Assembly (NCBI GenBank): GCA_900320055.1
Contig: ONQS01000014.1
Coordinates: 1 to 59,618 of the forward strand
DNA: 59,618 nt
Origin: an uncultured Prevotellaceae bacterium
GTDB taxonomy: Bacteria; Bacteroidota; Bacteroidia; Bacteroidales; Muribaculaceae
Reading direction: 5' to 3'
Shown: one piece after another, positions 1-59,618 of the stretch
Position numbering within the stretch: the first letter of the stretch is position 1
Layout: every line of letters starts with the position of its first letter
Program-made: the position numbers and the translations under genes
The notes under the pieces: generated by a model
The model's input: only the letters and a program-made list of their open reading frames with translations
Told to the model about the DNA's origin: nothing
Databases searched by the model: none

Positions 1-10
1 AGGATTTATT

Positions 11-571
11 ATGCGTTACACTGAAATCAAGAATTTCGAGAATGAGGAATGGCGACCGATAGAGGGTTTTGATGGTCGCTATTATGTGAGCAACTACGGG
101 CGGGTGAAAAGCCACCTGCGACACGGGTACAACCAAACCCCATGCAAGGGCTATGAACACCTGTTGCGCCCAATGGTTATGAAGATAGGCTACCAAAGAG
201 TTAGCCTGTGGATGAAGGGTGAGATTGTCCCCAAGTATGTGCATCGGCTTGTCGCTGCCGCTTTTCTCGGCGAATTGGGAGAGGGTGCGGTGGTGAACCA
301 CAAAGACGGATGCAAGACAAACAACCACGTTTCAAATCTTGAAATCACCACCCATTCGGGCAACCGTTCACACGCTGTCCGCACTGGGTTGCTCAAGGGT
401 GCAGTAAAGCAGATGCGAGCCATCGCCGTGATGAAGGACGGGCAGACGGTCGGCGAATATGAGAGCCTAACCGATGCCGCCAAAGATTTAGGGCTGGCAA
501 GACAGCACATCTTCCACGTCTTGAGTGGAGAGAGGAAAACCCACAAGGGTTACACGTTCAAATATCTTTAA
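11..571 (+). CDS. HNH homing endonuclease (NUMOD4 - HNH - NUMOD1-like)
   Basis: A 186-residue site-specific endonuclease of the free-standing phage HNH type. The N-terminus (about residues 12-35, EEWRPIEGFDGRYYVSNYGR) is a NUMOD4 motif. The middle (about 95-120) carries the HNH_3 core with VNHKDGCKTNNHVSNLE. The C-terminus (about 138-185) looks like a NUMOD1/IENR1 DNA-binding helix-turn-helix (SLTDAAKDLGLARQHIFHVLSG). The order NUMOD4-HNH-NUMOD1 is typical of phage homing endonucleases, which cut an allele lacking them and spread by repair. It lies upstream of the terminase genes in the same orientation. The start is the ATG right at the window edge; nothing upstream is visible. Family call is firm; target site unknown. 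Confidence 0.9.
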   Translation: MRYTEIKNFENEEWRPIEGFDGRYYVSNYGRVKSHLRHGYNQTPCKGYEHLLRPMVMKIGYQRVSLWMKGEIVPKYVHRLVAAAFLGELGEGAVVNHKDGCKTNNHVSNLEITTHSGNRSHAVRTGLLKGAVKQMRAIAVMKDGQTVGEYESLTDAAKDLGLARQHIFHVLSGERKTHKGYTFKYL

Positions 572-583
572 TCTTGACAAGAA

Positions 584-871
584 ATGGCAAAAAAATTTGA
601 AGAACAAAATGCGAGAACCGTATGGATTAGTCTTGATGAAAGACACCCGCCATTACTCGAAATAGGCGGGTCGTGGGATTGCAGCAAAGACGTGTTAGTC
701 GTAACCATAACGCATGACACCCCACAAATAGGTCGCTATGAGGTCGATTACATGAACGGCGAAAATTATTGGCTAATCCACGGGAAGGGTGGCAAGACAA
801 AAGAATTTCTTGAGGGGACAAATGAAAGATTTGTGACCCACTGGCATCCACTCCCACCAATGCCTAAATAA
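584..871 (+). CDS. Small phage protein of unknown function (95 aa)
   Basis: Not recognised. It encodes 95 residues, soluble, with no signal peptide or membrane segment, and mixed beta-like content (VLVVTITHD, GRYEVDYMNG). It starts 12 bases after the homing endonuclease stop and ends 8 bases before the methyltransferase start, so the three look co-transcribed. Coding potential is supported by the tight spacing and the lack of a better overlapping frame. It could be an accessory factor for the methyltransferase or an early phage protein, but nothing in the sequence decides this. Confidence 0.6.
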   Translation: MAKKFEEQNARTVWISLDERHPPLLEIGGSWDCSKDVLVVTITHDTPQIGRYEVDYMNGENYWLIHGKGGKTKEFLEGTNERFVTHWHPLPPMPK

Positions 872-879
872 ATTGAGTT

Positions 880-1479
880 ATGGATTGGACTGGAAATAGG
901 AATAGCATCTTCAAGACGCTTGGTGCGAGCAACCACTCAAGCGAAGAGCGAGAGCCTAACGACTTCTACGCTACTGACCCCGATGCCATCAATTACCTTG
1001 TTAAGCATATTGAACTACCGAGGCGGGTGCTTGAGCCTTCATGCGGCGCAGGACATTTGTCGGTGCGTTTGGAAGAACTGGGGCATGAAGTCAAATCCTA
1101 CGACCTCATTGACCGTGGATACGGCGAGGTGCAGGACTTCTTTGCAATGGGCAACCCGCCCTTTGAAGGCGACTTCGCTATTGTCACTAACCCGCCATAT
1201 AAATTCGCCAAAGAATTTGTATTGCACTCGCTTGAACTTGTGCCCGATGGCTGTCTTGTGTGTATGTTCCTAAAAACGACATTTGCGGAGGGTAAGGGAC
1301 GTTATAGGGACTTGTTCTGCAAATACCCCCCCCTCAAGGTGTTACAATGCGTTGAGCGTATATTGTGCGCCAAAAACGGGGACTTTGAATACCGACGCAA
1401 AAATGGTAGTTCTATTGCCTACGCTTGGTGGGTGTGGCAAAAAGGCTACAAGGGGCAAACGATTTTAGATTGGGTTTAG
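880..1479 (+). CDS. Phage DNA adenine methyltransferase (NPPY type)
   Basis: A 199-residue class I S-adenosylmethionine-dependent methyltransferase. Motif I for AdoMet binding is VLEPSCGAGHLSVRL (about residues 50-64). An acidic motif II region follows (VKSYDLIDRG). The catalytic motif IV is TNPPYKFA (about 105-112), typical of N6-adenine methylation. The N-terminus includes NDFYATDPDAI, a segment common in small phage methyltransferases. There is no attached endonuclease or specificity subunit, so it is probably an orphan enzyme that modifies phage DNA against restriction or in regulation. The TAG stop is followed without a break, in the same frame, by an epimerase remnant. The enzyme class is clear; recognition sequence is unknown. 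Confidence 0.88.
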   Translation: MDWTGNRNSIFKTLGASNHSSEEREPNDFYATDPDAINYLVKHIELPRRVLEPSCGAGHLSVRLEELGHEVKSYDLIDRGYGEVQDFFAMGNPPFEGDFAIVTNPPYKFAKEFVLHSLELVPDGCLVCMFLKTTFAEGKGRYRDLFCKYPPLKVLQCVERILCAKNGDFEYRRKNGSSIAYAWWVWQKGYKGQTILDWV

Positions 1480-1899
1480 CGTTTCAACGAGCAGTTCGCG
1501 AAAGCCTACTGCCCGTCCGCGACTGGGGTGCGCCTGCACAACGTGTATGGCCGGGAGCCACGACAAGGAACTCTGCTTTACAACCTGCTCCACGGTCCAT
1601 GCACCATCTACAACGGCGGGCGCAACGTGCGCCACTTCACCTACATCGGGGACGCTGCCGAGGCCCTCATCTATGCCTACGGCTGCAACCGCCAGCTGGT
1701 GAACGTGCGCAACCCCACAAGCAACACGGTGCGTGAGTTCTGCGACGAGGTGGCCAAGTACCGAGACCTCAACCTGGACTACACCGACGAGTTGCGACCC
1801 CTCGACAATTTCGCCCAATCGGTGGACGAGGGGATTTATTGCGTACCTTTGCACTACCGAGACATCAGGCAAGGACTTGCCTTGACCCTTTCGGAGTGA
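1480..1899 (+). pseudogene. 3' remnant of an NAD-dependent sugar-nucleotide epimerase
   Basis: The codons right after the methyltransferase TAG read RFNEQFAKAYCPSATGVRLH and then NVYGREPRQGTLLYNLL, the C-terminal half of an extended short-chain dehydrogenase/epimerase. VRLHNVYG and FTYIGDAAEALIYA (family form: H-x-x-D-x-A) are the substrate-domain landmarks. The N-terminal Rossmann fold with GxxGxxG and the catalytic YxxxK are missing. No ATG opens it; a GTG at 1528 could start an about 123-residue product but would leave no active enzyme. Its codons are more GC-rich than the methyltransferase before it. The simplest reading is a stranded 3' end of a host-derived gene whose 5' half was replaced during phage recombination. 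Confidence 0.75.
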
Positions 1900-1970
1900 G
1901 AGTGAATGTTTGACTTGACCGCTGGTGTCTGCGTCGCATCGCGGAGCCAGCGGTTTTTAATCTGAATGAC

Positions 1971-2510
1971 ATGGCACAACGAAAAAATGAACATGGGCTG
2001 ACCCCGAAGCAGGAGGCTTTCTGCCATGCCTACGTCAATGCCTATGGCACTGAGGACTTCGGCAACGCCACCGCTGCGCTGCTGAAAGTATATGGCTACA
2101 AGAGCCAAAAAGGGGCATGGGAGGCCGCATCTCGCTTGATGAATGACAGCAAGGTGACCGCAAGGTTGAACGAACTCCTGTTGGAGAAGATCAGCGAAGC
2201 TGACGCTAACGCTCAGTCGCTCATCGACCGCGACAAGATGGCTGCAAATTTCGACGATGCGCTGCTATGGGCACCCGACCCCGAGACTGGACGAGACATG
2301 AAGATAAACATCACCAAGCTGCCGAAATGGATACGGGTGCTCGGCACCTGGAAGACCATTGGTGGTAGAGCCGTCTTTGTCGTTGACAAGGAGGCTGCGA
2401 GAGAGCGACTGCACAAGGCACTCATCAAGACGAAAGTCGAGCATAGTATGTCGGATGATTTCCCGATGGCTGACGGCAAGGTCAGCATAACGTTCCGCAA
2501 AAATGTTTGA
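1971..2510 (+). CDS. Terminase small subunit
   Basis: A 179-residue DNA-recognition subunit of the packaging motor. The N-terminus (LTPKQEAFCHAYVNAYG, about residues 10-26) and the following ATAALLKVYGYKSQKGAWEAASRL form the helix-turn-helix typical of the Terminase_2/XtmA-like family. The gene overlaps the large-subunit start by 8 bases, the usual arrangement for translational coupling. The small subunit binds the packaging-initiation site and stimulates the large-subunit ATPase. The C-terminal part contains a basic, beta-rich stretch (ADGKVSITFRKNV). The call rests on motif resemblance plus position directly upstream of TerL. Confidence 0.85.
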   Translation: MAQRKNEHGLTPKQEAFCHAYVNAYGTEDFGNATAALLKVYGYKSQKGAWEAASRLMNDSKVTARLNELLLEKISEADANAQSLIDRDKMAANFDDALLWAPDPETGRDMKINITKLPKWIRVLGTWKTIGGRAVFVVDKEAARERLHKALIKTKVEHSMSDDFPMADGKVSITFRKNV

Positions 2511-4179
2511 TATACCAGGCGAAGGATTGTCACCGAACGCCTTTTGGCTTCTGCGCTGCACTCTCGATCCAAGTTTGCGGTACATCGTCATGTATGGCGG
2601 TTCTTCGTCCGGCAAATCCTACTCAGCGGCACAAATATTGTCGTTACTTGCATACTACGAGGGAGGAAACACCCTCGTAATGCGCAAGGTTGGAGCGTCG
2701 ATAGAGAAAACTATCTATGCTGATTTCCGTGCGGCCCTCAACGGCATTGAGACGCTTGATGGCAAGTATCGCCTAAAGCAGAACAGTATCGTGTTCCCGT
2801 CGAAAGGGACACGCATAGACTTCAGTGGATTGGACGATCCAGAGAAGATCAAGGGTATCAGTCAGTACAAGCGAGTGTTCTTGGATGAGTTGAGCGAGTA
2901 TGACGAGAGCGACTTCAAGCAAATCCGTTTGCGCCTGCGTGGAAAAGCGGGGCAGCAAATTCTCGCCGCCTTCAACCCAATCAGCGAGGAACACTGGATT
3001 AAAAAACACTGGTTCGACAAGGAAGAATGGAATGAGATACCGATGGCTTTGGAGTTCGATGGTGTGCCATTGCCTACCAAGTATTGCACTGTTAAGTCGG
3101 TGCGGATGAACAGCGCAAAGCAAATCCTCAACCCCAAAACGGGCGAGTTCGAGGAGCATGCGCCCGACACCATCGTCATCCAATCAACCTACTTGAACAA
3201 CTTCTGGGTGGTGGGCTCGCCTGACGGCACCTACGGCTACTACGATTACCAGGCTATCGCCAACTTCGAGCGTGACCGCATCAACGACCCCGACTATTAC
3301 CAGGTCTATGCCTTGGGCGAGTGGGGCCACATCCGCACTGGTGCCGAGTTCTTCCCCTCGTTTAATCGTGGGACTGTCTGCGGTAATCATCCGTTCAACC
3401 CCGAGTTGCCCATCCACGTCTGTATGGACTCCAACGTACTGCCGTATGTCACGGCCACGTTCTTCCAAAAAGAATATAAGCCCGACGATGTTCAGCAAGT
3501 TACGCAGTTTGATGAACTGCCTATTGAGTCACCAAACAACAGTGCGAGAAAGGCGGCGAGGGTCATAGCCGGGAGATTGCGGGAATACCACTACGAGGAC
3601 AAGGTCTATCTGCATGGTGACGCATCGGGCAAGGCCGCGAACACCATTGACGAGCAGAACCGCTCGTTCTTTGACCTGGTCATCGACGAGCTGGAGAAGG
3701 AAGGCTTTGAGGTGGTGGACTGCATCGGCAAGAAGAACCCGAGTGTGTCCGCGTCGGGCGAGTTCATCAATGCCGTGTGGGACGGCCGTGTCCCCGGTGT
3801 AGTTATCAACATTGATAATTCCTGTGTCACGAGCATTGACGATTACCAGGCCGTGCAGAAGGACGAGAACGGGGCCATGGCGAAGATGAAGGTCAAGGAT
3901 CCCGTGAGCAAGCTGTCGTATGAGGCACATGGCCACTGTTTTGTCGGCGACACGATGGTAGCCACCGACCATGGAGATGTGCCAATCAAGGACGTAAAGA
4001 TAGGCGACCGAGTTTTAACAAGATTTGGCTTTTCCAATGTCTATAATTCATTGTGTACCAGTAGGAATACTCGATATTTTTTCGTAACTTTGTGTGGTGA
4101 AACACTACGTTGCACCTATGACCACCCGATATACACCGATAGGGGGTTTGTTGGGGGTTTGTTTCCGCTTATCAGTTGA
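2503..4179 (+). CDS. Terminase large subunit, N-extein plus N-half of an intein (frame-broken)
   Basis: The first 478 residues are a phage packaging ATPase/nuclease. Walker A is GGSSSGKS (about residues 33-40), Walker B is VFLDE (about 126-130), and two nuclease aspartates lie in HVCMDSN and LHGDASG. After EAHGH the protein changes into an intein: Cys1 at 3937 starts CFVGDTMVATDHGDVPI (block A), and GETLRCTYDHPIYT (block B, TxxH) ends near 4138. The frame then hits an 11-bp tandem duplication and stops at 4179 with a foreign tail. Removing one repeat copy joins it to the frame ending at 5504. As the sequence stands, full-length terminase needs frame restoration or a ribosomal shift. Confidence 0.85.
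   Translation: MFDIPGEGLSPNAFWLLRCTLDPSLRYIVMYGGSSSGKSYSAAQILSLLAYYEGGNTLVMRKVGASIEKTIYADFRAALNGIETLDGKYRLKQNSIVFPSKGTRIDFSGLDDPEKIKGISQYKRVFLDELSEYDESDFKQIRLRLRGKAGQQILAAFNPISEEHWIKKHWFDKEEWNEIPMALEFDGVPLPTKYCTVKSVRMNSAKQILNPKTGEFEEHAPDTIVIQSTYLNNFWVVGSPDGTYGYYDYQAIANFERDRINDPDYYQVYALGEWGHIRTGAEFFPSFNRGTVCGNHPFNPELPIHVCMDSNVLPYVTATFFQKEYKPDDVQQVTQFDELPIESPNNSARKAARVIAGRLREYHYEDKVYLHGDASGKAANTIDEQNRSFFDLVIDELEKEGFEVVDCIGKKNPSVSASGEFINAVWDGRVPGVVINIDNSCVTSIDDYQAVQKDENGAMAKMKVKDPVSKLSYEAHGHCFVGDTMVATDHGDVPIKDVKIGDRVLTRFGFSNVYNSLCTSRNTRYFFVTLCGETLRCTYDHPIYTDRGFVGGLFPLIS
4142..4163 (+). repeat. 11-bp perfect tandem duplication breaking the TerL-intein frame
   Basis: GGGGGTTTGTT occurs at 4142-4152 and again at 4153-4163. 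With both copies the reading frame runs into TGA at 4177-4179. With one copy the translation continues RGFVSAYQLRVGDTIVK, which matches the usual intein pattern after block B (short strand, then LxVGDxV). The duplication is therefore very likely a recent slippage or recombination product, and it could revert by the same route. A sequencing or assembly error in a G-rich tract is the main alternative. Confidence 0.85.
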
Positions 4180-5504
4180 GGGTTGGTGATACGATTGTCA
4201 AACTTAAAGATGGTAAATTATGCAGAGAGAGACTACAACGTACAACGGTTGCAAGTTCCATCGCTACCCTGATGCAAAACGTGAGAGCGATAGGCGATAC
4301 TTTAAGGGTTGGGTTGAGATTGAAGGGAAGTGGACAAAAATCACACTCCACCGCTATATGTGGCTCGTTGAGCGTGGCCCAATTCCAGAAGGTTATCATG
4401 TTCATCACGTTGATGGCGATTACAGTAATAACACAATCGACAACCTGGCTCTGTTGTCAGCTGGCGAGCATGAGTCGCTACATAGTGAGAACGCTTCTGA
4501 AGATGTCAAGAAAAAGCGCACCCAAGCCTTGCGCGACAACAGCGACAAGGCTGCCGAATGGCACCACTCCGAAGAAGGTCGCAAGTGGCATTCTCAAAAC
4601 TCTAAAAAGCAAATGGCAGAGCGTGAGTTCAAGACTTACACTTGCCAATGCTGTGGAAAAGAGTTCCGAAGCCGTTCTATCCAGGGTGGCAAATTCTGCG
4701 GGAATAGTTGCAAGTCAAAATGGCGCAGAGACCAAGGACTTGACAACGTGGAACGTGTTTGTGCAGAGTGTGGCTCTAAATTTGTTGTCAATCGCTACTC
4801 AAAGCAGAAGTATTGTAGCAGGTCGTGTGCCTCTAAGCATCGCAGGTCGCTGCGAGGTGTATGACATTTCGGTGGATGCCGCCGAGTTCTTTGCCGATGG
4901 CATCCTTGTGCATAACTGTTCCGACACGCTGCGCTATGCGGTCGTTGACCTGCTGCGCTCCCAGTTCACCGAGTTCTCGATGGGACGCAAGCGCAGCCTC
5001 TACAACGAGAGCGAGTTCAAGTTTTTCAATCCCGCCACCGAGTACGAGTACGACACCACGATGGTCTATGTGCTGCCGAACTTCGGCGGTGTGTTCTCCC
5101 TGGTGCGTATCGGCAAGGTGGGCGACCGCTGGCACCTCACCGATGTGTGCTGCCGCACAGTCAAGGGCAACGACGAGATAGTGTCCGCCGTTACGGAGAT
5201 GTCGGCCGACCGCTATGTGGTAGAATGCCAACAGGCGTACTTCCCAATGGTGCGGGAGCTCCGTGCCTCCCTGGGCGATGTCGCCGTGGTGAAGATGGGC
5301 AGCGACCACAGGACGAGGATAGCAGCGACGAGCGACTGGATCAGGGCTCACGTCCATATCGACCCCGAGCGGATGAACGAGCAGGAGTACGGCCGTTTCG
5401 TCAACGACATGCTGGACTACAACGACGAGTCGCCAGCAGAGGTTGCGGTGGCCAGTGCGGCCTTGTCGGGTGCCGCTCGCGTCATCATCCGCAACGGGCT
5501 ATAA
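4164..5504 (+). CDS. Terminase large subunit, intein C-half plus C-extein
   Basis: In the frame after the 11-bp duplication, translation runs without a stop from the repeat to TAA at 5502-5504. It begins with intein residues SAYQLRVGDTIVKLKDGKL, continues through about 210 residues with no recognisable fold (the region under the HNH gene), then gives blocks F and G and ends the intein at N4916. The 195-residue C-extein begins CSDTLRYAVVDLL, where the Asp should be the third metal ligand of the RNase-H-like nuclease, and ends with the TerL tail. No clear independent start is visible, so this part depends on the upstream frame. Confidence 0.8.
   Translation, partial: SAYQLRVGDTIVKLKDGKLCRERLQRTTVASSIATLMQNVRAIGDTLRVGLRLKGSGQKSHSTAICGSLSVAQFQKVIMFITLMAITVITQSTTWLCCQLASMSRYIVRTLLKMSRKSAPKPCATTATRLPNGTTPKKVASGILKTLKSKWQSVSSRLTLANAVEKSSEAVLSRVANSAGIVASQNGAETKDLTTWNVFVQSVALNLLSIATQSRSIVAGRVPLSIAGRCEVYDISVDAAEFFADGILVHNCSDTLRYAVVDLLRSQFTEFSMGRKRSLYNESEFKFFNPATEYEYDTTMVYVLPNFGGVFSLVRIGKVGDRWHLTDVCCRTVKGNDEIVSAVTEMSADRYVVECQQAYFPMVRELRASLGDVAVVKMGSDHRTRIAATSDWIRAHVHIDPERMNEQEYGRFVNDMLDYNDESPAEVAVASAALSGAARVIIRNGL
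4220..4864 (+). CDS. HNH homing endonuclease nested out of frame inside the intein
   Basis: A 214-residue HNH endonuclease with its own ATG; a TAA six bases upstream (4214-4216) in the same frame shows that it is not a fusion to the intein. The core is HRYMWLVERGPIPEGYHVHH followed by VDGDYSNNTIDNLALLSAGE, the phage HNH_3 pattern. The C-terminal third holds paired zinc-finger cysteines (CQCCGKEF, FCGNSCKSKW, CAECGSKF, YCSRSCASKH), a likely DNA-binding part. It lies in frame 2, while the intein frame (frame 3 after the duplication) stays open across the whole gene. Its TGA (4862-4864) overlaps the start of intein block F. It probably makes the cut that lets the intein spread. Confidence 0.9.
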   Translation: MQRETTTYNGCKFHRYPDAKRESDRRYFKGWVEIEGKWTKITLHRYMWLVERGPIPEGYHVHHVDGDYSNNTIDNLALLSAGEHESLHSENASEDVKKKRTQALRDNSDKAAEWHHSEEGRKWHSQNSKKQMAEREFKTYTCQCCGKEFRSRSIQGGKFCGNSCKSKWRRDQGLDNVERVCAECGSKFVVNRYSKQKYCSRSCASKHRRSLRGV

Positions 5505-5526
5505 CCTTACAAGCTAACCTTACAAG
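5502..5526 (+). repeat. Tandem 12-mer at the TerL stop codon
   Basis: TAACCTTACAAG occurs at 5502-5513, where its first three bases are the TerL stop, and again at 5515-5526. A GGTTAA that could pair back with these copies follows at about 5535. It may form part of a weak terminator or a protein-binding site ahead of the next promoter, but no strong stem with a T-tract is seen. Confidence 0.4.
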
Positions 5527-5574
5527 TTAAACCAGGTTAAGGCGAAAAAATGCCCTCAAAATCAGGCCTGCTGG

Positions 5575-5627
5575 TACAATTTTTGCAACTATATAAGTGT
5601 AAGTCAAACATTTAATTCCTAAAAGTT
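5575..5627 (+). promoter_or_regulatory. Leader type L1: promoter and 5' UTR of the 5628 gene
   Basis: The stretch GGTACAATTTTTGCAACTAT, then AAGTGTAA and AGTCAAACATTTAATTCCT (5602-5620), ends with AAAGTTATG. Nearly the same string precedes the gene at 18759. The -7 element is a degenerate TAnnTTTG (AATTTTTG, 5578-5585). The shared A/T-rich leader just before the ATG is conserved over about 28 bases, so it probably includes the ribosome-loading region as well as the promoter. Confidence 0.6.
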
Positions 5628-6185
5628 ATGAAACCTACAAGTTTATCACCCGAGTTCTACGAGAACCTGTACAACGAGATTATCCGCGACTACGATTTTG
5701 ACCCTGATTGTGATGACGCCGAAGAGACCCAGTGCTCAACCTACATTGATGTCGAGGACTTCCAGGGCTTCTACATCTGCCTCAAGGCCACCTACGAGCT
5801 CAACCTCATTGATGACTCCTTTGACCACGCCTTCGGAACAGAATACGGGTGGCACATGGAAATTGGCGAACTCATCGACATCGAGGAAGTGACCATGTAC
5901 GATGAGGATGGCAATGACGTGAGCAAGTTATTTGACTATGATGCCTTCTTCGAGCAGTTCAAGAAGCGTGAGGTGAAGTTCATGAACGGCACAGTGATTA
6001 AGAGCGGCGACACCGTCATTGCTCACTGCAACTACAACCGCTACGAACTGGCCGAATTCCTCTACCGCGACTCCAGGACCGACGAGTACATCTGCAAGCC
6101 TCTCGGATCTCACCGCTATTCCCGCTCCTTCAAGCGCATTTTCCCAAACACCGAGGAGAACCGCAGAAACGCCAAAATCGCTTAA
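5628..6185 (+). CDS. Acidic phage protein of unknown function (185 aa)
   Basis: Not recognised. It has 185 residues and a strongly acidic first two-thirds (DYDFDPDCDDAEE, ELIDIEEVTMYDEDGNDV), then a basic end (SHRYSRSFKRIFPNTEENRR). There is no signal peptide or membrane segment. It lies between terminase and portal, a place where phages often carry insertions. It has its own promoter/leader, shared with the 18759 gene, and a terminator directly after it. That isolated transcription unit suggests an accessory gene expressed separately from the head genes, perhaps in the lysogen. Confidence 0.6.
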   Translation: MKPTSLSPEFYENLYNEIIRDYDFDPDCDDAEETQCSTYIDVEDFQGFYICLKATYELNLIDDSFDHAFGTEYGWHMEIGELIDIEEVTMYDEDGNDVSKLFDYDAFFEQFKKREVKFMNGTVIKSGDTVIAHCNYNRYELAEFLYRDSRTDEYICKPLGSHRYSRSFKRIFPNTEENRRNAKIA

Positions 6186-6205
6186 CGAGAGTATTTTTTG
6201 AAACA

Positions 6206-6247
6206 TAATAAAACACTGCTAACAATCAGCGCGTTAGCGGTGTTTTT
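6206..6247 (+). terminator. Terminator after the 5628 gene
   Basis: AACACTGCTAAC and GTTAGCGGTGTT form a 12-bp stem with one G-U pair, followed by TTTTTTCG. It separates the accessory unit from the portal promoter immediately downstream. Confidence 0.85.
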
Positions 6248-6273
6248 TCGTTTGCGCGCCCGTTTGCGGGTTT

Positions 6274-6322
6274 TCAAGAATTCGGGGTTTTGGAAAACGA
6301 GCATTTTTTGTAAATACTTTTG
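6274..6322 (+). promoter_or_regulatory. Phage promoter module P1 (TCAAGAATT box) before the portal
   Basis: TCAAGAATT (6274-6282) is followed by TTTG (6289-6292), 22 bases, and TACTTTTG (6315-6322). The last two match the Bacteroidetes -33 and -7 elements. The same layout occurs at 19443-19491 and 25851-25899. Transcription should begin near 6328, about 17 bases before the portal ATG at 6345, which argues against the longer reading that starts upstream at 6198. Confidence 0.75.
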
Positions 6323-6344
6323 TGCTTGTATCAATCGCAAGCAC

Positions 6345-7775
6345 ATGGGATTTCTCGAAAGCATAGGACTACGAAAGAAGAGCGCCACCCCGGTGGAGGA
6401 GGCTCCCGCCGTCTCCAACGAGGCGACAGCCATCGAACTTGAGCGCAGGCTTGAGGTGATGGCACGGAAGATCACCTCGACGCCGTATGTGGCGAACGCG
6501 AATTTCGTTGCGCTCTACAACACCGTCCCCGAAGTGCAGTGGCCGATCAACTACATCGCCACCCGCTGCGCCGGTGCGAAGTACATGCTCAAGCGCTACG
6601 AGGACGACACCGTGGTGTGGGACAACGAGGTGATGAACCGCATCCTCGTGCAGCCTAACGCCTTCGAGACGTGGTACCGCACCATCTTCAAGCACTTTGC
6701 CTACAAGTTGCTTACAGGAAACTCGTACATCAAGGCTGCGATGAGTGATGCTTTCGCCGGTGCCGAGGTACTGTACCAGTGGTGCGACCGCTATGTGACG
6801 CTTGAGGCGCCGTTGGTGCACATCAAGTATCAGCGTTTCATCAACGACATCTACGGCGTCGCCGACATCGAGGACGTGGTGAAGTATTACACCCACGACA
6901 TCGACAGCTACTACCGCACCAAGCCCATCGACCCTCGCTGTGTCTTCCACGATAAGGACGACACGGTGGGGTGGATACCCAATGACCCGCTGAAGGCCAA
7001 GAGCCGCCTGTATGCCGCACTCAAGGCCATCAGCAACCTCATTGCCGTGTACGAGGCGCGAAATGTCATCTACGTCAAGCGTGGTGCGCTCGGCTGGCTC
7101 GTTTCCGACCAGAAGGACGAGATGGGCAGCAAGGCGCTGACCAAGGACGAGAAGAAGCAGATCCTGGAAGAGACCGACAAGATGTACGGTGTCGGTGAAG
7201 GCCAGTATCCCTACGGCATCAGCGACGTGAAGCTGCAGTTCATCCGCACGAACCTCAGCATCACCGAGCTGGAGCCCTTCGAGGAGACGCTGGCTGACGC
7301 CATCATCATAGCAGGTCTTTACGGCATCCCGAGTGTGCTCATTCCGCGAAAGGACCAGTCCACCTATGCGAACCAGGCGGCTGCAGAGAAAGCGGTGTAT
7401 TCGTCGGTAGTCATCCCGATGGTGCAGCGTTTCTGCCAGGAGTTCACCCGTTTCCTTGGCCTCGACAAGGACGGGCTGTACCTGGATGCCGACTTCAGCG
7501 ACGTGGACTGCCTGCAGACGGGCAAGAAGGAGGAGCAGGAGGTTCACCGCTCCATCACCGACCGCTGCAAGATTGAGTTCGAGAGTGCGTTGATCACCCT
7601 CAACGACTGGCGGGCTCAACAGGGCTACGAACGGGTGGAAGACCCGCTGTATGACAAGCTCATCAGCGAGATGACGCCCGACGAGATAGAGAGAGTAAAG
7701 AATTTCATTAACCAAACACCCAAACAAGATGAAGGAGAATTTTCAGCGCCTTCTGTACAGAACGAAGGCGAATGA
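6345..7775 (+). CDS. Portal protein (HK97/SPP1-like)
   Basis: The dodecameric portal through which DNA enters the capsid. The product is 476 residues from the ATG at 6345 (MGFLESIGLRKKSATP), a start typical of phage portals. A start at 6198 would place the promoter and terminator inside the gene. Landmarks of the Phage_portal family are YNTVPEVQWPINYIA, ETWYRTIFKHFAYKLLTGNSY and the C-terminal adhesion/core segment ELEPFEETLADAIIIAGLYG followed by GIPSVLI. The 3' end overlaps the protease gene by 47 bases. Position between terminase and protease confirms the call. Confidence 0.88.
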   Translation: MGFLESIGLRKKSATPVEEAPAVSNEATAIELERRLEVMARKITSTPYVANANFVALYNTVPEVQWPINYIATRCAGAKYMLKRYEDDTVVWDNEVMNRILVQPNAFETWYRTIFKHFAYKLLTGNSYIKAAMSDAFAGAEVLYQWCDRYVTLEAPLVHIKYQRFINDIYGVADIEDVVKYYTHDIDSYYRTKPIDPRCVFHDKDDTVGWIPNDPLKAKSRLYAALKAISNLIAVYEARNVIYVKRGALGWLVSDQKDEMGSKALTKDEKKQILEETDKMYGVGEGQYPYGISDVKLQFIRTNLSITELEPFEETLADAIIIAGLYGIPSVLIPRKDQSTYANQAAAEKAVYSSVVIPMVQRFCQEFTRFLGLDKDGLYLDADFSDVDCLQTGKKEEQEVHRSITDRCKIEFESALITLNDWRAQQGYERVEDPLYDKLISEMTPDEIERVKNFINQTPKQDEGEFSAPSVQNEGE

Positions 7776-8784
7776 TTTGGACGAGGCCAAAGGCATCGTG
7801 ACTGTTGCCGTTAACGGCATCGGGATTGTTGACTCCCAGAATGACATCTCAATGCCGGGCTCGTTCACGAAGACGTTGAGCGAGAACATCGCTCGCATGA
7901 AGTGGTTCCTTAACCATGACGTGACGCAGTTGCTTGGTGTGCCCCTGGAGGGCGAGGAGAAGGACGGAAACCTCGTTATGACCGGCCAGCTGAACCTCGC
8001 CAAGCAGATAGGGCGCGACACGTTGGAGGATTACAAGCTGTTCGCCTCTGCAGGAAGGACGCTTGAGCACTCCATCGGCGTGCAGGCCATCAAGCGTGAC
8101 AAGGAGGACAGGCGCAAGGTCCTGGAGTGGAAGATGTGGGAGTATTCCACGTTGACCAACTGGGGTTCCAATCCGCAGACGTTCCTTATCGGCATTAAGA
8201 ACGACAACGAGGGTGACGTTCGCAGAAACATCGAGTTTATCCGTCAGGCATTGAAGATGCGCTATTCGGATGCTCGCTTAAAGGAATACGAGATGAGACT
8301 TGACATGCTTAACAAAGCGCTTGAGGGCGCGGTAATCGTTACCTGTCCCCATTGCGGGCAGGAGTTTGTGTGGGACGATGCCGAGAAGCACACGTTCAGC
8401 CAGCAGGTGTTAGAGACCGCCAACATGTACCTGCGCTGGATCGCTGAGGACATCGTCGCAGAGGAGATGAGCAAGCTGGCACCCGAAATCCGCGAGGCTG
8501 TCTTGTCTATCCTCTCGCCCGTACTGAGCAAGTGCAACGGCAAGATTGACGTGGAGATGGTCGAGAAGTCGCTGAGCGACATCGCCGAGTACGCCTATTG
8601 CCCGCACTGCTATTCCAGAGTTTACAAATCGACAATCATGCAAGAGCAATCCGCTCCCGTCACCGAGAAGACCGAGGATGAGCCGTCAGACGACACTCAT
8701 GCCGAGGGCGAAGGTGCAAAGGGAGAGAAAGCCGCTGGTAGCACTTTCTTCGGTAGCCTCAATGCTGTAATCGAGAAACACTAA
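7729..8784 (+). CDS. Prohead protease (HK97 U35/S78 family)
   Basis: A 351-residue serine protease that matures the capsid. The catalytic His is H63 in FLNHDVTQLLG and the Ser is S115 in TLEHSIGV, the spacing and context of the S78 family. AKGIVTVAVNGIGIVDSQND and SMPGSFTKTL are the usual N-terminal strands. The C-terminal half is unusual: it carries CPHCGQEF and CPHCYSRV, a probable zinc site, and an acidic end, so it may double as a scaffold domain. It overlaps the portal gene by 47 bases and precedes the major capsid gene, as in HK97-like head operons. Confidence 0.88.
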   Translation: MKENFQRLLYRTKANDLDEAKGIVTVAVNGIGIVDSQNDISMPGSFTKTLSENIARMKWFLNHDVTQLLGVPLEGEEKDGNLVMTGQLNLAKQIGRDTLEDYKLFASAGRTLEHSIGVQAIKRDKEDRRKVLEWKMWEYSTLTNWGSNPQTFLIGIKNDNEGDVRRNIEFIRQALKMRYSDARLKEYEMRLDMLNKALEGAVIVTCPHCGQEFVWDDAEKHTFSQQVLETANMYLRWIAEDIVAEEMSKLAPEIREAVLSILSPVLSKCNGKIDVEMVEKSLSDIAEYAYCPHCYSRVYKSTIMQEQSAPVTEKTEDEPSDDTHAEGEGAKGEKAAGSTFFGSLNAVIEKH

Positions 8785-8806
8785 CCATTTAATCTTTTTT
8801 ATTCTC

Positions 8807-10393
8807 ATGAAGGTAAAGAAAGAAGACTTCGGGTACAACCTGGACGCCATTCAGGATCCCGAGCAGAAGAAGTTCATGGAGAGCATTCTCGGTGCGATGG
8901 CTGACATCGTCAACAAGGCCACCGAAGGTATGCTTACCCAGAAGGATGTTGACAACAAGTTCAACGGCATCAACGACAAGCTCAAGGGCTATGACGCTGA
9001 GAAGTTCGACCAGCTGGTGAAGGACAACGAGCAGTTGCGTGAGATGCTCAAGAAGAGCATGGACGTGATTGAGAAGGCCCACAAGACTCCCAACGGCATG
9101 GAGGTTATCAGCAAGTTCGACGAGCGTCTGAACGCTATGTTCGACAGCGAGAAGTTCCAGGACTTCGTTGAGGGCCGTACCCGCAAGAGCGGTGCTTTCG
9201 ACGGCTTCAGCCTGAAGGACATCGTGAGCATCACCGCCAACGGTGCCGACGGTGCCAACTACACCGGCGACAACCTGATTTCCCAGCAGGACCAGCGCTA
9301 CTTCAGCAAGTACAACCCCGCCAAGCTGCACATGCGTGACGTGGTGAACGTGCTCCAGGGCGACCCCGAGTACCCCACCTACACCTTCGGCCAGGTTTCG
9401 ACTGTTGACCGCAACATCCGTTACGTCACCGAGAACGGCGAACTCCCCGAGAGCTCGTTCTCGCTGAAGGAGGTTACCGCCAACACCGCCCGCATCGGTA
9501 CCCACCTCAAGGTGTCGCGCCGTATGCTGAAGAGCCGCATTTTCCTGCGCTCTTGGCTGCTGGCCACCCTGCCTGACCGCATCTACTTGGCAGAGGACTG
9601 GGGCATGCTGTTCGGTGACGGCACCGGCGAGAACTTGCTCGGTGTTGCCAACCAGACCGGTTGCGTTCCCGTGGAGACCATCATCGGCACTGCCGTGGTT
9701 ACCCTCGCCGCTGGTTCCGTTGAGTCGTTCACTTCCTACAACAGTGGTGCCGACACCATCCTTGAGTTCAAGGCTCCGCAGCCCGACATCATGGAAGGCA
9801 TGAAGATTACCCTCGCCGCTACTGGCGTGGATGCAGCCAACACCACCTACGACGTCATCAAGATGAACGACCGTCAGATCCTGCTGAAGGGCCTCGCCTA
9901 CAGCAGCAGCCTGAGCAAGGCCAACACCACCGCTGTTGTCCGCCACGGTGCTTACCAGAGCATCGCCCTGCCCAACTCGGCTGACGTCATCAACACCATC
10001 TTCGCTGTGATGAACTACGCCCAGTACAGCCCCAGTGCCATCGTGCTGAACCCCATCACCGTGAACGCCATCATGGCTGAGAAGGACACCACTGGCCGCA
10101 ACCTGGGTCTCGTCGTTGGCAACAACGGCGTGAAGTACATCGGCGGTGTTCCCGTCATCGAGCTGAACAGCATCCCCGTTGGCAAGTACCTCGTTGGTGA
10201 CTTCATCAACGCAGCCAACCTCATCGACTACACCACCTTGAGTGTTGAGTTCGCTGAGGACGTCGACACGAAGTTGAAGAACTACGTTGCCGTCATCGCA
10301 CAGGAAGAGGTTATCTTCCCCGTTTACATGCCTTGGGCCTTCGCTTACGGCTCGCTTGCTGACGTGAAGACCGCAATCACCAAGCCTGCCTAA
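8807..10393 (+). CDS. Major capsid protein (HK97 fold)
   Basis: A 528-residue shell subunit. The first about 115 residues are helical and charged (LKGYDAEKFDQLVKDNEQLR), a scaffold-like delta domain likely removed by the upstream protease. The rest shows HK97-type landmarks: SLKEVTANTARIGTHLKVSR, YLAEDWGMLFGDGTG, SAIVLNPITVNAIM and ELNSIPVGKYLVGDF. An inserted beta-rich stretch at about 290-350 may be a surface domain. Codon bias is strong, as expected for the most abundant virion protein. It lies 22 bases after the protease and 2 bases before the next gene. Confidence 0.9.
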   Translation: MKVKKEDFGYNLDAIQDPEQKKFMESILGAMADIVNKATEGMLTQKDVDNKFNGINDKLKGYDAEKFDQLVKDNEQLREMLKKSMDVIEKAHKTPNGMEVISKFDERLNAMFDSEKFQDFVEGRTRKSGAFDGFSLKDIVSITANGADGANYTGDNLISQQDQRYFSKYNPAKLHMRDVVNVLQGDPEYPTYTFGQVSTVDRNIRYVTENGELPESSFSLKEVTANTARIGTHLKVSRRMLKSRIFLRSWLLATLPDRIYLAEDWGMLFGDGTGENLLGVANQTGCVPVETIIGTAVVTLAAGSVESFTSYNSGADTILEFKAPQPDIMEGMKITLAATGVDAANTTYDVIKMNDRQILLKGLAYSSSLSKANTTAVVRHGAYQSIALPNSADVINTIFAVMNYAQYSPSAIVLNPITVNAIMAEKDTTGRNLGLVVGNNGVKYIGGVPVIELNSIPVGKYLVGDFINAANLIDYTTLSVEFAEDVDTKLKNYVAVIAQEEVIFPVYMPWAFAYGSLADVKTAITKPA

Positions 10394-10395
10394 CC

Positions 10396-10593
10396 ATGAA
10401 GTATATCCTGGAAGGTCCGCAGGCTGACGTGGTGCTTCAGGAGAACCGCTACCGCATCGCAATGGGGATGGTGAAAATCACCCCCGTTGCCGATGAGGTG
10501 GAGGAGACCCCCGAGGAGAAGAAGGCAGAGCCCGAGGTGTCCGACACCAAGGACGTTGCCCCTGCTGATAAGAAGAAACCCGCCAAGAAGTGA
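10396..10593 (+). CDS. Small capsid-linked protein with Lys/Pro tail (65 aa)
   Basis: Not recognised. It has 65 residues: a short globular start (MKYILEGPQADVVLQENRYR) and a charged low-complexity end finishing DKKKPAKK. The start codon is 2 bases after the capsid stop, so the gene is probably coupled to it. A similar lysine/proline end (KPEVKPAKKSKK) is found in the small gene following the tail-tube gene at 12580. It could be a minor capsid or DNA-binding protein; there is no evidence for either. Confidence 0.65.
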   Translation: MKYILEGPQADVVLQENRYRIAMGMVKITPVADEVEETPEEKKAEPEVSDTKDVAPADKKKPAKK

Positions 10594-10601
10594 CATGAAC
10601 G

Positions 10602-11141
10602 ATGAACCTCATTGATTGCTCATATTTCTACACCGGTCCTCTCGCTATCGAGAATGCGAAGGCCACCGATGACCTCGACAACAACGCTTATGCTGTCCAG
10701 GAGGCCATCAATGGCTACATCGAGCACTACCAGGACGAGTTCCTGGACAAGATGGTGGGTGAAGCCGTCGCCGCCCAGGTGAAGTACCACCTTGCTGCCG
10801 TCGAGGCCTATGAGCTGGCTTTGGCGAATGCAGAGGATGGCGAGGAGGTGGAGCCCTATGCAGACGATGATGCAGAGGAACTGTGCGAGAAGCTCCGCAT
10901 GTCGTTCGCCCATTACGTCTATTTCAAGATGGTGGGTGACTGCAATCAGACGATGACCATCACCGGACTGATGCGGATCAAGTCGGCCAACGACAACCAG
11001 CCTCCGCGCCAGCGCATGGTGTCGGTATGGAACCACATGGTGGAACTGAACAAGAAGTTCGTGAAGTGGGCCGAGACGAGCAGTTATGAGGTGTTCTATC
11101 ACGTCAACATGGTAACTCCCATTAACCAGTTCAATATTTGA
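10602..11141 (+). CDS. Head-tail connector-type protein (179 aa)
   Basis: A soluble, mostly helical protein of 179 residues. Its position right after the capsid gene and before the probable neck and tail-tube genes matches the gp6-like connector slot. Segments AYAVQEAINGYIEHYQDEFL and LRMSFAHYVYFKMVGDCNQT resemble DUF6712-like proteins of bacteroidete phages, but the similarity is recalled by eye only. The role in the head-tail joint is inferred from gene order. Confidence 0.6.
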   Translation: MNLIDCSYFYTGPLAIENAKATDDLDNNAYAVQEAINGYIEHYQDEFLDKMVGEAVAAQVKYHLAAVEAYELALANAEDGEEVEPYADDDAEELCEKLRMSFAHYVYFKMVGDCNQTMTITGLMRIKSANDNQPPRQRMVSVWNHMVELNKKFVKWAETSSYEVFYHVNMVTPINQFNI

Positions 11142-11145
11142 CGCA

Positions 11146-11733
11146 ATGGACCAGATAGAGGATATTTTCGCAAGTGTGGTGGAAGCAGTAGGCCGTTCCG
11201 TTAGCATCATCAAGACCAAGGCGGACGGCACCACCGAGGCTGTGGCGGGTGTAGGCATCAACTACATCTTCGGCTCGGCCCAGTACATCAAGGACATGCT
11301 CGACGTGCGCAGCAAGGGCGTGGGCAGCAATATGCCGCTCAAGTTCCCGCTGATTGCTTTGCAGACGCCGAATGTGCAGACGGTGGACAGCGGCGACTAC
11401 CAGTACCGCACGAAAATCAACCTCATCATTGCCTGTTCGTCGAAGAAGGAGTGGTCTAATGAGAAGCGTATGGAGACGTCGTTCAAGCGCATCCTGTTGC
11501 CCATCTACGAGAAGCTGGTTGATGTGCTGCTGCATGACAGCCGCTTCGAGTGGAACTATGGTGGGCTTGAATACGTCCCGCATACGATGTCCAAGAACTT
11601 CGATTACGGCCGTTACGGTGCGATGACGCCCAGCGGTCAGGAGGTGAGCGAGCCGATAGATGCTATCGACGTGCGCAGCCTCGAAATTAAGGTTAACAAT
11701 CAAAACTGCATAAGAGAATATGTCAAGACTTAG
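11146..11733 (+). CDS. Probable neck/tail-completion protein (195 aa)
   Basis: 195 residues, no membrane segment. It has a hydrophobic strand-rich middle (KINLIIACSSKKEW) and a C-terminus ending in a strand (IDAIDVRSLEIKVNNQNCIR). Its 3' end overlaps the next gene by 14 bases. The slot between connector and tail tube is normally filled by stopper and tail-terminator proteins, and the size fits. No family was recognised, so the function is inferred from synteny alone. Confidence 0.6.
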   Translation: MDQIEDIFASVVEAVGRSVSIIKTKADGTTEAVAGVGINYIFGSAQYIKDMLDVRSKGVGSNMPLKFPLIALQTPNVQTVDSGDYQYRTKINLIIACSSKKEWSNEKRMETSFKRILLPIYEKLVDVLLHDSRFEWNYGGLEYVPHTMSKNFDYGRYGAMTPSGQEVSEPIDAIDVRSLEIKVNNQNCIREYVKT

Positions 11734-12574
11734 AACCTGTAAGACTGCATCGTTCTTCAGCGGTCAGTCTATCTGCGAAATCGACTACAACAAGGTCAAA
11801 GCGATGATCCTCGTTGAGCACGGCACCAAGCTGTCTTACGACTCGCTCGCTGACCTGCGTGAAATGTGCCATGCCGACCTGCCCAACCGCGCCTACGGTT
11901 TCCCCGCCATCATCAACTGGGAGCCCAGCGGCGGCGAGGCTCAAATCAGCCAGGTAGGTTACGGCCCCAACGCCTACAACGGCATGAGCGCCCGTACCGA
12001 TGCCTTCACCCTTGACGCGTACCGTCACTATCTGCGTGCGCAGATCCTGAAGAACGCCAACAAGGTGTGGGACATGTACCTCATTGACGCCCGCAACAAC
12101 CTCTACGGTCTCACCGACCCCGAGGGCGGCGACGTGCTTTGCGGTATCCCCGTGACCATGTACCCCAGCGGCAACGACCATGAGGGTGCAAGCGACAAGG
12201 CCTCTCTCGTGGTGAACGTCATTTACCAGGATGTCGAGGATTACATGATCCGTCTGGACGTTGTGCCCTTGGACTACGAGGCTCTGACCGCCGTTTACGG
12301 CCTGATGCCCGTGACCCTTGAGAAGCAGGGCAGCACCGGCAACAACTACAAGGTTGTCGAGTTCTACGGCAAGGGCGACGCCACTTCCAAGTACGGTGCT
12401 CTGCTGGGTGGAACTGCCGCAACGAACGTGATTGACGGCGTGACTGCCGCCACCTATGATGCCACCGAGAACGTGCTGCAGCTGACCGCCTCTCAAGGCG
12501 CTACTCCCGCGTTGAAGAAGGCATCCGTGCTCTGCACCAACGGCATCTATGGCATCGAGCCCTACAAAGCCTGA
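11720..12574 (+). CDS. Probable major tail (tube) protein
   Basis: A 284-residue protein with strong codon bias, consistent with an abundant virion component. It lies between neck and tape-measure genes, the usual place of the tail tube. It is beta-rich with many Gly/Asn turns, and the C-terminal part (LLGGTAATNVIDGVTAATYD) looks like an added surface Ig-like or repeat domain. It overlaps the preceding gene by 14 bases. No family motif was recognised; the function is assigned by order and expression signature. Confidence 0.6.
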   Translation: MSRLRTCKTASFFSGQSICEIDYNKVKAMILVEHGTKLSYDSLADLREMCHADLPNRAYGFPAIINWEPSGGEAQISQVGYGPNAYNGMSARTDAFTLDAYRHYLRAQILKNANKVWDMYLIDARNNLYGLTDPEGGDVLCGIPVTMYPSGNDHEGASDKASLVVNVIYQDVEDYMIRLDVVPLDYEALTAVYGLMPVTLEKQGSTGNNYKVVEFYGKGDATSKYGALLGGTAATNVIDGVTAATYDATENVLQLTASQGATPALKKASVLCTNGIYGIEPYKA

Positions 12575-12579
12575 TCGCC

Positions 12580-12771
12580 ATGTTCTACGAAGGTGTAGCC
12601 TTCGTCGAGGAAGCCTGTGCGAAGATGACCAAGGAGGAGTTCATTGAGCACCACAAGGGAGTCTTTTGGCAGGACCGCGACGAACAGACCCGCGAAAAGA
12701 TGCTTGCGGACGTCTATGAGCGGATGTTCGGGAAACCCGAAGTAAAGCCCGCCAAGAAGAGCAAGAAGTAA
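12580..12771 (+). CDS. Small protein after tail tube, Lys/Pro tail (63 aa)
   Basis: 63 residues, helical and charged (EEACAKMTKEEFIEHHKGVF), ending KPEVKPAKKSKK like the small protein behind the capsid gene. It begins 5 bases after the tail-tube stop and is followed by a terminator hairpin. The slot between tail tube and tape measure often holds tail-assembly chaperones, but no slippery site for a -1 frameshift was seen here. Function unknown. Confidence 0.6.
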   Translation: MFYEGVAFVEEACAKMTKEEFIEHHKGVFWQDRDEQTREKMLADVYERMFGKPEVKPAKKSKK

Positions 12772-12777
12772 TCAATC

Positions 12778-12815
12778 GGGGCATTCCGCTGCTTGTGGGG
12801 TGCCCCTTTTATTTT
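12778..12815 (+). terminator. Terminator after the head/tail-tube block
   Basis: GGGGCA (12778-12783) and TGCCCC (12801-12806) form a 6-bp GC-rich stem followed by TTTTATTTT. It ends the capsid-to-tail-tube operon or lowers readthrough into the tape-measure block. Confidence 0.75.
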
Positions 12816-12822
12816 CCATGAT

Positions 12823-13368
12823 ATGACAATCGCCGAAGTGAGGGACAAGGTTAAGCGCATCAAGGACGGCATAGAGCCCGAGGTGCTGCAGTGCATGGAC
12901 GAGAACGCCAACGAGATGGCGGTTTCCGTCCGTGAGCAGCTGTATTCGGGTATCGACGGCCGTGGCGCACCATTGTCGCCGTCATATTCCGAAGACCCGT
13001 GGTTCCAGAACAGGCGTGCCGGCTTCTACGATGAGGAATACGACATGTGGGTGCCCTGTTATATGCACCCCGAGCGGTACATAGCATGGAAGGAACACAT
13101 CACGCCACCCGAGCCGAGCTCCCGCCTGGGGCTCCCGGCAAGGGACATCGACACCCCGAACCTGTTCATCGTGGGCACGTTCCACGGCTCCATCAGCGCC
13201 AGGGGCACGTCGAATGGTGTCGAAATCTTCACCTTCGGCTGGGATGAAGGTCCCGCCGTCGAGCGCAAGTACGGCTCGCAGATCTTCGGATTGAGCGACC
13301 CTGCCGTGGCGCATTTCAACGAAAACTTCCTGTGGCCGTGGCTGCGTAACTGGTTCGAGACGTTATGA
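12823..13368 (+). CDS. Phage structural/tail protein of unknown type (181 aa)
   Basis: The ATG at 12823 (MTIAEVRDKVKRI) is preferred; the longer reading from a GTG at 12793 would begin inside the terminator stem. The product starts with a helix (VKRIKDGIEPEVLQCMDENA) and then includes VREQLYSGIDGRGAPLSPSY, a pattern seen in small tail-completion proteins of the HK97-gp10 kind. The later part contains NLFIVGTFHGSISA. Its stop overlaps the next start (ATGA). Role not established. Confidence 0.6.
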   Translation: MTIAEVRDKVKRIKDGIEPEVLQCMDENANEMAVSVREQLYSGIDGRGAPLSPSYSEDPWFQNRRAGFYDEEYDMWVPCYMHPERYIAWKEHITPPEPSSRLGLPARDIDTPNLFIVGTFHGSISARGTSNGVEIFTFGWDEGPAVERKYGSQIFGLSDPAVAHFNENFLWPWLRNWFETL

Positions 13369-13553
13369 GCTGCAGGTGTCAACAGGAGCAATGGCAGAGG
13401 GACCTCAAGAAACAGGAGGAACTTGCCAAGAAAACGGCGGTCATGCTGGACTGCCCTCAGGTTCTCTACCGCACGGATGACGGACGTTTCGGCTTCGTCA
13501 GTGAGGGGAACGAGTATAACGGTGAATTTTACGAAATCATAACGCAATACTGA
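13365..13553 (+). CDS. Small phage protein (62 aa)
   Basis: 62 residues, starting with a helix (CQQEQWQRDLKKQEELAKKT) and ending in strands (DGRFGFVSEGNEYNGEFYEI). The start overlaps the previous stop as ATGA and the stop is one base before the tape-measure ATG, so it sits in a tightly packed operon. No family was recognised; the position before the tape measure suggests a tail-assembly role. Confidence 0.55.
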   Translation: MSCRCQQEQWQRDLKKQEELAKKTAVMLDCPQVLYRTDDGRFGFVSEGNEYNGEFYEIITQY

Positions 13554-13554
13554 T

Positions 13555-16500
13555 ATGGCAAACGAAACACTGATTACCGACCTTGTCGCCCAAGAAGCGC
13601 TTGACCAGCTGGCGGCCCTCGACCAGGCGATGCAGGACACGTTGGACAAATACACCGAAGTTGGGAAAGAACTCGCCAAGGGCTTGAAAATCCCCGTTGA
13701 GGTGCAGGGTGACCTCGACAAGGTTACCCAGGTGTATAACACGCAGATGAAAAACGCTGCGCAGACCACCCAGCAGCTGACGCAGATCCAGCAGCAACAG
13801 CAGCAGGTCATCGCCAACACCACCAACACCATCTCCCGCCAGTTGGCCGAGCAGGAGAAGCTGAATAAGGCGCAGCGTGAGGCATATACCGAGCAGCAGC
13901 GAGGCCTCGACATCGCCAAGAACGTCCTCGGTACGCATGACCAGAACATCGAGCGTATGGCTAAGCTCAACAAGGAACTGAAGAACCTGAAGGATGCCTA
14001 CAAGCAACAGGCCATAACTGCTGAGGATTACACCCGCAGGGAACTGGAACTCAAGACCGCCAAACAGGAGTTGCAGAAGATCCTCAACAACGAGACCAAG
14101 ATGATGCAAGCTGCCGAAGGTTCCTATCAGCGACTGTCGTTGCAGTTGGAGCGCATGAAGATGGCGCAGAAACAACTCAACGAGGAAGAGAAACGTGGTG
14201 CAGACGGTCAGGCATTGGAGAAGGAGATACAGGCTTTGGATGCCCACCTCAAGGATATGGCCGCTGATATGGGCGAGTTCCAACGCAATGTGGGCAACTA
14301 TGCCATTGCCGGCAAGTCGCTGCGTACCGAGCTGAAGGAACTCACCATGCAGATGGCGCAGATGTTGGCTGATGGAGTTGACCCCACCAGTGAGGCGTTC
14401 CTGGAGGTCGCCGAGCGTGCCGGTACCCTCAAGGATGCGATGGCCGATGCCAAGGACACCATCAACGACTATGCCAACGACACGCAGGGACTGACACAGG
14501 GTATCAGTGTCATTGAGACCGCTGTCGGCGGCTGGCAGGCGTTGGAAGGCGCTATGTCCGCCTTCGGCATGGAAAATGAGGATGCCGCCAGGGCTACCCA
14601 AAAACTGATGGGCATCATGTCGCTGATGAACGGCATCCAGAAGGTGAGCACCGAGCTCACCACAAACGGCACAGGTGCTTATCGTGCCTATCATGCCATC
14701 TTGAAACTGTTGGGCATTGAGAAAGCCGCACTCACCACCGCGACGGCTGCCGAGGCCACCGCACAACAGGCCGAGGCGACTGCTGCGACCGAGAATGCCG
14801 TTGCTCAGGCTGCAGGTGCCACCGCCACTGAAGCTGCTACGGTAGCAGCCGGCGCCCACACCGCTGCAGTGGGAGTAGAGACTGCCGCCTTGACGGGTGC
14901 CACTACTGCCGCCACCGCCTTGAAAGTCGCCCTTGCCGCATTGGGTATCGGTGCGGTGATTGCACTGATTGTCGCCCTGTATGAAGGCATCAAGGAGTTC
15001 AACGAGGAAGCCGAGAAGTCAGCAGAGATTTCTCACGGGCTGAACGAAGCGATGAAGGAGGGCGAGAAGAGCACCGCAGCCACCGCTGCAGAGATGAAGT
15101 ACTATGTTGGTGTTGTGAACGACTTCAACGGGTCTGCCGAGGAAGAGAAAAGACTGGTCGATGAACTGAACTCCAAGTATGGCGAATCGATTGGCTACTA
15201 CCAAAGCATTGCACAATGGAAGTCCGCTTTGACGTCCATTAGCGAATATTACATTGACGTGCTGAAGTGGGAGGCCATTGCCCAGGCTAACCTGCAGAAG
15301 TATGCCGAGGCGACTGCCGAAGGGAACCTTGACGCTGCTGCCGCCTATGAGAAGCAGTTCGAGTTCTACAAGAAGATGGCTGCCCAGCAGTCGAAAGTCG
15401 TGCAGAACCTGGTGAAACTTCATGGCGGCGGCACGAAACCGACCTCGTCCAAGTCTTCACGTTCAGGCCGCAGGTCCACCAACACCAAGGCCGACAACGG
15501 TGCCGAGGATGCCGAGAAGCAGATGCAGGAACTCATCAACGAGGCAAACGATATGCTTGACGAGTGGCAGAAGTCCGCTACGCAGCGTGCCATCGCCATC
15601 ACCGCCATTGTCACCACCACTTCGGCTGAAGCCTTCAAGGAGCAGGTGGAGGATGTTCGTAAGCTCTACGGCACCCTTACCGAGCAGATTGAGGAGAACC
15701 GAGACAAGGCGATAGCCGCCGAAGAGGAGAAATACGCGAAGGCAAAAGAAGAGGCTAAAAAATATGGAAAATCTACAAAGGAACTTGACGAAGCGTTAAT
15801 ATCTGCGAGGACGGCCATGTGGAACGACTATCAGCGGCAGATTGAGGAAAACACCGCCGACATGGAGGCCACCATCGCCGACATGCGCGCCGACCGTCTG
15901 GCACTCATCGAGGAAGAGAACGAGCAGGAGATAGCCTCCATTGTCGCCTCCAATGCCGAGAAGGCCAACATCCTGCGTGAGCTCTACCTCGAGGAACTGC
16001 GCCAGGCTGAGGGTAACGAGAAGAAGATCCAGGAAGTAAGGAAACGCTATGCCAAGGAGTCTGCAGAACTTTCCGAGCAGAACGCCATCGACGTCGCGAA
16101 TGCCACCATCAAGGGACTTGAACAGGCCCTCGCCATTGAAGACCTGACCGACGATGAGCGCAAGCACATAGCCGAGCAACTCGCCAAGGCGAAGGCCGAC
16201 CTCGCCAAAGCCGTGGGCGATGCCGAGGAGAAACAGCTTGAACGCACGCTGAAGGACGAGCAGGAAGGCCGCGACGGACGTATCGAGGCCATGCAGAAGT
16301 GGGCACAGAAAGCAGCCGAGACCATCGGCAACGTCTCCGACCTGTTCACAGCCATGTATGACAATCAGATCGAGAAGATTGAGGAGCAGATGGAGGCCGA
16401 ACAGGCGCACCATGATGCTGCGATAGCGCAGATTGATGAACTTGAGGAGCATGGTGTCATCACCAAGGAAGAGGCCGAACTCCGCAAGCGCGAAATCGAG

Positions 16501-17118
16501 GCCGCTACCGCCAGACGAGAGGAGGAACTGGAGAAGAAGAAGGCGCAGCTGCAGTACAAGGCTGCCGTGATGGACAAGGCGAACAAGGTGGCGCAAATCG
16601 CCATCAATACTGCCCTAGGTATCATGACCACCTTTGCACAACTGGGATGGCCTGCAGGCATTCCCGGTGCCGCGTTTGTCGCTGCCATGGGAGCCTTGCA
16701 GACCGCGACAGCATTGGCGCAGCCCATCAAGGCGTATAAGGAAGGCACGAAGGGCAAGCCTCACCCCGGCGGTCTCGCCGTTGTCGGTGACGGTGGCCAG
16801 GCTGAGTTGGTCATTGCTGGTCATAACGTGTGGCTCACTCCCGACACGCCGACGCTTGTGGACCTGCCCAAGGGTGCAGAGGTGTTCCCCTCCGCTACTC
16901 CCGAGGACGTGCAGCGCCTGGGAGCCTCCCTGCCGATGGCTATCACCCGCGACAAGTCAAGCGGAATGCCCGTCATCATCAACGACTACACGGCTCTTGA
17001 GGGCCGCGTCGCTGCGAACACCAAGGCGATGGGCAAACTTTTGACAAGGCTTGAGAGGAACGTCACCAGGGAACTGAAGAACCAGTCGTTTAACGCCTAT
17101 CTCAAGAGGAGGTTATGA
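13555..17118 (+). CDS. Tail tape measure protein
   Basis: At 1187 residues it is the longest phage gene here. It is almost entirely helical with long coiled-coil heptads (about 15-260 and 690-1000), rich in Gln, Glu, Lys and Ala. A hydrophobic stretch near 460-480 (ALGIGAVIALIVALYEGI) is the usual membrane-active segment. The C-terminal part (AVVGDGGQAELVIAG, PTLVDLPKGAEVFP) is a motif common at the ends of phage tape measures. It sets tail length and helps DNA entry. Its stop overlaps the next start as ATGA. Confidence 0.92.
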   Translation: MANETLITDLVAQEALDQLAALDQAMQDTLDKYTEVGKELAKGLKIPVEVQGDLDKVTQVYNTQMKNAAQTTQQLTQIQQQQQQVIANTTNTISRQLAEQEKLNKAQREAYTEQQRGLDIAKNVLGTHDQNIERMAKLNKELKNLKDAYKQQAITAEDYTRRELELKTAKQELQKILNNETKMMQAAEGSYQRLSLQLERMKMAQKQLNEEEKRGADGQALEKEIQALDAHLKDMAADMGEFQRNVGNYAIAGKSLRTELKELTMQMAQMLADGVDPTSEAFLEVAERAGTLKDAMADAKDTINDYANDTQGLTQGISVIETAVGGWQALEGAMSAFGMENEDAARATQKLMGIMSLMNGIQKVSTELTTNGTGAYRAYHAILKLLGIEKAALTTATAAEATAQQAEATAATENAVAQAAGATATEAATVAAGAHTAAVGVETAALTGATTAATALKVALAALGIGAVIALIVALYEGIKEFNEEAEKSAEISHGLNEAMKEGEKSTAATAAEMKYYVGVVNDFNGSAEEEKRLVDELNSKYGESIGYYQSIAQWKSALTSISEYYIDVLKWEAIAQANLQKYAEATAEGNLDAAAAYEKQFEFYKKMAAQQSKVVQNLVKLHGGGTKPTSSKSSRSGRRSTNTKADNGAEDAEKQMQELINEANDMLDEWQKSATQRAIAITAIVTTTSAEAFKEQVEDVRKLYGTLTEQIEENRDKAIAAEEEKYAKAKEEAKKYGKSTKELDEALISARTAMWNDYQRQIEENTADMEATIADMRADRLALIEEENEQEIASIVASNAEKANILRELYLEELRQAEGNEKKIQEVRKRYAKESAELSEQNAIDVANATIKGLEQALAIEDLTDDERKHIAEQLAKAKADLAKAVGDAEEKQLERTLKDEQEGRDGRIEAMQKWAQKAAETIGNVSDLFTAMYDNQIEKIEEQMEAEQAHHDAAIAQIDELEEHGVITKEEAELRKREIEAATARREEELEKKKAQLQYKAAVMDKANKVAQIAINTALGIMTTFAQLGWPAGIPGAAFVAAMGALQTATALAQPIKAYKEGTKGKPHPGGLAVVGDGGQAELVIAGHNVWLTPDTPTLVDLPKGAEVFPSATPEDVQRLGASLPMAITRDKSSGMPVIINDYTALEGRVAANTKAMGKLLTRLERNVTRELKNQSFNAYLKRRL

Positions 17119-17714
17119 AACAGCGGCTTGACCAACTGACGTTGCAGGAACTCATCGAGTTGTCGTGCGGCGACGCCTCAGTGCTCATCGAGCATGACGA
17201 GACACCAACGGTGGAGGAGTCGTCGAAAGCAGCCTCGCACATTCTCGCAGAGTACAAGTCCATTGCTTCCCCTGCTCAGGCAAGGATGGACCTGTCGGAG
17301 AAGGAAAAGACCACGAAGCTGACAATCAAGGAGCGCTGTGCCCGCATCGCCATGGCGTTGTGCCAGTCCGGGAGGACGGACGATGCACGGCAGATCCTCG
17401 TGGCGATGAGTGTCGGTGAGGAGCACCTGAAGACCGAAGAGGCCATCCTTGCCCGTTGCCAGTCCATCCTCGGCGAGGTGGACTATGAGCGCCAGCGCAT
17501 GTCCGAGTACAACGCCAAGCGAGCATCCAAGCAGAAGGGCACTGACCAAGTACGTCATTCCTGGTATGCCGAAATCGCCAGCGTGATGAGCATCCTCAAG
17601 GTGCCCGTCGAAATGCGCATCAATGCCTGTGTGTATGCCAACCTGGTGCATCAGGCGGTGGAGCGAAACAAGGCGATGGCCAAGATGCCTCCCCTGGCTG
17701 GAATGTTCATGTAA
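17115..17714 (+). CDS. Phage protein downstream of tape measure (199 aa)
   Basis: 199 residues, fully helical by eye, with no membrane segment. Its start (ATGA) overlaps the tape-measure stop. The middle (TIKERCARIAMALCQSGRTD) looks like a helical repeat and the end is Met-rich (NKAMAKMPPLAGMFM). A terminator follows, so it is the last gene of the tape-measure operon. No family was recognised; a tail-assembly or regulatory role is possible. Confidence 0.6.
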   Translation: MKQRLDQLTLQELIELSCGDASVLIEHDETPTVEESSKAASHILAEYKSIASPAQARMDLSEKEKTTKLTIKERCARIAMALCQSGRTDDARQILVAMSVGEEHLKTEEAILARCQSILGEVDYERQRMSEYNAKRASKQKGTDQVRHSWYAEIASVMSILKVPVEMRINACVYANLVHQAVERNKAMAKMPPLAGMFM

Positions 17715-17756
17715 TTGCCATAATATATTGCACCGCCATGCTTTCGTGCATGGTTC

Positions 17757-17784
17757 AGCCGTCCCCCCAGGGGCGGCTCTTTTT
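17757..17784 (+). terminator. Terminator after the tape-measure operon
   Basis: AGCCGTCCCC and GGGGCGGCT (17770-17778) pair with one bulged T, followed by CTTTTT. A smaller hairpin (CCATGC/GCATGG) lies just upstream. Confidence 0.85.
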
Positions 17785-17786
17785 CT

Positions 17787-17940
17787 CGTAAAGTGGCATA
17801 AAAACGTCAAAAATACGTCCAATTTCCGTGAAAATTACGTCAAAACAAGCCTTAAATCACTCATTTTCAACCGCTTTTTAAGGGCAAATAAAGTGGCAAA
17901 AAACGAGAAATTCCGCGAAAATTCCGTGAAAATTAAAGTC
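17787..17940 (+). repeat. Imperfect direct repeats in the gap before the sigma-factor genes
   Basis: The 315-base gap 17715-18029 has no gene. After the terminator it holds two related blocks about 100 bases apart. AAAGTGGCA occurs at 17790-17798 and 17890-17898; TTCCGTGAAAATTA at 17824-17837 and 17922-17935, with a variant TTCCGCGAAAA at 17911-17921. Repeats of this kind ahead of a regulator gene look like protein-binding sites. A -7 like TAATTTTG lies at 17981-17988, without a convincing -33. Confidence 0.55.
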
Positions 17941-18029
17941 TTTTGCATTTGTTGTGCCATTATTTTGCACTCGCTATTCCTAATTTTGCACCATCCAACA
18001 GCACAGACCATCTAAAAACACAAAAAACT

Positions 18030-18182
18030 ATGAATACGACCAAGGAAATACGCAAATTGCGAAAAGAGGTCCGCACCCTCCAGGATGAGGTGCGGGCGAT
18101 GAGATATGAACGGTTAGACGCTCTTATTGCCGACATGAAAAGTGCTGCCCGTGACATGTTGGAAGCAAGCCGTGGACTTTGA
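18030..18182 (+). CDS. 50-residue coiled-coil protein
   Basis: The ATG at 18030 gives 50 residues that form one continuous amphipathic helix (KEIRKLRKEVRTLQDEVRAM) with leucine heptads. It lies after the repeat-rich gap and overlaps the start of the sigma-like gene. Small coiled-coil proteins next to a sigma factor can act as partners or anti-sigma factors, but this is only a possibility. The upstream TTG-type extension to 17943 runs through the promoter region and is not supported. Confidence 0.5.
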   Translation: MNTTKEIRKLRKEVRTLQDEVRAMRYERLDALIADMKSAARDMLEASRGL

Positions 18183-18636
18183 CAGGGAAATCGTTGCGGT
18201 GTATGACAAACTGCTCCAGGCTGCGAGTTCCTATTGCCGCGACGATGGTGCCCACGACCTCGCTGCAGAAGCCGTGACGAGGGCGTTGGAGCACCGGGAC
18301 TGTTATGATCCCAGCCGTCCGTTGCTCTCATGGTGTCGGGCCATCATGAGAAACCTATGGATCAATGCAGGCTGCAGGCTGGAGAACGTGAACACCGTCC
18401 GCATGGGCGATGAGGACTGCGAGGGTGGTGCACCGCCCGACGTGGTGACTGAGAACAACGAGCTGTTGAAGATCATCCGCAGCATGTGCGGTGCATCGGT
18501 GGCGGTGGAGACCCTGTTGGAGTTCGCCCAGGGCTACTCGCTGGCCGAGATTGCCGAACGCCGGGGCATCCCATTGGGTACGGTGAAAAGGCGCATCCAT
18601 GACGGACGTGCGATGCTCCATAAAGCATTGAGTTAA
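18142..18636 (+). CDS. Phage-encoded sigma-70-like (ECF-type) factor
   Basis: About 154-164 residues with the two domains of small sigma factors. Region 2 is AAEAVTRALEHRDCYDPSRP followed by LSWCRAIMRNLWINAGCRL (family pattern: WLxxIaRN). Region 4 is a helix-turn-helix, YSLAEIAERRGIPLGTVKRR followed by IHDGRAML. The start is uncertain: GTG at 18142, 18151 or 18172 all overlap the preceding gene, and 18172 (VDFDREIVAVYDKL) gives the most natural N-terminus. It would redirect host RNA polymerase; the three TCAAGAATT promoter modules are candidate targets but nothing here proves that. A family with only the DNA-binding domain active is also possible. Confidence 0.75.
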   Translation: MLPVTCWKQAVDFDREIVAVYDKLLQAASSYCRDDGAHDLAAEAVTRALEHRDCYDPSRPLLSWCRAIMRNLWINAGCRLENVNTVRMGDEDCEGGAPPDVVTENNELLKIIRSMCGASVAVETLLEFAQGYSLAEIAERRGIPLGTVKRRIHDGRAMLHKALS

Positions 18637-18690
18637 AAAGAGTTGGTGGGCTAAAAAAAGGCGCATTTTGTTGCCTGTCATCCGCTTATT

Positions 18691-18758
18691 GGTATTATAT
18701 TTGCAATACTATAAGTGTAATAACTAACTATAAGTCAAACATTTAATTCCTTAAAGTT
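18691..18758 (+). promoter_or_regulatory. Leader type L1: promoter and 5' UTR of the 18759 gene
   Basis: TATATTTG (18696-18703) is a perfect -7 element, with TTG-containing bases about 21 upstream. The following TGCAATACTATAAGTGTAA and AGTCAAACATTTAATTCC (18733-18750), then TTAAAGTTATG, repeat the leader of the gene at 5628. Two phage genes 13 kb apart share this promoter and leader. Confidence 0.7.
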
Positions 18759-19088
18759 ATGAAGACGAATTTTCGCACCCGAGTTATGAGCTATGCTCAC
18801 CACATCTTTGAGTCCACTTCTGTCAACTGGAGCACCGCCCTCAAGAAAGCGTGGACGCTCTACCGCCTTGCCAAGATGATGCGCCAGGGCGTTGTCAAGT
18901 TCTTCTACGAAAAGGTTGACGGGAGTGCCCGAGTTGCTTACGGCACCCTGTGCAACCTACCTGCCGGTGTCACCTCACGCCGTTCTGCCACCAAGGCTCC
19001 GAACTACGGCACCATGTGCTATTGGGACACCAAGAAGCAGGCCTTCCGTTCCTTCAAGGTTGAGAACTTCATCGCCATTGCCGTATGA
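18759..19088 (+). CDS. Phage accessory protein, DUF2693-like (109 aa)
   Basis: 109 residues, basic. The central part (QGVVKFFYEKVDGSARVAYG, then TLCNLP) and the end (AFRSFKVENFIAI) resemble the small DUF2693-type domain common in bacteroidete mobile elements; this is by memory of the pattern. The gene has the same promoter/leader as the acidic protein at 5628. Its stop overlaps the next start as ATGA. Function unknown. Confidence 0.6.
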   Translation: MKTNFRTRVMSYAHHIFESTSVNWSTALKKAWTLYRLAKMMRQGVVKFFYEKVDGSARVAYGTLCNLPAGVTSRRSATKAPNYGTMCYWDTKKQAFRSFKVENFIAIAV

Positions 19089-19366
19089 AAGCCGGTATCT
19101 TAATCACAGCGACTGGGGTCACTGTAGGGGTGGCCCCGTCCAACCTCACCGACTACACCCTTGAGGAACTCCAGGGACTGGTTGATGGCAACATCGAGAT
19201 TGTCACCCTCACGGCGAACAGCATTATGGTCATCAACGAGGAAGGCAAAGGCAAGCTGCCAAAGAACGTAAGGGCGACCGTCATGGCGAAGGCCCTTGGC
19301 GCTATCTTTCCCGAGGATTACATCGCCGGTAATGCGTTGCTTTGCGCCACCGACATGGTAAAGTAA
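19085..19366 (+). CDS. Small phage protein (93 aa)
   Basis: 93 residues, coupled to the preceding gene by an ATGA overlap and followed by a terminator hairpin. It contains TLEELQGLVDGNIEIVTLTA, a pattern similar to DUF3846-type small phage proteins, in which a short query-value is compared with a stored constant. The resemblance is weak and no function can be given. Confidence 0.55.
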   Translation: MKAGILITATGVTVGVAPSNLTDYTLEELQGLVDGNIEIVTLTANSIMVINEEGKGKLPKNVRATVMAKALGAIFPEDYIAGNALLCATDMVK

Positions 19367-19385
19367 CGAGAGCGAAACAATTTAG

Positions 19386-19412
19386 ACCGCTAACAAGTTA
19401 AGAAATAGCGGT
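19386..19412 (+). terminator. Hairpin after the 18759-19366 unit
   Basis: ACCGCTA (19386-19392) and TAGCGGT (19406-19412) pair, followed by TTAG. The T-tract is short, so it is a weak terminator or a processing hairpin. Like the one at 6206 it stands just before a TCAAGAATT promoter. Confidence 0.5.
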
Positions 19413-19442
19413 TTAGTACCCATTCAACCGCAGAACCAACCC

Positions 19443-19491
19443 TCAAGAATTCAGGGGATTGGGAAAGCGGTTTTTTTCGTGGGTAATTTTG
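19443..19491 (+). promoter_or_regulatory. Phage promoter module P2 (TCAAGAATT box) before baseplate genes
   Basis: TCAAGAATT (19443-19451), TTGG (19459-19462), 21 bases, TAATTTTG (19484-19491). The ATG of the next gene lies only 4 bases after the -7 element, so the mRNA may be leaderless. Confidence 0.75.
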
Positions 19492-19495
19492 TGAT

Positions 19496-21592
19496 ATGCT
19501 CACGAAATACATACTGACGATAGGTGGAGTGGCGCACCAAGTGCCCGATGAGTGCCTGGCGAACTGGGACGAGATTTCGTTCTCGTTGAAGCGCACGGGC
19601 TACTCGGGTGTGATGCGTTCGTACTCTACGCAATTCGTCTTTGTGGGCACCATCCGCGACCTGCTGTGGGAGCACTATCTCGCCAACGGCTTCAACGCAA
19701 CTGCGAGTGTCGCTGTGCACACGATAACCAACACCCATGAGTGGGAGAAGCAGTTCGAGGCCCCCCTGGACTTCTCAAGCATTGAGAACGAGCAGGGCAA
19801 ACTGACCATCAACGCCATCGACAACACGCTGGCTGCGCTGATCAAGTCCAAGAAGAGCCAGAAGTACCAGTTCCCGGTGTCGGAGTTCAGCCTCACCAAC
19901 GTGCAGATGGGACGCATCACCTTCGCCAACTCGCAGAAGTACAAGCTGCCGAGGGCATCCAACCCGTCAGGCAATGTCGATGTCCGCAAGGACGATGCCA
20001 ACTCGCTGGTTATCTCCACCGCCTATGTGGAGCCCGCAGATGAGAGCACCGGCTATGACGGCACGAGCATCAACCGCTTCTTCGCATCTATCAGAACCGC
20101 GCCGTCACCGCTCATCCGCATCGCCTTTGAGGGTTATGTGAACTACAACCTTGCAGCGGTCAGGGACAACAACGTGGCAACGCTGCAGCTGGGCTATTGG
20201 GTTGATGACTCCAATCCACACTTCCAGCTGTGGGCCAACCTGTGCGACAATGACATCACGAAGGAACTCAGGTATGGCAGCGTCCGCAACAAATGGATTG
20301 GCAAGTCAACCCACGCCAACTATGCCACGCTGGATGCGCTGAAGGCTGCAGCAGCGGCACGCACCGACATCGTTGGCCTGTATCCTGGCTACTTCGGCAT
20401 CGTGGGCAGCAACGCATATCCTAATGCGTCATACTGGACCGACAACATGGTCTATGAGTACAACGGCTCGACGTGGGTGCAAGTAACTGCGCCAGCGAAC
20501 TACAACAAGTACGTCCTGGTTTCGGCGCAAGCTACGATGAACGCACTTGGCACCAACGAATACCCGATGCTTCAGCTCAACAACAGCATGCTGATAACCA
20601 ACGGCACGCTGACGATGACGTGGACAGATCCTGCACAGTCAACGCTCATCTTGGGTTGCATCAACCCCTCTGAGCTGCTGCAGCGCATCGTGGACAGCAT
20701 ATCCCCTGGTTCCACAGCGACCATCGCCGAGGACGATGCAGGGCTGCTGGCCAAGACATACATCTCACCCGCCGAGGTGCTGCGCCGCATTCCCGACCCG
20801 AAGGTGTTCACCACGTTTGGAAACTTCGCCGACTGGATGGAGGCCGTGTTCGGCTACACCTACCGCGTCGTTGGCAACGAGGTGCAGTTCGTGCACCGCT
20901 CCGAGGTGTTCGATTCCTCGTCCGTCAAGGTGATAGAGCGTTTCCGCGACGTGAAGTACAGCGTTGATGACGGCATCATCTATTCCGAGGTCAATGCCGG
21001 GTACGGCAAGAAGGAGTATGGCGAGATCAACGGCCGCCTGGAGACCAACTTCACCAACTACTACTCCACAGGCTACAGTTCCACCGACAGGAAATTGTCG
21101 CTCATCAGCAAGTACCGCGCCGACTCCTACGGCATCGAGTTCACCATCCGCAAGGGCGAGAAGGAGAACGAGACCAAGGACGACAAGAACGACGAGGATG
21201 TTTTCTTCCTGTGCGCCGAGATGGATAGCGGATTGATCAAGTATGACGCATCCAAGAACGCTGCCTATGCCCCTGACGTATGTGTGGAGAACAATGCGGG
21301 CCTCATCGCCGCCATGGGCAACGGCAAGGCCGTGACGCTCACCATGACGAGCAGCGACGGCAACAACGAGCTGGAGGACATCGCCATCGCTGCCGGCACG
21401 GCACTGTTCAGTGCCGGTGAACTGGAGTTCACCACCGACGACATGAACGAGCCCGCAGTCCTCGACGGACTGGTGCAGCTGGACTATGACGGTTTCCGTT
21501 ACACGGGCTTCATCGGCGAGGTCAAGGCACGTTTCGGCCGTGAGAACGGGTTCGAGTACACACTCATCGTAAAAGAAATAACAGCACTATGA
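19496..21592 (+). CDS. Tail/baseplate protein (698 aa)
   Basis: A 698-residue beta-rich protein in the slot for distal-tail and tail-associated proteins. It begins MLTKYILTIGGVAHQVPDEC and the first about 150 residues resemble the N-terminal region of distal-tail proteins (WEKQFEAPLDFSSIENEQGK). The middle (20040-20640) contains a carbohydrate-module-like region with SYWTDNMVYEYNGSTWVQVT. The C-terminus (DGLVQLDYDGFRYTGFIGEV) is again strand-rich. It has its own promoter, and its stop overlaps the next start (ATGA). A central role in the baseplate or host contact is inferred from place and size. Confidence 0.65.
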   Translation: MLTKYILTIGGVAHQVPDECLANWDEISFSLKRTGYSGVMRSYSTQFVFVGTIRDLLWEHYLANGFNATASVAVHTITNTHEWEKQFEAPLDFSSIENEQGKLTINAIDNTLAALIKSKKSQKYQFPVSEFSLTNVQMGRITFANSQKYKLPRASNPSGNVDVRKDDANSLVISTAYVEPADESTGYDGTSINRFFASIRTAPSPLIRIAFEGYVNYNLAAVRDNNVATLQLGYWVDDSNPHFQLWANLCDNDITKELRYGSVRNKWIGKSTHANYATLDALKAAAAARTDIVGLYPGYFGIVGSNAYPNASYWTDNMVYEYNGSTWVQVTAPANYNKYVLVSAQATMNALGTNEYPMLQLNNSMLITNGTLTMTWTDPAQSTLILGCINPSELLQRIVDSISPGSTATIAEDDAGLLAKTYISPAEVLRRIPDPKVFTTFGNFADWMEAVFGYTYRVVGNEVQFVHRSEVFDSSSVKVIERFRDVKYSVDDGIIYSEVNAGYGKKEYGEINGRLETNFTNYYSTGYSSTDRKLSLISKYRADSYGIEFTIRKGEKENETKDDKNDEDVFFLCAEMDSGLIKYDASKNAAYAPDVCVENNAGLIAAMGNGKAVTLTMTSSDGNNELEDIAIAAGTALFSAGELEFTTDDMNEPAVLDGLVQLDYDGFRYTGFIGEVKARFGRENGFEYTLIVKEITAL

Positions 21593-22437
21593 AGATAAGT
21601 CCATTCACACCGTTGCATTTTGGGAACGAGCCCGAGTCGGACGGTCTGCCGAGCAGATATGTCCAGCTGTTCGCGTCCACCGACCAGATCATGGTCCAGG
21701 TGCTCGCCGGCAGCGACGAGACGTTGTCCGATGCCACGCTCAAGGATGCCCACGGTAGTGACGTAATCGGCACGATAGGTTGGAACGAATGGGAGATGAA
21801 CGAGGACAAGTCCTGTTTCTTCCTGACGTTGCAGGGCCTGTCGCCAGGCCATTACATCCTTAATGTCGGCGGCATCGACAGCGACGAGTTCATCATCACC
21901 GATGACGCGCAGCTGCTTGCCCGCACAACGCTCATCCAGTACAGGTTCAAGGACAACCGTCAGCGTGACGATGTCGTGTCGGTCATCCACTATGTGCCGT
22001 TCTTCTTCGACTGGCGTGTTCCTGGAGGCTTCAAGGACTCGGGCTGGCAGTTCGGCGTGAGCAATGAGCAGTTCGTGACGCAACGTGAGGACGTGGTGGA
22101 ACTGTTCGCCATGGACTATGTGACCAAAGCCTTCACGATGGGAGGCCCCGAGGGTGTCCCCGTGTGGTATGGCGAGTTGCTGAACAGGCTGCTGACCTGC
22201 TCCTATGTGTACTTCGACGGCGTGCGCTACACACGCAACGAGAGCGAGACGCCCTCGATGTCCACGCTGGTGGACGGTCTCGACTCTTTCGTGTTCACGC
22301 AGTCGCTTCGCAGGGCGGTGACACTGGATCCCGAGATTGAGGAACTGAACCATACGGTGCTCAGGCGCATCGACTCGACCTACTACCGAGAGGCCGAGAT
22401 TGACAGTGAAAATAATACTAACCGGTTAATATTATAG
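21589..22437 (+). CDS. Baseplate/tail protein (282 aa)
   Basis: 282 residues, soluble, translationally coupled to the preceding baseplate gene by ATGA and followed 4 bases later by the fibre gene. Strand-rich segments such as RYVQLFASTDQIMVQVLAGS and GHYILNVGGIDSDEFIITDD suggest a baseplate hub or adaptor that carries the fibre. The C-terminal region (RAVTLDPEIEELNHTVLRRI) may form a helix. No family was recognised. Confidence 0.6.
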   Translation: MKISPFTPLHFGNEPESDGLPSRYVQLFASTDQIMVQVLAGSDETLSDATLKDAHGSDVIGTIGWNEWEMNEDKSCFFLTLQGLSPGHYILNVGGIDSDEFIITDDAQLLARTTLIQYRFKDNRQRDDVVSVIHYVPFFFDWRVPGGFKDSGWQFGVSNEQFVTQREDVVELFAMDYVTKAFTMGGPEGVPVWYGELLNRLLTCSYVYFDGVRYTRNESETPSMSTLVDGLDSFVFTQSLRRAVTLDPEIEELNHTVLRRIDSTYYREAEIDSENNTNRLIL

Positions 22438-22441
22438 AGAT

Positions 22442-24529
22442 ATGACTAACGAAGAGAAACAAGAGATTGTCAATGAAGTGCTTGCTGCGCTGCAGACTCA
22501 TGGCAAGACCATTGGCCAACTCACGCCCGTCACCTCGCCGTCGGACAGTGACACCTTCGAGCTCTCGGGCGGTCGCAACCTTTCCTATGGCAAGCTGAAG
22601 GAACTGATTACTGCCATTATCACGGCTGCGCTGAATGACTATGTTCCTGCTGACGCGTTGTGGGAGTACATCCAGCAGTATTGTGCCATGGTCAACGATG
22701 GCACGCACCTGCTCAACTGGCAGCAATCGCCGATTGTCATCCTGCACACCATGGGTGATGACTATGACGATGGCGATTTCAGCGCATTGTCGCAGGGCGA
22801 GAACTATTACCGCGCAGGCTGGATCATGGAGGCCAACGGCCAAGGTGGTGGTATCAACGGCGAGACCCCCAAGGCCAACGTGCTATACGTCAACCTTGCC
22901 AACGACACTCTCTACACCTGGAATGGCGCATCATTTGATGCGATCACCAGTGGAGGCGATGTGTCATATACCGAAGACTCGACCACAATCTATGTCACCG
23001 CAGGCGGGTATATCGACACCACACCGAGAATCAGTGCGCAGCCGACAGAGATCAACCTTTCTCCTTCAGTTGGCAGCACGGCAAATAAGACAATCGTCAT
23101 CAAAGGCTACAACTTGACATCGCCTATTGCCATCGCCCTCAGCGATGCCAGCGGTTACTATTCCATCGACAAGCAGACCCTGCCCGCAGAGGGAGGCAAC
23201 GTGGTGTTGACCTATCATCCTACGGCGGCGGGCACCCATAGTGCATCGTTGCTCATAACGAGCGGCAATGATGCCGATGTCGCTGTCGGAGTAAAGGGTA
23301 TCGCCGCCACGCCGACAATTAGTGTCGATAAGCAAAGTCTTTCACTCAAGGGTGAGAGCGGGACACCAGTCACGGCATCTTTCCATGTCACTGGTGTATC
23401 ACTCACTGATGTTATCAACGTGGCCGTCAACGGCAACGGATTCACGGTATCGCCAAATCTCATCACTATCAATCAAGCCGTTAACGGCAGCGATGTGGTT
23501 GTGACATTTGACGGCAGCGCAGACTCGGGCAATGCCACAATCACCCTCACGAGCACTGGCGCAACGAGTGTGCAGGTTATCGCTGAGTATATGGCCATTG
23601 GTAGGTTGGCTGTTGGAGACACCATCACATCATATCCGGGTTTCGTATTCACGGTGCTTGATGGGCAAGAGACTGTATCAGTCAAGGGCAGTGGCGCATC
23701 GGGTGACGTGGTCATCCCGTCAAGTGTTCTTGACTCTAACGGCCTTTCATACGATGTGACCACGATGGATTACAAGGCGTTCTTTGGTATGTCGGGGATT
23801 ACAAGTGTCGATGTTCCATCATCCATTGTTATGTGGCTTGGTGGCGAGGGTGGATACAAAGGCTATTCGCAGGCATTTTTTAATTGCTCCAAACTAGTGT
23901 CGGCTACATTGTCTTTCAAGGGCGAAACAAGGACAGATGTTTTCACCAACTGCTCCAGTCTAAGAAATGTTACACTAAGAGATGATTCTGATACTATCCC
24001 TGGGAATTGCTTCATGAATTGCAGTGCACTTGAATCGCTTGTCATTCCTGACAATGTGACTTCTATTGGAAATAGCGCATTTAACCGGTGTGGCATTAAA
24101 CGCATACAGATAGGTACGTCGGATAAGTGCAAATGCGATACGTTCGGTAGTGCATTCTTTGCTGGCTCAACCAATGGCGCAATGAGCCTCGAATACATTA
24201 TCTGCTATTCGCATAGCATCCCGTCGGCGGCGCTTTATAGCCAATTTGCATATGGTGGCGGTTTGCCTTATGGATTCCGAAATTACGACTCCAGCGACAA
24301 TGCAAAAGGTACTAATTTGGACACCAATGGCTCAGGTCGTGTGTATGTCCCAAGGTCAGTGTTAAATGACTATCGTACAAATCCAACTGACGGCATCAGT
24401 ACAAATGCCAACGTGTTCCTGCGGGTCAACAATCTCAACGACTCGACTGGTGCAAGTGGGCGCATCTATGCCATCGAGGATATTGGCACCATCAGCGGGC
24501 ACGAGAATGATGCATTATTAACTGATTAA
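22442..24529 (+). CDS. Tail fibre with Ig-like repeats and BspA-type leucine-rich repeats
   Basis: 695 residues in a modular layout. The first about 190 form the attachment and shaft region. About 195-380 are two Ig/choice-of-anchor-like repeats (PTEINLSPSVGSTANKTIVI and its partner ISVDKQSLSLKGESGTPVTA). About 390-600 are BspA-type leucine-rich repeats (LRR_5): AFFNCSKLVSATL, VFTNCSSLRNVTL, CFMNCSALESLVIPDNVTSI, AFNRCGIKRIQI. BspA repeats are usual in surface adhesins of Bacteroidales and in gut protists; in a phage they probably bind a host surface molecule. The repeat section is less GC-rich than the shaft, consistent with exchange. Confidence 0.75.
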   Translation: MTNEEKQEIVNEVLAALQTHGKTIGQLTPVTSPSDSDTFELSGGRNLSYGKLKELITAIITAALNDYVPADALWEYIQQYCAMVNDGTHLLNWQQSPIVILHTMGDDYDDGDFSALSQGENYYRAGWIMEANGQGGGINGETPKANVLYVNLANDTLYTWNGASFDAITSGGDVSYTEDSTTIYVTAGGYIDTTPRISAQPTEINLSPSVGSTANKTIVIKGYNLTSPIAIALSDASGYYSIDKQTLPAEGGNVVLTYHPTAAGTHSASLLITSGNDADVAVGVKGIAATPTISVDKQSLSLKGESGTPVTASFHVTGVSLTDVINVAVNGNGFTVSPNLITINQAVNGSDVVVTFDGSADSGNATITLTSTGATSVQVIAEYMAIGRLAVGDTITSYPGFVFTVLDGQETVSVKGSGASGDVVIPSSVLDSNGLSYDVTTMDYKAFFGMSGITSVDVPSSIVMWLGGEGGYKGYSQAFFNCSKLVSATLSFKGETRTDVFTNCSSLRNVTLRDDSDTIPGNCFMNCSALESLVIPDNVTSIGNSAFNRCGIKRIQIGTSDKCKCDTFGSAFFAGSTNGAMSLEYIICYSHSIPSAALYSQFAYGGGLPYGFRNYDSSDNAKGTNLDTNGSGRVYVPRSVLNDYRTNPTDGISTNANVFLRVNNLNDSTGASGRIYAIEDIGTISGHENDALLTD

Positions 24530-24540
24530 ACATTAAAGGT

Positions 24541-25404
24541 ATGGCGAAAGAATTAAACTGGAACGGGACTGAAATCGGTGCAAAAGCATCTAATGTGACC
24601 TACGACAATAGCGGCAGTGGCATGGATGCCAAGAACGTACAACAGGCGCTCGACGAACTTAAACGCGAAGGAGGAGGAGGAGGCGGTGGTGGGTCGTATG
24701 CGCCTTTCAACGGCAAGCGATTTGCTATTGTTGGAGATTCTTTCACTGCTGGAGGCAGATGGGTCGGTGTGATGAAAAACTTACTCCATCTCCTTGAAAC
24801 TAAAAACAAGGCTATCAGTGGAGGCACATGGAATGGGGATGGTTCGCACACATCATTGTGCGCTTTCTATCGCTTGCAGTTATTATATGCTGACTATCTC
24901 GCTGACGGCACGTCTCCCGACTACATCATCATTGTTGACGGTGTGAACGACTTCGGTAACAATGCGGTGCTTGGTGATATATCGTATGCCACTATCGACG
25001 ACATAACCAACACCGAAGAATCAGCGTTGTTGGCAGAAATCAGTGGTAAATATGATTTATCCACGTTTACTGGAGGTGCTCAGGCTGCACTTGCGTACAT
25101 TGCTGCGAGATTTCCAGGTGCCATCGTTAAAATCGGGTGGACGCCAGCAGGTCAGCAATATATGTTTTCCAGAATAACCAGCGCAAAAAGTTGGGACGGT
25201 GTAAATCAGTACCTTGATAGACTCAAGGCTCTTGCTACCATGTACGGAGTACAATACATTGACTCGATAAATGCTGGTATATGCCCGTGGGTCAGCAGCA
25301 ACTTGGACAAGTATAGCGTAAGCGCAACAGACCATCATCCGAGTAGTGATGCCAATGACCGCATCGGTGAGTACATGGCTCGTTTGATGTTGAGCAATTT
25401 GTAA
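24541..25404 (+). CDS. Tail-fibre SGNH/GDSL hydrolase
   Basis: 287 residues. Residues 1-43 are a fibre attachment/trimerisation motif (SNVTYDNSGSGMDAKNVQQA). A poly-glycine hinge (about 44-51) follows. The rest is an SGNH hydrolase: block I FAIVGDSFTAGG with the catalytic Ser, block III VDGVNDF, and block V with the Asp-x-x-His (TDHHPSS). Such enzymes deacylate surface polysaccharides, so it may act as a depolymerase-like esterase at the tail tip. The substrate is unknown. An integrase remnant starts in the opposite direction just downstream. Confidence 0.8.
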   Translation: MAKELNWNGTEIGAKASNVTYDNSGSGMDAKNVQQALDELKREGGGGGGGGSYAPFNGKRFAIVGDSFTAGGRWVGVMKNLLHLLETKNKAISGGTWNGDGSHTSLCAFYRLQLLYADYLADGTSPDYIIIVDGVNDFGNNAVLGDISYATIDDITNTEESALLAEISGKYDLSTFTGGAQAALAYIAARFPGAIVKIGWTPAGQQYMFSRITSAKSWDGVNQYLDRLKALATMYGVQYIDSINAGICPWVSSNLDKYSVSATDHHPSSDANDRIGEYMARLMLSNL

Positions 25405-25438
25405 TGATGATGACCGACAAGAAATATCACGTTTTGGC

Positions 25439-25546
25439 ATGATTACGGACAAACTACATACTGGCACGGCGGCTGGAGGCATCAGCATAGCCACGTTTGC
25501 AGGCGAGTGCATCCAGCTGATGAACGACCTTAACCATGTGCGGTAG
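25439..25546 (+). CDS. Possible 35-residue ORF, truncated membrane-protein-like
   Basis: ATG at 25439 encodes 35 residues including GTAAGGISIATFAGECIQLM, a moderately hydrophobic helix like the N-terminus of small phage membrane proteins. It stops at 25544-25546, inside the integrase remnant on the other strand. It could be the cut-off 5' end of a holin-type gene or chance. Confidence 0.25.
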   Translation: MITDKLHTGTAAGGISIATFAGECIQLMNDLNHVR

Positions 25547-25758
25547 TTGTTCAGCGTCCTCGGCGAGACGCCACGGTCATAGAATACCCAGTCCAGGAAC
25601 TGAAGGAAGTCAATTTCCTCCACACGGGTGATGCCGTGCATGGAGCACCACCTCTCGAGCATGGCGAGGCGTTTGGTGTAGTCGGTACGGGTGTTGTGTT
25701 TCGGTAAACGTGCAAGGTGTTGGCGGTATGTAACCGCGATTTCGTTGATGTCAGCCAT
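25490..25758 (-). pseudogene. Tyrosine recombinase remnant, N-terminal core-binding domain only
   Basis: On the minus strand, MADINEIAVTYRQHLARLPK starts a segment of about 83 residues whose RTDYTKRLAMLERWCSMHGI and SPRTLNNYRTWLRSFISWM match the SAM-like N-terminal domain of bacteroidete integrases. The similarity ends near 25510; after that the frame reads antisense to the SGNH gene and has no catalytic R-H-Y domain. A longer start at 25800 is possible. It is a broken second integrase inside the prophage, next to the host-range genes, and marks an old recombination or insertion. Confidence 0.7.
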
Positions 25759-25850
25759 TTTTGGCGCAAAGTTACGAGAGTGTTTTTCCTTTTTCATCAT
25801 AATGCGTCATTATCAGTGCTTTTGGACTTGAAGTAACGGTTTTCGGTTAT

Positions 25851-25899
25851 TCAAGAATTTCGCTTTTTGTCGGGAGGGCACACATACTCGATAATTTTG
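25851..25899 (+). promoter_or_regulatory. Phage promoter module P3 (TCAAGAATT box) before the lysis block
   Basis: TCAAGAATT (25851-25859), TTTG (25866-25869), 22 bases, TAATTTTG (25892-25899). Transcription would begin near 25905, about 26 bases before the ATG at 25931. Confidence 0.75.
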
Positions 25900-25930
25900 T
25901 TGATTGTTCAACCCAATAACCATTACGATC

Positions 25931-26194
25931 ATGAAGAAGGACAAGATTACACATTTCTGCGCAGGTGCCATGGTTGCCGCATTGGTCGGCCTTCCTGCCT
26001 ATCTCGAGAGCATGAACTTGTTCAGCGGCTTGTGGCCCGCCATCATGGCTGGTCTGCTCGCAGCTGGTATCAAGGAGATGTGCGACGACAACACCGAAGG
26101 CAACAACTGGGACTGGCACGACTTCGGCGCCACGTTCATCGGCGTGCTCGTTGTTGTCGTGTTCATCATCCTGCTGCACTTCGGAAAGGGCTAA
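25931..26194 (+). CDS. Small membrane protein, holin candidate (87 aa)
   Basis: The ATG at 25931 (MKKDKITHFCAGAMVAALVG) is preferred to the TTG at 25904, which would lie at the transcription start. The 87 residues have two or three hydrophobic segments (HFCAGAMVAALVGLPAY, GLWPAIMAGLLAAGI, FIGVLVVVVFIILLHFG) separated by an acidic loop with GIKEMCDDNTEGNNWDWHD. It starts the lysis block before the endolysin gene. A holin role is inferred; it also resembles small membrane proteins of unknown function found in bacteroidete genomes. Confidence 0.6.
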   Translation: MKKDKITHFCAGAMVAALVGLPAYLESMNLFSGLWPAIMAGLLAAGIKEMCDDNTEGNNWDWHDFGATFIGVLVVVVFIILLHFGKG

Positions 26195-26197
26195 GCC

Positions 26198-26545
26198 ATG
26201 ACACGGGAAAGGAAAGAGAACATCACGGTGTACAGCGCCGTGTCTATGCTCGTTTTTGGCTGTGTGCTGACAACGATAGCGTTCTTCATCGAGCCGATGG
26301 GCGAAATCCACGACTCGGTGTTGTGGGTGTTGGGGCAATGCTTCATCTATGCGGGTGGTGCGTTGGGTATAGCCAACTATGCCAGGAGTGCTGCCAAGCA
26401 TGAAGTCGATGAGCGTTTCGATGAGTTCGAACGCTTCCATCACCACCGCAGGCGTCGCGCCGCAAGTGTTGATGGAGAGGGGGAAGGATTAGAGGAAGAA
26501 GATTACACTCAATACGATAAACCGATAGACGATGGAGAGAATTGA
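26198..26545 (+). CDS. Second small membrane protein, holin-like (115 aa)
   Basis: 115 residues with two transmembrane segments (AVSMLVFGCVLTTIAFFI and VLGQCFIYAGGALGIANY), then a cytoplasmic tail with a HHHRRRR patch and an acidic end. It is separated by 3 bases from the preceding membrane protein and overlaps the endolysin gene by 14 bases. Two membrane proteins before the endolysin suggest a holin/antiholin or holin/pinholin pair, but which is which cannot be told. Confidence 0.6.
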   Translation: MTRERKENITVYSAVSMLVFGCVLTTIAFFIEPMGEIHDSVLWVLGQCFIYAGGALGIANYARSAAKHEVDERFDEFERFHHHRRRRAASVDGEGEGLEEEDYTQYDKPIDDGEN

Positions 26546-27074
26546 GAAGTACGGCATTTTCTGCCGGAGTTTTGAAGGTGGATGGTCTAACCATCCCAAC
26601 GACAGCGGAGGTGCCACGATGAAGGGCGTGACCTATGCCACGTTCTGCAAGTACCGCGCCTCGAAGGGCCTGCCGAAACCCACGCTCAACGACCTGCGCA
26701 ACATCACCGCAAAGGAGTGGAACGCAGTGCTGAGGTGGCACACCTGGGACAGGATCCAGTGCGATGCCTACAAGAGCCAGTGGGTGGCCTATCTGCTCGC
26801 CGACTGCGTATGGATGAGCGGCCCCAACTACATCAAGCGTGTGCAGCGCCTGTTTGGTCTGAAGGATGACGGTGTCGTCGGCCCCAAGACCTTGGCGAAG
26901 CTCAACAGTATGGACCAGAAGACGCTGTTCGCTGCCCTGTGGAACCAGCGCAAGAATTTCCTGCAGGGCATTGCCACCGGCAAGAACTCCGTTTTCTTGA
27001 GAGGGTGGTTGCGTAGGCTCAACGCCGTCACTTATGGCAAACTGACCTGCAACGGAGGTCAAGAACTGACTTGA
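26532..27074 (+). CDS. GH108 endolysin (N-acetylmuramidase)
   Basis: 180 residues of the glycoside hydrolase 108 family. The catalytic Glu (E15) lies in SFEGGWSNHPNDSGGATMKG, the family signature. The C-terminal part (GPNYIKRVQRLFGLKDDGVV and GPKTLAKLNSMD) is the PG_binding_3 helical domain normally following it. It cleaves peptidoglycan glycan strands for host lysis. There is no signal peptide, so it needs the adjacent holin to reach the wall. It overlaps the upstream gene by 14 bases. Confidence 0.92.
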   Translation: MERIEKYGIFCRSFEGGWSNHPNDSGGATMKGVTYATFCKYRASKGLPKPTLNDLRNITAKEWNAVLRWHTWDRIQCDAYKSQWVAYLLADCVWMSGPNYIKRVQRLFGLKDDGVVGPKTLAKLNSMDQKTLFAALWNQRKNFLQGIATGKNSVFLRGWLRRLNAVTYGKLTCNGGQELT

Positions 27075-27078
27075 TGGT

Positions 27079-27186
27079 ATGAGCGAGTTTAACAAAAGTG
27101 CGTTTGGTGAGCTGGTCGCCCGCGTCGGTTGCGGGTTAGCCGTGCTCGCCATTGCTGTTTTATTATTGTCATTGTTGTTATGGTAA
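27079..27186 (+). CDS. Tiny membrane protein (35 aa) in the lysis cassette
   Basis: ATG at 27079 begins MSEFNKSAFGELVARVGCGL followed by AVLAIAVLLLSLLLW, one hydrophobic helix of about 17 residues at the C-terminus. The TAA at 27184-27186 overlaps the start of the next gene (ATG 27180). Size, overlap and place in the lysis block support a real gene. A role in lysis, for example as a small holin-like or antiholin peptide, is plausible but unproven. Confidence 0.55.
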   Translation: MSEFNKSAFGELVARVGCGLAVLAIAVLLLSLLLW

Positions 27187-27797
27187 GCAAGAAGCATCTA
27201 ATTATCTTGGCCGCTGTGGCTCTCCTATGCCTCCTGTGCGGCTTTTTGGTCGGCAAGGGTATGTACGACCGTCCCATTGACGAAAGTGTCTCACGCGACA
27301 CCGTAACGCTTCACGACACGGTTCCCGACTATCATCCCGTCCCGAAGGACAGCGTTAGGCTGAAGTATGTGACGCGATGGCTTCCCAGGGCGGTGCATGA
27401 CACCATCGATCATTTTGTTGAGGTCAACAACATGATGCACGACACCGTGGCGGTGCAGGTGCCCATCACGAGCAAGCACTTCGGCGGGAAGAACTATGAT
27501 GCGTATGTCAGTGGCTTTGAAGTGAACATGGACAGCATCTTCGTGTATAATGAGACGCAGCTGATTACCGAGACGATAACGAGAATGAAGCCTCCCAACA
27601 AGTGGTCGTTGTCTGTCAATGCCGGTGTTGATTACGGAACCACATCCCAGTTTTGGCAGCCCTATGCCAGTGGCGAGCTGACGATCAATAACCACAAACG
27701 TCTGCAACTGGGCATAGAAGGAGGCGTCAAGAAGTCTGAGGTGACTAACAACTTCGAGCCTTTTGCGGGAGCGAAGTTAAAGTTGAAGATATTTTAG
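27180..27797 (+). CDS. Spanin-like phage protein with N-terminal membrane anchor
   Basis: The ATG at 27180 (MVSKKHLIILAAVALLCLLC) is preferred because it overlaps the tiny membrane gene; a GTG-type start at 27129 adds unlikely residues. The product is 205 residues: one membrane segment, a periplasmic linker rich in charged and Thr/Val residues (SVSRDTVTLHDTVPDYHPVP), and a beta-rich C-terminus with NKWSLSVNAGVDYGT and FEPFAGAKLKLKIF, like the end of an outer-membrane barrel or its mimic. The layout resembles DUF6808-type phage proteins. A spanin-like link between membranes during lysis is inferred. Confidence 0.6.
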   Translation: MVSKKHLIILAAVALLCLLCGFLVGKGMYDRPIDESVSRDTVTLHDTVPDYHPVPKDSVRLKYVTRWLPRAVHDTIDHFVEVNNMMHDTVAVQVPITSKHFGGKNYDAYVSGFEVNMDSIFVYNETQLITETITRMKPPNKWSLSVNAGVDYGTTSQFWQPYASGELTINNHKRLQLGIEGGVKKSEVTNNFEPFAGAKLKLKIF

Positions 27798-27864
27798 TGT
27801 GTTAGACAGTTGTTTCATTAACTATTCTCTAATTGAAAGGAGGGGTTTAGTTTTCGATCTACGA

Positions 27865-27897
27865 AGGTGGCCAGTCGTGAGACCAGCCATCTTTTTT
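27865..27897 (+). terminator. Terminator after the lysis block
   Basis: GGTGGCCAGTC and GACCAGCCATC form an imperfect stem around GTGA, followed by a run of seven T. It separates the structural/lysis genes from the HicAB promoter. Confidence 0.75.
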
Positions 27898-27960
27898 TGA
27901 CCCAGTTGCCACCGAAAACCGTAAAAAAGTAACTTTTTCGTTATTTTTTTGGCGAAAAAA

Positions 27961-27992
27961 TTTGGCCAGTAGTAACAAATGTGTTACCTTTG
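27961..27992 (+). promoter_or_regulatory. HicAB promoter
   Basis: TTTG (27961-27964), 20 bases, TACCTTTG (27985-27992): a textbook bacteroidete promoter. The AGTAACAAATGTGTTACCT spacer contains AGTAACA and TGTTACC, a near-inverted repeat that overlaps the -7 element and could be the HicB operator. Confidence 0.8.
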
Positions 27993-28035
27993 TAGTGTTG
28001 ATAAACGAGTTCTTTGATTTAATGGTTCGAACATT

Positions 28036-28221
28036 ATGAAGTATTCCGAATTGACAAGGATGCTCAAGGCGGCTGGTTGCAGGCTTGAGAAGCACAAGAC
28101 CAGACACGATTGGTGGTTCAGTCCGAAAACAGGGCAACATTTTACGGTTCCACGCCACCAAAGTGAAGAGGTAACGCCGAAAACGCTTGCGAGCATCAAG
28201 AAGGCGGCAGGGCTCGATTAA
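28036..28221 (+). CDS. hicA: HicA mRNA interferase toxin
   Basis: 61 residues with the double-stranded-RNA-binding-like HicA fold. MKYSELTRMLKAAGCRLEKH is the standard N-terminus, the catalytic His should be H24 in TRHDWW, and FTVPRHQSEEVTPKTLASIK is the C-terminal signature (family form: vPxHxxxxixxgtlxxIlk). It cuts mRNA and halts growth unless bound by HicB, encoded 83 bases downstream. Its stop codon lies in the loop of a perfect 9-bp hairpin. It probably stabilises the prophage or provides defence. Confidence 0.9.
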   Translation: MKYSELTRMLKAAGCRLEKHKTRHDWWFSPKTGQHFTVPRHQSEEVTPKTLASIKKAAGLD

Positions 28222-28230
28222 GAGCCCTGC
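28207..28230 (+). promoter_or_regulatory. Perfect hairpin around the HicA stop codon
   Basis: GCAGGGCTC (28207-28215) and GAGCCCTGC (28222-28230) form a 9-bp stem with loop GATTAA containing the TAA stop. TTGTTG follows, not a full T-tract. It may work as an attenuator or RNA-stability element that sets the ratio of toxin to antitoxin. Confidence 0.65.
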
Positions 28231-28304
28231 TTGTTGCCCACTTAAAAAAGGAACAACCTAAACCAACTAATTCATTTACTATATTAACTAATTTTATTAA
28301 AACT

Positions 28305-28706
28305 ATGAAGAGGATCTTTGCTTTTGTTGAAAAGAATGACAACGGCTTCTATCAAATCAGTTGTGATGAAAGCTGGAACGGCTACAATTTCGGTGGCTAT
28401 GGTCATTCAGTTGAGGAGGCGAAAGCCGACTTTATGGATAGCGTTGAAGAGGCAAAGGAAATGGCCGCAGAACAAGGGATCGTGAATGAAGAAGAAATTG
28501 TGGTGTCGTTCAAGTACGACCTTGAGTCGTTCTTTAATTATTTTGATTGGATTAACGTCACCCAGCTTGCCAGGATTGCCGGCATCAACGAGTCAAAAAT
28601 GAGGCAGTACAAGGCTGGTCTTGCTTACGCATCAGAGAAGACCGCAAGAAAATTGCTCACTACGATTAGGCGCATCGGTGCCGAGCTGCAAGCAGCAGAG
28701 ATTTAG
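28305..28706 (+). CDS. hicB: HicB antitoxin with C-terminal helix-turn-helix
   Basis: 133 residues. The N-terminal half is the partially degraded RNase-H-like HicB domain (FAFVEKNDNGFYQISCDESW, then YGHSVEEAKADFMDSVEEA). The C-terminal half (WINVTQLARIAGINESKMRQ, then YKAGLAYASEKTARKL) is a helix-turn-helix that should bind the HicAB promoter. It follows HicA in the normal toxin-antitoxin order. The gap of 83 bases between them is longer than usual and contains a hairpin, so a separate start of transcription is possible. Confidence 0.88.
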   Translation: MKRIFAFVEKNDNGFYQISCDESWNGYNFGGYGHSVEEAKADFMDSVEEAKEMAAEQGIVNEEEIVVSFKYDLESFFNYFDWINVTQLARIAGINESKMRQYKAGLAYASEKTARKLLTTIRRIGAELQAAEI

Positions 28707-28726
28707 CAAGTCAATCATGAACAGAT

Positions 28727-28761
28727 GTGGGTGTGTCCTCGATGGATGCACCCACTTTTTT
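28727..28761 (+). terminator. Terminator after HicB
   Basis: GTGGGTG (28727-28733) and CACCCAC (28749-28755) followed by TTTTTT. Confidence 0.85.
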
Positions 28762-28864
28762 AATGCAAAAACCCCCGCCGTGTGGCGAGGGCGCAACGCA
28801 CTCAACAGCACTATAAGCGTTACATTATATATTACCGATAACGTGGCCAAAAGTTCGGTTAATG

Positions 28865-28906
28865 CAAAAAAACAGTGGCGGCACACTCTCACGAGCCGAC
28901 CGCCAC
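28865..28906 (-). terminator. Terminator of the integrase gene (minus strand)
   Basis: Read on the minus strand, GTGGCGG and CCGCCAC (28900-28906 and 28875-28881 on the plus strand) form a stem followed by TGTTTTTTT. It lies about 45 bases after the integrase stop. Directly next to it is a third copy of AGTCAAACATTTAATCC (28910-28926), the core of leader type L1, here without the rest of the promoter. Confidence 0.75.
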
Positions 28907-28951
28907 AAAAGTCAAACATTTAATCCTACATGGAATAAATGTCCGACAAAG

Positions 28952-30142
28952 TTAGTCAAAATTATTGTTACCATGAATGAAATCCAAAACTTTTCGTATC
29001 GCCTCCGTCGCCATGGCGGGTGTCACCTTTATATATGAGTATATGGTGGACTTGTTGCCTGCGTTGAGGGAGTGTCCCAGGATGTAGTCGATGACACTCT
29101 CGCTGATGCCCAGCTGGAAGGCGTGCTGGGCGAACGATTTGCGTGCCGAGTAGAGCGTCATGTTCTCGATGCCGGTCTCGTCCCGGAAGTGGCGGGACAT
29201 CTTGGTGATATTCGTGGTGTAGTAACACTTGGCAAAGAAACCGAGGTGTCCGTCTGGCCTTATCCATCGGTTAATGATGGCCAAAGCCTCATCGGGTATC
29301 TCAAACTCCACGAACGGGTTGACCTTTGCCGCCCTCTCCGTCTTCGTGCGTACATATTTAATATAGGTAAGACCTCGCCAATCTATCTTCATCAGGTCAA
29401 TGGTGTTGATGCCGCCAAGATAGTAGGTCAGCATGAACAGGTCCCGGAACTTCCTGCACCATTTCCGATTGTTCGGATAGTCACGGATGAACCGCACCTG
29501 GTCAGGCGTGAGCCAGTTCTGCCGTACTTTCTGCCTGAACTTCATCGCCTTCTTGGTGGGCGACACCTGGAAGTCGGTGTAGTGGTTGAGCTGGCAGTAG
29601 TTGATGATCCTGGACAGCAGCGTGACGTGCAGTTGGACGGTAGGCTGCGTGATGTCGGTTCGCTTCTTGATGTACTGCTTAATCGCCAGCGGTGTCAGCG
29701 ATGCCACCCTTGTGGACTCCGGGATGTATCTGATGATCGAGCGGAAAGTGTACTTGTATATCTTGTTGGTGGACGGCTTGGTGTCAGTGACGGCCATCAT
29801 CTCCTCGAAGGCAGAGCGCAGGGTGTGTGATACCCGTCTGCGTGTCTCGGTTATCGTTTCAATGAGTTCGGGGCATGACAGCCCTTCGGGGTATGGCACC
29901 TCGTCGATGGACTGCTGCACCTCGTTGAGCTTCTTCCTCAGCTTCGTGTTGAGGTAGGTCGCGTCGTCACGCCTGACGATCTGCCCGTTCTTCCATTCCT
30001 TGGGCGAGTCAATAACCACATCGGTGACGATGTATCTTGTCTGTGAGTTGTGTGCGACAGCGATGCGCACCTTGTTACGGCCATCTTTGAGTGCTTTGGC
30101 CGGGAGCACTGTGAGTGATAATGTAGGCATAATGTTTGACAA
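28952..30142 (-). CDS. Tyrosine integrase of the prophage
   Basis: 396 residues in three parts: an N-terminal arm-binding domain (LTVLPAKALKDGRNKVRIAV), a SAM-like core-binding domain (about 105-205) and the catalytic domain. Box II is YSARKSFAQHAFQLGISESV, then GH, and the nucleophile Tyr is in STIYSYI. Box I (YYLGGINTIDLMKIDW) has no Arg at the usual place, and the His of HxxR is Tyr, a variation common in bacteroidete integrases. It is the last phage gene and points inward, so the attachment site should lie just beyond its start. Confidence 0.92.
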   Translation of the reverse strand: MSNIMPTLSLTVLPAKALKDGRNKVRIAVAHNSQTRYIVTDVVIDSPKEWKNGQIVRRDDATYLNTKLRKKLNEVQQSIDEVPYPEGLSCPELIETITETRRRVSHTLRSAFEEMMAVTDTKPSTNKIYKYTFRSIIRYIPESTRVASLTPLAIKQYIKKRTDITQPTVQLHVTLLSRIINYCQLNHYTDFQVSPTKKAMKFRQKVRQNWLTPDQVRFIRDYPNNRKWCRKFRDLFMLTYYLGGINTIDLMKIDWRGLTYIKYVRTKTERAAKVNPFVEFEIPDEALAIINRWIRPDGHLGFFAKCYYTTNITKMSRHFRDETGIENMTLYSARKSFAQHAFQLGISESVIDYILGHSLNAGNKSTIYSYIKVTPAMATEAIRKVLDFIHGNNNFD

Positions 30143-30454
30143 TTTTGCGACAATAATTCGGCAACAAAAACGTGTTTTTCGACAATAATTGGACTATAAA
30201 ATAGGCCCAAAAATGGATGTGTTTTCTATGTTTCCATACCGATAAAGGGCCTGAAAGTTCGGTAATTGCGTGAAAATCTGCATTTTTTTTGCCGAAATCC
30301 GTGGTTAATAACTTTTTTTTGCTTACTTTTGCAGTCCCATAGAAAACGGCAGTCTTGCCCATCTGTGGAATCTGTCGAGAATCGGCAGGGGCGTGTGCCG
30401 ACACCATCGTGTGCCCGCCACATGTTCTGGAAACAAAACTAAAAGGATAAGTGA
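30143..30454. other. Prophage-host junction region (312 bases, no gene)
   Basis: No coding gene is seen. The direct repeat CGACAATAATT occurs at 30148-30158 and 30180-30190, 32 bases apart (three helical turns), directly upstream of the integrase start; it could be a regulator or integrase arm site. On the plus strand, TACTTTTG (30324-30331) is the probable -7 of the host gene at 30455. The right attachment site must lie between about 30150 and 30320, but its core cannot be identified without the left end of the prophage. No tRNA gene is present here. Confidence 0.5.
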
Positions 30455-30937
30455 ATGAATAAGACAGTATTGGCAATAGCAATTGTGGGAATTCTCACCT
30501 TGTTTACCTCGGCCTACTATTCGGCTCCTGCCGACAGCCGTATCGGTTATAAGGCTCCCGCTTTGGTGTTGGGCAATAGCAACAATGATTTGTCACCGCT
30601 GCAGCAGCATCGCGGTGGTAACGTGCTGTTGACGTTCTGGTCGTCGGTCGATGCCCAGTCGCGTCTCAATAACATGTATTACGACCGCCTGTCGCGTGAG
30701 GCTGGTGCGGCTTTCACCCACGTGTCCGTCAATATGGATCGCAGCGTGAGCGTGTTCAACAGTGTGGTTGCCATCGACAATCTTGACCGTTCGGCTCATT
30801 TCTGCACCTCTCCCGAGGCTCAGGATGCCATTGTCAAGAGTTGGCGTCTCGACGAGGGATACCACACATTCCTGCTCGATGCCGATGGCGTGATCACAGC
30901 GATCGACCCCGACGAGAAGACGCTGGCCGCTCTCTAG
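30455..30937 (+). CDS. Secreted thioredoxin-fold protein lacking the CxxC site
   Basis: 160 residues. The N-terminus (MNKTVLAIAIVGILTLFTSA) is a signal peptide or anchor. IGYKAPALVLGNSNNDLSPL and LLTFWSSVDAQSRLNNMYYD are the TlpA/ResA-like pattern, but the redox CxxC is SSVD. FLLDADGVITAIDP is the usual C-terminal strand pair. It cannot work as a thiol oxidoreductase; a binding or folding role in the periplasm is possible. It is a single gene with its own promoter and terminator, next to the integration site. Confidence 0.75.
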   Translation: MNKTVLAIAIVGILTLFTSAYYSAPADSRIGYKAPALVLGNSNNDLSPLQQHRGGNVLLTFWSSVDAQSRLNNMYYDRLSREAGAAFTHVSVNMDRSVSVFNSVVAIDNLDRSAHFCTSPEAQDAIVKSWRLDEGYHTFLLDADGVITAIDPDEKTLAAL

Positions 30938-30961
30938 TGGCATGCGCGCATTGTTGTTTTT

Positions 30962-31020
30962 AAGAGAAACTTGATTCAATCTCCTGAATCGCCGATGGCG
31001 GTTCGGGAGATTCTCTTATT
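30962..31020 (+). terminator. Terminator after the thioredoxin-fold gene
   Basis: AATCTCCTGAATCGCC pairs imperfectly with GGCGGTTCGGGAGATT, extended by AAGAGAA/TTCTCTT outside. Confidence 0.7.
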
Positions 31021-31079
31021 CTGACCATGATAGATGCCCGGTCGACGCATGATGATGGCGTGTCACACTATCGTTGGCG

Positions 31080-32063
31080 TCAGCCGTTGGCGTTGCGCTT
31101 GGGTCTGAGGAAATCCAGGCTGGGGTGGATGAGCCATCTGAAGAATCGTATCTTGCCCATCAGCCAGATGATGGCCATGATGATGGCCGTGTAGAGCAAC
31201 ACGAAGGGGAATGTGCGGGGCCAGCCGTGCTGATACACGATAGCGGGCAAGATGTTGATGGCAAAGACGATATGATACAGGTAATAGAACAGGCTGTCAC
31301 GTCCGATGGGCCGCAAACACTTCACGTCGGGCATGAGGTTGAACACCAGCAGGCTCATCGCGATAGAGCACGTCAGGATCATGGCTTTCTGGGGCAGACC
31401 GGCGAGGCCATAGTAGTCAGCACCGTTCATCACGTTGCCGCAGCGGGGATATAGCCAGAAGATGAGTGGCAGCAGTATGACCACGATGGCGATGTGCAAC
31501 CTGTTGTTATGCCACCATGCGTTGTTAATCATGCCCTGACGATAGTAGAACCCCATCAGGAAGAAGAGGTAGAAGTTCAGGGTGCGCTGTATCGACAGAA
31601 AGGTGCCCAAGTGGGTCAAACCACACAGCATCGAGGCAACGAGGGCAATGCCCAGATACAGCCACGGCCTATGGAGCAGGCGGCGCGGCGTGTAGTAGAG
31701 CATGACGCGCCAGCAGATAAGGCTGAGCAGATACCACAGAATACCGATTGGGAACCCCTTCATGGCCACGAAGAAGTTGCCGCCGTATATCTGCACTCTC
31801 GCACTCAGCAGCATTTGGAAAATGGCCAGAGGAACAAAGATGTTCCACACACCGTGCCACATGTCGCGCGGCTGTTGTTGTGACGGATGCTTGGTCACAT
31901 AACCCGAGATGAGGATGAACAGAGGCATGTGGAAGATATAGATCAATCCCATCACGGCGTGATTGATGAGGTTCACGTTATCCAACCGCGTAATGACGTG
32001 ACCCATCACCACCAGGATGATCAGCATGCCCTTGAGGGTATCGATGCGCGTATCTCGTGCCAT
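31080..32063 (-). CDS. Membrane acyltransferase 3 family protein
   Basis: The start at 32063 (MARDTRIDTLKGMLIILVVM) is preferred: it is 5 bases after the preceding gene's stop, whereas the longer start overlaps that gene by 58 bases. The product is 327 residues with about ten transmembrane helices. RIDTLKGMLIILVVMGHV contains the conserved His of acyltransferase 3 proteins (OafA-like), and FHMPLFILISGYV follows. It transfers acyl groups, often acetyl, to a cell-surface polysaccharide or other extracytoplasmic acceptor. It is the last gene of a five-gene minus-strand unit that includes a glycosyltransferase. Confidence 0.88.
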   Translation of the reverse strand: MARDTRIDTLKGMLIILVVMGHVITRLDNVNLINHAVMGLIYIFHMPLFILISGYVTKHPSQQQPRDMWHGVWNIFVPLAIFQMLLSARVQIYGGNFFVAMKGFPIGILWYLLSLICWRVMLYYTPRRLLHRPWLYLGIALVASMLCGLTHLGTFLSIQRTLNFYLFFLMGFYYRQGMINNAWWHNNRLHIAIVVILLPLIFWLYPRCGNVMNGADYYGLAGLPQKAMILTCSIAMSLLVFNLMPDVKCLRPIGRDSLFYYLYHIVFAINILPAIVYQHGWPRTFPFVLLYTAIIMAIIWLMGKIRFFRWLIHPSLDFLRPKRNANG

Positions 32064-32068
32064 GGCTC

Positions 32069-32593
32069 TCAGAGTATCATTTGTAACAGCACCGCATCGT
32101 GGTAGGTGGTGCCTCGTTTTATCCATGATGTGATGATGCCTACGCGACGGTAACCATAGGACTCAAACAGTTTCAGGCACACCTCATTGTCTTGTGCGAT
32201 GAAGACGTAGAGTTGGCGCAGACCCAGGTGGTCGCGGCTGTAGCCTGTGAGCAGCGATAGCGCCTCACGGCCATATCCCTGGCCACGGTAGGCGCTCGAG
32301 ATGAACAATCCCAGTTCGGCACGGTTGTTGAGCGGGTCATAGTTCAGATAGTCGATGGTGCCCAAGGGGGTGTCGTCATCGCTCCGGACGATCATCAGAC
32401 GCAGTTGGCGCTGCGCATAGATGTCGGCTGTGTAATTCTCCAGATATTGCCACAATGCGGCACGAGAGTAGGGGGCGACGGTGTCGCTGGCATACCATAG
32501 CCGGGAGTCGTTCTCCCAACGGTATAGTGTGTCCAGATCAGTGGGCTCCAGAGCACGCAAGGCAATGATATCGTTTCTTAACAACTGGCTCAT
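32069..32593 (-). CDS. GNAT family N-acetyltransferase (RimJ/RimL-like)
   Basis: 174 residues. IALRALEPTDLDTLYRWEND is the usual N-terminus of RimL-like enzymes. The acetyl-CoA loop is YRGQGYGREAL (pattern RGxGxA/G), and the C-terminal VFIAQDNEVCLKLFESYGYR is the second conserved strand-helix. It probably acetylates a small molecule, sugar amine or protein N-terminus. Its start overlaps the end of the glycosyltransferase gene by 4 bases, so the two are coupled. Confidence 0.88.
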   Translation of the reverse strand: MSQLLRNDIIALRALEPTDLDTLYRWENDSRLWYASDTVAPYSRAALWQYLENYTADIYAQRQLRLMIVRSDDDTPLGTIDYLNYDPLNNRAELGLFISSAYRGQGYGREALSLLTGYSRDHLGLRQLYVFIAQDNEVCLKLFESYGYRRVGIITSWIKRGTTYHDAVLLQMIL

Positions 32594-33717
32594 GACATCT
32601 TGGGTGATATGATGGTGTTGTGGCGGTTCGCATAGATGTGGTATGCCCTGTGGCCACTGTCACTGTGGTTGAGGATATAGTCCACGATGCGGGTATAGTC
32701 GTAGCATCCGTCGTCGAGAAGCACATTGCAACGGCCCGATTCGGGCAGTGCCTCGGTATAATCGCTGATGCCGGCTCTGTTTGCGACATCCTGTGCCCGA
32801 TCGCTGATGATGACCCAGGGCCATGACTCACTGCTGGGGCGTGACTTGCGGGGCAATAACCGCTTGACCATACGCTTGGCAACAGACATAGCGGCGCGCA
32901 CCATCACGCCCAGTTTCACGATGGGATAGAAAATCACGTTGAAGCGCGGAAAATGCTTGCGGTAGAAAATCAGCATAGCGTCATAGAACACCCTGACGTA
33001 GCGCATCGAGTCCTTATGCGTGCTCTCGCCCTTGTAATGAACCATCGGGGTGGGCAGGAACCAGTTCTCGTAACCGGACTTGACAATGCGGTAACTCAGA
33101 TCGATATCCTCACCGTACATAAAGAAGTCCTCGTCAAAGCCGCCCAACGCCTGTAGCACCTCGGTGCGGCACAGCATGTAGGCGCCCGACAGGATGTCGA
33201 TGTGCTGCGGCTCCTTGTCACTCAGGTAGCGCAGGTGATACTTGGCAAACAGCGGCGAGCGGGGAAACAGTTTCGACAGGCCAAAGATTTTGCAGAACGA
33301 CACCCAGGGCGTGGGAAACGAACGCTTGCTCTCGGGCAGGAACACACCGTTGCCGTCCATCATGCGGGCGCCGATGGCTCCGCACTTGGGGTGAGAACCC
33401 ATCCACGCGATGCCTTCCTGCAGACAGCGCGGGGTGATGATGGTGTCGGGATTGAGAATCAGCGTGTATTGCCCCCGTGCCTGCATGATGGCTTGATTGT
33501 TGGCGCGGGCAAAACCCACATTCTCGGCGTTCTCGATATAGGTGACTTGTGGATGGCGCTCGCGGGAGAAGGCGATGCTGTCGTCCTGCGACAGGTTATC
33601 CACGACAATGACCTCGCCAGCCATGCCTTGCATGGCCTGCTCAACAGAGCGCAGTGTCTGTTCCAGCAGGTACTTCACTCGATAGTTGACGATGACGACG
33701 GTCAGTTCCATATCCAT
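32590..33717 (-). CDS. GT2 family glycosyltransferase (rhamnosyltransferase-like)
   Basis: 375 residues. The nucleotide-sugar-binding N-terminus is LTVVIVNYRVKYLLEQTLRS, the metal-binding motif is NPDT (DxD-like) in TLILNPDTIITP, and the acceptor-site ED lies in FFMYGEDIDLSYRI. It fits the WcaE/RfbF-like group that builds surface polysaccharides. The C-terminal about 90 residues (after KRLLPRKS) add a small extra region with DYTEALPESGRCNVLLDDGC, not part of GT2. It overlaps the GNAT gene and lies 19 bases downstream of the pantothenate kinase gene. Confidence 0.9.
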   Translation of the reverse strand: MDMELTVVIVNYRVKYLLEQTLRSVEQAMQGMAGEVIVVDNLSQDDSIAFSRERHPQVTYIENAENVGFARANNQAIMQARGQYTLILNPDTIITPRCLQEGIAWMGSHPKCGAIGARMMDGNGVFLPESKRSFPTPWVSFCKIFGLSKLFPRSPLFAKYHLRYLSDKEPQHIDILSGAYMLCRTEVLQALGGFDEDFFMYGEDIDLSYRIVKSGYENWFLPTPMVHYKGESTHKDSMRYVRVFYDAMLIFYRKHFPRFNVIFYPIVKLGVMVRAAMSVAKRMVKRLLPRKSRPSSESWPWVIISDRAQDVANRAGISDYTEALPESGRCNVLLDDGCYDYTRIVDYILNHSDSGHRAYHIYANRHNTIISPKMS

Positions 33718-33736
33718 TATCTATGGTTAAAAGAAA

Positions 33737-34579
33737 TTAGCCTTGCCTCGCTGAATCAGGGTGATAGGACAACGCTGCTCCAAGGGCTGTACAATAGCGG
33801 GCATGCTCGGGGATGATAAAGCGCACGTTATAGAGGCCTTCCATCATCGGGAAGATCAAGCCGCACTCGGGCAGTCGGGTCAGGTTGCCGATGAGGACAA
33901 AGTCTTTGATGCCCTCATTGATTTGCGAGAGCACGGCACAAGAGCCGATAGTCTCGAGCACCATGCAGATAATGCCTTTGGCAATGTCCTCGTCGGTCGC
34001 GTTGCCGCTCACGGCCTTGCCAAACAGCGATGCCGTGGCGTGCATGGGCAACCCTTCGATCAGGCCCTTGCTGATATCCTTGATTTGCAGGTTGATGTGC
34101 GAGATGTCGCCATGCGATGCCATCTCCACCACTTCGGCAATGCGGTCGGTCTTCAACAGCAGGTGGGACAGCCCCTGAAGGGTACCGCCTCCCATTGAGA
34201 TGCCGCCGATGTGGCGGATCTCGTTGCCATCCACTCGCACCAGGGTCGTTCCCGTGCCCATCGATACCACCACGAGTTGCTCCAGTCCGCTGTCAAAACG
34301 GGCACCCAGACCATCGGCCTGAAACTCGTCGACGTGAGTGGTGGGCAGGCCATAGATGGGCATGCTCACACCGCTGGCACCCACACCGGTGAGCATCACA
34401 TGCTCGACATCGTCAAGAGCGATGTCGTTGTCATACAGATACTTGCCAAAGGCTCCAAACAGCGAGGTGATGGGGTCGTTGGCGCTGATGTTCATAGGAG
34501 ACTTAAACAGGGTACCGTTCTCGATACCCACAATCTTGGTGGTGCTGCCGCCCACGTCTATGCCGATGACTACGCTCAT
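33737..34579 (-). CDS. coaW: Type II pantothenate kinase
   Basis: 280 residues from the ATG at 34579 (MSVVIGIDVGGSTTKIVGIE); the longer reading lacks support. Phosphate-binding loops GIDVGGSTTK and VVSMGTGTTLVRV, and the adenosine motif GGISMGGGTLQGLS, match the ASKHA-fold type II enzymes of staphylococci and eukaryotes. It phosphorylates pantothenate, the first step of CoA synthesis. Type II enzymes usually escape feedback inhibition by CoA. Its place between YqgE and a glycosyltransferase shows no functional link. Confidence 0.88.
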   Translation of the reverse strand: MSVVIGIDVGGSTTKIVGIENGTLFKSPMNISANDPITSLFGAFGKYLYDNDIALDDVEHVMLTGVGASGVSMPIYGLPTTHVDEFQADGLGARFDSGLEQLVVVSMGTGTTLVRVDGNEIRHIGGISMGGGTLQGLSHLLLKTDRIAEVVEMASHGDISHINLQIKDISKGLIEGLPMHATASLFGKAVSGNATDEDIAKGIICMVLETIGSCAVLSQINEGIKDFVLIGNLTRLPECGLIFPMMEGLYNVRFIIPEHARYCTALGAALSYHPDSARQG

Positions 34580-34607
34580 GCTGATTCTATGATAGATGTG
34601 ATGGTTC

Positions 34608-35213
34608 TTAATTATTGGTGGGATCGCTGGGAAGATCAAGCCACAGCCGGTAGCGGTCACCAAACTGTGATACGGCGTCGCGCCACTGGTTGTCGTCGCC
34701 TTCGCCCATGAGCAATTGGCGCCCTCCGTTGTTCAGCACCGCCCAGTCATGCCGCTTGAGTTCGCTCGCGATCTGGTCTTTGCCCCAGCCGCTGTAACCC
34801 ACGATAAACTTGATGCGGCCATCAACCGGAGCACCGAGTTCTACATAGCGCTTGATGGCATCGAATTGGCCGCCAAACCACACGCCATCGCCCACATCGA
34901 TGGCCTCGGGGATGATTTCGGGACCTAAGGTGTGCATGTAAAACATCATCTGGGTGCCCACGGGACCGCCCAGATAGAGGGGAATTTCCTCTACCGTCTC
35001 GATCTCGGGCATGATGTCGCGCAGGTTATAGCCGGTGTAGTGGTTGACAACAACTCCCATGGCTCCCTCGCCCTCGTCGGGGTCAACGATGAGCACGAGT
35101 GAGCGCTTGAAGAAGAAGTCGCCCACCGTAGGCTTGGCCACCAGCAGCGAGCCGCGTTCGGGCTGGGGCTGTTCGTCATGCAGATTGTATATGTCCTGAT
35201 CCCAATCGTTCAT
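34608..35213 (-). CDS. YqgE/AlgH family protein (UPF0301)
   Basis: 201 residues. RGSLLVAKPTVGDFFFKRSL, VLIVDPDEGEGAMGVVVNHY, YLGGPV and FIVGYSGWGKDQIASEL are the YqgE/AlgH signature segments. Function is not settled; it is conserved in many Gram-negatives. It heads the minus-strand unit. A -7 element on the minus strand (CAAATATA on the plus strand, 35219-35226) lies right before it. Confidence 0.9.
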   Translation of the reverse strand: MNDWDQDIYNLHDEQPQPERGSLLVAKPTVGDFFFKRSLVLIVDPDEGEGAMGVVVNHYTGYNLRDIMPEIETVEEIPLYLGGPVGTQMMFYMHTLGPEIIPEAIDVGDGVWFGGQFDAIKRYVELGAPVDGRIKFIVGYSGWGKDQIASELKRHDWAVLNNGGRQLLMGEGDDNQWRDAVSQFGDRYRLWLDLPSDPTNN

Positions 35214-35375
35214 CGTTGCAAATATAGTAAAAAATGCGATTGCAGGGGCATTTTAGGTGAAAAAAACAGGCGTTAAGGTTTTTTGGCACACCATGTGGCC
35301 CAATATTTGCTGCTTACTCTAATAAATCATGCTTTTTCACGTTATATAATTAGAATAAGAATAATACCGATAGCA

Positions 35376-36272
35376 ATGAAAGTGATGAAATTTGGCGGCA
35401 CCTCGGTGGGTAGCATCGAGAGCCTGATTAACCTCAGAGATATTGTCAATGCGCAAGACAAGCCTGTGGTCGTCGTGGTCTCGGCAATGGGCGGTTTCAC
35501 CAATCAGTTACTGGCCATGTGCGAGCAGGCGCAGCAGCGCGACATCTCGTGCCTGGACACATTGGAAGCAGCACGCAAGCGCCACCACGATGCCGTCGAT
35601 GGTGTGGTGATCGAGTCGATGCGCCAGCAGGTGCATGACACCATCGACCGCTTCATCGATGATAGCCTCAAGCCTTACTATTTGGCTCTTGCCACCAATC
35701 CTCACATGCCGGTCGATGAGATCGAGCGCGTGTGCGACGCCATCGTTGCCCATGGCGAGATTCTGTCCTCGGCCATCGTGACGGGCATGTTCGAGGACGG
35801 CATGCCTCACCTGTCACTCAACTATATGCGCACTAGGCCCGATGGCAATGGCCGTGTGCTGGATTGGGAAGAGACCGGACGGCTGGTGAAGGCCGACTTC
35901 GCCTCGCTGACTGAAGGCGGCGTGCATGTGGCACAGGGTTTCATCTCGCGCGACAAGCAATCGGGCGATGTGACCAATCTGGGGCGCGGAGGTAGCGACT
36001 ATACGGCTGCCATACTTGCCGCCTTGCTCGATGCCGAGTCGCTTGAGATCTGGACCGATGTCGACGGCTTTATGACGGCCGACCCCCGCACTCATCCCGA
36101 TGCCACCGTCATCCCGCAGATGACCTATGCCCAAGCCCAGCAGATGTGCGATGCCGGGGCTAAGGTCATCTATCCTCCTACCATCGCTCCAGTGGCCATG
36201 AAGCATATCCCCGTCTGGGTCAAGAATACCTTCAATCCCGACGCACCCGGTACTGTCATTGTTGACGATTGA
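35376..36272 (+). CDS. Aspartokinase without ACT domains
   Basis: 298 residues from ATG 35376 (MKVMKFGGTSVGSIESLINL). It has the amino-acid kinase fold: KFGGTSVG nucleotide loop, VVVVVSAMGGFTNQL, and GRGGSDYTAAILAALLDAES with the aspartate-binding Ser/Asp, then EIWTDVDGFMTADPR. It makes aspartyl phosphate, the entry to threonine, methionine and lysine. Usual aspartokinases are about 400-450 residues with two C-terminal ACT domains that bind lysine or threonine; here the protein stops right after the kinase domain (VKNTFNPDAPGTVIVDD). Threonine synthase starts 5 bases later. Confidence 0.9.
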   Translation: MKVMKFGGTSVGSIESLINLRDIVNAQDKPVVVVVSAMGGFTNQLLAMCEQAQQRDISCLDTLEAARKRHHDAVDGVVIESMRQQVHDTIDRFIDDSLKPYYLALATNPHMPVDEIERVCDAIVAHGEILSSAIVTGMFEDGMPHLSLNYMRTRPDGNGRVLDWEETGRLVKADFASLTEGGVHVAQGFISRDKQSGDVTNLGRGGSDYTAAILAALLDAESLEIWTDVDGFMTADPRTHPDATVIPQMTYAQAQQMCDAGAKVIYPPTIAPVAMKHIPVWVKNTFNPDAPGTVIVDD

Positions 36273-36277
36273 CGTCT

Positions 36278-37594
36278 ATGAACTATTACAGTACATCCGA
36301 CCTCAGGCACAAGGCTACACTTGAGCAGGCTGTCATCAAAGGGTTAGCCCCTGATGGCGGCTTATACATGCCTCAGAAGATACCCGTGCTGCCGGCTGCC
36401 TTCTTGCGCAACATGAGTGCCATGACACTGCAGGAGTTGGCTTATGCGGTAGCGTCATTTGCGCTCAATGGTGACGTGCCGGCCAGTGTGTTGCACGATA
36501 TCGTGTTTGATGCCTTCTATTTCGACATCCCGCTTGTGAAGACGGCCAATGGCAATAATGTCCTGGAATTGTTCCACGGACCCACCATGGCCTTCAAGGA
36601 TGTGGGCACGCGTTTCATGGCACGCCTGCTCAATTACTACCGCACGCGACATCCCGAATGGAGGACGCTCAATGTGCTGGTGCCCACCAGTGGTGATACC
36701 GGAAGTGCCGTCGCCAACAGTTTCTGGCGCATGCCTGGCGTCAATGTCTATGTGCTCTATCCGCGTGGCGCGGTCAACAAGATCCAGAAGGCGCAGTTTG
36801 CTTCGCTGGGCAGCAATGTGACGGCCGTCGAGGTCAACGGCTCGTTCGACGATTGCAAATCGCTTGTCGAGGACGCCTTTATGGATGCCGACCTCAACGA
36901 GGCCATGCGCCTGACCAGCGCTATGTCAATCAACTATGCGCGCATCGTCCCGCAGATGGTCTACTACTTCTGGGCCTATGCGCAACTGGTGCGTCAGCAG
37001 GCCGATGTGAGCAATCTGGTCTTCGCTGTGCCGTGCTCCAATCTGGGTAACTTGGCTAGCGGACTCATGGCGCAAGCCATGGGCTTGCCTGTCAAGCGCT
37101 TCATCAGCGTTGAGAATCAGAACAACATCTTTTATAATTACGTCAAGACTGGCGTCTTCACCCCCAAGCCTACTCAATATAGCATCGCCCCCGCTCTGGA
37201 TGCCGGTTGCCCCAACAACTTTGGCCGCATCGTCGACCTGCTAGGCTCTCATGAGGGCATTTGCCGACAGATTCATGCCTACAGTTACGACGACAACCAG
37301 ATCATCGAGACCATACAGCAGACATATCATGACGAGGACTATCTGTTAGACCCGCACACGGCTGTCGCCTATCGTGCCATGTTACAAGACTTGCGCCCCG
37401 GCGAGACGGGTGTAGCCTTGGCAACGGCTCACCCGGCCAAACTCAAAACCTTGATGGAGCGCATCATCAACGAGACGGTCGACCTGCCGCCGCAATTATC
37501 ACGCTTTGTCAGTGCCGACTTGCACGTCACCAAGATGAACAACGGCTTCACAGCATTTAAGCGCTTATTGCTGGACAACGCTGAACGATGCTAA
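36278..37594 (+). CDS. thrC: Threonine synthase
   Basis: 438 residues, pyridoxal-phosphate dependent. NYYSTSDLRHKATLEQAVIK and GLAPDGGLYMPQKIP are the usual N-terminus, the PLP lysine is K107 in HGPTMAFKDVGTRF, and VPTSGDTGSAVANSF is the phosphate-binding loop. It converts O-phosphohomoserine to threonine. It is preceded within 5 bases by aspartokinase; homoserine dehydrogenase and homoserine kinase are not in the window. A hairpin follows. Confidence 0.93.
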   Translation: MNYYSTSDLRHKATLEQAVIKGLAPDGGLYMPQKIPVLPAAFLRNMSAMTLQELAYAVASFALNGDVPASVLHDIVFDAFYFDIPLVKTANGNNVLELFHGPTMAFKDVGTRFMARLLNYYRTRHPEWRTLNVLVPTSGDTGSAVANSFWRMPGVNVYVLYPRGAVNKIQKAQFASLGSNVTAVEVNGSFDDCKSLVEDAFMDADLNEAMRLTSAMSINYARIVPQMVYYFWAYAQLVRQQADVSNLVFAVPCSNLGNLASGLMAQAMGLPVKRFISVENQNNIFYNYVKTGVFTPKPTQYSIAPALDAGCPNNFGRIVDLLGSHEGICRQIHAYSYDDNQIIETIQQTYHDEDYLLDPHTAVAYRAMLQDLRPGETGVALATAHPAKLKTLMERIINETVDLPPQLSRFVSADLHVTKMNNGFTAFKRLLLDNAERC

Positions 37595-37617
37595 AATAGC
37601 ATCGGGCAAGATGCCCC

Positions 37618-37636
37618 ACCCAAATGTCATTTGGGT
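37618..37636 (+). terminator. Hairpin after threonine synthase
   Basis: ACCCAAAT and ATTTGGGT form a perfect 8-bp stem with loop GTC; no long T-tract follows. Just upstream GGGCAAGATGCCC is a second small hairpin. Confidence 0.6.
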
Positions 37637-37714
37637 AAAATGATATCTAACTGATTTTTAGTGTGATACGCAACCAGTGTGTTTGCCTTTCTTATCACAA
37701 TCACAAGTGGCAAA

Positions 37715-38641
37715 TCACAGCAGGAAAAACAGCGACACACCGATGACCGAGATCAAGGCGCCAAGCAGGCTCTTCATGGTAATGGGTTGCTTAAAGATCC
37801 AGTAAGCGGGCAGGATAATGATAATGGGCGTCAGCGCCATCAGGGTGCTGGCGATCCCTGCCGCAGTATACTGAACGGCCAGCAGTGATGCGCCCACGCC
37901 CACAAATGGGCCGAAGATGGTGGTCAGCACAGCCGCCACCATTCCCTTGCCGTCGTGCAACCCCTTACGTAATGGCGCAAATCCTTTACGCAGTGCCATC
38001 AACACGGCAAATCCCATAATGCCGGCAACGCAGCGGAAAAAGTTGGCGTGGAACGGCAACAGCCACCCGGCCAGGTCAGTCGTCAGCGATGCCTGATAGT
38101 GGTCCATGCCGATTTTACTCAACACCAGACCCACCCCTTGACACACGGCGGCGCCAATGGCAAACAGCACGCCTGCAAGCGGCAACTTGAGCGACAACTT
38201 GTGATGGTCGCCGCGACCAAGCACGCTGATGGCGATGCCGGCCAGCGTGACAAACATCGCCAGCATAGCGGTTGGACGGATTTCCTGGCCCAGTGTGAAC
38301 CAGGCCATGATGGCGGCGGTGATAGGTGCCAGTGTCATAAACAGTTGGCCGAATTTTGAGCCGATGATGATATAGCATTGAAACAGGCAGAAGTCACCGA
38401 TCACATAGCCCACCAGACCCGAAAGCATCATCCACAGGTAGGCTTCGGTGCTGGCTCCCGCTGGTAGGGGGGCGCCCCCCGTCAGCCAGAACAGGATGCA
38501 CGAGAAGATGAGCGTGATGGCCATGCGCGTGATGTTGAGCGTGAGATTACCCATGCGCTTGCTGCCAAACTCGCTCAATAGCGCGGTCGCTGTCCATGAG
38601 AACGCAACGCCTATCGATATCAGTTCGCCGATATATTGCAT
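37715..38641 (-). CDS. EamA (DMT superfamily) transporter
   Basis: 308 residues and about ten transmembrane helices in two EamA repeats (about 1-140 and 160-308). GELISIGVAFSWTATALLSE opens repeat 1 and LAGVLFAIGAAVCQGVGLVL opens repeat 2; both have the usual end (ITAAIMAWFTLGQEIRPTAM and the PITMKSLLGALISVIGVSLF equivalent). It is a metabolite exporter or permease with unknown substrate. It is a single gene divergent from PBP1A; on the minus strand a TACCTTTG -7 lies at 38649-38656, very close to the start codon. Confidence 0.88.
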   Translation of the reverse strand: MQYIGELISIGVAFSWTATALLSEFGSKRMGNLTLNITRMAITLIFSCILFWLTGGAPLPAGASTEAYLWMMLSGLVGYVIGDFCLFQCYIIIGSKFGQLFMTLAPITAAIMAWFTLGQEIRPTAMLAMFVTLAGIAISVLGRGDHHKLSLKLPLAGVLFAIGAAVCQGVGLVLSKIGMDHYQASLTTDLAGWLLPFHANFFRCVAGIMGFAVLMALRKGFAPLRKGLHDGKGMVAAVLTTIFGPFVGVGASLLAVQYTAAGIASTLMALTPIIIILPAYWIFKQPITMKSLLGALISVIGVSLFFLL

Positions 38642-38719
38642 ACGGCTGCAAAGGTATAGATTTTTCGGTGAATTTCCTCTCTAAAACCGATATTAAAGAA
38701 TAAAATTCTCAATGGTAAA

Positions 38720-38749
38720 TTGGCAACTGAAAACAATTTTGTATATTTG
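38720..38749 (+). promoter_or_regulatory. PBP1A promoter
   Basis: TTGG (38720-38723), 18 bases, TATATTTG (38742-38749). The 5' UTR would be about 78 bases. Confidence 0.65.
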
Positions 38750-38832
38750 CGGGTTATTAAGCGCCTTTTTTCTCGTTGACTTCTGTCAATGGGCTGATAG
38801 GTAGTGAATTAGGTATATAACTAGACCAAGAT

Positions 38833-41286
38833 ATGAGCAATAAGACTACTGGAAAGAAGAATAAGAGCCGCAGTATAACTCGCAAGATGTGGACATGGTT
38901 TGCCGCATTTGTCGGACTGCTGGCGCTGATGTTTGTGCTAATCTACAACGGCGTCATCGGATATATGCCGCCAATCGACCAGTTGAAGAATCCCACAGAC
39001 AAGTTCGCCTCTACCATCTACAGTGCCGACGGCGTGGAGATGGGACGCTATTACCGTAGCCGAAGCAACCGCATCTATGTCGACTTTGATGAGATGTCGC
39101 CGCACTTGACCGAGGCATTGATCGCTACCGAGGACGCTCGCTTTGACGAGCACTCGGGTATCGACGTCAAGGCTATCGGGCGTGCCATCATCAAGCGCAT
39201 CATCATGGGACAGAAGAGCGCTGGTGGCGGCAGTACCATCACACAGCAGTTGGCCAAGCAGTTATACTCGCCCGAGTCCCACAACATTTTCGAACGTGCG
39301 CTCAAAAAGCCCGTCGAGTGGGTTATCGCTGTCAAACTCGAGCGCTACTACACCAAGGACGAGATCATCAAGATGTACTTCAACCAGTTCGACTTCCTCA
39401 ACAACGCGGTCGGTATCAAGATGGCCTCGAGAGTCTATTTTGATAAGGAGCCTAAAGACCTGAACATACAGGAGGCTGCAACCCTCGTGGGTATGTGCAA
39501 GAATCCGTCATACTACAACCCTGTGCGATACACCGAGCGCACGCGTCAGCGCCGCAACGTGGTGTTTGAGCAGATGGTCAAGGCTGGTTTCCTATCACAG
39601 GCCGAGTGTGACCAACTCAAGACTCTGCCACTCGTGGTGAAGTTCAAAAAACTGGATCATAACGACGGACTTGCGCCCTACTTCCGTGAGGAGTTGAGGC
39701 GTGTGATGAGCGCCAAGAAGCCCAATCGCAAGGACTATCCATCATGGAACCAGCAGGCATTTATCGACGACTCGGTCGCATGGGCCGTCAATCCCCTCTA
39801 TGGCTGGTGCAACAAGAACACCAAGCCCGATGGTTCACATTATGATATCTATACCGATGGACTGAAGATCTACACGACCATCGACTCTCGCATGCAGGAC
39901 TATGCCGAGAAGGCTGTCCACAAGCACATGAGCAAGACCTTGCAACCTGCGTTCTTGCGTGAGCGTGGCGGCACCAAGAATCCCTACACCAACAACAAGC
40001 AGGAACTGTCCAGTGCCGGCAAGCAGGCTCTGATCAATGCCGCAATCCGCCACAGTGAGCGCTATCGCGTGCTCAAGCAGGCAGGTAAGAGCGATGCCGA
40101 GATCATGGAGAACTTCAAGAAACCTGTGCAGATGCATCTGTTCAATTACGAGGGTGGATTTGACGCTCAGATGACCCCGCTCGACTCACTGCTCTACACC
40201 AAGTCCTTCTTGCGCTGTGCCATGATGTCGATGGATCCCGTCACGGGATTTGTCAAGGCCTACGTGGGTGGCCCTAACTTCCGCTTCTTCAAGTATGATA
40301 TGGTGTCGACTGGCCGTCGCCAGATCGGTTCGACCGTTAAGCCGTTTGTCTACTCACAGGCTATCGAGTTTGGCGGCCTGACGCCCTGCTCCACACGTCC
40401 TGGTGGCGCTCCCAACATTATCTGGAATAATGAGGTGTATAATCCTGCCAACGAGGGTAGTGGCGGTGGCATGACGCTGAAGCAGGCATTGACTTACTCC
40501 AAAAACTGGATTTCGGCAGGTTTCATGAGAGGCACTCGCGAGAACTGGATTGAGCGCAATGGTTACTACACCATGTCGCCTAGCGAGTTGGCCAAGTGGA
40601 TGCACAGTTTCGGTATCACCAGTTACCTCGACCCGGTGCCTGCATTGAGCCTGGGCGCTTGTGAAGTCTCGTTGAGGGAGATGGTGGCTGCCTATTCTGC
40701 CTTTGCCAACGGTGGCATGCGCGTCGAGCCCGTCTATGTGTCGCGCATTACCGACAACCGCGGTAACGTTTTGGCCGAGTTTACCGGCAACCAGACCGAG
40801 ATCATGAGCGAAGATACCTATCTGAAGATGCTCTCGATGCTGCTCGAGGTTGTGGACAGCGGTACAGGCGCCCGCCTGCGTTATGCCTACGGTATCACTG
40901 CCGATATGGGTGGCAAGACCGGTACCACCAACTTCCACAGCGACGGTTGGTTTATGGGCTTTACGCCTGAACTGGTAACTGGCGTTTGGGTCGGTGGCGA
41001 GGAACGTTACATCCACTTCAACAGCATGGCTATGGGTCAAGGTGCCGAGGCCGCTCTTCCCATCCTGGGATATTTCATGAAGTGGATCTACGACGACAAG
41101 CAACTGCCTTACAAGCAGAGCACCAAGTTTGAGTTCCCCAAGGACTTCAATCCCTGTGGCGATGAACTCAGCGGCTACTACACCGGTGGCGGCGGTGGCT
41201 GGCACGGTGGCGGTGGCGGCGGCGGTGACACCGGCGATGGCGGCGGTGGCGCCCAAGACGAAGCCGTCGAAGGCGTCTTCGATTAA
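38833..41286 (+). CDS. Penicillin-binding protein 1A (bifunctional)
   Basis: 817 residues. A membrane anchor (about 20-45) is followed by the GT51 transglycosylase with catalytic E100 in LIATEDARFDEHSGID and GGSTITQQLAKQL. The transpeptidase has S500 in GSTVKPF, an SxN motif in YSKNW, and K695 in KTGTTNFHSDGW. It polymerises and crosslinks peptidoglycan. The last about 40 residues are odd: YYTGGGGGWHGGGG followed by more glycine and an acidic end, a flexible Gly/His tail. The gene stands alone with a strong bidirectional terminator. Confidence 0.93.
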   Translation: MSNKTTGKKNKSRSITRKMWTWFAAFVGLLALMFVLIYNGVIGYMPPIDQLKNPTDKFASTIYSADGVEMGRYYRSRSNRIYVDFDEMSPHLTEALIATEDARFDEHSGIDVKAIGRAIIKRIIMGQKSAGGGSTITQQLAKQLYSPESHNIFERALKKPVEWVIAVKLERYYTKDEIIKMYFNQFDFLNNAVGIKMASRVYFDKEPKDLNIQEAATLVGMCKNPSYYNPVRYTERTRQRRNVVFEQMVKAGFLSQAECDQLKTLPLVVKFKKLDHNDGLAPYFREELRRVMSAKKPNRKDYPSWNQQAFIDDSVAWAVNPLYGWCNKNTKPDGSHYDIYTDGLKIYTTIDSRMQDYAEKAVHKHMSKTLQPAFLRERGGTKNPYTNNKQELSSAGKQALINAAIRHSERYRVLKQAGKSDAEIMENFKKPVQMHLFNYEGGFDAQMTPLDSLLYTKSFLRCAMMSMDPVTGFVKAYVGGPNFRFFKYDMVSTGRRQIGSTVKPFVYSQAIEFGGLTPCSTRPGGAPNIIWNNEVYNPANEGSGGGMTLKQALTYSKNWISAGFMRGTRENWIERNGYYTMSPSELAKWMHSFGITSYLDPVPALSLGACEVSLREMVAAYSAFANGGMRVEPVYVSRITDNRGNVLAEFTGNQTEIMSEDTYLKMLSMLLEVVDSGTGARLRYAYGITADMGGKTGTTNFHSDGWFMGFTPELVTGVWVGGEERYIHFNSMAMGQGAEAALPILGYFMKWIYDDKQLPYKQSTKFEFPKDFNPCGDELSGYYTGGGGGWHGGGGGGGDTGDGGGGAQDEAVEGVFD

Positions 41287-41328
41287 CACTCTTGTTGTTG
41301 ATCGATTTAAATCAAAGTTGATAAACAG

Positions 41329-41363
41329 AAAAGACCATAATGGAGTGCCCATTATGGTCTTTT
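41329..41363. terminator. Bidirectional terminator between PBP1A and FolD
   Basis: AAAAGACCATAATGG and CCATTATGGTCTTTT form a perfect long stem with a T-tract on each side, serving both convergent genes. Confidence 0.9.
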
Positions 41364-41393
41364 AATGATGTATGAATAGTTTTTGAAACTATA

Positions 41394-42275
41394 TCATTTG
41401 GAATAGAACTCGCCTTTTGCGGCTGCAAGCGTATTCTTCATCAGCGAGCAGATGGTCATGGGGCCTACGCCACCGGGGACGGGAGTGATGTACTCGCACT
41501 TGGGAGCAACCTCGTCAAACTTCACGTCACCGTTCAGGCGGTAGCCGGTCTTGCTCTCAGGGTCGACAACGCGTGTCGTGCCCACGTCGATCACTACGGC
41601 TCCTTCCTTCACCATGTCGGCTGTCACAAAGTTGGGGCGGCCGATAGCGGCAATGATGATGTCTGCCTGGAGGCATTCATCCTTGAGGGTCTTGGAGTGG
41701 CTGTGGCAGATGGTCACGGTGGCGTCGCCGTGTTCCTTCTGGAGCATGAGTTGGGCCATGGGCTTGCCCACGATGTTACTGCGGCCCAGCACCACACACT
41801 TCTTGCCCGAAGTGGGGATATTGTAGCGTTGCAGCAGGGTGATGATGCCCAGAGGAGTCGCCGAAATGAAACTGGGCAGACCCAGCGCCATGCGACCGGC
41901 ATTCATCGGGTGTATGCCGTCAACGTCCTTTCGGTAGTCGATAGTGTTGATGACATGTTGCTCATTGATGTGCTTGGGCAACGGCAGTTGCACGATGAAG
42001 CCATCCACGTCATCATCCTCATTCAGTTTCTTGATGCAATCCAGCAGTTGCTCCTCGGTTGTGTCTTCGTCCATTCGGATGAGTGAGGATTTGAAACCGC
42101 ACTTCTCACATGCAATGACCTTGTTCTTTACATAAGCCTCTGACCCGCCGTCGTGTCCCACGAGAACAGCAGCCAGATGCGGGCGCTTCATGCCCGCTGC
42201 GATCATCTGATCCACCTCGGCCTTGATCTCTTCCTTGATGGCAGCGGCAGTCATTTTTCCGTCTATCAGTTTCAT
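41394..42275 (-). CDS. folD: Methylenetetrahydrofolate dehydrogenase/cyclohydrolase
   Basis: 293 residues. [20 protein letters not shown] holds the YxxxK pair of the active site, [12 protein letters not shown] and [14 protein letters not shown] (NADP loop) are conserved, and [18 protein letters not shown] is the C-terminal signature. It converts methylene-tetrahydrofolate to formyl-tetrahydrofolate for purine synthesis. It is alone on the minus strand, convergent to PBP1A. Confidence 0.95.
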
Positions 42276-42467
42276 GCTTATATCTCTTGTATATTTTTAG
42301 TTATGTTATTGTTAACCTGCTGATTGTGCGCAATATAATAACGGCCTCATCATCCGACACGGACCCTTCTGCGCAAAATCAAGCCACAAAATTACTCAAA
42401 ATTTATCAATTAAGGCTGATTCACAGGTAACTTTTCACCTTTGAGCCCATTCTTTTTTGATATTGAT

Positions 42468-44930
42468 TTATACGGGATCGACGTCATAGTAGAGTTTCAC
42501 CGCCTTCATGCGGGTGTCGGCGGCAATCATCTGCTCGTATAGGTCGCGCAGGATCTTCTTGACCTTAGCCATCGAGGCGGCGGTTTCCATCTTGAGGGTG
42601 ATCTGGCGGATATACATGTTCTGTACCTTGGCAACAAACGGCGCTATCGGACCCAGCACGCGGCTTCCGAACACGTGGTGCAGCAGGCCGCTATAGCGCA
42701 CTGCCAATTCTCCCACCGTGGTGTCATCGCGATGCTTCAGGTAGATGTTGATGACCTTGGTGAACGGGGGATAGCCAAACTGATGACGGTCGGCCAGTTC
42801 ATGTTGGTAGAACCCCTCGTAGTCGTGGGCTTGCACATACTTGATGACGTCGTGATCAGGGTTACTGGTCTGGATGATGACCTGACCCTGCTTGTGGGCA
42901 CGGCCGGCACGGCCCGATACCTGCTCCAGCATGTCAAAGGCGCGCTCATGGCTGCGGAAGTCTGGAAAGTTGATCATCGTGTCGGCGTTGAGGATGCCAA
43001 CAATGCTCACGGCGTCAAAGTCAAGGCCCTTGGTCACCATCTGGGTGCCTACCAGGATGTTGGTGCGGTGCTGCGAGAACTCGTCAATGATGCGGTCATA
43101 ACTGTTCTTGCTGCGCGTGGTGTCCAGATCCATGCGCGAGATCTTCTCACCAGGGAATACGGCCTCGACGTCATCCTCGATGCGCTCGGTCCCGTACCCG
43201 ACGATTTCTATACCCGGCAATTGACAGGCTGGACACAGGTCGGGAAGCGATATCGTATAGCCGCAGTAGTGGCACACCAGGCTGTTGTTGTGCTTGTGAT
43301 AGGTGAGCGACACATCGCAGTTTTCACACTTCGGAACCCAGCCGCACTCTTTGCAGCGCACCATGGGCGAGTAGCCTCGACGATTCTGGAACAGAATCAC
43401 TTGTTCGTTATCTTTCAGAGCCTTACGGCAATCGGTGATGAGTTCATTGCTGAACAGACCGCTCATTTCACGCCGCTTGCGGGCATCGATGGTGTCAATG
43501 ACTTTCACATCGGGCATTTTGATGTCGCCATAGCGGGTGAGCAGTCGCACAAGGCCATACTTCCCCTCAAGGGCAAGGTGATAGACCTCGATAGCGGGGG
43601 TCGCTGAGCCGAGAATGGTTTTGGCGCCATGCATCTTGGCCAGCACCAGGGCGGCGTTGCGACCGTTGTAGCGTGGGGCGGGGTCTTGCTGCTTGTAACT
43701 GCTGTCGTGCTCCTCGTCCACAATCACAAGGCCCAGGTTGGAGTAGGGGAGGAACACCGATGAGCGCACTCCGATGATGACACATGGCTCGCTGCTGTCC
43801 AGCAGGCATTTCCAGATGTCGACTCGCTCGTTGTCGCTGAACTTGGAGTGATAGATGAGCAATTTGTCGCCAAACACCCGTCGCAGTCTGCGAGTCAATT
43901 GGGTCGTCAGTGCGATCTCGGGCACGAGATAGAGCACCTGTTTGCCCAGTCTCAACGCGTCGGCGATCAGGTGCATATACACCGACGTCTTGCCGCTGCT
44001 GGTCACTCCGTGCAACAGCGTGATGGCATGTTGGCGCATCGATTCGTGTATCTCGTCATAGGCTCGACGTTGCTCTGCGCTCAGCACGGGTGGATCTTCC
44101 AGAACGCTGCCCAAGTCGGCAAACCGGTTGATTTCCTTCTTATAGATCTCAAACAGACCACGCTTTACAGCCTCATGAAGTACTGCAGCGCTCACTCCGG
44201 AGCGCTTCAGCAGGTTCTCTTTGCTCACCTCTCTGATCTCCCCTTTCTGGAGCCAGCGCGACATGTCCAGATAGGCCAGCAACAGGGCTTCCTGCTTGGG
44301 GGCGCGCTTGAGTTGATCAAAGTGTTGATGCAGTTTCTGCTCGTCGTCACGGGCGATGGCTAAGCGCACACATGCCTCGGTCTTAGGACGATAGTTGTCG
44401 ATGACACGCTCGCTCACGTGCAGGGCATTCAGGTCGAGTAAGTGGCTGACGTTTCGTTCTACGGTTTTGAAACCTGTGGCCTTGGCGATTTCGGCAATCT
44501 GAACGCGTCCGCGTTGGGCTGTGAAGTCAAGTATCACGCGCTCTCGGTCAGTGAGTTGACCGGGCTCGCTCTCTTCATAGTCGGGATTGACGCTGATCGT
44601 GGTTTCGCTCTCTACCTTCAGCCCTGAGGGTACGGCGGCCTTGTATACCTCGCCCATGGTGCACAGGTAGTAGTCGGCTATCCATTGCCAGAACTCCAAC
44701 TGAGGATGTCTCAAGACGGGTTTGTCGTCGAGGGTGCCCAATATCTCTTTCACATCATATCCCTTGGGCTCCCTGTCATGCAGAGAGGATATGATGCCTG
44801 TGAAGATTTTTTTGCGCCCAAAGGGGACTAGCACACGCATGCCGATCGACAGCCGCATCCCTTCTGGAACACGGTAGGTATAGGTGCCTGGTATGGCTAG
44901 TGGCAGCAATGTTTCGGCAAAATGTGGCAT
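42468..44930 (-). CDS. priA: Primosomal protein N' (replication restart helicase)
   Basis: 820 residues. The N-terminal 3'-DNA-binding domain (RVLVPFGRKKIFTGIISSLH) precedes a superfamily 2 helicase with Walker A GVTSSGKTSVYMHL, DEEH motif in VIVDEEHDSSYKQQDPAPRY and GRAGRAHKQG. The zinc-binding insert shows CKECGWVPKCENC and CHYCGYTISLPDLCPAC. It reloads the replisome at stalled forks. It is a single gene; the 171 bases upstream are AT-rich with nothing recognised. Confidence 0.95.
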   Translation of the reverse strand: MPHFAETLLPLAIPGTYTYRVPEGMRLSIGMRVLVPFGRKKIFTGIISSLHDREPKGYDVKEILGTLDDKPVLRHPQLEFWQWIADYYLCTMGEVYKAAVPSGLKVESETTISVNPDYEESEPGQLTDRERVILDFTAQRGRVQIAEIAKATGFKTVERNVSHLLDLNALHVSERVIDNYRPKTEACVRLAIARDDEQKLHQHFDQLKRAPKQEALLLAYLDMSRWLQKGEIREVSKENLLKRSGVSAAVLHEAVKRGLFEIYKKEINRFADLGSVLEDPPVLSAEQRRAYDEIHESMRQHAITLLHGVTSSGKTSVYMHLIADALRLGKQVLYLVPEIALTTQLTRRLRRVFGDKLLIYHSKFSDNERVDIWKCLLDSSEPCVIIGVRSSVFLPYSNLGLVIVDEEHDSSYKQQDPAPRYNGRNAALVLAKMHGAKTILGSATPAIEVYHLALEGKYGLVRLLTRYGDIKMPDVKVIDTIDARKRREMSGLFSNELITDCRKALKDNEQVILFQNRRGYSPMVRCKECGWVPKCENCDVSLTYHKHNNSLVCHYCGYTISLPDLCPACQLPGIEIVGYGTERIEDDVEAVFPGEKISRMDLDTTRSKNSYDRIIDEFSQHRTNILVGTQMVTKGLDFDAVSIVGILNADTMINFPDFRSHERAFDMLEQVSGRAGRAHKQGQVIIQTSNPDHDVIKYVQAHDYEGFYQHELADRHQFGYPPFTKVINIYLKHRDDTTVGELAVRYSGLLHHVFGSRVLGPIAPFVAKVQNMYIRQITLKMETAASMAKVKKILRDLYEQMIAADTRMKAVKLYYDVDPV

Positions 44931-45101
44931 CTAATCGACGTTATTTAAATATTTACTTTAAAATTATAATTTAATACCAATGATTATCAGTAATTAAGTA
45001 TGTTAAATTAATGATAAATCAGCAAAATAGTAACAAATAATTTCGTATTAAATAATTACTATAAATTGGATTGTGTAATCATCAGTGAAACACCAAGATG
45101 G

Positions 45102-46283
45102 CTATTCCTTGTCAAGATATCTGTGGTAAATGCCGTTTTCCTTGATGGCGGTGGCTGTCCAACTCACTTCGGGCGGTAACACTTGCTGGATGCCGCCGTG
45201 CAGCAGTTGCACTGCGCGGTCGGTAAACCGGTTCACGAAGTCGTCGCCCAGATCGATGGCATTGTCGCGACCCACGGCTTCGGCGGTGCCGATGACGTTG
45301 GTTGCGACAACATGCGCGCCGCACGACAGCGCTTCGATCACAACTAGGGGAAGTCCTTCCAGGCTACTGGGCAGCACGAGCAGGTCTACGCAGTTGAGCA
45401 GGTCGGGGATCTCATCGGGCGGAACCTTCCCGGTGAAGTGGCACTTCACTCCTTTCTCGGCCATCAGGCGTCGTGTCTCGTTGAGTTGAATGCCGTCACC
45501 TATTGCCCAGAAGGTCAGTTTGTTGCCATACTTAACTTCAATCTCTTTGTAGATATCGGGCAGGAGGGTGACATTCTTGACGGGCTCGAATCGGCCGACG
45601 AAGGCCACCACCTTGTTGCCGTCATCCACACCATACTTCTCTCGACAGGCCTGCCTGGAAACCTCGTCATAGCGGTGGAATTGCTCGCTGGCGCCATTGA
45701 GCAGCACTTCGGCGGCAAAGCCATCGGTGAGTTCGGCATGTGCCTTATCGAGTAGGCCCTGGCTGACAAAGAAGTTGCACGTAGCGTCATGCAACAATTT
45801 GATGGTCATGTCCTTAAGCATGGGATCTCGAGGTGGGTCGGTATAGATGCTGGCTCCGTGCCATGTGATGAAGCAGGGAATGTGCAACTCCTTGCTGGCA
45901 AACACGGCTGCATGGCCGACGATGCGGTCGTGGGCACTGACCAGATCGTGACCCCGCATCTCCCATCCCAGGCGGTGAAGGCGGTTGAGAAGGGCGCGGG
46001 GCGGTCGCTTGAACACGCGGTGCCTGATGGCATCGGTCCAGCGGCGCCTGAACCAGGTGATGTGTACCTTCACGCCGTCGGCGATAATCTCATCGGGGCG
46101 GAAGTCGGTCTTCTGGCTGTGGCGCACACGCCGCATCAACCATCCGTCATACACCTGAAACATGTGCACATCGATCTTGTAGTCAGCGACTTGCTTCAAA
46201 TGCTTCACGCGGCTGATCACTGCGTTAAACACGCCAAGCCTCCTGTGGATATCTCCTTCAAATAGTACCGCAATCTTTTTCAT
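45102..46283 (-). CDS. GT4 family glycosyltransferase
   Basis: 393 residues with a GT-B fold. GDGIQLNETRRLMAEKGVKC and VVAFVGRFEPVKNVTLLPDI are typical of the C-terminal half, and SLEGLPLVVIEALSCGAHVV is the donor-binding EX7E motif. It transfers a sugar to a surface polysaccharide or lipid carrier. It stands alone; on the minus strand a TAAATTTG -7 element lies at 46310-46317, just upstream of the start. Confidence 0.88.
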   Translation of the reverse strand: MKKIAVLFEGDIHRRLGVFNAVISRVKHLKQVADYKIDVHMFQVYDGWLMRRVRHSQKTDFRPDEIIADGVKVHITWFRRRWTDAIRHRVFKRPPRALLNRLHRLGWEMRGHDLVSAHDRIVGHAAVFASKELHIPCFITWHGASIYTDPPRDPMLKDMTIKLLHDATCNFFVSQGLLDKAHAELTDGFAAEVLLNGASEQFHRYDEVSRQACREKYGVDDGNKVVAFVGRFEPVKNVTLLPDIYKEIEVKYGNKLTFWAIGDGIQLNETRRLMAEKGVKCHFTGKVPPDEIPDLLNCVDLLVLPSSLEGLPLVVIEALSCGAHVVATNVIGTAEAVGRDNAIDLGDDFVNRFTDRAVQLLHGGIQQVLPPEVSWTATAIKENGIYHRYLDKE

Positions 46284-46384
46284 AGTGTTCGCGTGATTGT
46301 TTAATCAAGCAAATTTACACAATAATCTCCACACGTGCAACCCCAGTTCAAAATTTTAGTCGTCATCCTCTTGTATGTGCGCGT

Positions 46385-46417
46385 AAAAAACGAGGCCAAG
46401 CATTTCGCTTGACCTCG
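46385..46417 (-). terminator. Terminator of the tRNA gene
   Basis: On the minus strand CGAGGTCAAGC and GCTTGGCCTCG form a stem with loop GAAAT, followed by TTTTTT. Confidence 0.9.
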
Positions 46418-46424
46418 TCTCTAG

Positions 46425-46496
46425 TAGCGGGAGCCAGACTCGAACTGACGACCTTTGGGTTATGAGCCCAACGAGCTGCCACTGCTCCATCCCGCA
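46425..46496 (-). tRNA. Initiator tRNA-fMet (anticodon CAT)
   Basis: On the minus strand the cloverleaf runs from TGCGGGATGGAGCAGTGG to CTGGCTCCCGCTA. The anticodon stem is GGG/CCC around CTCATAA with CAT at 46462-46464 (plus strand). Three consecutive G-C pairs there and a mismatch at 1-72 (T-T) mark the initiator. The 3' end is CTA in the genome, so CCA is added afterwards. A TACTTTTG -7 lies at 46508-46515 (minus strand) with CTTG 19 bases further upstream. Confidence 0.92.
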
Positions 46497-46611
46497 ATTT
46501 GCGAGTGCAAAAGTAGTGCTTTTTTGTGACCTGTCAAGTGTTTTGTCGCAAAAAATGTGTTTTTTAACATATTTTTACTGAAAACAATAGGAATTTGGCG
46601 ATATCAGAGCC

Positions 46612-46653
46612 CAAAAACGCCGCATGACGAGTCAAAATCTGGTCATGCGGCGT
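46612..46653 (-). terminator. Terminator after fumarase
   Basis: ACGCCGCATGAC (46617-46628) and GTCATGCGGCGT (46642-46653) form a 12-bp perfect stem; on the minus strand it is followed by TTTTT. Confidence 0.9.
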
Positions 46654-46693
46654 GATGATGGGGCAGTCTCAGAACTGCGTCTTAGCGTCGATG

Positions 46694-48319
46694 TTACAAG
46701 CCGATTTTCTTGAAGAAATCATTGCCCTTGTTGTCGACAAGGATAAACGCGGGGAAGTCAACGACACGGATTTTCCACACGGCTTCCATGCCCAACTCGG
46801 GATACTCGACACACTCAATGCTCTTGATGCTCTCCTGCGACAGGATGGCGGCGGGACCACCGATGCTGCCCAGATAGAATCCTCCGTGCTTCTTGCAGGC
46901 ATCGGTCACCTCTTGACTGCGGTTGCCCTTGGCAATCATGACCATGCTGCCGCCTTGGCTCTGGAACAGGTCCACATAGGGGTCCATGCGGTTGGCCGTG
47001 GTCGGACCCATCGAGCCACAAGGCATGCCTTGCGGAGTCTTGGCAGGACCTGCATACAGCACGGGGTGATCCTTGATATACTGAGGGATACCCTCGCCAC
47101 GGTCATAACGCTCTTTCCACTTGGCATGGGCGATGTCACGGCCCACGATGATGGTGCCGCTAAGCGATACACGGGTCGAAACGGGATACTTGTCCAGGAT
47201 GGCGAGCGTCTCGCTCATGGGACGGTCCAGGTCAATCTTGATGCCATCGCCCTCGCCGGCCTGACGCAGTTCCTCGGGGATGAGTTCGGTGGGCTTGTCG
47301 TCGAGTTTCTCGATCCACACACCATCCTTGTTGATCTTAGCCTTGATGTTGCGGTCTGCGCTGCAACTTACACCCAGGCCGATGGGGCAGGATGCACCGT
47401 GGCGGGGCAGGCGCACGATGCGCACGTCATGAGCCATATACTTGCCGCCAAACTGGGCGCCGAGGCCGATCTTGTAGGCCTCCTCGAGCACTTGCTTCTC
47501 CAACTCCACATCGCGGAACGCGCGTCCGGTCTCGTCGCCGGTGGTGGGCAGGTTGTCATAATAGTGGGTCGAGGCCAGTTTCACAGTCAGCAGGTTCTTC
47601 TCGGCGCTGGTGCCGCCGATGACAAAGGCGATGTGGTAGGGCGGGCAGGCTGCAGTGCCCAGGGTGCGCATCTTCTCGACCAGGAAGGGAACCAGGGTGC
47701 CGGGGTTGAGAACGGCTTTGGTCATCTGGTACAGGTAGGTCTTGTTAGCGCTGCCGCCACCCTTGGTGACGCACAGGAAGCGATATTCCATGCCCTCGGC
47801 ACACTCCAGATCGATCTGGGCGGGCAGGTTGCAGCGGGTGTTGACTTCCTCATACATGCTCAAGGGAGCATTCTGGGAGTAGCGCAGGTTCTCTTGCGTG
47901 TAGGTGTTGTACACGCCGCGCGCCAGAGCCTCCTCGTCACAGAAGCCCGTCCATACCTGCTGGCCCTTCTCGCCGTGGATGATAGCGGTGCCGGTGTCCT
48001 GGCACAAGGGCAACTGACCCTTGGCGGCTACTTCTGCATTGCGCAGGAATGTCAATGCCACATATTTGTCGTTGTCGCTGGCATCGGGGTCGTGCAAAAT
48101 CTTGGCAACCTGCTCGTTGTGTGAGCGGCGAAGCAAGAAGTTCACGTCGCGGAATGCTTGCTGAGCAAGCATCGTCAGTGCCTCGGGCTCAATCTTGAGG
48201 ATGGGTTTGCCCTCAAACTCGCCCACCGACACGTAGTCGCTGGTCAGTTTGTAGTATTCGGTGTCATCTTTGCCCAACTGGAACATGGGCGCATAGCGGA
48301 ATTCAGGATTGTTTGCCAT
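46694..48319 (-). CDS. Class I fumarate hydratase (iron-sulfur)
   Basis: 541 residues. The N-terminal domain includes [20 protein letters not shown] with cluster cysteine C106, and [20 protein letters not shown] with a second; the C-terminal beta domain has [20 protein letters not shown] and [20 protein letters not shown]. It hydrates fumarate to malate with a 4Fe-4S cluster. In Bacteroidales it works in the reductive branch producing succinate. It is monocistronic, with a TATCTTTG -7 at 48368-48375 (minus strand) and a terminator. Confidence 0.95.
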
Positions 48320-48409
48320 AATTCGTCGTTAAATAGTTATTGAGTTGATTGAATGGATTGAATGCTGCAAAGATAGCGATTTTTATTGGAATCAACGCCG
48401 CAGCGCCAA

Positions 48410-49132
48410 CTAAATGTCATCAAAGCCTAGACGCTTGAAGCCGTCGGGCAGGGGGGCGGTGATATCGATCTCCTTCCCGCTCACGGGATGCGTGAAGCGG
48501 ATGCGGTGGGCCTGAAGCGAGATGCCGCCGTCAGGGTTGCTGCGCGGTGCGCCATACTTGAGGTCGCCCTTGATGGGACAGCCGATCGCCGACAACTGGG
48601 CTCGGATCTGATGCTTGCGACCGGTGATCAGGTCCACCTCAAGCAGCCAGTAGCGCTGGCTTGACGCAATCACACGATAGTTGAGCACAGCCTTCTGGTG
48701 GCCCTCGCGAGGCACAATGCTCACATGGGTCTTATTGTTGGACTCCACGCTCTTGAGGTAGTGGGTGAGTGTTCCCGAGGGCTCGGGCGGTTCCTTGCCC
48801 ACGACGGCCCAGTAGGTCTTGTGGACCTCACCCTTGCGGAACAGTTCGTTCATGCGCGACAACCCCTTACTGGTCTTGGCCATCACCACCAGGCCGCATG
48901 TCGGACGGTCGATGCGGTGAGTCACGCCCAGAAACACATTGCCTGGTTTGTCATATTTCGCCTTGATCCAGGCCTTTACCGTGTCGATAAGCGTCTCGTC
49001 GCCAGTACGGTCGCCCTGGACCAACTCGCCTGCAGCCTTGTTGACGATGATGATGTGATTGTCGTCATAAACGATTTCCATGTTGTCTGAAGATAAGTGG
49101 GCTTTGTGCCAGTTCATATCGTATCGCAGCAT
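48410..49132 (-). CDS. RluA/RluD family pseudouridine synthase without S4 domain
   Basis: 240 residues, or 223 if translation begins at MEIVYDDNHIIIVNK (49081), which is the natural start of the catalytic domain. The catalytic Asp is in GVTHRIDRPTCGLVV. VDLITGRKHQIRAQLSAIGC and GCPIKGDLKYG are conserved. There is no N-terminal S4 RNA-binding domain, so it is of the short RluA-like type; it isomerises uridine in rRNA or tRNA. A TAAATTTG -7 lies at 49143-49150 (minus strand), close to the longer start. Confidence 0.9.
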   Translation of the reverse strand: MLRYDMNWHKAHLSSDNMEIVYDDNHIIIVNKAAGELVQGDRTGDETLIDTVKAWIKAKYDKPGNVFLGVTHRIDRPTCGLVVMAKTSKGLSRMNELFRKGEVHKTYWAVVGKEPPEPSGTLTHYLKSVESNNKTHVSIVPREGHQKAVLNYRVIASSQRYWLLEVDLITGRKHQIRAQLSAIGCPIKGDLKYGAPRSNPDGGISLQAHRIRFTHPVSGKEIDITAPLPDGFKRLGFDDI

Positions 49133-49644
49133 TGCGATGTTGCAAATTTACTGCCTTTCGCGTTATGTTGCGTCATTGTGAGCCCAAAATTGTGTTTTGG
49201 ACCTTAAAAAAAACGATTTGGTACTCTATTATTTTCGGTAAATAGGCCATCAATGTGATGAAAAACACATAACACACTGAATATCAATAAATTAAACAAT
49301 ATTCACACTTAATTTGTTGATAATGAGGATATTGATACCAATATGGTGGCATTTTGGTCAAAAAACACAAAAAGTTTTTGACACTATAACATTATATTAA
49401 AAAAAAACAATTAACTTTGCAAGCCTATCTTAAAATAGATGTGGAGTTAAGAAACAAGGAAACTGTAGATATTCAATCTGTTGTAGAGATTGTTAAGACT
49501 TTATCATGTCGCCTCAATAACAAATTCTTGCGATGGGGCTTATGGGAGTTTTGTGTTTTGAAACCATGTTTTGGAGCGTAAAGGATAGGTAATCATTTAG
49601 AGAACTTATAAAACATTAATAACTAATCAATTAAACTAAATTTT
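49133..49644 (+). promoter_or_regulatory. 512-base upstream region of the SusC locus
   Basis: No gene is seen. The first 200 bases are AT-rich. TAACTTTG (49412-49419) is the best -7 element, with no clear TTTG at the right distance. If this is the promoter the 5' UTR is about 220 bases, long for this group; it includes GGATAGG (49583-49589), which could pair with the GCCTATC at 49423-49429 of the same leader. No gene for a regulator is next to it. Confidence 0.5.
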
Positions 49645-52600
49645 ATGAGTCTTAAACATTTACTCTTGTTTCTTGTCATGGCGCTAGCCACGCTGGGCGT
49701 TTCGGCTCAGGTGAGTGGTACCGTCGTCGACGAGAGCAACGAACCCGTCATTGGTGCGTCGGTTGTTCAGCAGAGCAATCCCAAGAACGGCGTCGCTACC
49801 GATTTCGATGGTCATTTTACCTTGAACGTGCCCGCTGGCACTAAGATTAAAGTCACCTACGTGGGTTATGAGGATGCGATTGTTGCCGCTAAGGCTGGCA
49901 TGACCATCACCCTGAAGCCCAAAGGAGAGGTGCTTAGTGAAGTCGTTGTAACTGGTTACCAGAAGGTCGACAAGCGACTCTTCACCGGTGCAACCCAGAG
50001 CGTCGATGCCGAGAAGACTAAACTCTCGGGTGTCGCCGACGTCAGCCGTGGTCTCGAAGGCCGCGTCTCGGGTGTACAGGTGCAGAACGTGTCGGGTACC
50101 TTCGGTACCGCTCCCAAGATCCGCGTGCGTGGCGCTACCTCTATCTATGGTAGTTCTAAGCCCCTGTGGGTTGTCGACGGTGTGGTTCTCGAGGATAACG
50201 TCGACATCAGTGCCGACGATCTCTCGTCTGGTGATGCCAACACGCTGATCGCTTCGGCTGTGGCTGGTCTGAATGCCGACGATATCGAGAGTTTCCAGAT
50301 CCTGAAGGACGGTTCCGCTACTTCAATCTATGGTGCTAAGGCCAACGCCGGTGTGATCGTTATCACCACCAAGACCGGTCGCAAGGGCACCAGTTCTATC
50401 AACTACACGGGTGAGTTCACCTATCGTCTGAAACCCAACTACCGCGACTTCAACATCTGCAACTCTCAGGAGCAGATGAGTATCTTGCGCGAGATGGAGC
50501 AGAAGGGATGGCTTGAGTATGCCAGCCTGGTGAACAGTACCACCTCTGGTATTTATGGCCAGATGTACAAACTCATGGACTCGTATGACCCCGAGACCGG
50601 TACTTACGCACTGCCCAACACTCAGAATGCTCGCAACCAGTATCTGCGTGAGGCCGAGATGCGTAACACCAACTGGTTTGACCTCCTGTTTAACCACAAC
50701 ATCATGCAGAACCACTCGGTGAGCGTCTCTGGCGGTACCGACAAGGGTTCGTTCTACACCTCGGCTTCGGTTATGGCCGATCCGGGATGGTACAAGAGCA
50801 GCCGCGTCGAGCGCTACACATTCAACGCCAACGCTATCTACAACCTGACCGACAGAATCCGCATCAAGATCCTGAACAGCGACAGTTTCCGTGAGCAGAA
50901 GGCTCCCGGTACCTTGAGCCAGAATGTGGACGTCGTTAGTGGTGAGGTAAGGCGTGACTTCGATATCAACCCCTACAGTTTCTCGTTGAACACAGCCCGT
51001 ACCGTTGACCCCACTCAGCGTTATGTGCGCAACTATACCACCTTCAACATCTTTGACGAGTTGGAGCAGAACTACATCGACCTGAACGTGACCGACCTTA
51101 AGTTCCAGGGTGAGGTTAACTTCAAACCCATCCTCAAGCAGGACCAGTCTCTCGAGTTCAATGTACTGGGTTCGATGCGTGTCGCTACCACCGAGCAGAA
51201 CCACTACGTGCTCGACAACAGTAACCAGGCTATGGCCTATCGCGCTGGTATCAACCCCGAGAACGCCATCATCCGCGCATCCAACTCTTACCTCTACACC
51301 GACCCCGATGTCGAGAACGCTCTCCCCGAGACCGTCCTGGACAAGGGTGGTATGCTCTTCTACAATAAGAACAACAACAAGTCCTTCACCTTCCGTGCTT
51401 CGGGACAATACATGAAGGACTTCGGTCATGGCAAGCACCTCATCAACCTCTATGCCGCTATGGAGGCCGTGCGATTCGACCGCTTCAGTGAGGCATTCGA
51501 GGCTTGGAGCATCGTTTATGCCAATGGTAACCTGCCATTCACCAACTACAAACTCTTCAAGCAGATGCAAGAGGAGAACGGTAGTTACTACAGCGTCGGC
51601 GAATACCACCGCCGCGATATGGCCTACATCGCCAATGCCAACTACGCATTGCTGGGCCGCTATATCTTGAACGGTACACTCCGTTATGAGGGATCTAACC
51701 AGATGGGTAAGACCTCACAGAGCCGCTGGCTCCCCACTTGGAACGTATCGGCAGCATGGAACATCCATGACGAGCCCTTCTTCCAGAACATGGCCCTCAG
51801 CAAGAAGGCCCTCACCTATGCCAAGATGCGCTTGAGTTACTCCCTTACCGCCGAGAGTGGTCCTACCAGTCTGGCCAATGCCGAGGCTCTGTATTATCCC
51901 ACTCGCCCCTGGCGTCAGGAACTCAGCACCTATGAGATGGGTCTTGCTCTCTCGGGTCTGGGCAACAGCGAACTCACCTATGAGAAGAAGCATGAGTTTG
52001 ACCTTGGTATTGACCTCGGTTTCCTCTACAACCGCATCAACCTCGTCTTTGACTGGTATGTGCGTAACAACTTCGACCTGATCGGTCTGATCCGCACCCA
52101 GGGTGTCGGTGGTGAGACCAACAAGTATGGTAACGTGGCCGAGATGAAGTCTCACGGTGTCGAGTTCACCATCACTTCTCACAACATCGAGCCCAAGCAC
52201 GTGGGCGGCTTCGGATGGGACACCGACTTGACCTTCTCTTACACCAACACCGAGATCACCAAGTTGCAGTCGCGCTCGCGCGTCATCGACCTCGTGCGTG
52301 GTAGTGGTTTCCCCTTGGAGGGCTATCCCCACCGTGCCATCTTCTCGATTCCCTTCGCAGGTCTCGATGCTCACGGTATGCCTCTGTGTATCGACGAGAA
52401 TGGCGACGTCTCCAACGTCGGCCTCAACTTCCAGGAGTTTGAGAAACTCGACTTCCTCAAGTATGAGGGTCCCGTTGATCCTACATTCACTGGCGGTTTC
52501 GGCAACAACTTCACGTTCAAGGGCTTCCACCTCAACGTCTTCATGACCTACGCCTTTGGGAACAAGATTCGCCTTGACCCGACCTTCGGTGCAGGCTACA

Positions 52601-52995
52601 GCGACCTCACCTCCTTCACCAAGGACTTCAAGAACCGTTGGGTTCTTCCCGGTGATGAGAACGTGACCACCATCCCCGCTATCGCATCGCGCCGTCAGGT
52701 TTACTCCAACAACTATCTGGGCTATGCCTACAATGCTTACAACTACAGCACTGAGCGCATCGCCGACGGTGGCTTCATCCGCCTCAAAGAGGTTTCGCTC
52801 ACCTATGACGTGCCCAAATCTCTGATCTCGCACCTGCGTCTGTCCACCGCTTCGGTTAAGTTGGCCGCTACCAACATCTGCCTGCTTTATGCCGATAAGA
52901 AACTCAACGGACAGGATCCTGAGTTCTTCAACAGTGGTGGTGTGGCTTCGCCCAACCCCAAGCAGTTCACCCTTACCGTGCGTCTGGGTATGTAA
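49645..52995 (+). CDS. SusC/RagA-type TonB-dependent outer-membrane transporter
   Basis: 1116 residues. Signal peptide MSLKHLLLFLVMALATLGVS (cleaved before AQ) is followed by the carboxypeptidase-like domain (QVSGTVVDESNEPVIGASVV), the SusC TonB-box/plug region (LSEVVVTGYQKVDKRLFTGA, then LEGRVSGVQVQNVSG and KIRVRGATSIYGSSKPLWVV) and a 22-stranded barrel. It imports a large substrate held by the SusD lipoprotein encoded 40 bases downstream. Substrate cannot be read from the sequence; no glycoside hydrolase or regulator gene is next to it. Downstream genes suggest a peptide or glycoprotein substrate. Confidence 0.95.
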   Translation: MSLKHLLLFLVMALATLGVSAQVSGTVVDESNEPVIGASVVQQSNPKNGVATDFDGHFTLNVPAGTKIKVTYVGYEDAIVAAKAGMTITLKPKGEVLSEVVVTGYQKVDKRLFTGATQSVDAEKTKLSGVADVSRGLEGRVSGVQVQNVSGTFGTAPKIRVRGATSIYGSSKPLWVVDGVVLEDNVDISADDLSSGDANTLIASAVAGLNADDIESFQILKDGSATSIYGAKANAGVIVITTKTGRKGTSSINYTGEFTYRLKPNYRDFNICNSQEQMSILREMEQKGWLEYASLVNSTTSGIYGQMYKLMDSYDPETGTYALPNTQNARNQYLREAEMRNTNWFDLLFNHNIMQNHSVSVSGGTDKGSFYTSASVMADPGWYKSSRVERYTFNANAIYNLTDRIRIKILNSDSFREQKAPGTLSQNVDVVSGEVRRDFDINPYSFSLNTARTVDPTQRYVRNYTTFNIFDELEQNYIDLNVTDLKFQGEVNFKPILKQDQSLEFNVLGSMRVATTEQNHYVLDNSNQAMAYRAGINPENAIIRASNSYLYTDPDVENALPETVLDKGGMLFYNKNNNKSFTFRASGQYMKDFGHGKHLINLYAAMEAVRFDRFSEAFEAWSIVYANGNLPFTNYKLFKQMQEENGSYYSVGEYHRRDMAYIANANYALLGRYILNGTLRYEGSNQMGKTSQSRWLPTWNVSAAWNIHDEPFFQNMALSKKALTYAKMRLSYSLTAESGPTSLANAEALYYPTRPWRQELSTYEMGLALSGLGNSELTYEKKHEFDLGIDLGFLYNRINLVFDWYVRNNFDLIGLIRTQGVGGETNKYGNVAEMKSHGVEFTITSHNIEPKHVGGFGWDTDLTFSYTNTEITKLQSRSRVIDLVRGSGFPLEGYPHRAIFSIPFAGLDAHGMPLCIDENGDVSNVGLNFQEFEKLDFLKYEGPVDPTFTGGFGNNFTFKGFHLNVFMTYAFGNKIRLDPTFGAGYSDLTSFTKDFKNRWVLPGDENVTTIPAIASRRQVYSNNYLGYAYNAYNYSTERIADGGFIRLKEVSLTYDVPKSLISHLRLSTASVKLAATNICLLYADKKLNGQDPEFFNSGGVASPNPKQFTLTVRLGM

Positions 52996-53035
52996 TTGAC
53001 GATACACATTATTATATATAATAATAAAGAAGATT

Positions 53036-54778
53036 ATGAAACTACGATATAAAATCTTATTTATTGCAATAGCGCTGATCGGCCTGAGTTCTTGCAAGGA
53101 CTTCCTTGAGAAAGTGCCCGATACACGTGTCTATCTGGTGAACCTCGACCAACTCGAGCAGTTGCTTGTCACTGCCTACTCTAATAACAACTATGCCGTT
53201 GTAGGCGAACTCTCAAGCGACAATGTCATCGACACCAACTCGCCCAGCGAGGATGGTATGCGCTACAACTATTCGTCCTACAACCAGTATGATGAGCAGA
53301 TCTATGCTTGGCAGGATGTGACCCTCGACATCAGCGATTCCGATTCGCCTTCGGGTATCTGGAACGGATGCTACGGTGCAATCGCAGCGGCCAATGCCGT
53401 CCTCGAGAAGTTAGAGGAGTTTGAAACTCTCGGTGAAATTGAGGGCGAAGCCATCACTGCCAGCGACAAAGCACGTATGGATGCTATCCGCGGCGAGGCT
53501 TACATGATCCGCGCCTATCACCACTACATCCTGGCTCAGGTCTTCTGCATGCCCTATCGTGGACCGCAGATCAGCGCCACTCTGCCCGGTATCCCCTATG
53601 CAACCAAGCCCGAGACCGAACTCGATCCTAAGTATGATCGCGGCACTCTCCAGCAGACCTACGACAACATCGAGAACGACCTGAAACTCGGTCTGCAGTA
53701 TGTCACCGACGAGTTCTACGAGGTGCCCAAGTATCACTTCAACGTCGCTGCATCCCATGCCTTTGCCGCACGCTTCTATACCGCCAAGCGCGAGTATGAT
53801 AAGGTGATTGAGCAGGCCAATGCCGCATTCAAGGGCAATGACCCCGCAACCATGCGCAACGACTTCTGGGATCAGGACTTCTACGAACTCGACAATGGTG
53901 CACGCTACTACACCAGCGTGGACCGTCCCGGTAACTTCATGATGATTGACACCTACAGCACTTGGCTGCGCCGTTGGGGTCATCGCTTCTGGACTGCTCG
54001 CGAGGGCCTCCGTGGCTCCATTGGCGGACCTGGCCCGTCATGGGAGAACTGTAAGTTCAGTCACGGTAGTGGCAAGAGCAAAGAGGAGTGGGCTATGATG
54101 CCTTGCTTCATGAACAGTTTCTTGAGTTCATCATCCAACTCCGAGTATGGCGCTATCTTCCTCGGTACTTGCTGGGAACAGTTTGAGTACACCGACAAGA
54201 TCGCCGGCATCGGTTATGTACACATGATCCGTCCCGAGTTCACCAGCCAGGAGACCATCCTGCTCAGGGCCGAGGCTAACCTGTTCCTGGGTAACATCGA
54301 CGCCGCATTCGACGACCTCTACCTCTGGAACCACGAGCACCTGCAACTCGACTCCACGGCCAACTACAACATGACCGAACTCACCAAGGAGGACATCATC
54401 AAGTTCTACAACGTCGACTATCAGCGTCGCCGCAACTATACTAATTTCGGCATTATGAAGGACTTCCATATCGACGAGGTTTGCCCCAGCGACAAGTATC
54501 ACATGACTCCCGAGATTGAGCCCTACATGCAGTGCCTGCAGCACTTCCGCCGCATCCAGATGATCCACATGGGTAACCGCTGGTTCGACATCAAGCGATT
54601 CGGATTCTCCTACAACCACAAGATGGGCATCAACGATGTGTACACGCTCGAGGTTCTCGATCCTCGCTACGCTATCCAGATTCCCAACGAGGTAATCGGT
54701 GCTGGTCTTGAGCCTAACCCCCGTTCCGTCAAGTACGAGAGCATAGGCGTGACCCGCGATGCTTGTATCGCTAATTAA
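53036..54778 (+). CDS. SusD/RagB-type substrate-binding lipoprotein
   Basis: 580 residues. Lipobox LSSC with C20. EKVPDTRVYLVNLDQLEQLL, then LEKLEEFETLGEIEGEAITA and RMDAIRGEAYMIRAYHHYIL are the TPR-like SusD landmarks; FRRIQMIHMGNRWFDIKRFG is the C-terminal signature. It caps the SusC barrel at the cell surface. Gene order SusC-SusD-metallopeptidase-DUF4302 recurs in Bacteroidetes. Confidence 0.93.
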   Translation: MKLRYKILFIAIALIGLSSCKDFLEKVPDTRVYLVNLDQLEQLLVTAYSNNNYAVVGELSSDNVIDTNSPSEDGMRYNYSSYNQYDEQIYAWQDVTLDISDSDSPSGIWNGCYGAIAAANAVLEKLEEFETLGEIEGEAITASDKARMDAIRGEAYMIRAYHHYILAQVFCMPYRGPQISATLPGIPYATKPETELDPKYDRGTLQQTYDNIENDLKLGLQYVTDEFYEVPKYHFNVAASHAFAARFYTAKREYDKVIEQANAAFKGNDPATMRNDFWDQDFYELDNGARYYTSVDRPGNFMMIDTYSTWLRRWGHRFWTAREGLRGSIGGPGPSWENCKFSHGSGKSKEEWAMMPCFMNSFLSSSSNSEYGAIFLGTCWEQFEYTDKIAGIGYVHMIRPEFTSQETILLRAEANLFLGNIDAAFDDLYLWNHEHLQLDSTANYNMTELTKEDIIKFYNVDYQRRRNYTNFGIMKDFHIDEVCPSDKYHMTPEIEPYMQCLQHFRRIQMIHMGNRWFDIKRFGFSYNHKMGINDVYTLEVLDPRYAIQIPNEVIGAGLEPNPRSVKYESIGVTRDACIAN

Positions 54779-54807
54779 CTAACATATCCGGATAAGAGAT
54801 CATTATT

Positions 54808-55953
54808 ATGAAGAAGATTCAATATTATATTTCAGCATTGCTGCTTGTCGCTGTCGCTGCCATGGCTTTCTCATCGTGTAGCGAGGACAAGTTGGGTCCC
54901 ACGATCTTCCCTGATGTGGACGAGACGCTTGATCCCAACTCCTATTCTTACAAACTCGACAAGTTCCTCAAGGAGAACTACCTTGACAAGTATAACTTGA
55001 CGTTCCTGTACAAGATGCCGGACATCAGCACCAACATGAACTACAACCTGGTGCCTGCCCAGTATAACAATGCCGTCGACCTGGCAGTGCTCTGCAAGCA
55101 CTTGTGGTTCGACGTGTATGACAAGGTGGCCGGCCCCGAGTTCCTCAAACTCTACGGACCCCGCATCCTGCTCATGGTGGGATCGCCAGCCTACAACCCC
55201 TCGTCGGGTAGTGAGACCGTCGGTCTGGCCGAGGGTGGTATCAAGATCACCCTGTTCAAGGTCAATGCCATGGACATCAACGATTTCCAGATGATGAACG
55301 ACCTCTACTTCCACACGATGCACCACGAGTTCTCTCACATCCTGCATCAGACCAAGACCTATCCTCCCGAGTTCAATACCATCTCGGTGGGTAAGTATGA
55401 TGCTACCAACTGGACCGGTCGTGGCAATGAGGTTTGCTCCAAGGGATTCGTAACCCCCTATGCTTCCAGTGAGTACCGTGAGGACTTCGCAGAGACCATC
55501 GCCTGCTACATCGTCTATACCGACGCTCAGTGGGCAACACTGATGGATATGGCTTCACGTGGCTGGACCACCGCTTCGAGCGACGAGGACAACCCCGATG
55601 CCGCCTACTACAGTTTCTACTATTACAAGAACAACGATGCCGAAGCCGATCAGACCGCTGTATATCCTGCCGACGAGCGATTCATCAACACCGTTGTCAA
55701 CGAGGATGGCTCCGTGACTCGCTACTGGAAGAACGAGCGTGACACCCAGGGCAATCGCATCGTGGTTCATCCTGTTGAGGATAAGGACGGCGTGAATGGT
55801 GCTGAGGCTATTATGCAGAAGGTTCAGATCATCCGCGAGTGGTTCCGCACCGCTTGGGGTATAGAACTCGACGAGTTGCGTGATGAGGTTCAGTACCGTC
55901 AGGCAACTTACGACATGAACGAGTTGCGCAAGATGGTCTATGACATTCAATAA
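54808..55953 (+). CDS. Zinc metallopeptidase lipoprotein (Peptidase_Mx1-like)
   Basis: 381 residues. Lipobox SSC with C24. The active site is H173-E174-F-S-H177 in TMHHEFSHILHQTK; the third ligand is probably Glu or His in YREDFAETIACYIV. LAEGGIKITLFKVNAMDIND precedes it. It matches the putative zinc-binding metallopeptidases found in SusC/SusD loci, often annotated as substrate-import associated. It is likely at the cell surface or in the periplasm. Substrate unknown. It is 29 bases downstream of SusD. Confidence 0.85.
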   Translation: MKKIQYYISALLLVAVAAMAFSSCSEDKLGPTIFPDVDETLDPNSYSYKLDKFLKENYLDKYNLTFLYKMPDISTNMNYNLVPAQYNNAVDLAVLCKHLWFDVYDKVAGPEFLKLYGPRILLMVGSPAYNPSSGSETVGLAEGGIKITLFKVNAMDINDFQMMNDLYFHTMHHEFSHILHQTKTYPPEFNTISVGKYDATNWTGRGNEVCSKGFVTPYASSEYREDFAETIACYIVYTDAQWATLMDMASRGWTTASSDEDNPDAAYYSFYYYKNNDAEADQTAVYPADERFINTVVNEDGSVTRYWKNERDTQGNRIVVHPVEDKDGVNGAEAIMQKVQIIREWFRTAWGIELDELRDEVQYRQATYDMNELRKMVYDIQ

Positions 55954-55971
55954 TGTTTCACCTTTAACATC

Positions 55972-57327
55972 ATGAAGAGAAAAATGAAAAAGTTCTTAAA
56001 TATTTCATTGTTGTCGATTGTAGCGCTATCGTCTCTCTCGCTGGCCTCCTGCAAGAATGAGGTTGACAACATTTTTGATGACGATGCCGTGATCCGCCTC
56101 GACAATGCCAAGGCTATGTATACCGACATCCTGACCAGCAATGGTGGCAAGTGGCAACTCGAGTATTTCTCCAACACCGAGGAGCCCGGTTACATCTATC
56201 TGATGACCTTCTCCAAGGATGGTTCGGTCAAGATTTCTGGCGCTAACAAGTGGATCAACTATATCCAGTCTGGACAGTTGACGCGTCCCGCCTTTGGCAG
56301 CGACGTATCGCTCTGGGAAGTCATTGCCGACAACGGCCCCGTGCTGTCGTTGAACAGTTACAACAAGTATTTCCACCTGTTTGCCGACCCCTATGATATC
56401 CCCAGCAGCAGTAGTGCCGCTAGCGACAAGGATGTCAACGAGACCGGTTACGGTCACGAGGGTGACTATGAGTTTGATATCATGAAGTACTCGGGCGACA
56501 CCCTGTACTTGACTGGTAAGAAGCACGAACTCAACATGATCATGACTCGCGTCGACGCTAGTATCGACGACGAGGTCTATATGAATGAGGTTGTGGCCAT
56601 GGCCGACTCCTTCTTCAACGCCAAGGTGCCCGCCGTTTACATCAACCTGCCTAATGGCGTGCGCTGGGTCGTTAAGGATGGCGCTTCGAGCATCCTGAAG
56701 ATGTTCCGTGAGGATGCCGACGAAATCTCAACGTCAGAGAAGCATAACGTCATCATCACCCACGATGGCCTCTCATTTATGGATCCTGTCACTCTCGATG
56801 GTTATGTCATCAAGAACTTCATCCGTCAGCCCGACGGTTCGCTGCTCTGCCGTGACGACAACCAGACGACCATGACTGCCGACCATCTGGCCAACTTGTT
56901 CACAAATGCTAGTCTCGTCTGGAGGTCCGACCTCAAGGATGTCGGTGGCAAGTTTGCCCAGTTGGCTACTAGCATCGCCGACGAACTCAAGGCTTATAAC
57001 AAGTCCACGCTGCAATACGTACAAGTGTCGTATGATGCCGCTTTGGAGACCTACACGCTGATCTTCAATGTCAAGAAGGGTTCTGTCAAGTACAATCCCA
57101 CCTACTACATGTCGTTGAAGTCGGCCAGCAACACTCAGGTGGCCTTCTCCGTTGCTGCCGAGGGCGACCGATATGGTGAGTTGTATGCTACCAACTGCCC
57201 CTCGATCCGTGAGTTTGCCGACACGTTCAATTCCACGATAGAACTGAGTGCCAACTCATTGCTGGCGCCCACGGTCATGAAGTCTTCGATTAACGGCGGT
57301 GACTACGTGATGTGGTCTCTCCAGTAA
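55972..57327 (+). CDS. DUF4302 lipoprotein
   Basis: 451 residues. Lipobox LASC with C27. NAKAMYTDILTSNGGKWQLE, YIYLMTFSKDGSVKISG and EGDYEFDIMKYSGDTLYLTG are the DUF4302 pattern, seen with SusC/SusD and zinc-metallopeptidase genes. The start at 55972 (MKRKMKKFLN) may be 12 bases too early; MKKFLN at 55984 is equally good. Function unknown; by context a surface accessory of the transporter. A strong terminator follows. Confidence 0.85.
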   Translation: MKRKMKKFLNISLLSIVALSSLSLASCKNEVDNIFDDDAVIRLDNAKAMYTDILTSNGGKWQLEYFSNTEEPGYIYLMTFSKDGSVKISGANKWINYIQSGQLTRPAFGSDVSLWEVIADNGPVLSLNSYNKYFHLFADPYDIPSSSSAASDKDVNETGYGHEGDYEFDIMKYSGDTLYLTGKKHELNMIMTRVDASIDDEVYMNEVVAMADSFFNAKVPAVYINLPNGVRWVVKDGASSILKMFREDADEISTSEKHNVIITHDGLSFMDPVTLDGYVIKNFIRQPDGSLLCRDDNQTTMTADHLANLFTNASLVWRSDLKDVGGKFAQLATSIADELKAYNKSTLQYVQVSYDAALETYTLIFNVKKGSVKYNPTYYMSLKSASNTQVAFSVAAEGDRYGELYATNCPSIREFADTFNSTIELSANSLLAPTVMKSSINGGDYVMWSLQ

Positions 57328-57348
57328 TCACTGACTAACGATTATCCC

Positions 57349-57390
57349 GACCGCAGGCCTCGGGCCTGCATGTCTCATGGGCCTGCGGTC
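57349..57390 (+). terminator. Terminator after the SusC-SusD-peptidase-DUF4302 operon
   Basis: GACCGCAGGCC (57349-57359) and GGCCTGCGGTC (57380-57390) form an 11-bp perfect stem. Confidence 0.85.
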
Positions 57391-57452
57391 GATCGGTTTC
57401 AATATGGATCAAATATTTTTATTATTAATATAATAACTATTAGTATTCAATT

Positions 57453-59384
57453 ATGAAGAAGTTTTTACTTTTAGGTGCAGCCGCTCTGATGGTTGTTTCT
57501 GCTAGTGCTCAACTCAAGCGCTCTGCAACCACTACCATCAACAAGGCTCCCAAGGTTGAGCGTCTCAACCTCAATTATGTGAAAAAGGAAGGTAAGGTGG
57601 CTAATGGTGCCATCGCTCCCGCTCTCAGAGCCCCCAAGAAGGCTGGTTACATCGAGCCTTTCTACTATCGTCCCGCTGGTGCATACTATTCACCCATGAT
57701 CGCCGTACAGGGCGCTGGTGGCTATAGTTATGGCCAGGACTTCGTATTCTTCAAGCCCTATGCTGATTATTCCTTCAAGACGTTTGTGGATGGTGCTGAT
57801 GAGAACACCAACTACACTTGGGACGTCTTCCATGGCTACAAGGGAGAATATGATGTTGTGGATGGCAAGGACATCAGCATTGAGTACACGCTGTCAACTC
57901 AGGATATGCCTAAGTTCTATGCCGTTGATGGCGACTTTGATGATGAGAACGCCAAGTGGTATGACTATCAGATGACCGACTACACTATGGAAGGTACCCA
58001 GGATGCTCCCACCGTTAAGTCTCAGACCGCCGTTGAGGGTTGGGCTATTCCCGAACCCAGCGTTATCACCGATGAGGAAGGTGTCGACTTCCTGCTCAGC
58101 AGCAAGTCTACCTTCGGTGGTGGCCGTTATGCTAACTTGCGTTACACCTGGACCGCTTATTATGGCGCAACCTCCTATGATGGCCAGAGCGATCAAGGCT
58201 GGTGGTTTGGTAAGAATGGTGAGCACATCGACGGTATGGCTCAGGTATTTGAGAAACCCGAGCACCCCTACGTTCTCAAGAAGGTCTACATGATGATGGG
58301 CGACGACCTGATGTGCGATGCTCCCGTCAAGTTGACCTGCAAGGTTTACCGCTTGGATGAAGTTCCCGCTTACAACGATTCAGTAGCAGTGGGTATGCCC
58401 ATCGTTCCCGGCGAACTCATCGTTACCGGTGAGGGCGAGGTTAACCCCCAGACTGGTGCCGACAAGAATGGCTTTGTTGAGTTCACCCTCTTTGGTGTTG
58501 ACGAGGATGACCCCGAGTTGACCTATGAGTACAGCCCCACGGTGGATTATCCCATCATGGTCGTTGTCGAGGGTTACAATGATCCCGAGGCTGAGGCTCT
58601 GGTCGACTTCACCGCTTATATCAGCGCCGATGACGAGATCGACGAGGGCTTTGGTGAGACCGCTTACCTCAAGTATCCGCGCTACATCGTTGAACTCGAC
58701 GAGAATGGTGACACCGTTAAGGACAAAGACGGCAACCCCGTTTATGACTTTACCGGTGAGTACTACTGGCGTGGTTTGAACAACTTCTTCCGCTCTGGTT
58801 CGATGAAGACCGCTCTCTCTATCTTCATCGTTGCCGATCAGCCCTTCGTTATCTTCAACTACTCGATCGAGGATGGTGAGCACACCTTCCCCGCCGAGGG
58901 TGGTCCTCTGCAGAAGGTTGTCGAGGTCGAGGGCGAACAGTATCTCGTAGAAGGCATCTCCTTCTGGTCATGGGTTGCCAGCGCCGATGGCGACTGGACC
59001 CTGACCTGCAATGGTAGTGACGAACTGCCCGACTGGCTCAACATTGAGTTGACTGACGTTGAGCAGGAAGAGGAGATCATGGGTTATGAGGTTCAGGCCA
59101 ACGTAACCGCTGAGCCCCTGCCCGAGGGCCTTGCTTATCGCGAGGCTGTCGTTCGCTTCGAAATCCCCGGTGACTACATCGAGTATAAGTTCATGCAGGG
59201 TGAGAAGCCCGATCCCATTATTGGTGACGTCAATGGTGACGGTGAGGTTAACATCGCCGACGTTAACGCTCTCATCGATCAGATCCTGACCGGCAAGACC
59301 ACCCCCGCTGGTGACGTCAATGGTGACGGTGAGGTCAACATTGCCGACGTGAACGCTGTTATCGACATCATTCTCAAGTCGTAA
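57453..59384 (+). CDS. Secreted protein with BACON-like and dockerin type I domains
   Basis: 643 residues. Signal peptide MKKFLLLGAAALMVVSASAQ. The main part (about 60-460) is beta-rich and not recognised (EPFYYRPAGAYYSPMIAVQG). About 470-585 look like a BACON domain (HTFPAEGGPLQKVVEVEGEQ, SWVASADGDWTLTCNG, REAVVRFEIPG). The C-terminus carries two dockerin calcium repeats, GDVNGDGEVNIADVNALIDQ and GDVNGDGEVNIADVNAVIDI. Dockerins dock to cohesins on scaffoldins; no cohesin is in this window. It has its own promoter region (AT-rich, 57391-57452) and terminator. Confidence 0.8.
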   Translation: MKKFLLLGAAALMVVSASAQLKRSATTTINKAPKVERLNLNYVKKEGKVANGAIAPALRAPKKAGYIEPFYYRPAGAYYSPMIAVQGAGGYSYGQDFVFFKPYADYSFKTFVDGADENTNYTWDVFHGYKGEYDVVDGKDISIEYTLSTQDMPKFYAVDGDFDDENAKWYDYQMTDYTMEGTQDAPTVKSQTAVEGWAIPEPSVITDEEGVDFLLSSKSTFGGGRYANLRYTWTAYYGATSYDGQSDQGWWFGKNGEHIDGMAQVFEKPEHPYVLKKVYMMMGDDLMCDAPVKLTCKVYRLDEVPAYNDSVAVGMPIVPGELIVTGEGEVNPQTGADKNGFVEFTLFGVDEDDPELTYEYSPTVDYPIMVVVEGYNDPEAEALVDFTAYISADDEIDEGFGETAYLKYPRYIVELDENGDTVKDKDGNPVYDFTGEYYWRGLNNFFRSGSMKTALSIFIVADQPFVIFNYSIEDGEHTFPAEGGPLQKVVEVEGEQYLVEGISFWSWVASADGDWTLTCNGSDELPDWLNIELTDVEQEEEIMGYEVQANVTAEPLPEGLAYREAVVRFEIPGDYIEYKFMQGEKPDPIIGDVNGDGEVNIADVNALIDQILTGKTTPAGDVNGDGEVNIADVNAVIDIILKS

Positions 59385-59452
59385 TGCACCTCGATGGCTG
59401 TTTTTGAACTGAAAATAATTACAGTTTCTTAACATATCATCTATTACCTGTG

Positions 59453-59486
59453 GAGACGGGGAGCCTGATTGAAGGTTTCCCGTCTC
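59453..59486 (+). terminator. Terminator after the dockerin protein
   Basis: GAGACGGG (59453-59460) and CCCGTCTC (59479-59486) pair, with inner CC/GG extension, followed by ATTCTATATT. The remaining 132 bases of the window hold nothing recognised. Confidence 0.8.
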
Positions 59487-59618
59487 ATTCTATATTATTT
59501 GCACTGATGGCAGATTTTTTCCTGTTTTCCGCATTGGGACACGCCGTTGTGTTGCTCTAGAGAAGCAGGTCGAAGGCCTGCACAAGGCCAGCGGCCTTGA
59601 CTTGAGGTAACACCACGG

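What the first reader, a model, noticed from the sequence alone, without database searches (positions are those of the whole stretch)
3937..4916. Homing endonuclease gene nested out of frame inside an intein whose own frame stays open across it
The intein blocks A, B, F and G are complete, and a whole HNH gene (4220-4864) lies between B and F. Its ATG has an in-frame TAA six bases upstream, so it is not fused to the intein. The intein frame, which must cross the same DNA to join the terminase halves, has no stop codon over about 215 codons there. The translated overlap has no recognisable fold, which fits a frame kept open for splicing while the other frame encodes the nuclease. In-frame nuclease domains in inteins are well known; I know of no described case of an out-of-frame overlapping one.
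Basis: partly seen in the sequence, partly recalled or inferred. Interest (0 to 1): 0.87.

Follow-up and report, generated by a model that had tools for sequence, protein, structure and literature searches.

The report
Intein hiding an out-of-frame nuclease gene
A self-splicing protein insert in a phage DNA-packaging gene carries a complete DNA-cutting enzyme gene in a second, overlapping reading frame, and many related viruses of bacteria and archaea keep the same two-layer arrangement, so one stretch of DNA appears to serve two selfish functions at once.

Summary
A 214-aa HNH gene (4220-4864, own ATG, in-frame TAA six bases upstream) lies between intein blocks B and F of a terminase (TerL) intein (3937-4916) in another frame; the intein-C/TerL-C frame is open across it. 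In this copy alone that is weak evidence (P=0.086). Relatives settle it: of 120 HNH clusters (90% aa), 72 sit inside a contiguous intein with its splicing residues, all at offset +2, none in frame. The intein frame has 0 stops over 14,265 HNH codons in these 72, against 111 stops in 21 split-intein relatives and 96 in 18 intein-less ones. A sample picked by the intein C block (biased, partly overlapping) gave 76 of 80 with this nesting and two mini-inteins. The window copy has a private 11-bp tandem duplication (4142-4163) that puts its two intein parts in different frames, so it probably cannot splice in cis. Precedent: the ShiLan out-of-frame HNH in a phage methylase, without splicing domain (PMC11855218). 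A preprint on non-canonical actinophage inteins could not be read. Splicing, nuclease expression and homing are inferred.

The parts
2503..3936 (+). terminase large subunit, N-extein
   Evidence: Terminase_3 E 3.6e-32; phrog_3717/phrog_2 terminase large subunit
3937..4149 (+). intein N-terminal splicing part (Cys1, block B TxxH), TerL frame
   Evidence: family HMM E 2e-25, positions 1-72; Hint_2 E 4.6e-5
4142..4163 (+). 11-bp tandem duplication, not in L008 or L028; shifts the frame between the two intein parts
   Evidence: sequence; alignment
4177..4179 (+). TGA that ends the TerL-N/intein-N frame after the duplication; overlaps a TTG at 4176 in the intein-C frame
4214..4216 (+). in-frame TAA upstream of the HNH start codon
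4220..4864 (+). HNH endonuclease gene (214 aa), out of frame with the intein
   Evidence: HNH_3 E 2.1e-14; phrog_15471 E 6.5e-42; AlphaFold mean pLDDT 94.1
4143..4916 (+). intein-C frame, open across the whole HNH gene; overlap probably a linker of little structure
   Evidence: homologous stretch of L008: 90-140 and 200-282 below pLDDT 50, 141-200 at 57-76
4845..4916 (+). intein C-terminal splicing part (blocks F and G, ends His-Asn)
   Evidence: family HMM E 2e-10, match 4845-4919
4917..5504 (+). terminase large subunit, C-extein (starts Cys+1, CSDTLRY)
   Evidence: match in 19 viral loci; 13 intein-less TerLs join at the same point

Best explanation
This is an intein in the C-terminal nuclease-domain motif of a phage large terminase whose homing endonuclease, an HNH protein, is encoded by the same DNA in a different, overlapping frame. 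The TerL frame is read straight through: the two Hint halves fold together, the roughly 190 residues that overlap the HNH gene form a loose linker, and splicing restores TerL. The same message is read again from an internal start to make a separate HNH nuclease, which would cut intein-less TerL genes at the insertion site so that repair copies the element in. Because the intein frame has to stay open, the HNH gene may use only codon neighbours that give no stop in that frame; only one of the two other frames is usable, as the third has about 20 stops per locus. Shown by computation: architecture, conservation, empty sites, frame constraint, decay stages. Inferred: splicing, internal initiation, cutting and homing. 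In the window copy a private 11-bp duplication breaks the intein frame, so this copy probably cannot make spliced TerL in cis.
For: L008: TerL, intein and TerL-C in one 1031-aa frame, HNH at +2. 72 clusters with the same layout; Cys1 and terminal Asn in 72 of 72, +1 Cys/Ser in the 70 of 72 where the match reaches it. Stops in the intein frame across the HNH: 0 in 72 loci, 111 in 21 split, 96 in 18 intein-less; shuffling expects 2.2 per nested locus, summed log10 P = -105.8 over 73 loci. Met followed by an A-codon: 0 of 111, against 38 of 117. HNH codon changes fall most at position 3 and least at position 2. HNH-motif residues invariant in 34 aligned members. 13 empty TerL sites at the exact junction. 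Sample picked by the intein C block: 76 of 80 nested (three of them remnants: L210, L222, L226), 2 mini-inteins, 2 cut off. Hint halves of the L008 model match gp41-1 intein, E 3.3e-7.
Against: No splicing, translation or cleavage data. Shine-Dalgarno matches upstream of the mechanically chosen HNH start are mostly weak (0-4 nt in 51 of the 65 nested loci with an ATG; 8 of 73 have no ATG near the start). The window copy has a frameshift. The intein-frame residues in the overlap show at most slight extra constraint: 4-fold sites differ 51% in 41 nested pairs, 59% in 11 split pairs, but 52% in 2 intein-less pairs. The HNH's best solved-structure match is weak (I-HmuI, E 6e-3, TM 0.22-0.27; E 0.0074 by profile). 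One archaeal locus, L162, is interrupted in both frames (by TAG codons).
Confidence: 0.86

Rival explanations
1. Ordinary intein with an in-frame HNH domain, thrown out of frame by indels private to this copy.
For: The window copy does carry one private indel, 11 bp.
Against: 0 of 123 fetched loci with intein N block, HNH and C block have the HNH fused in frame. In 65 of 73 nested loci the HNH has an ATG after an upstream in-frame stop. The +2 offset is the same in phages of Tetrasphaera and Acinetobacter and in archaeal and Bacteroides genome contigs.
Confidence: 0.01
2. Fractured TerL: a split intein whose halves are separate genes with a free-standing HNH gene between them; the open frame is accidental.
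For: 21 clusters have this layout, with the intein N frame ending before or in the first part of the HNH gene. The window copy, after its duplication, has a TTG/TGA overlap at 4176-4179 that could start a separate C half.
Against: 72 clusters are contiguous, 0 stops across 14,265 codons; in split relatives the same frame holds 111 stops in 21 loci.
Confidence: 0.08
3. The HNH gene sits in a self-splicing RNA intron inside the intein, so the open frame is not translated.
For: HNH genes are common in group I introns (recalled).
Against: No Rfam family at E up to 1 in window 3800-5100, and no intron family in 15 of the nested loci at gathering scores; 72 of 72 open frames would be unexplained.
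Confidence: 0.03
4. The window copy is simply a decayed prophage gene, and the arrangement has no meaning there.
For: Private frameshift in a packaging gene; among fetched loci only L001/L020, one contig that may be the same isolate, is identical.
Against: The HNH frame and C-extein are open in the window, and relatives show that the architecture is conserved. This can be true of the copy without being true of the family.
Confidence: 0.3

Closest known systems
[quoted passage not shown] Arsenault, Gosselin, Gogarten 2025, PMC11855218: abstract, sections 3.6 and 4, part 1 of the reference list and passages seen)
   Same: HNH endonuclease gene in another frame of a phage gene whose own frame stays open across it; patchy distribution; internal start proposed.
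   Different: ShiLan has no detectable splicing domain and its authors expect it to stay in the methylase. Here the host frame is an intein with the splicing residues, in TerL, in viruses of bacteria and probably archaea.
Fractured genes / split inteins with a free-standing homing endonuclease between the halves (Dassa et al. 2009; content recalled, paper not held)
   Same: Same slot for the nuclease between intein halves; 21 relatives of this family are fractured in TerL; best structural match is gp41-1, which I recall as one of those split inteins.
   Different: The nested members are one contiguous gene; nuclease and intein overlap in the same DNA.
TerL inteins of mycobacteriophages (Kelley et al. 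2016, PMC5050341: passages seen)
   Same: Inteins in TerL; five shown there to splice and two to cut intein-less TerL.
   Different: Those all insert in the ATPase domain; [quoted passage not shown]
Inteins with an in-frame HNH endonuclease (Dalgaard et al. 1997; seen only as a reference title)
   Same: HNH endonuclease carried by an intein.
   Different: In frame there (recalled); out of frame here.
[quoted passage not shown] not held; only the citation seen)
   Same: Cited in PMC11855218 for overlapping frames in actinophages, so it may describe related inteins.
   Different: Cannot tell; must be read before any claim of priority.

Membership tests
Intein (class 1, Hint fold) | Cys1, block B TxxH, terminal Asn, +1 Cys/Ser (block names recalled) | tested here: met
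   Invariant C1, T60, H63, N323 in 32 aligned members; Cys1 and terminal Asn in 72 of 72 clusters, +1 Cys/Ser in 70 of 70 seen. In the window the residues are present but the two parts are in different frames.
Intein (class 1, Hint fold) | clean insertion in a conserved site; intein-less alleles | tested here: met
   13 intein-less TerL loci join at the same point (7 of 13 have Cys at +1, the others Ile or Val); no intein hit in 17 of 19 TerL loci (L016 does not reach the site)
Intein (class 1, Hint fold) | Hint fold | tested here: met
   Model of L008: Foldseek best 6qaz gp41-1 intein E 3.3e-7; gp41-1 E 1.4e-18 by profile
Intein (class 1, Hint fold) | protein splicing | not testable with these tools
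   needs expression
HNH homing endonuclease | HNH motif with conserved catalytic residues | tested here: met
   HNH_3; H60, H62, H63, N71, N75, H84 and four Cys invariant in 34 aligned members
HNH homing endonuclease | cuts the intein-less allele and drives its own copying | not testable with these tools
   presence/absence pattern only
Canonical endonuclease-bearing intein | endonuclease in frame as a domain of the intein | tested here: not met
   0 in-frame among 123 loci
Fractured gene with split intein | N and C intein halves on separate genes with a free-standing endonuclease gene between | tested here: not met
   72 clusters contiguous; 21 relatives do meet it; the window copy is ambiguous because of its duplication
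ShiLan-type hidden HNH | out-of-frame HNH, host frame open | tested here: met
   (in the window the host frame is broken upstream of the HNH by the duplication, open across it)
ShiLan-type hidden HNH | no splicing domain in the host frame | tested here: not met
   Intein_splicing Pfam match (E up to 0.01) in 21 of 21 scanned relatives

The most novel reading that the evidence does not exclude
Dual-frame inteins are a standing, old class of mobile element in terminase genes of tailed viruses of bacteria and archaea, in which the splicing protein and its nuclease are locked into one stretch of DNA, and which interconvert with fractured split inteins, so that the out-of-frame nuclease gene is a natural route between cis- and trans-splicing. 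The window copy, with its TTG/TGA overlap made by an 11-bp duplication, could be a split form in the making.
Probability: 0.35. Interest if true: 0.9.

Novelty: new variant of a known kind. Interest (0 to 1): 0.82.

Why it matters
Inteins are generally held to carry their nuclease as an in-frame domain or to leave it to a separate gene (recalled). Here nuclease and splicing element share bases in different frames, in at least 72 sequence-distinct loci. This gives a testable case of overlapping genes shaped by two selfish functions; three deposited phage records label the whole ORF only as terminase (Highwayman, TJE1, OP947163); and contiguous, split and mini-inteins of one family stand side by side for study of how split inteins arise. 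The long tolerated linker may also interest those who engineer inteins.

Tried and rejected
In-frame HNH with private frameshifts: rejected. Chance-open frame: not excluded by this copy alone (P=0.086), rejected by relatives. RNA intron: no Rfam match. DNA search of phage records with the window's TerL: no match. A scan of viral contigs with the window HNH gave its twin L020 and five weak hits; the L008 HNH and alignment A2 opened the family. Programmed -1 frameshifting at the G-GGT-TTG in the window's duplicated repeat (4155-4161) was considered; L008 and L028 lack the duplication and need no shift, so I do not favour it. L162 looked like a closed counter-example; the stops that interrupt its two frames are both TAG, its genome has a pyrrolysyl-tRNA synthetase match over cut-off (368.6 bits; weaker matches ring in 13 of 14 control genomes, only one of them over cut-off), and read as pyrrolysine both frames run through. 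It was left out of the 72. PHROGs 35162 and 30251 match the window's intein frame across the overlap; I did not open those families. No prevalence is claimed. Profiles were built from members: the TerL profile used 21 ORFs, 19 of them among the 72. Rows dropped before counts: 19 of 167 HNH rows, matches under about 380 bases; 1 of 120 clusters with an ambiguous base.
Full report
What is there. The window holds a large terminase gene (TerL) interrupted by an intein. The N-extein runs 2503-3936, the intein starts at Cys 3937, and the C-extein starts at 4917 with Cys+1. Between intein block B and block F lies a 214-aa HNH gene, 4220-4864, with its own ATG and an in-frame TAA at 4214-4216. The HNH is in frame 2, the TerL-N/intein-N part in frame 1 and the intein-C/TerL-C part in frame 0. 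Frame 0 is open from 4143 to 5504, across the whole HNH gene.

The window copy is damaged. An 11-bp unit is repeated in tandem at 4142-4163. The alignment with L008 and L028 shows the extra 11 bases only in the window. They put the two intein parts in different frames, and the first ends at TGA 4177-4179. L001 (same contig as L020), from an isolate record, matches the window at 100% protein identity over the gene and may be the same genome. So this copy probably makes no spliced TerL, unless as two chains.

One copy is weak evidence. Shuffling synonymous codons in this HNH gene leaves the intein frame open in 8.6% of cases (mean 1.78 stops); the other frame has 21 stops.

The nearest relative decides the reading. 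L008 (TerL N-half 80% identical) has TerL, intein and TerL-C in one 1031-aa frame and the HNH at offset +2. The other 17 of the 19 TerL loci found by the C-extein, apart from L001 and L008, show no intein hit; one of the 17, L016, does not reach the site. In the 13 printed the exteins join at the same point, GH|CSDTLRY or a variant; 7 have Cys at +1, 6 have Ile or Val.

The arrangement is widespread. It is in Acinetobacter phage Highwayman, Tetrasphaera phage TJE1, a gut phage scaffold (MT838676) and Rhodobacteraceae phage OP947163; the three annotated records call the whole ORF terminase. Using profiles of the intein N part, intein C part and HNH (built from members), 167 loci with an HNH hit, duplicates included, were sorted: 91 contiguous with the HNH at +2, 32 with N and C present but stops or a frame change between, 36 without an intein hit, 8 with one part missing. 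None is contiguous with an in-frame HNH and none has the HNH at +1. After dropping 19 short HNH hits and clustering at 90% identity, 120 clusters remain: 72 contiguous, 23 broken (21 fractured, the window, L162), 19 without intein, 6 partial. Record titles of genome contigs with nested loci include Thermoplasmatales and Methanomethylophilaceae archaea, Bacteroides, Parabacteroides, Frankia, Acidobacteria and Patescibacteria; most are metagenome bins, so the host naming is as good as the binning.

Both layers look maintained. Of the 72, all have Cys1 and terminal Asn, 70 show the +1 Cys or Ser (in two the match stops one short), and 69 match a TerL N-extein profile, of which 19 helped to build it; L131 and L161 have N-exteins of only 21 and 27 aa at the contig edge, and L176 matches a terminase RNase H domain weakly. 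Across the HNH match the intein frame has 0 stops in 72 loci (14,265 codons); fractured relatives have 111 in 21 loci, intein-less ones 96 in 18, and 6 partial loci 27, two of these being open (one cluster with an ambiguous base was left out). Met followed by a codon that begins with A, which makes a stop in the intein frame, occurs 0 of 111 times in nested HNHs and 38 of 117 in split and intein-less ones. Nested and other classes were told apart partly by the open frame, so this contrast is not wholly independent; the second sample below was picked without regard to the HNH. In the HNH frame, nested pairs differ most at position 3 and least at position 2 (2350, 1819, 3950 for positions 1, 2, 3 over 41 pairs), as expected of a protein under selection. 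Residues of the intein frame in the overlap are at most slightly more conserved than in controls: 4-fold sites differ 51% in nested pairs, 59% in 11 split pairs (rank test against all controls P=0.085), 52% in 2 intein-less pairs; pairs are not independent. The overlap in the intein frame thus seems to be a linker kept open, not a domain.

Structure agrees in the main. For L008 in the intein frame, residues 1-80 and 301-324 are predicted at pLDDT 89-96, 281-300 at 62-72, 90-140 and 200-282 below 50, and 141-200, drawn as helices, at 57-76; the best solved match is the gp41-1 intein. The window HNH is predicted at mean pLDDT 94.1 (pTM 0.51); its best match, weak, is I-HmuI, an HNH homing endonuclease.

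A sample picked by the intein C block of nested members (454 stretches, 434 relatives, best 80 kept, several the same contigs as before) gave 76 contiguous inteins with an HNH match at +2, two cut off near contig ends, and two mini-inteins of 133 and 135 aa without HNH (L236, L214). Among the 76, L222 and L226 (147 aa) and L210 (230 aa) keep only part of the HNH while the intein frame stays open. This looks like loss of the nuclease with the intein kept, as in the usual intein cycle. The sample is biased towards inteins like the query.

Fractured twins. In 21 clusters TerL is cut in two: the N gene ends after an intein N part of 94-104 aa in 18 of 21 (67, 110 and 133 in the rest), then the HNH gene, then a short ORF with the intein C part and TerL C-extein. 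In L114 and L133 some 550-750 bases lie between the N part and the HNH. On a quick HNH tree without bootstrap, contiguous against fractured needs at least 3 changes among 95 rows, and 15 if intein-less HNHs count as a third state (tree). So the two states have probably interchanged more than once, but support is modest and direction cannot be read.

Mechanism. I take the intein to splice in cis, with the overlap as a loop where other inteins carry their nuclease domain, and the HNH to be made by internal initiation and to home into intein-less TerL. The +2 offset is explained by composition: the other frame holds 1,408 stops over the 72 loci. Splicing, initiation and homing are not shown.

Literature. 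Ten searches were made. The nearest case is the ShiLan domain, an out-of-frame HNH in an actinophage methylase with no splicing domain (PMC11855218; abstract, sections 3.6 and 4, part 1 of the references, passages). A further methylase case is mentioned in PMC12613952 (passages). Mycobacteriophage TerL inteins lie in the ATPase domain (PMC5050341, passages). PMC10448857 and PMC12724721 were looked at in passages and treat free-standing nuclease genes near terminases. No paper that I could read describes an out-of-frame nuclease in a splicing intein, but the preprint cited as reference 7 of PMC11855218 and Gorbalenya 1998 could not be read, and the former may hold part of this.

Noticed in passing
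L162:2726-3688: The stops that interrupt the two overlapping frames are both TAG, in a contig titled Methanimicrococcus whose genome has a strong PylS match; read as pyrrolysine both the HNH and the intein run through.
   Followed up: partly
window 4155-4161: The duplicated repeat contains G-GGT-TTG in the TerL frame, a -1 slippery-like heptamer, and the resulting TGA 4177-4179 overlaps a TTG at 4176 in the intein-C frame.
   Followed up: no
L126:509-1462 and L117:571-1563: Weak intein N and C profile hits upstream suggest a second intein in the same gene; Pfam finds two intein stretches in the L126 ORF.
   Followed up: partly
window 11-571: A second HNH-like ORF (186 aa) about 2 kb upstream of TerL; weak match to the HNH profile at 230-370.
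   Followed up: no
L069, L070, L072, L073, L075: Members of the same HNH family without an intein hit stand beside terminase genes in phages BP10, vB_EauM-23, PhiSTP1, PAE1 and SN1.
   Followed up: partly
L071:1670-2774 (Lactobacillus phage CL2) and L076:1936-2607 (Brochothrix phage BL3): The annotated terminase ends inside an intein N part; the intein C part with a short TerL tail follows, unannotated in CL2 and within gp3 in BL3, where only a short HNH remnant is left.
   Followed up: partly
L057:5914-6324: HNH gene with an internal deletion (137 aa) that keeps both frames open.
   Followed up: no
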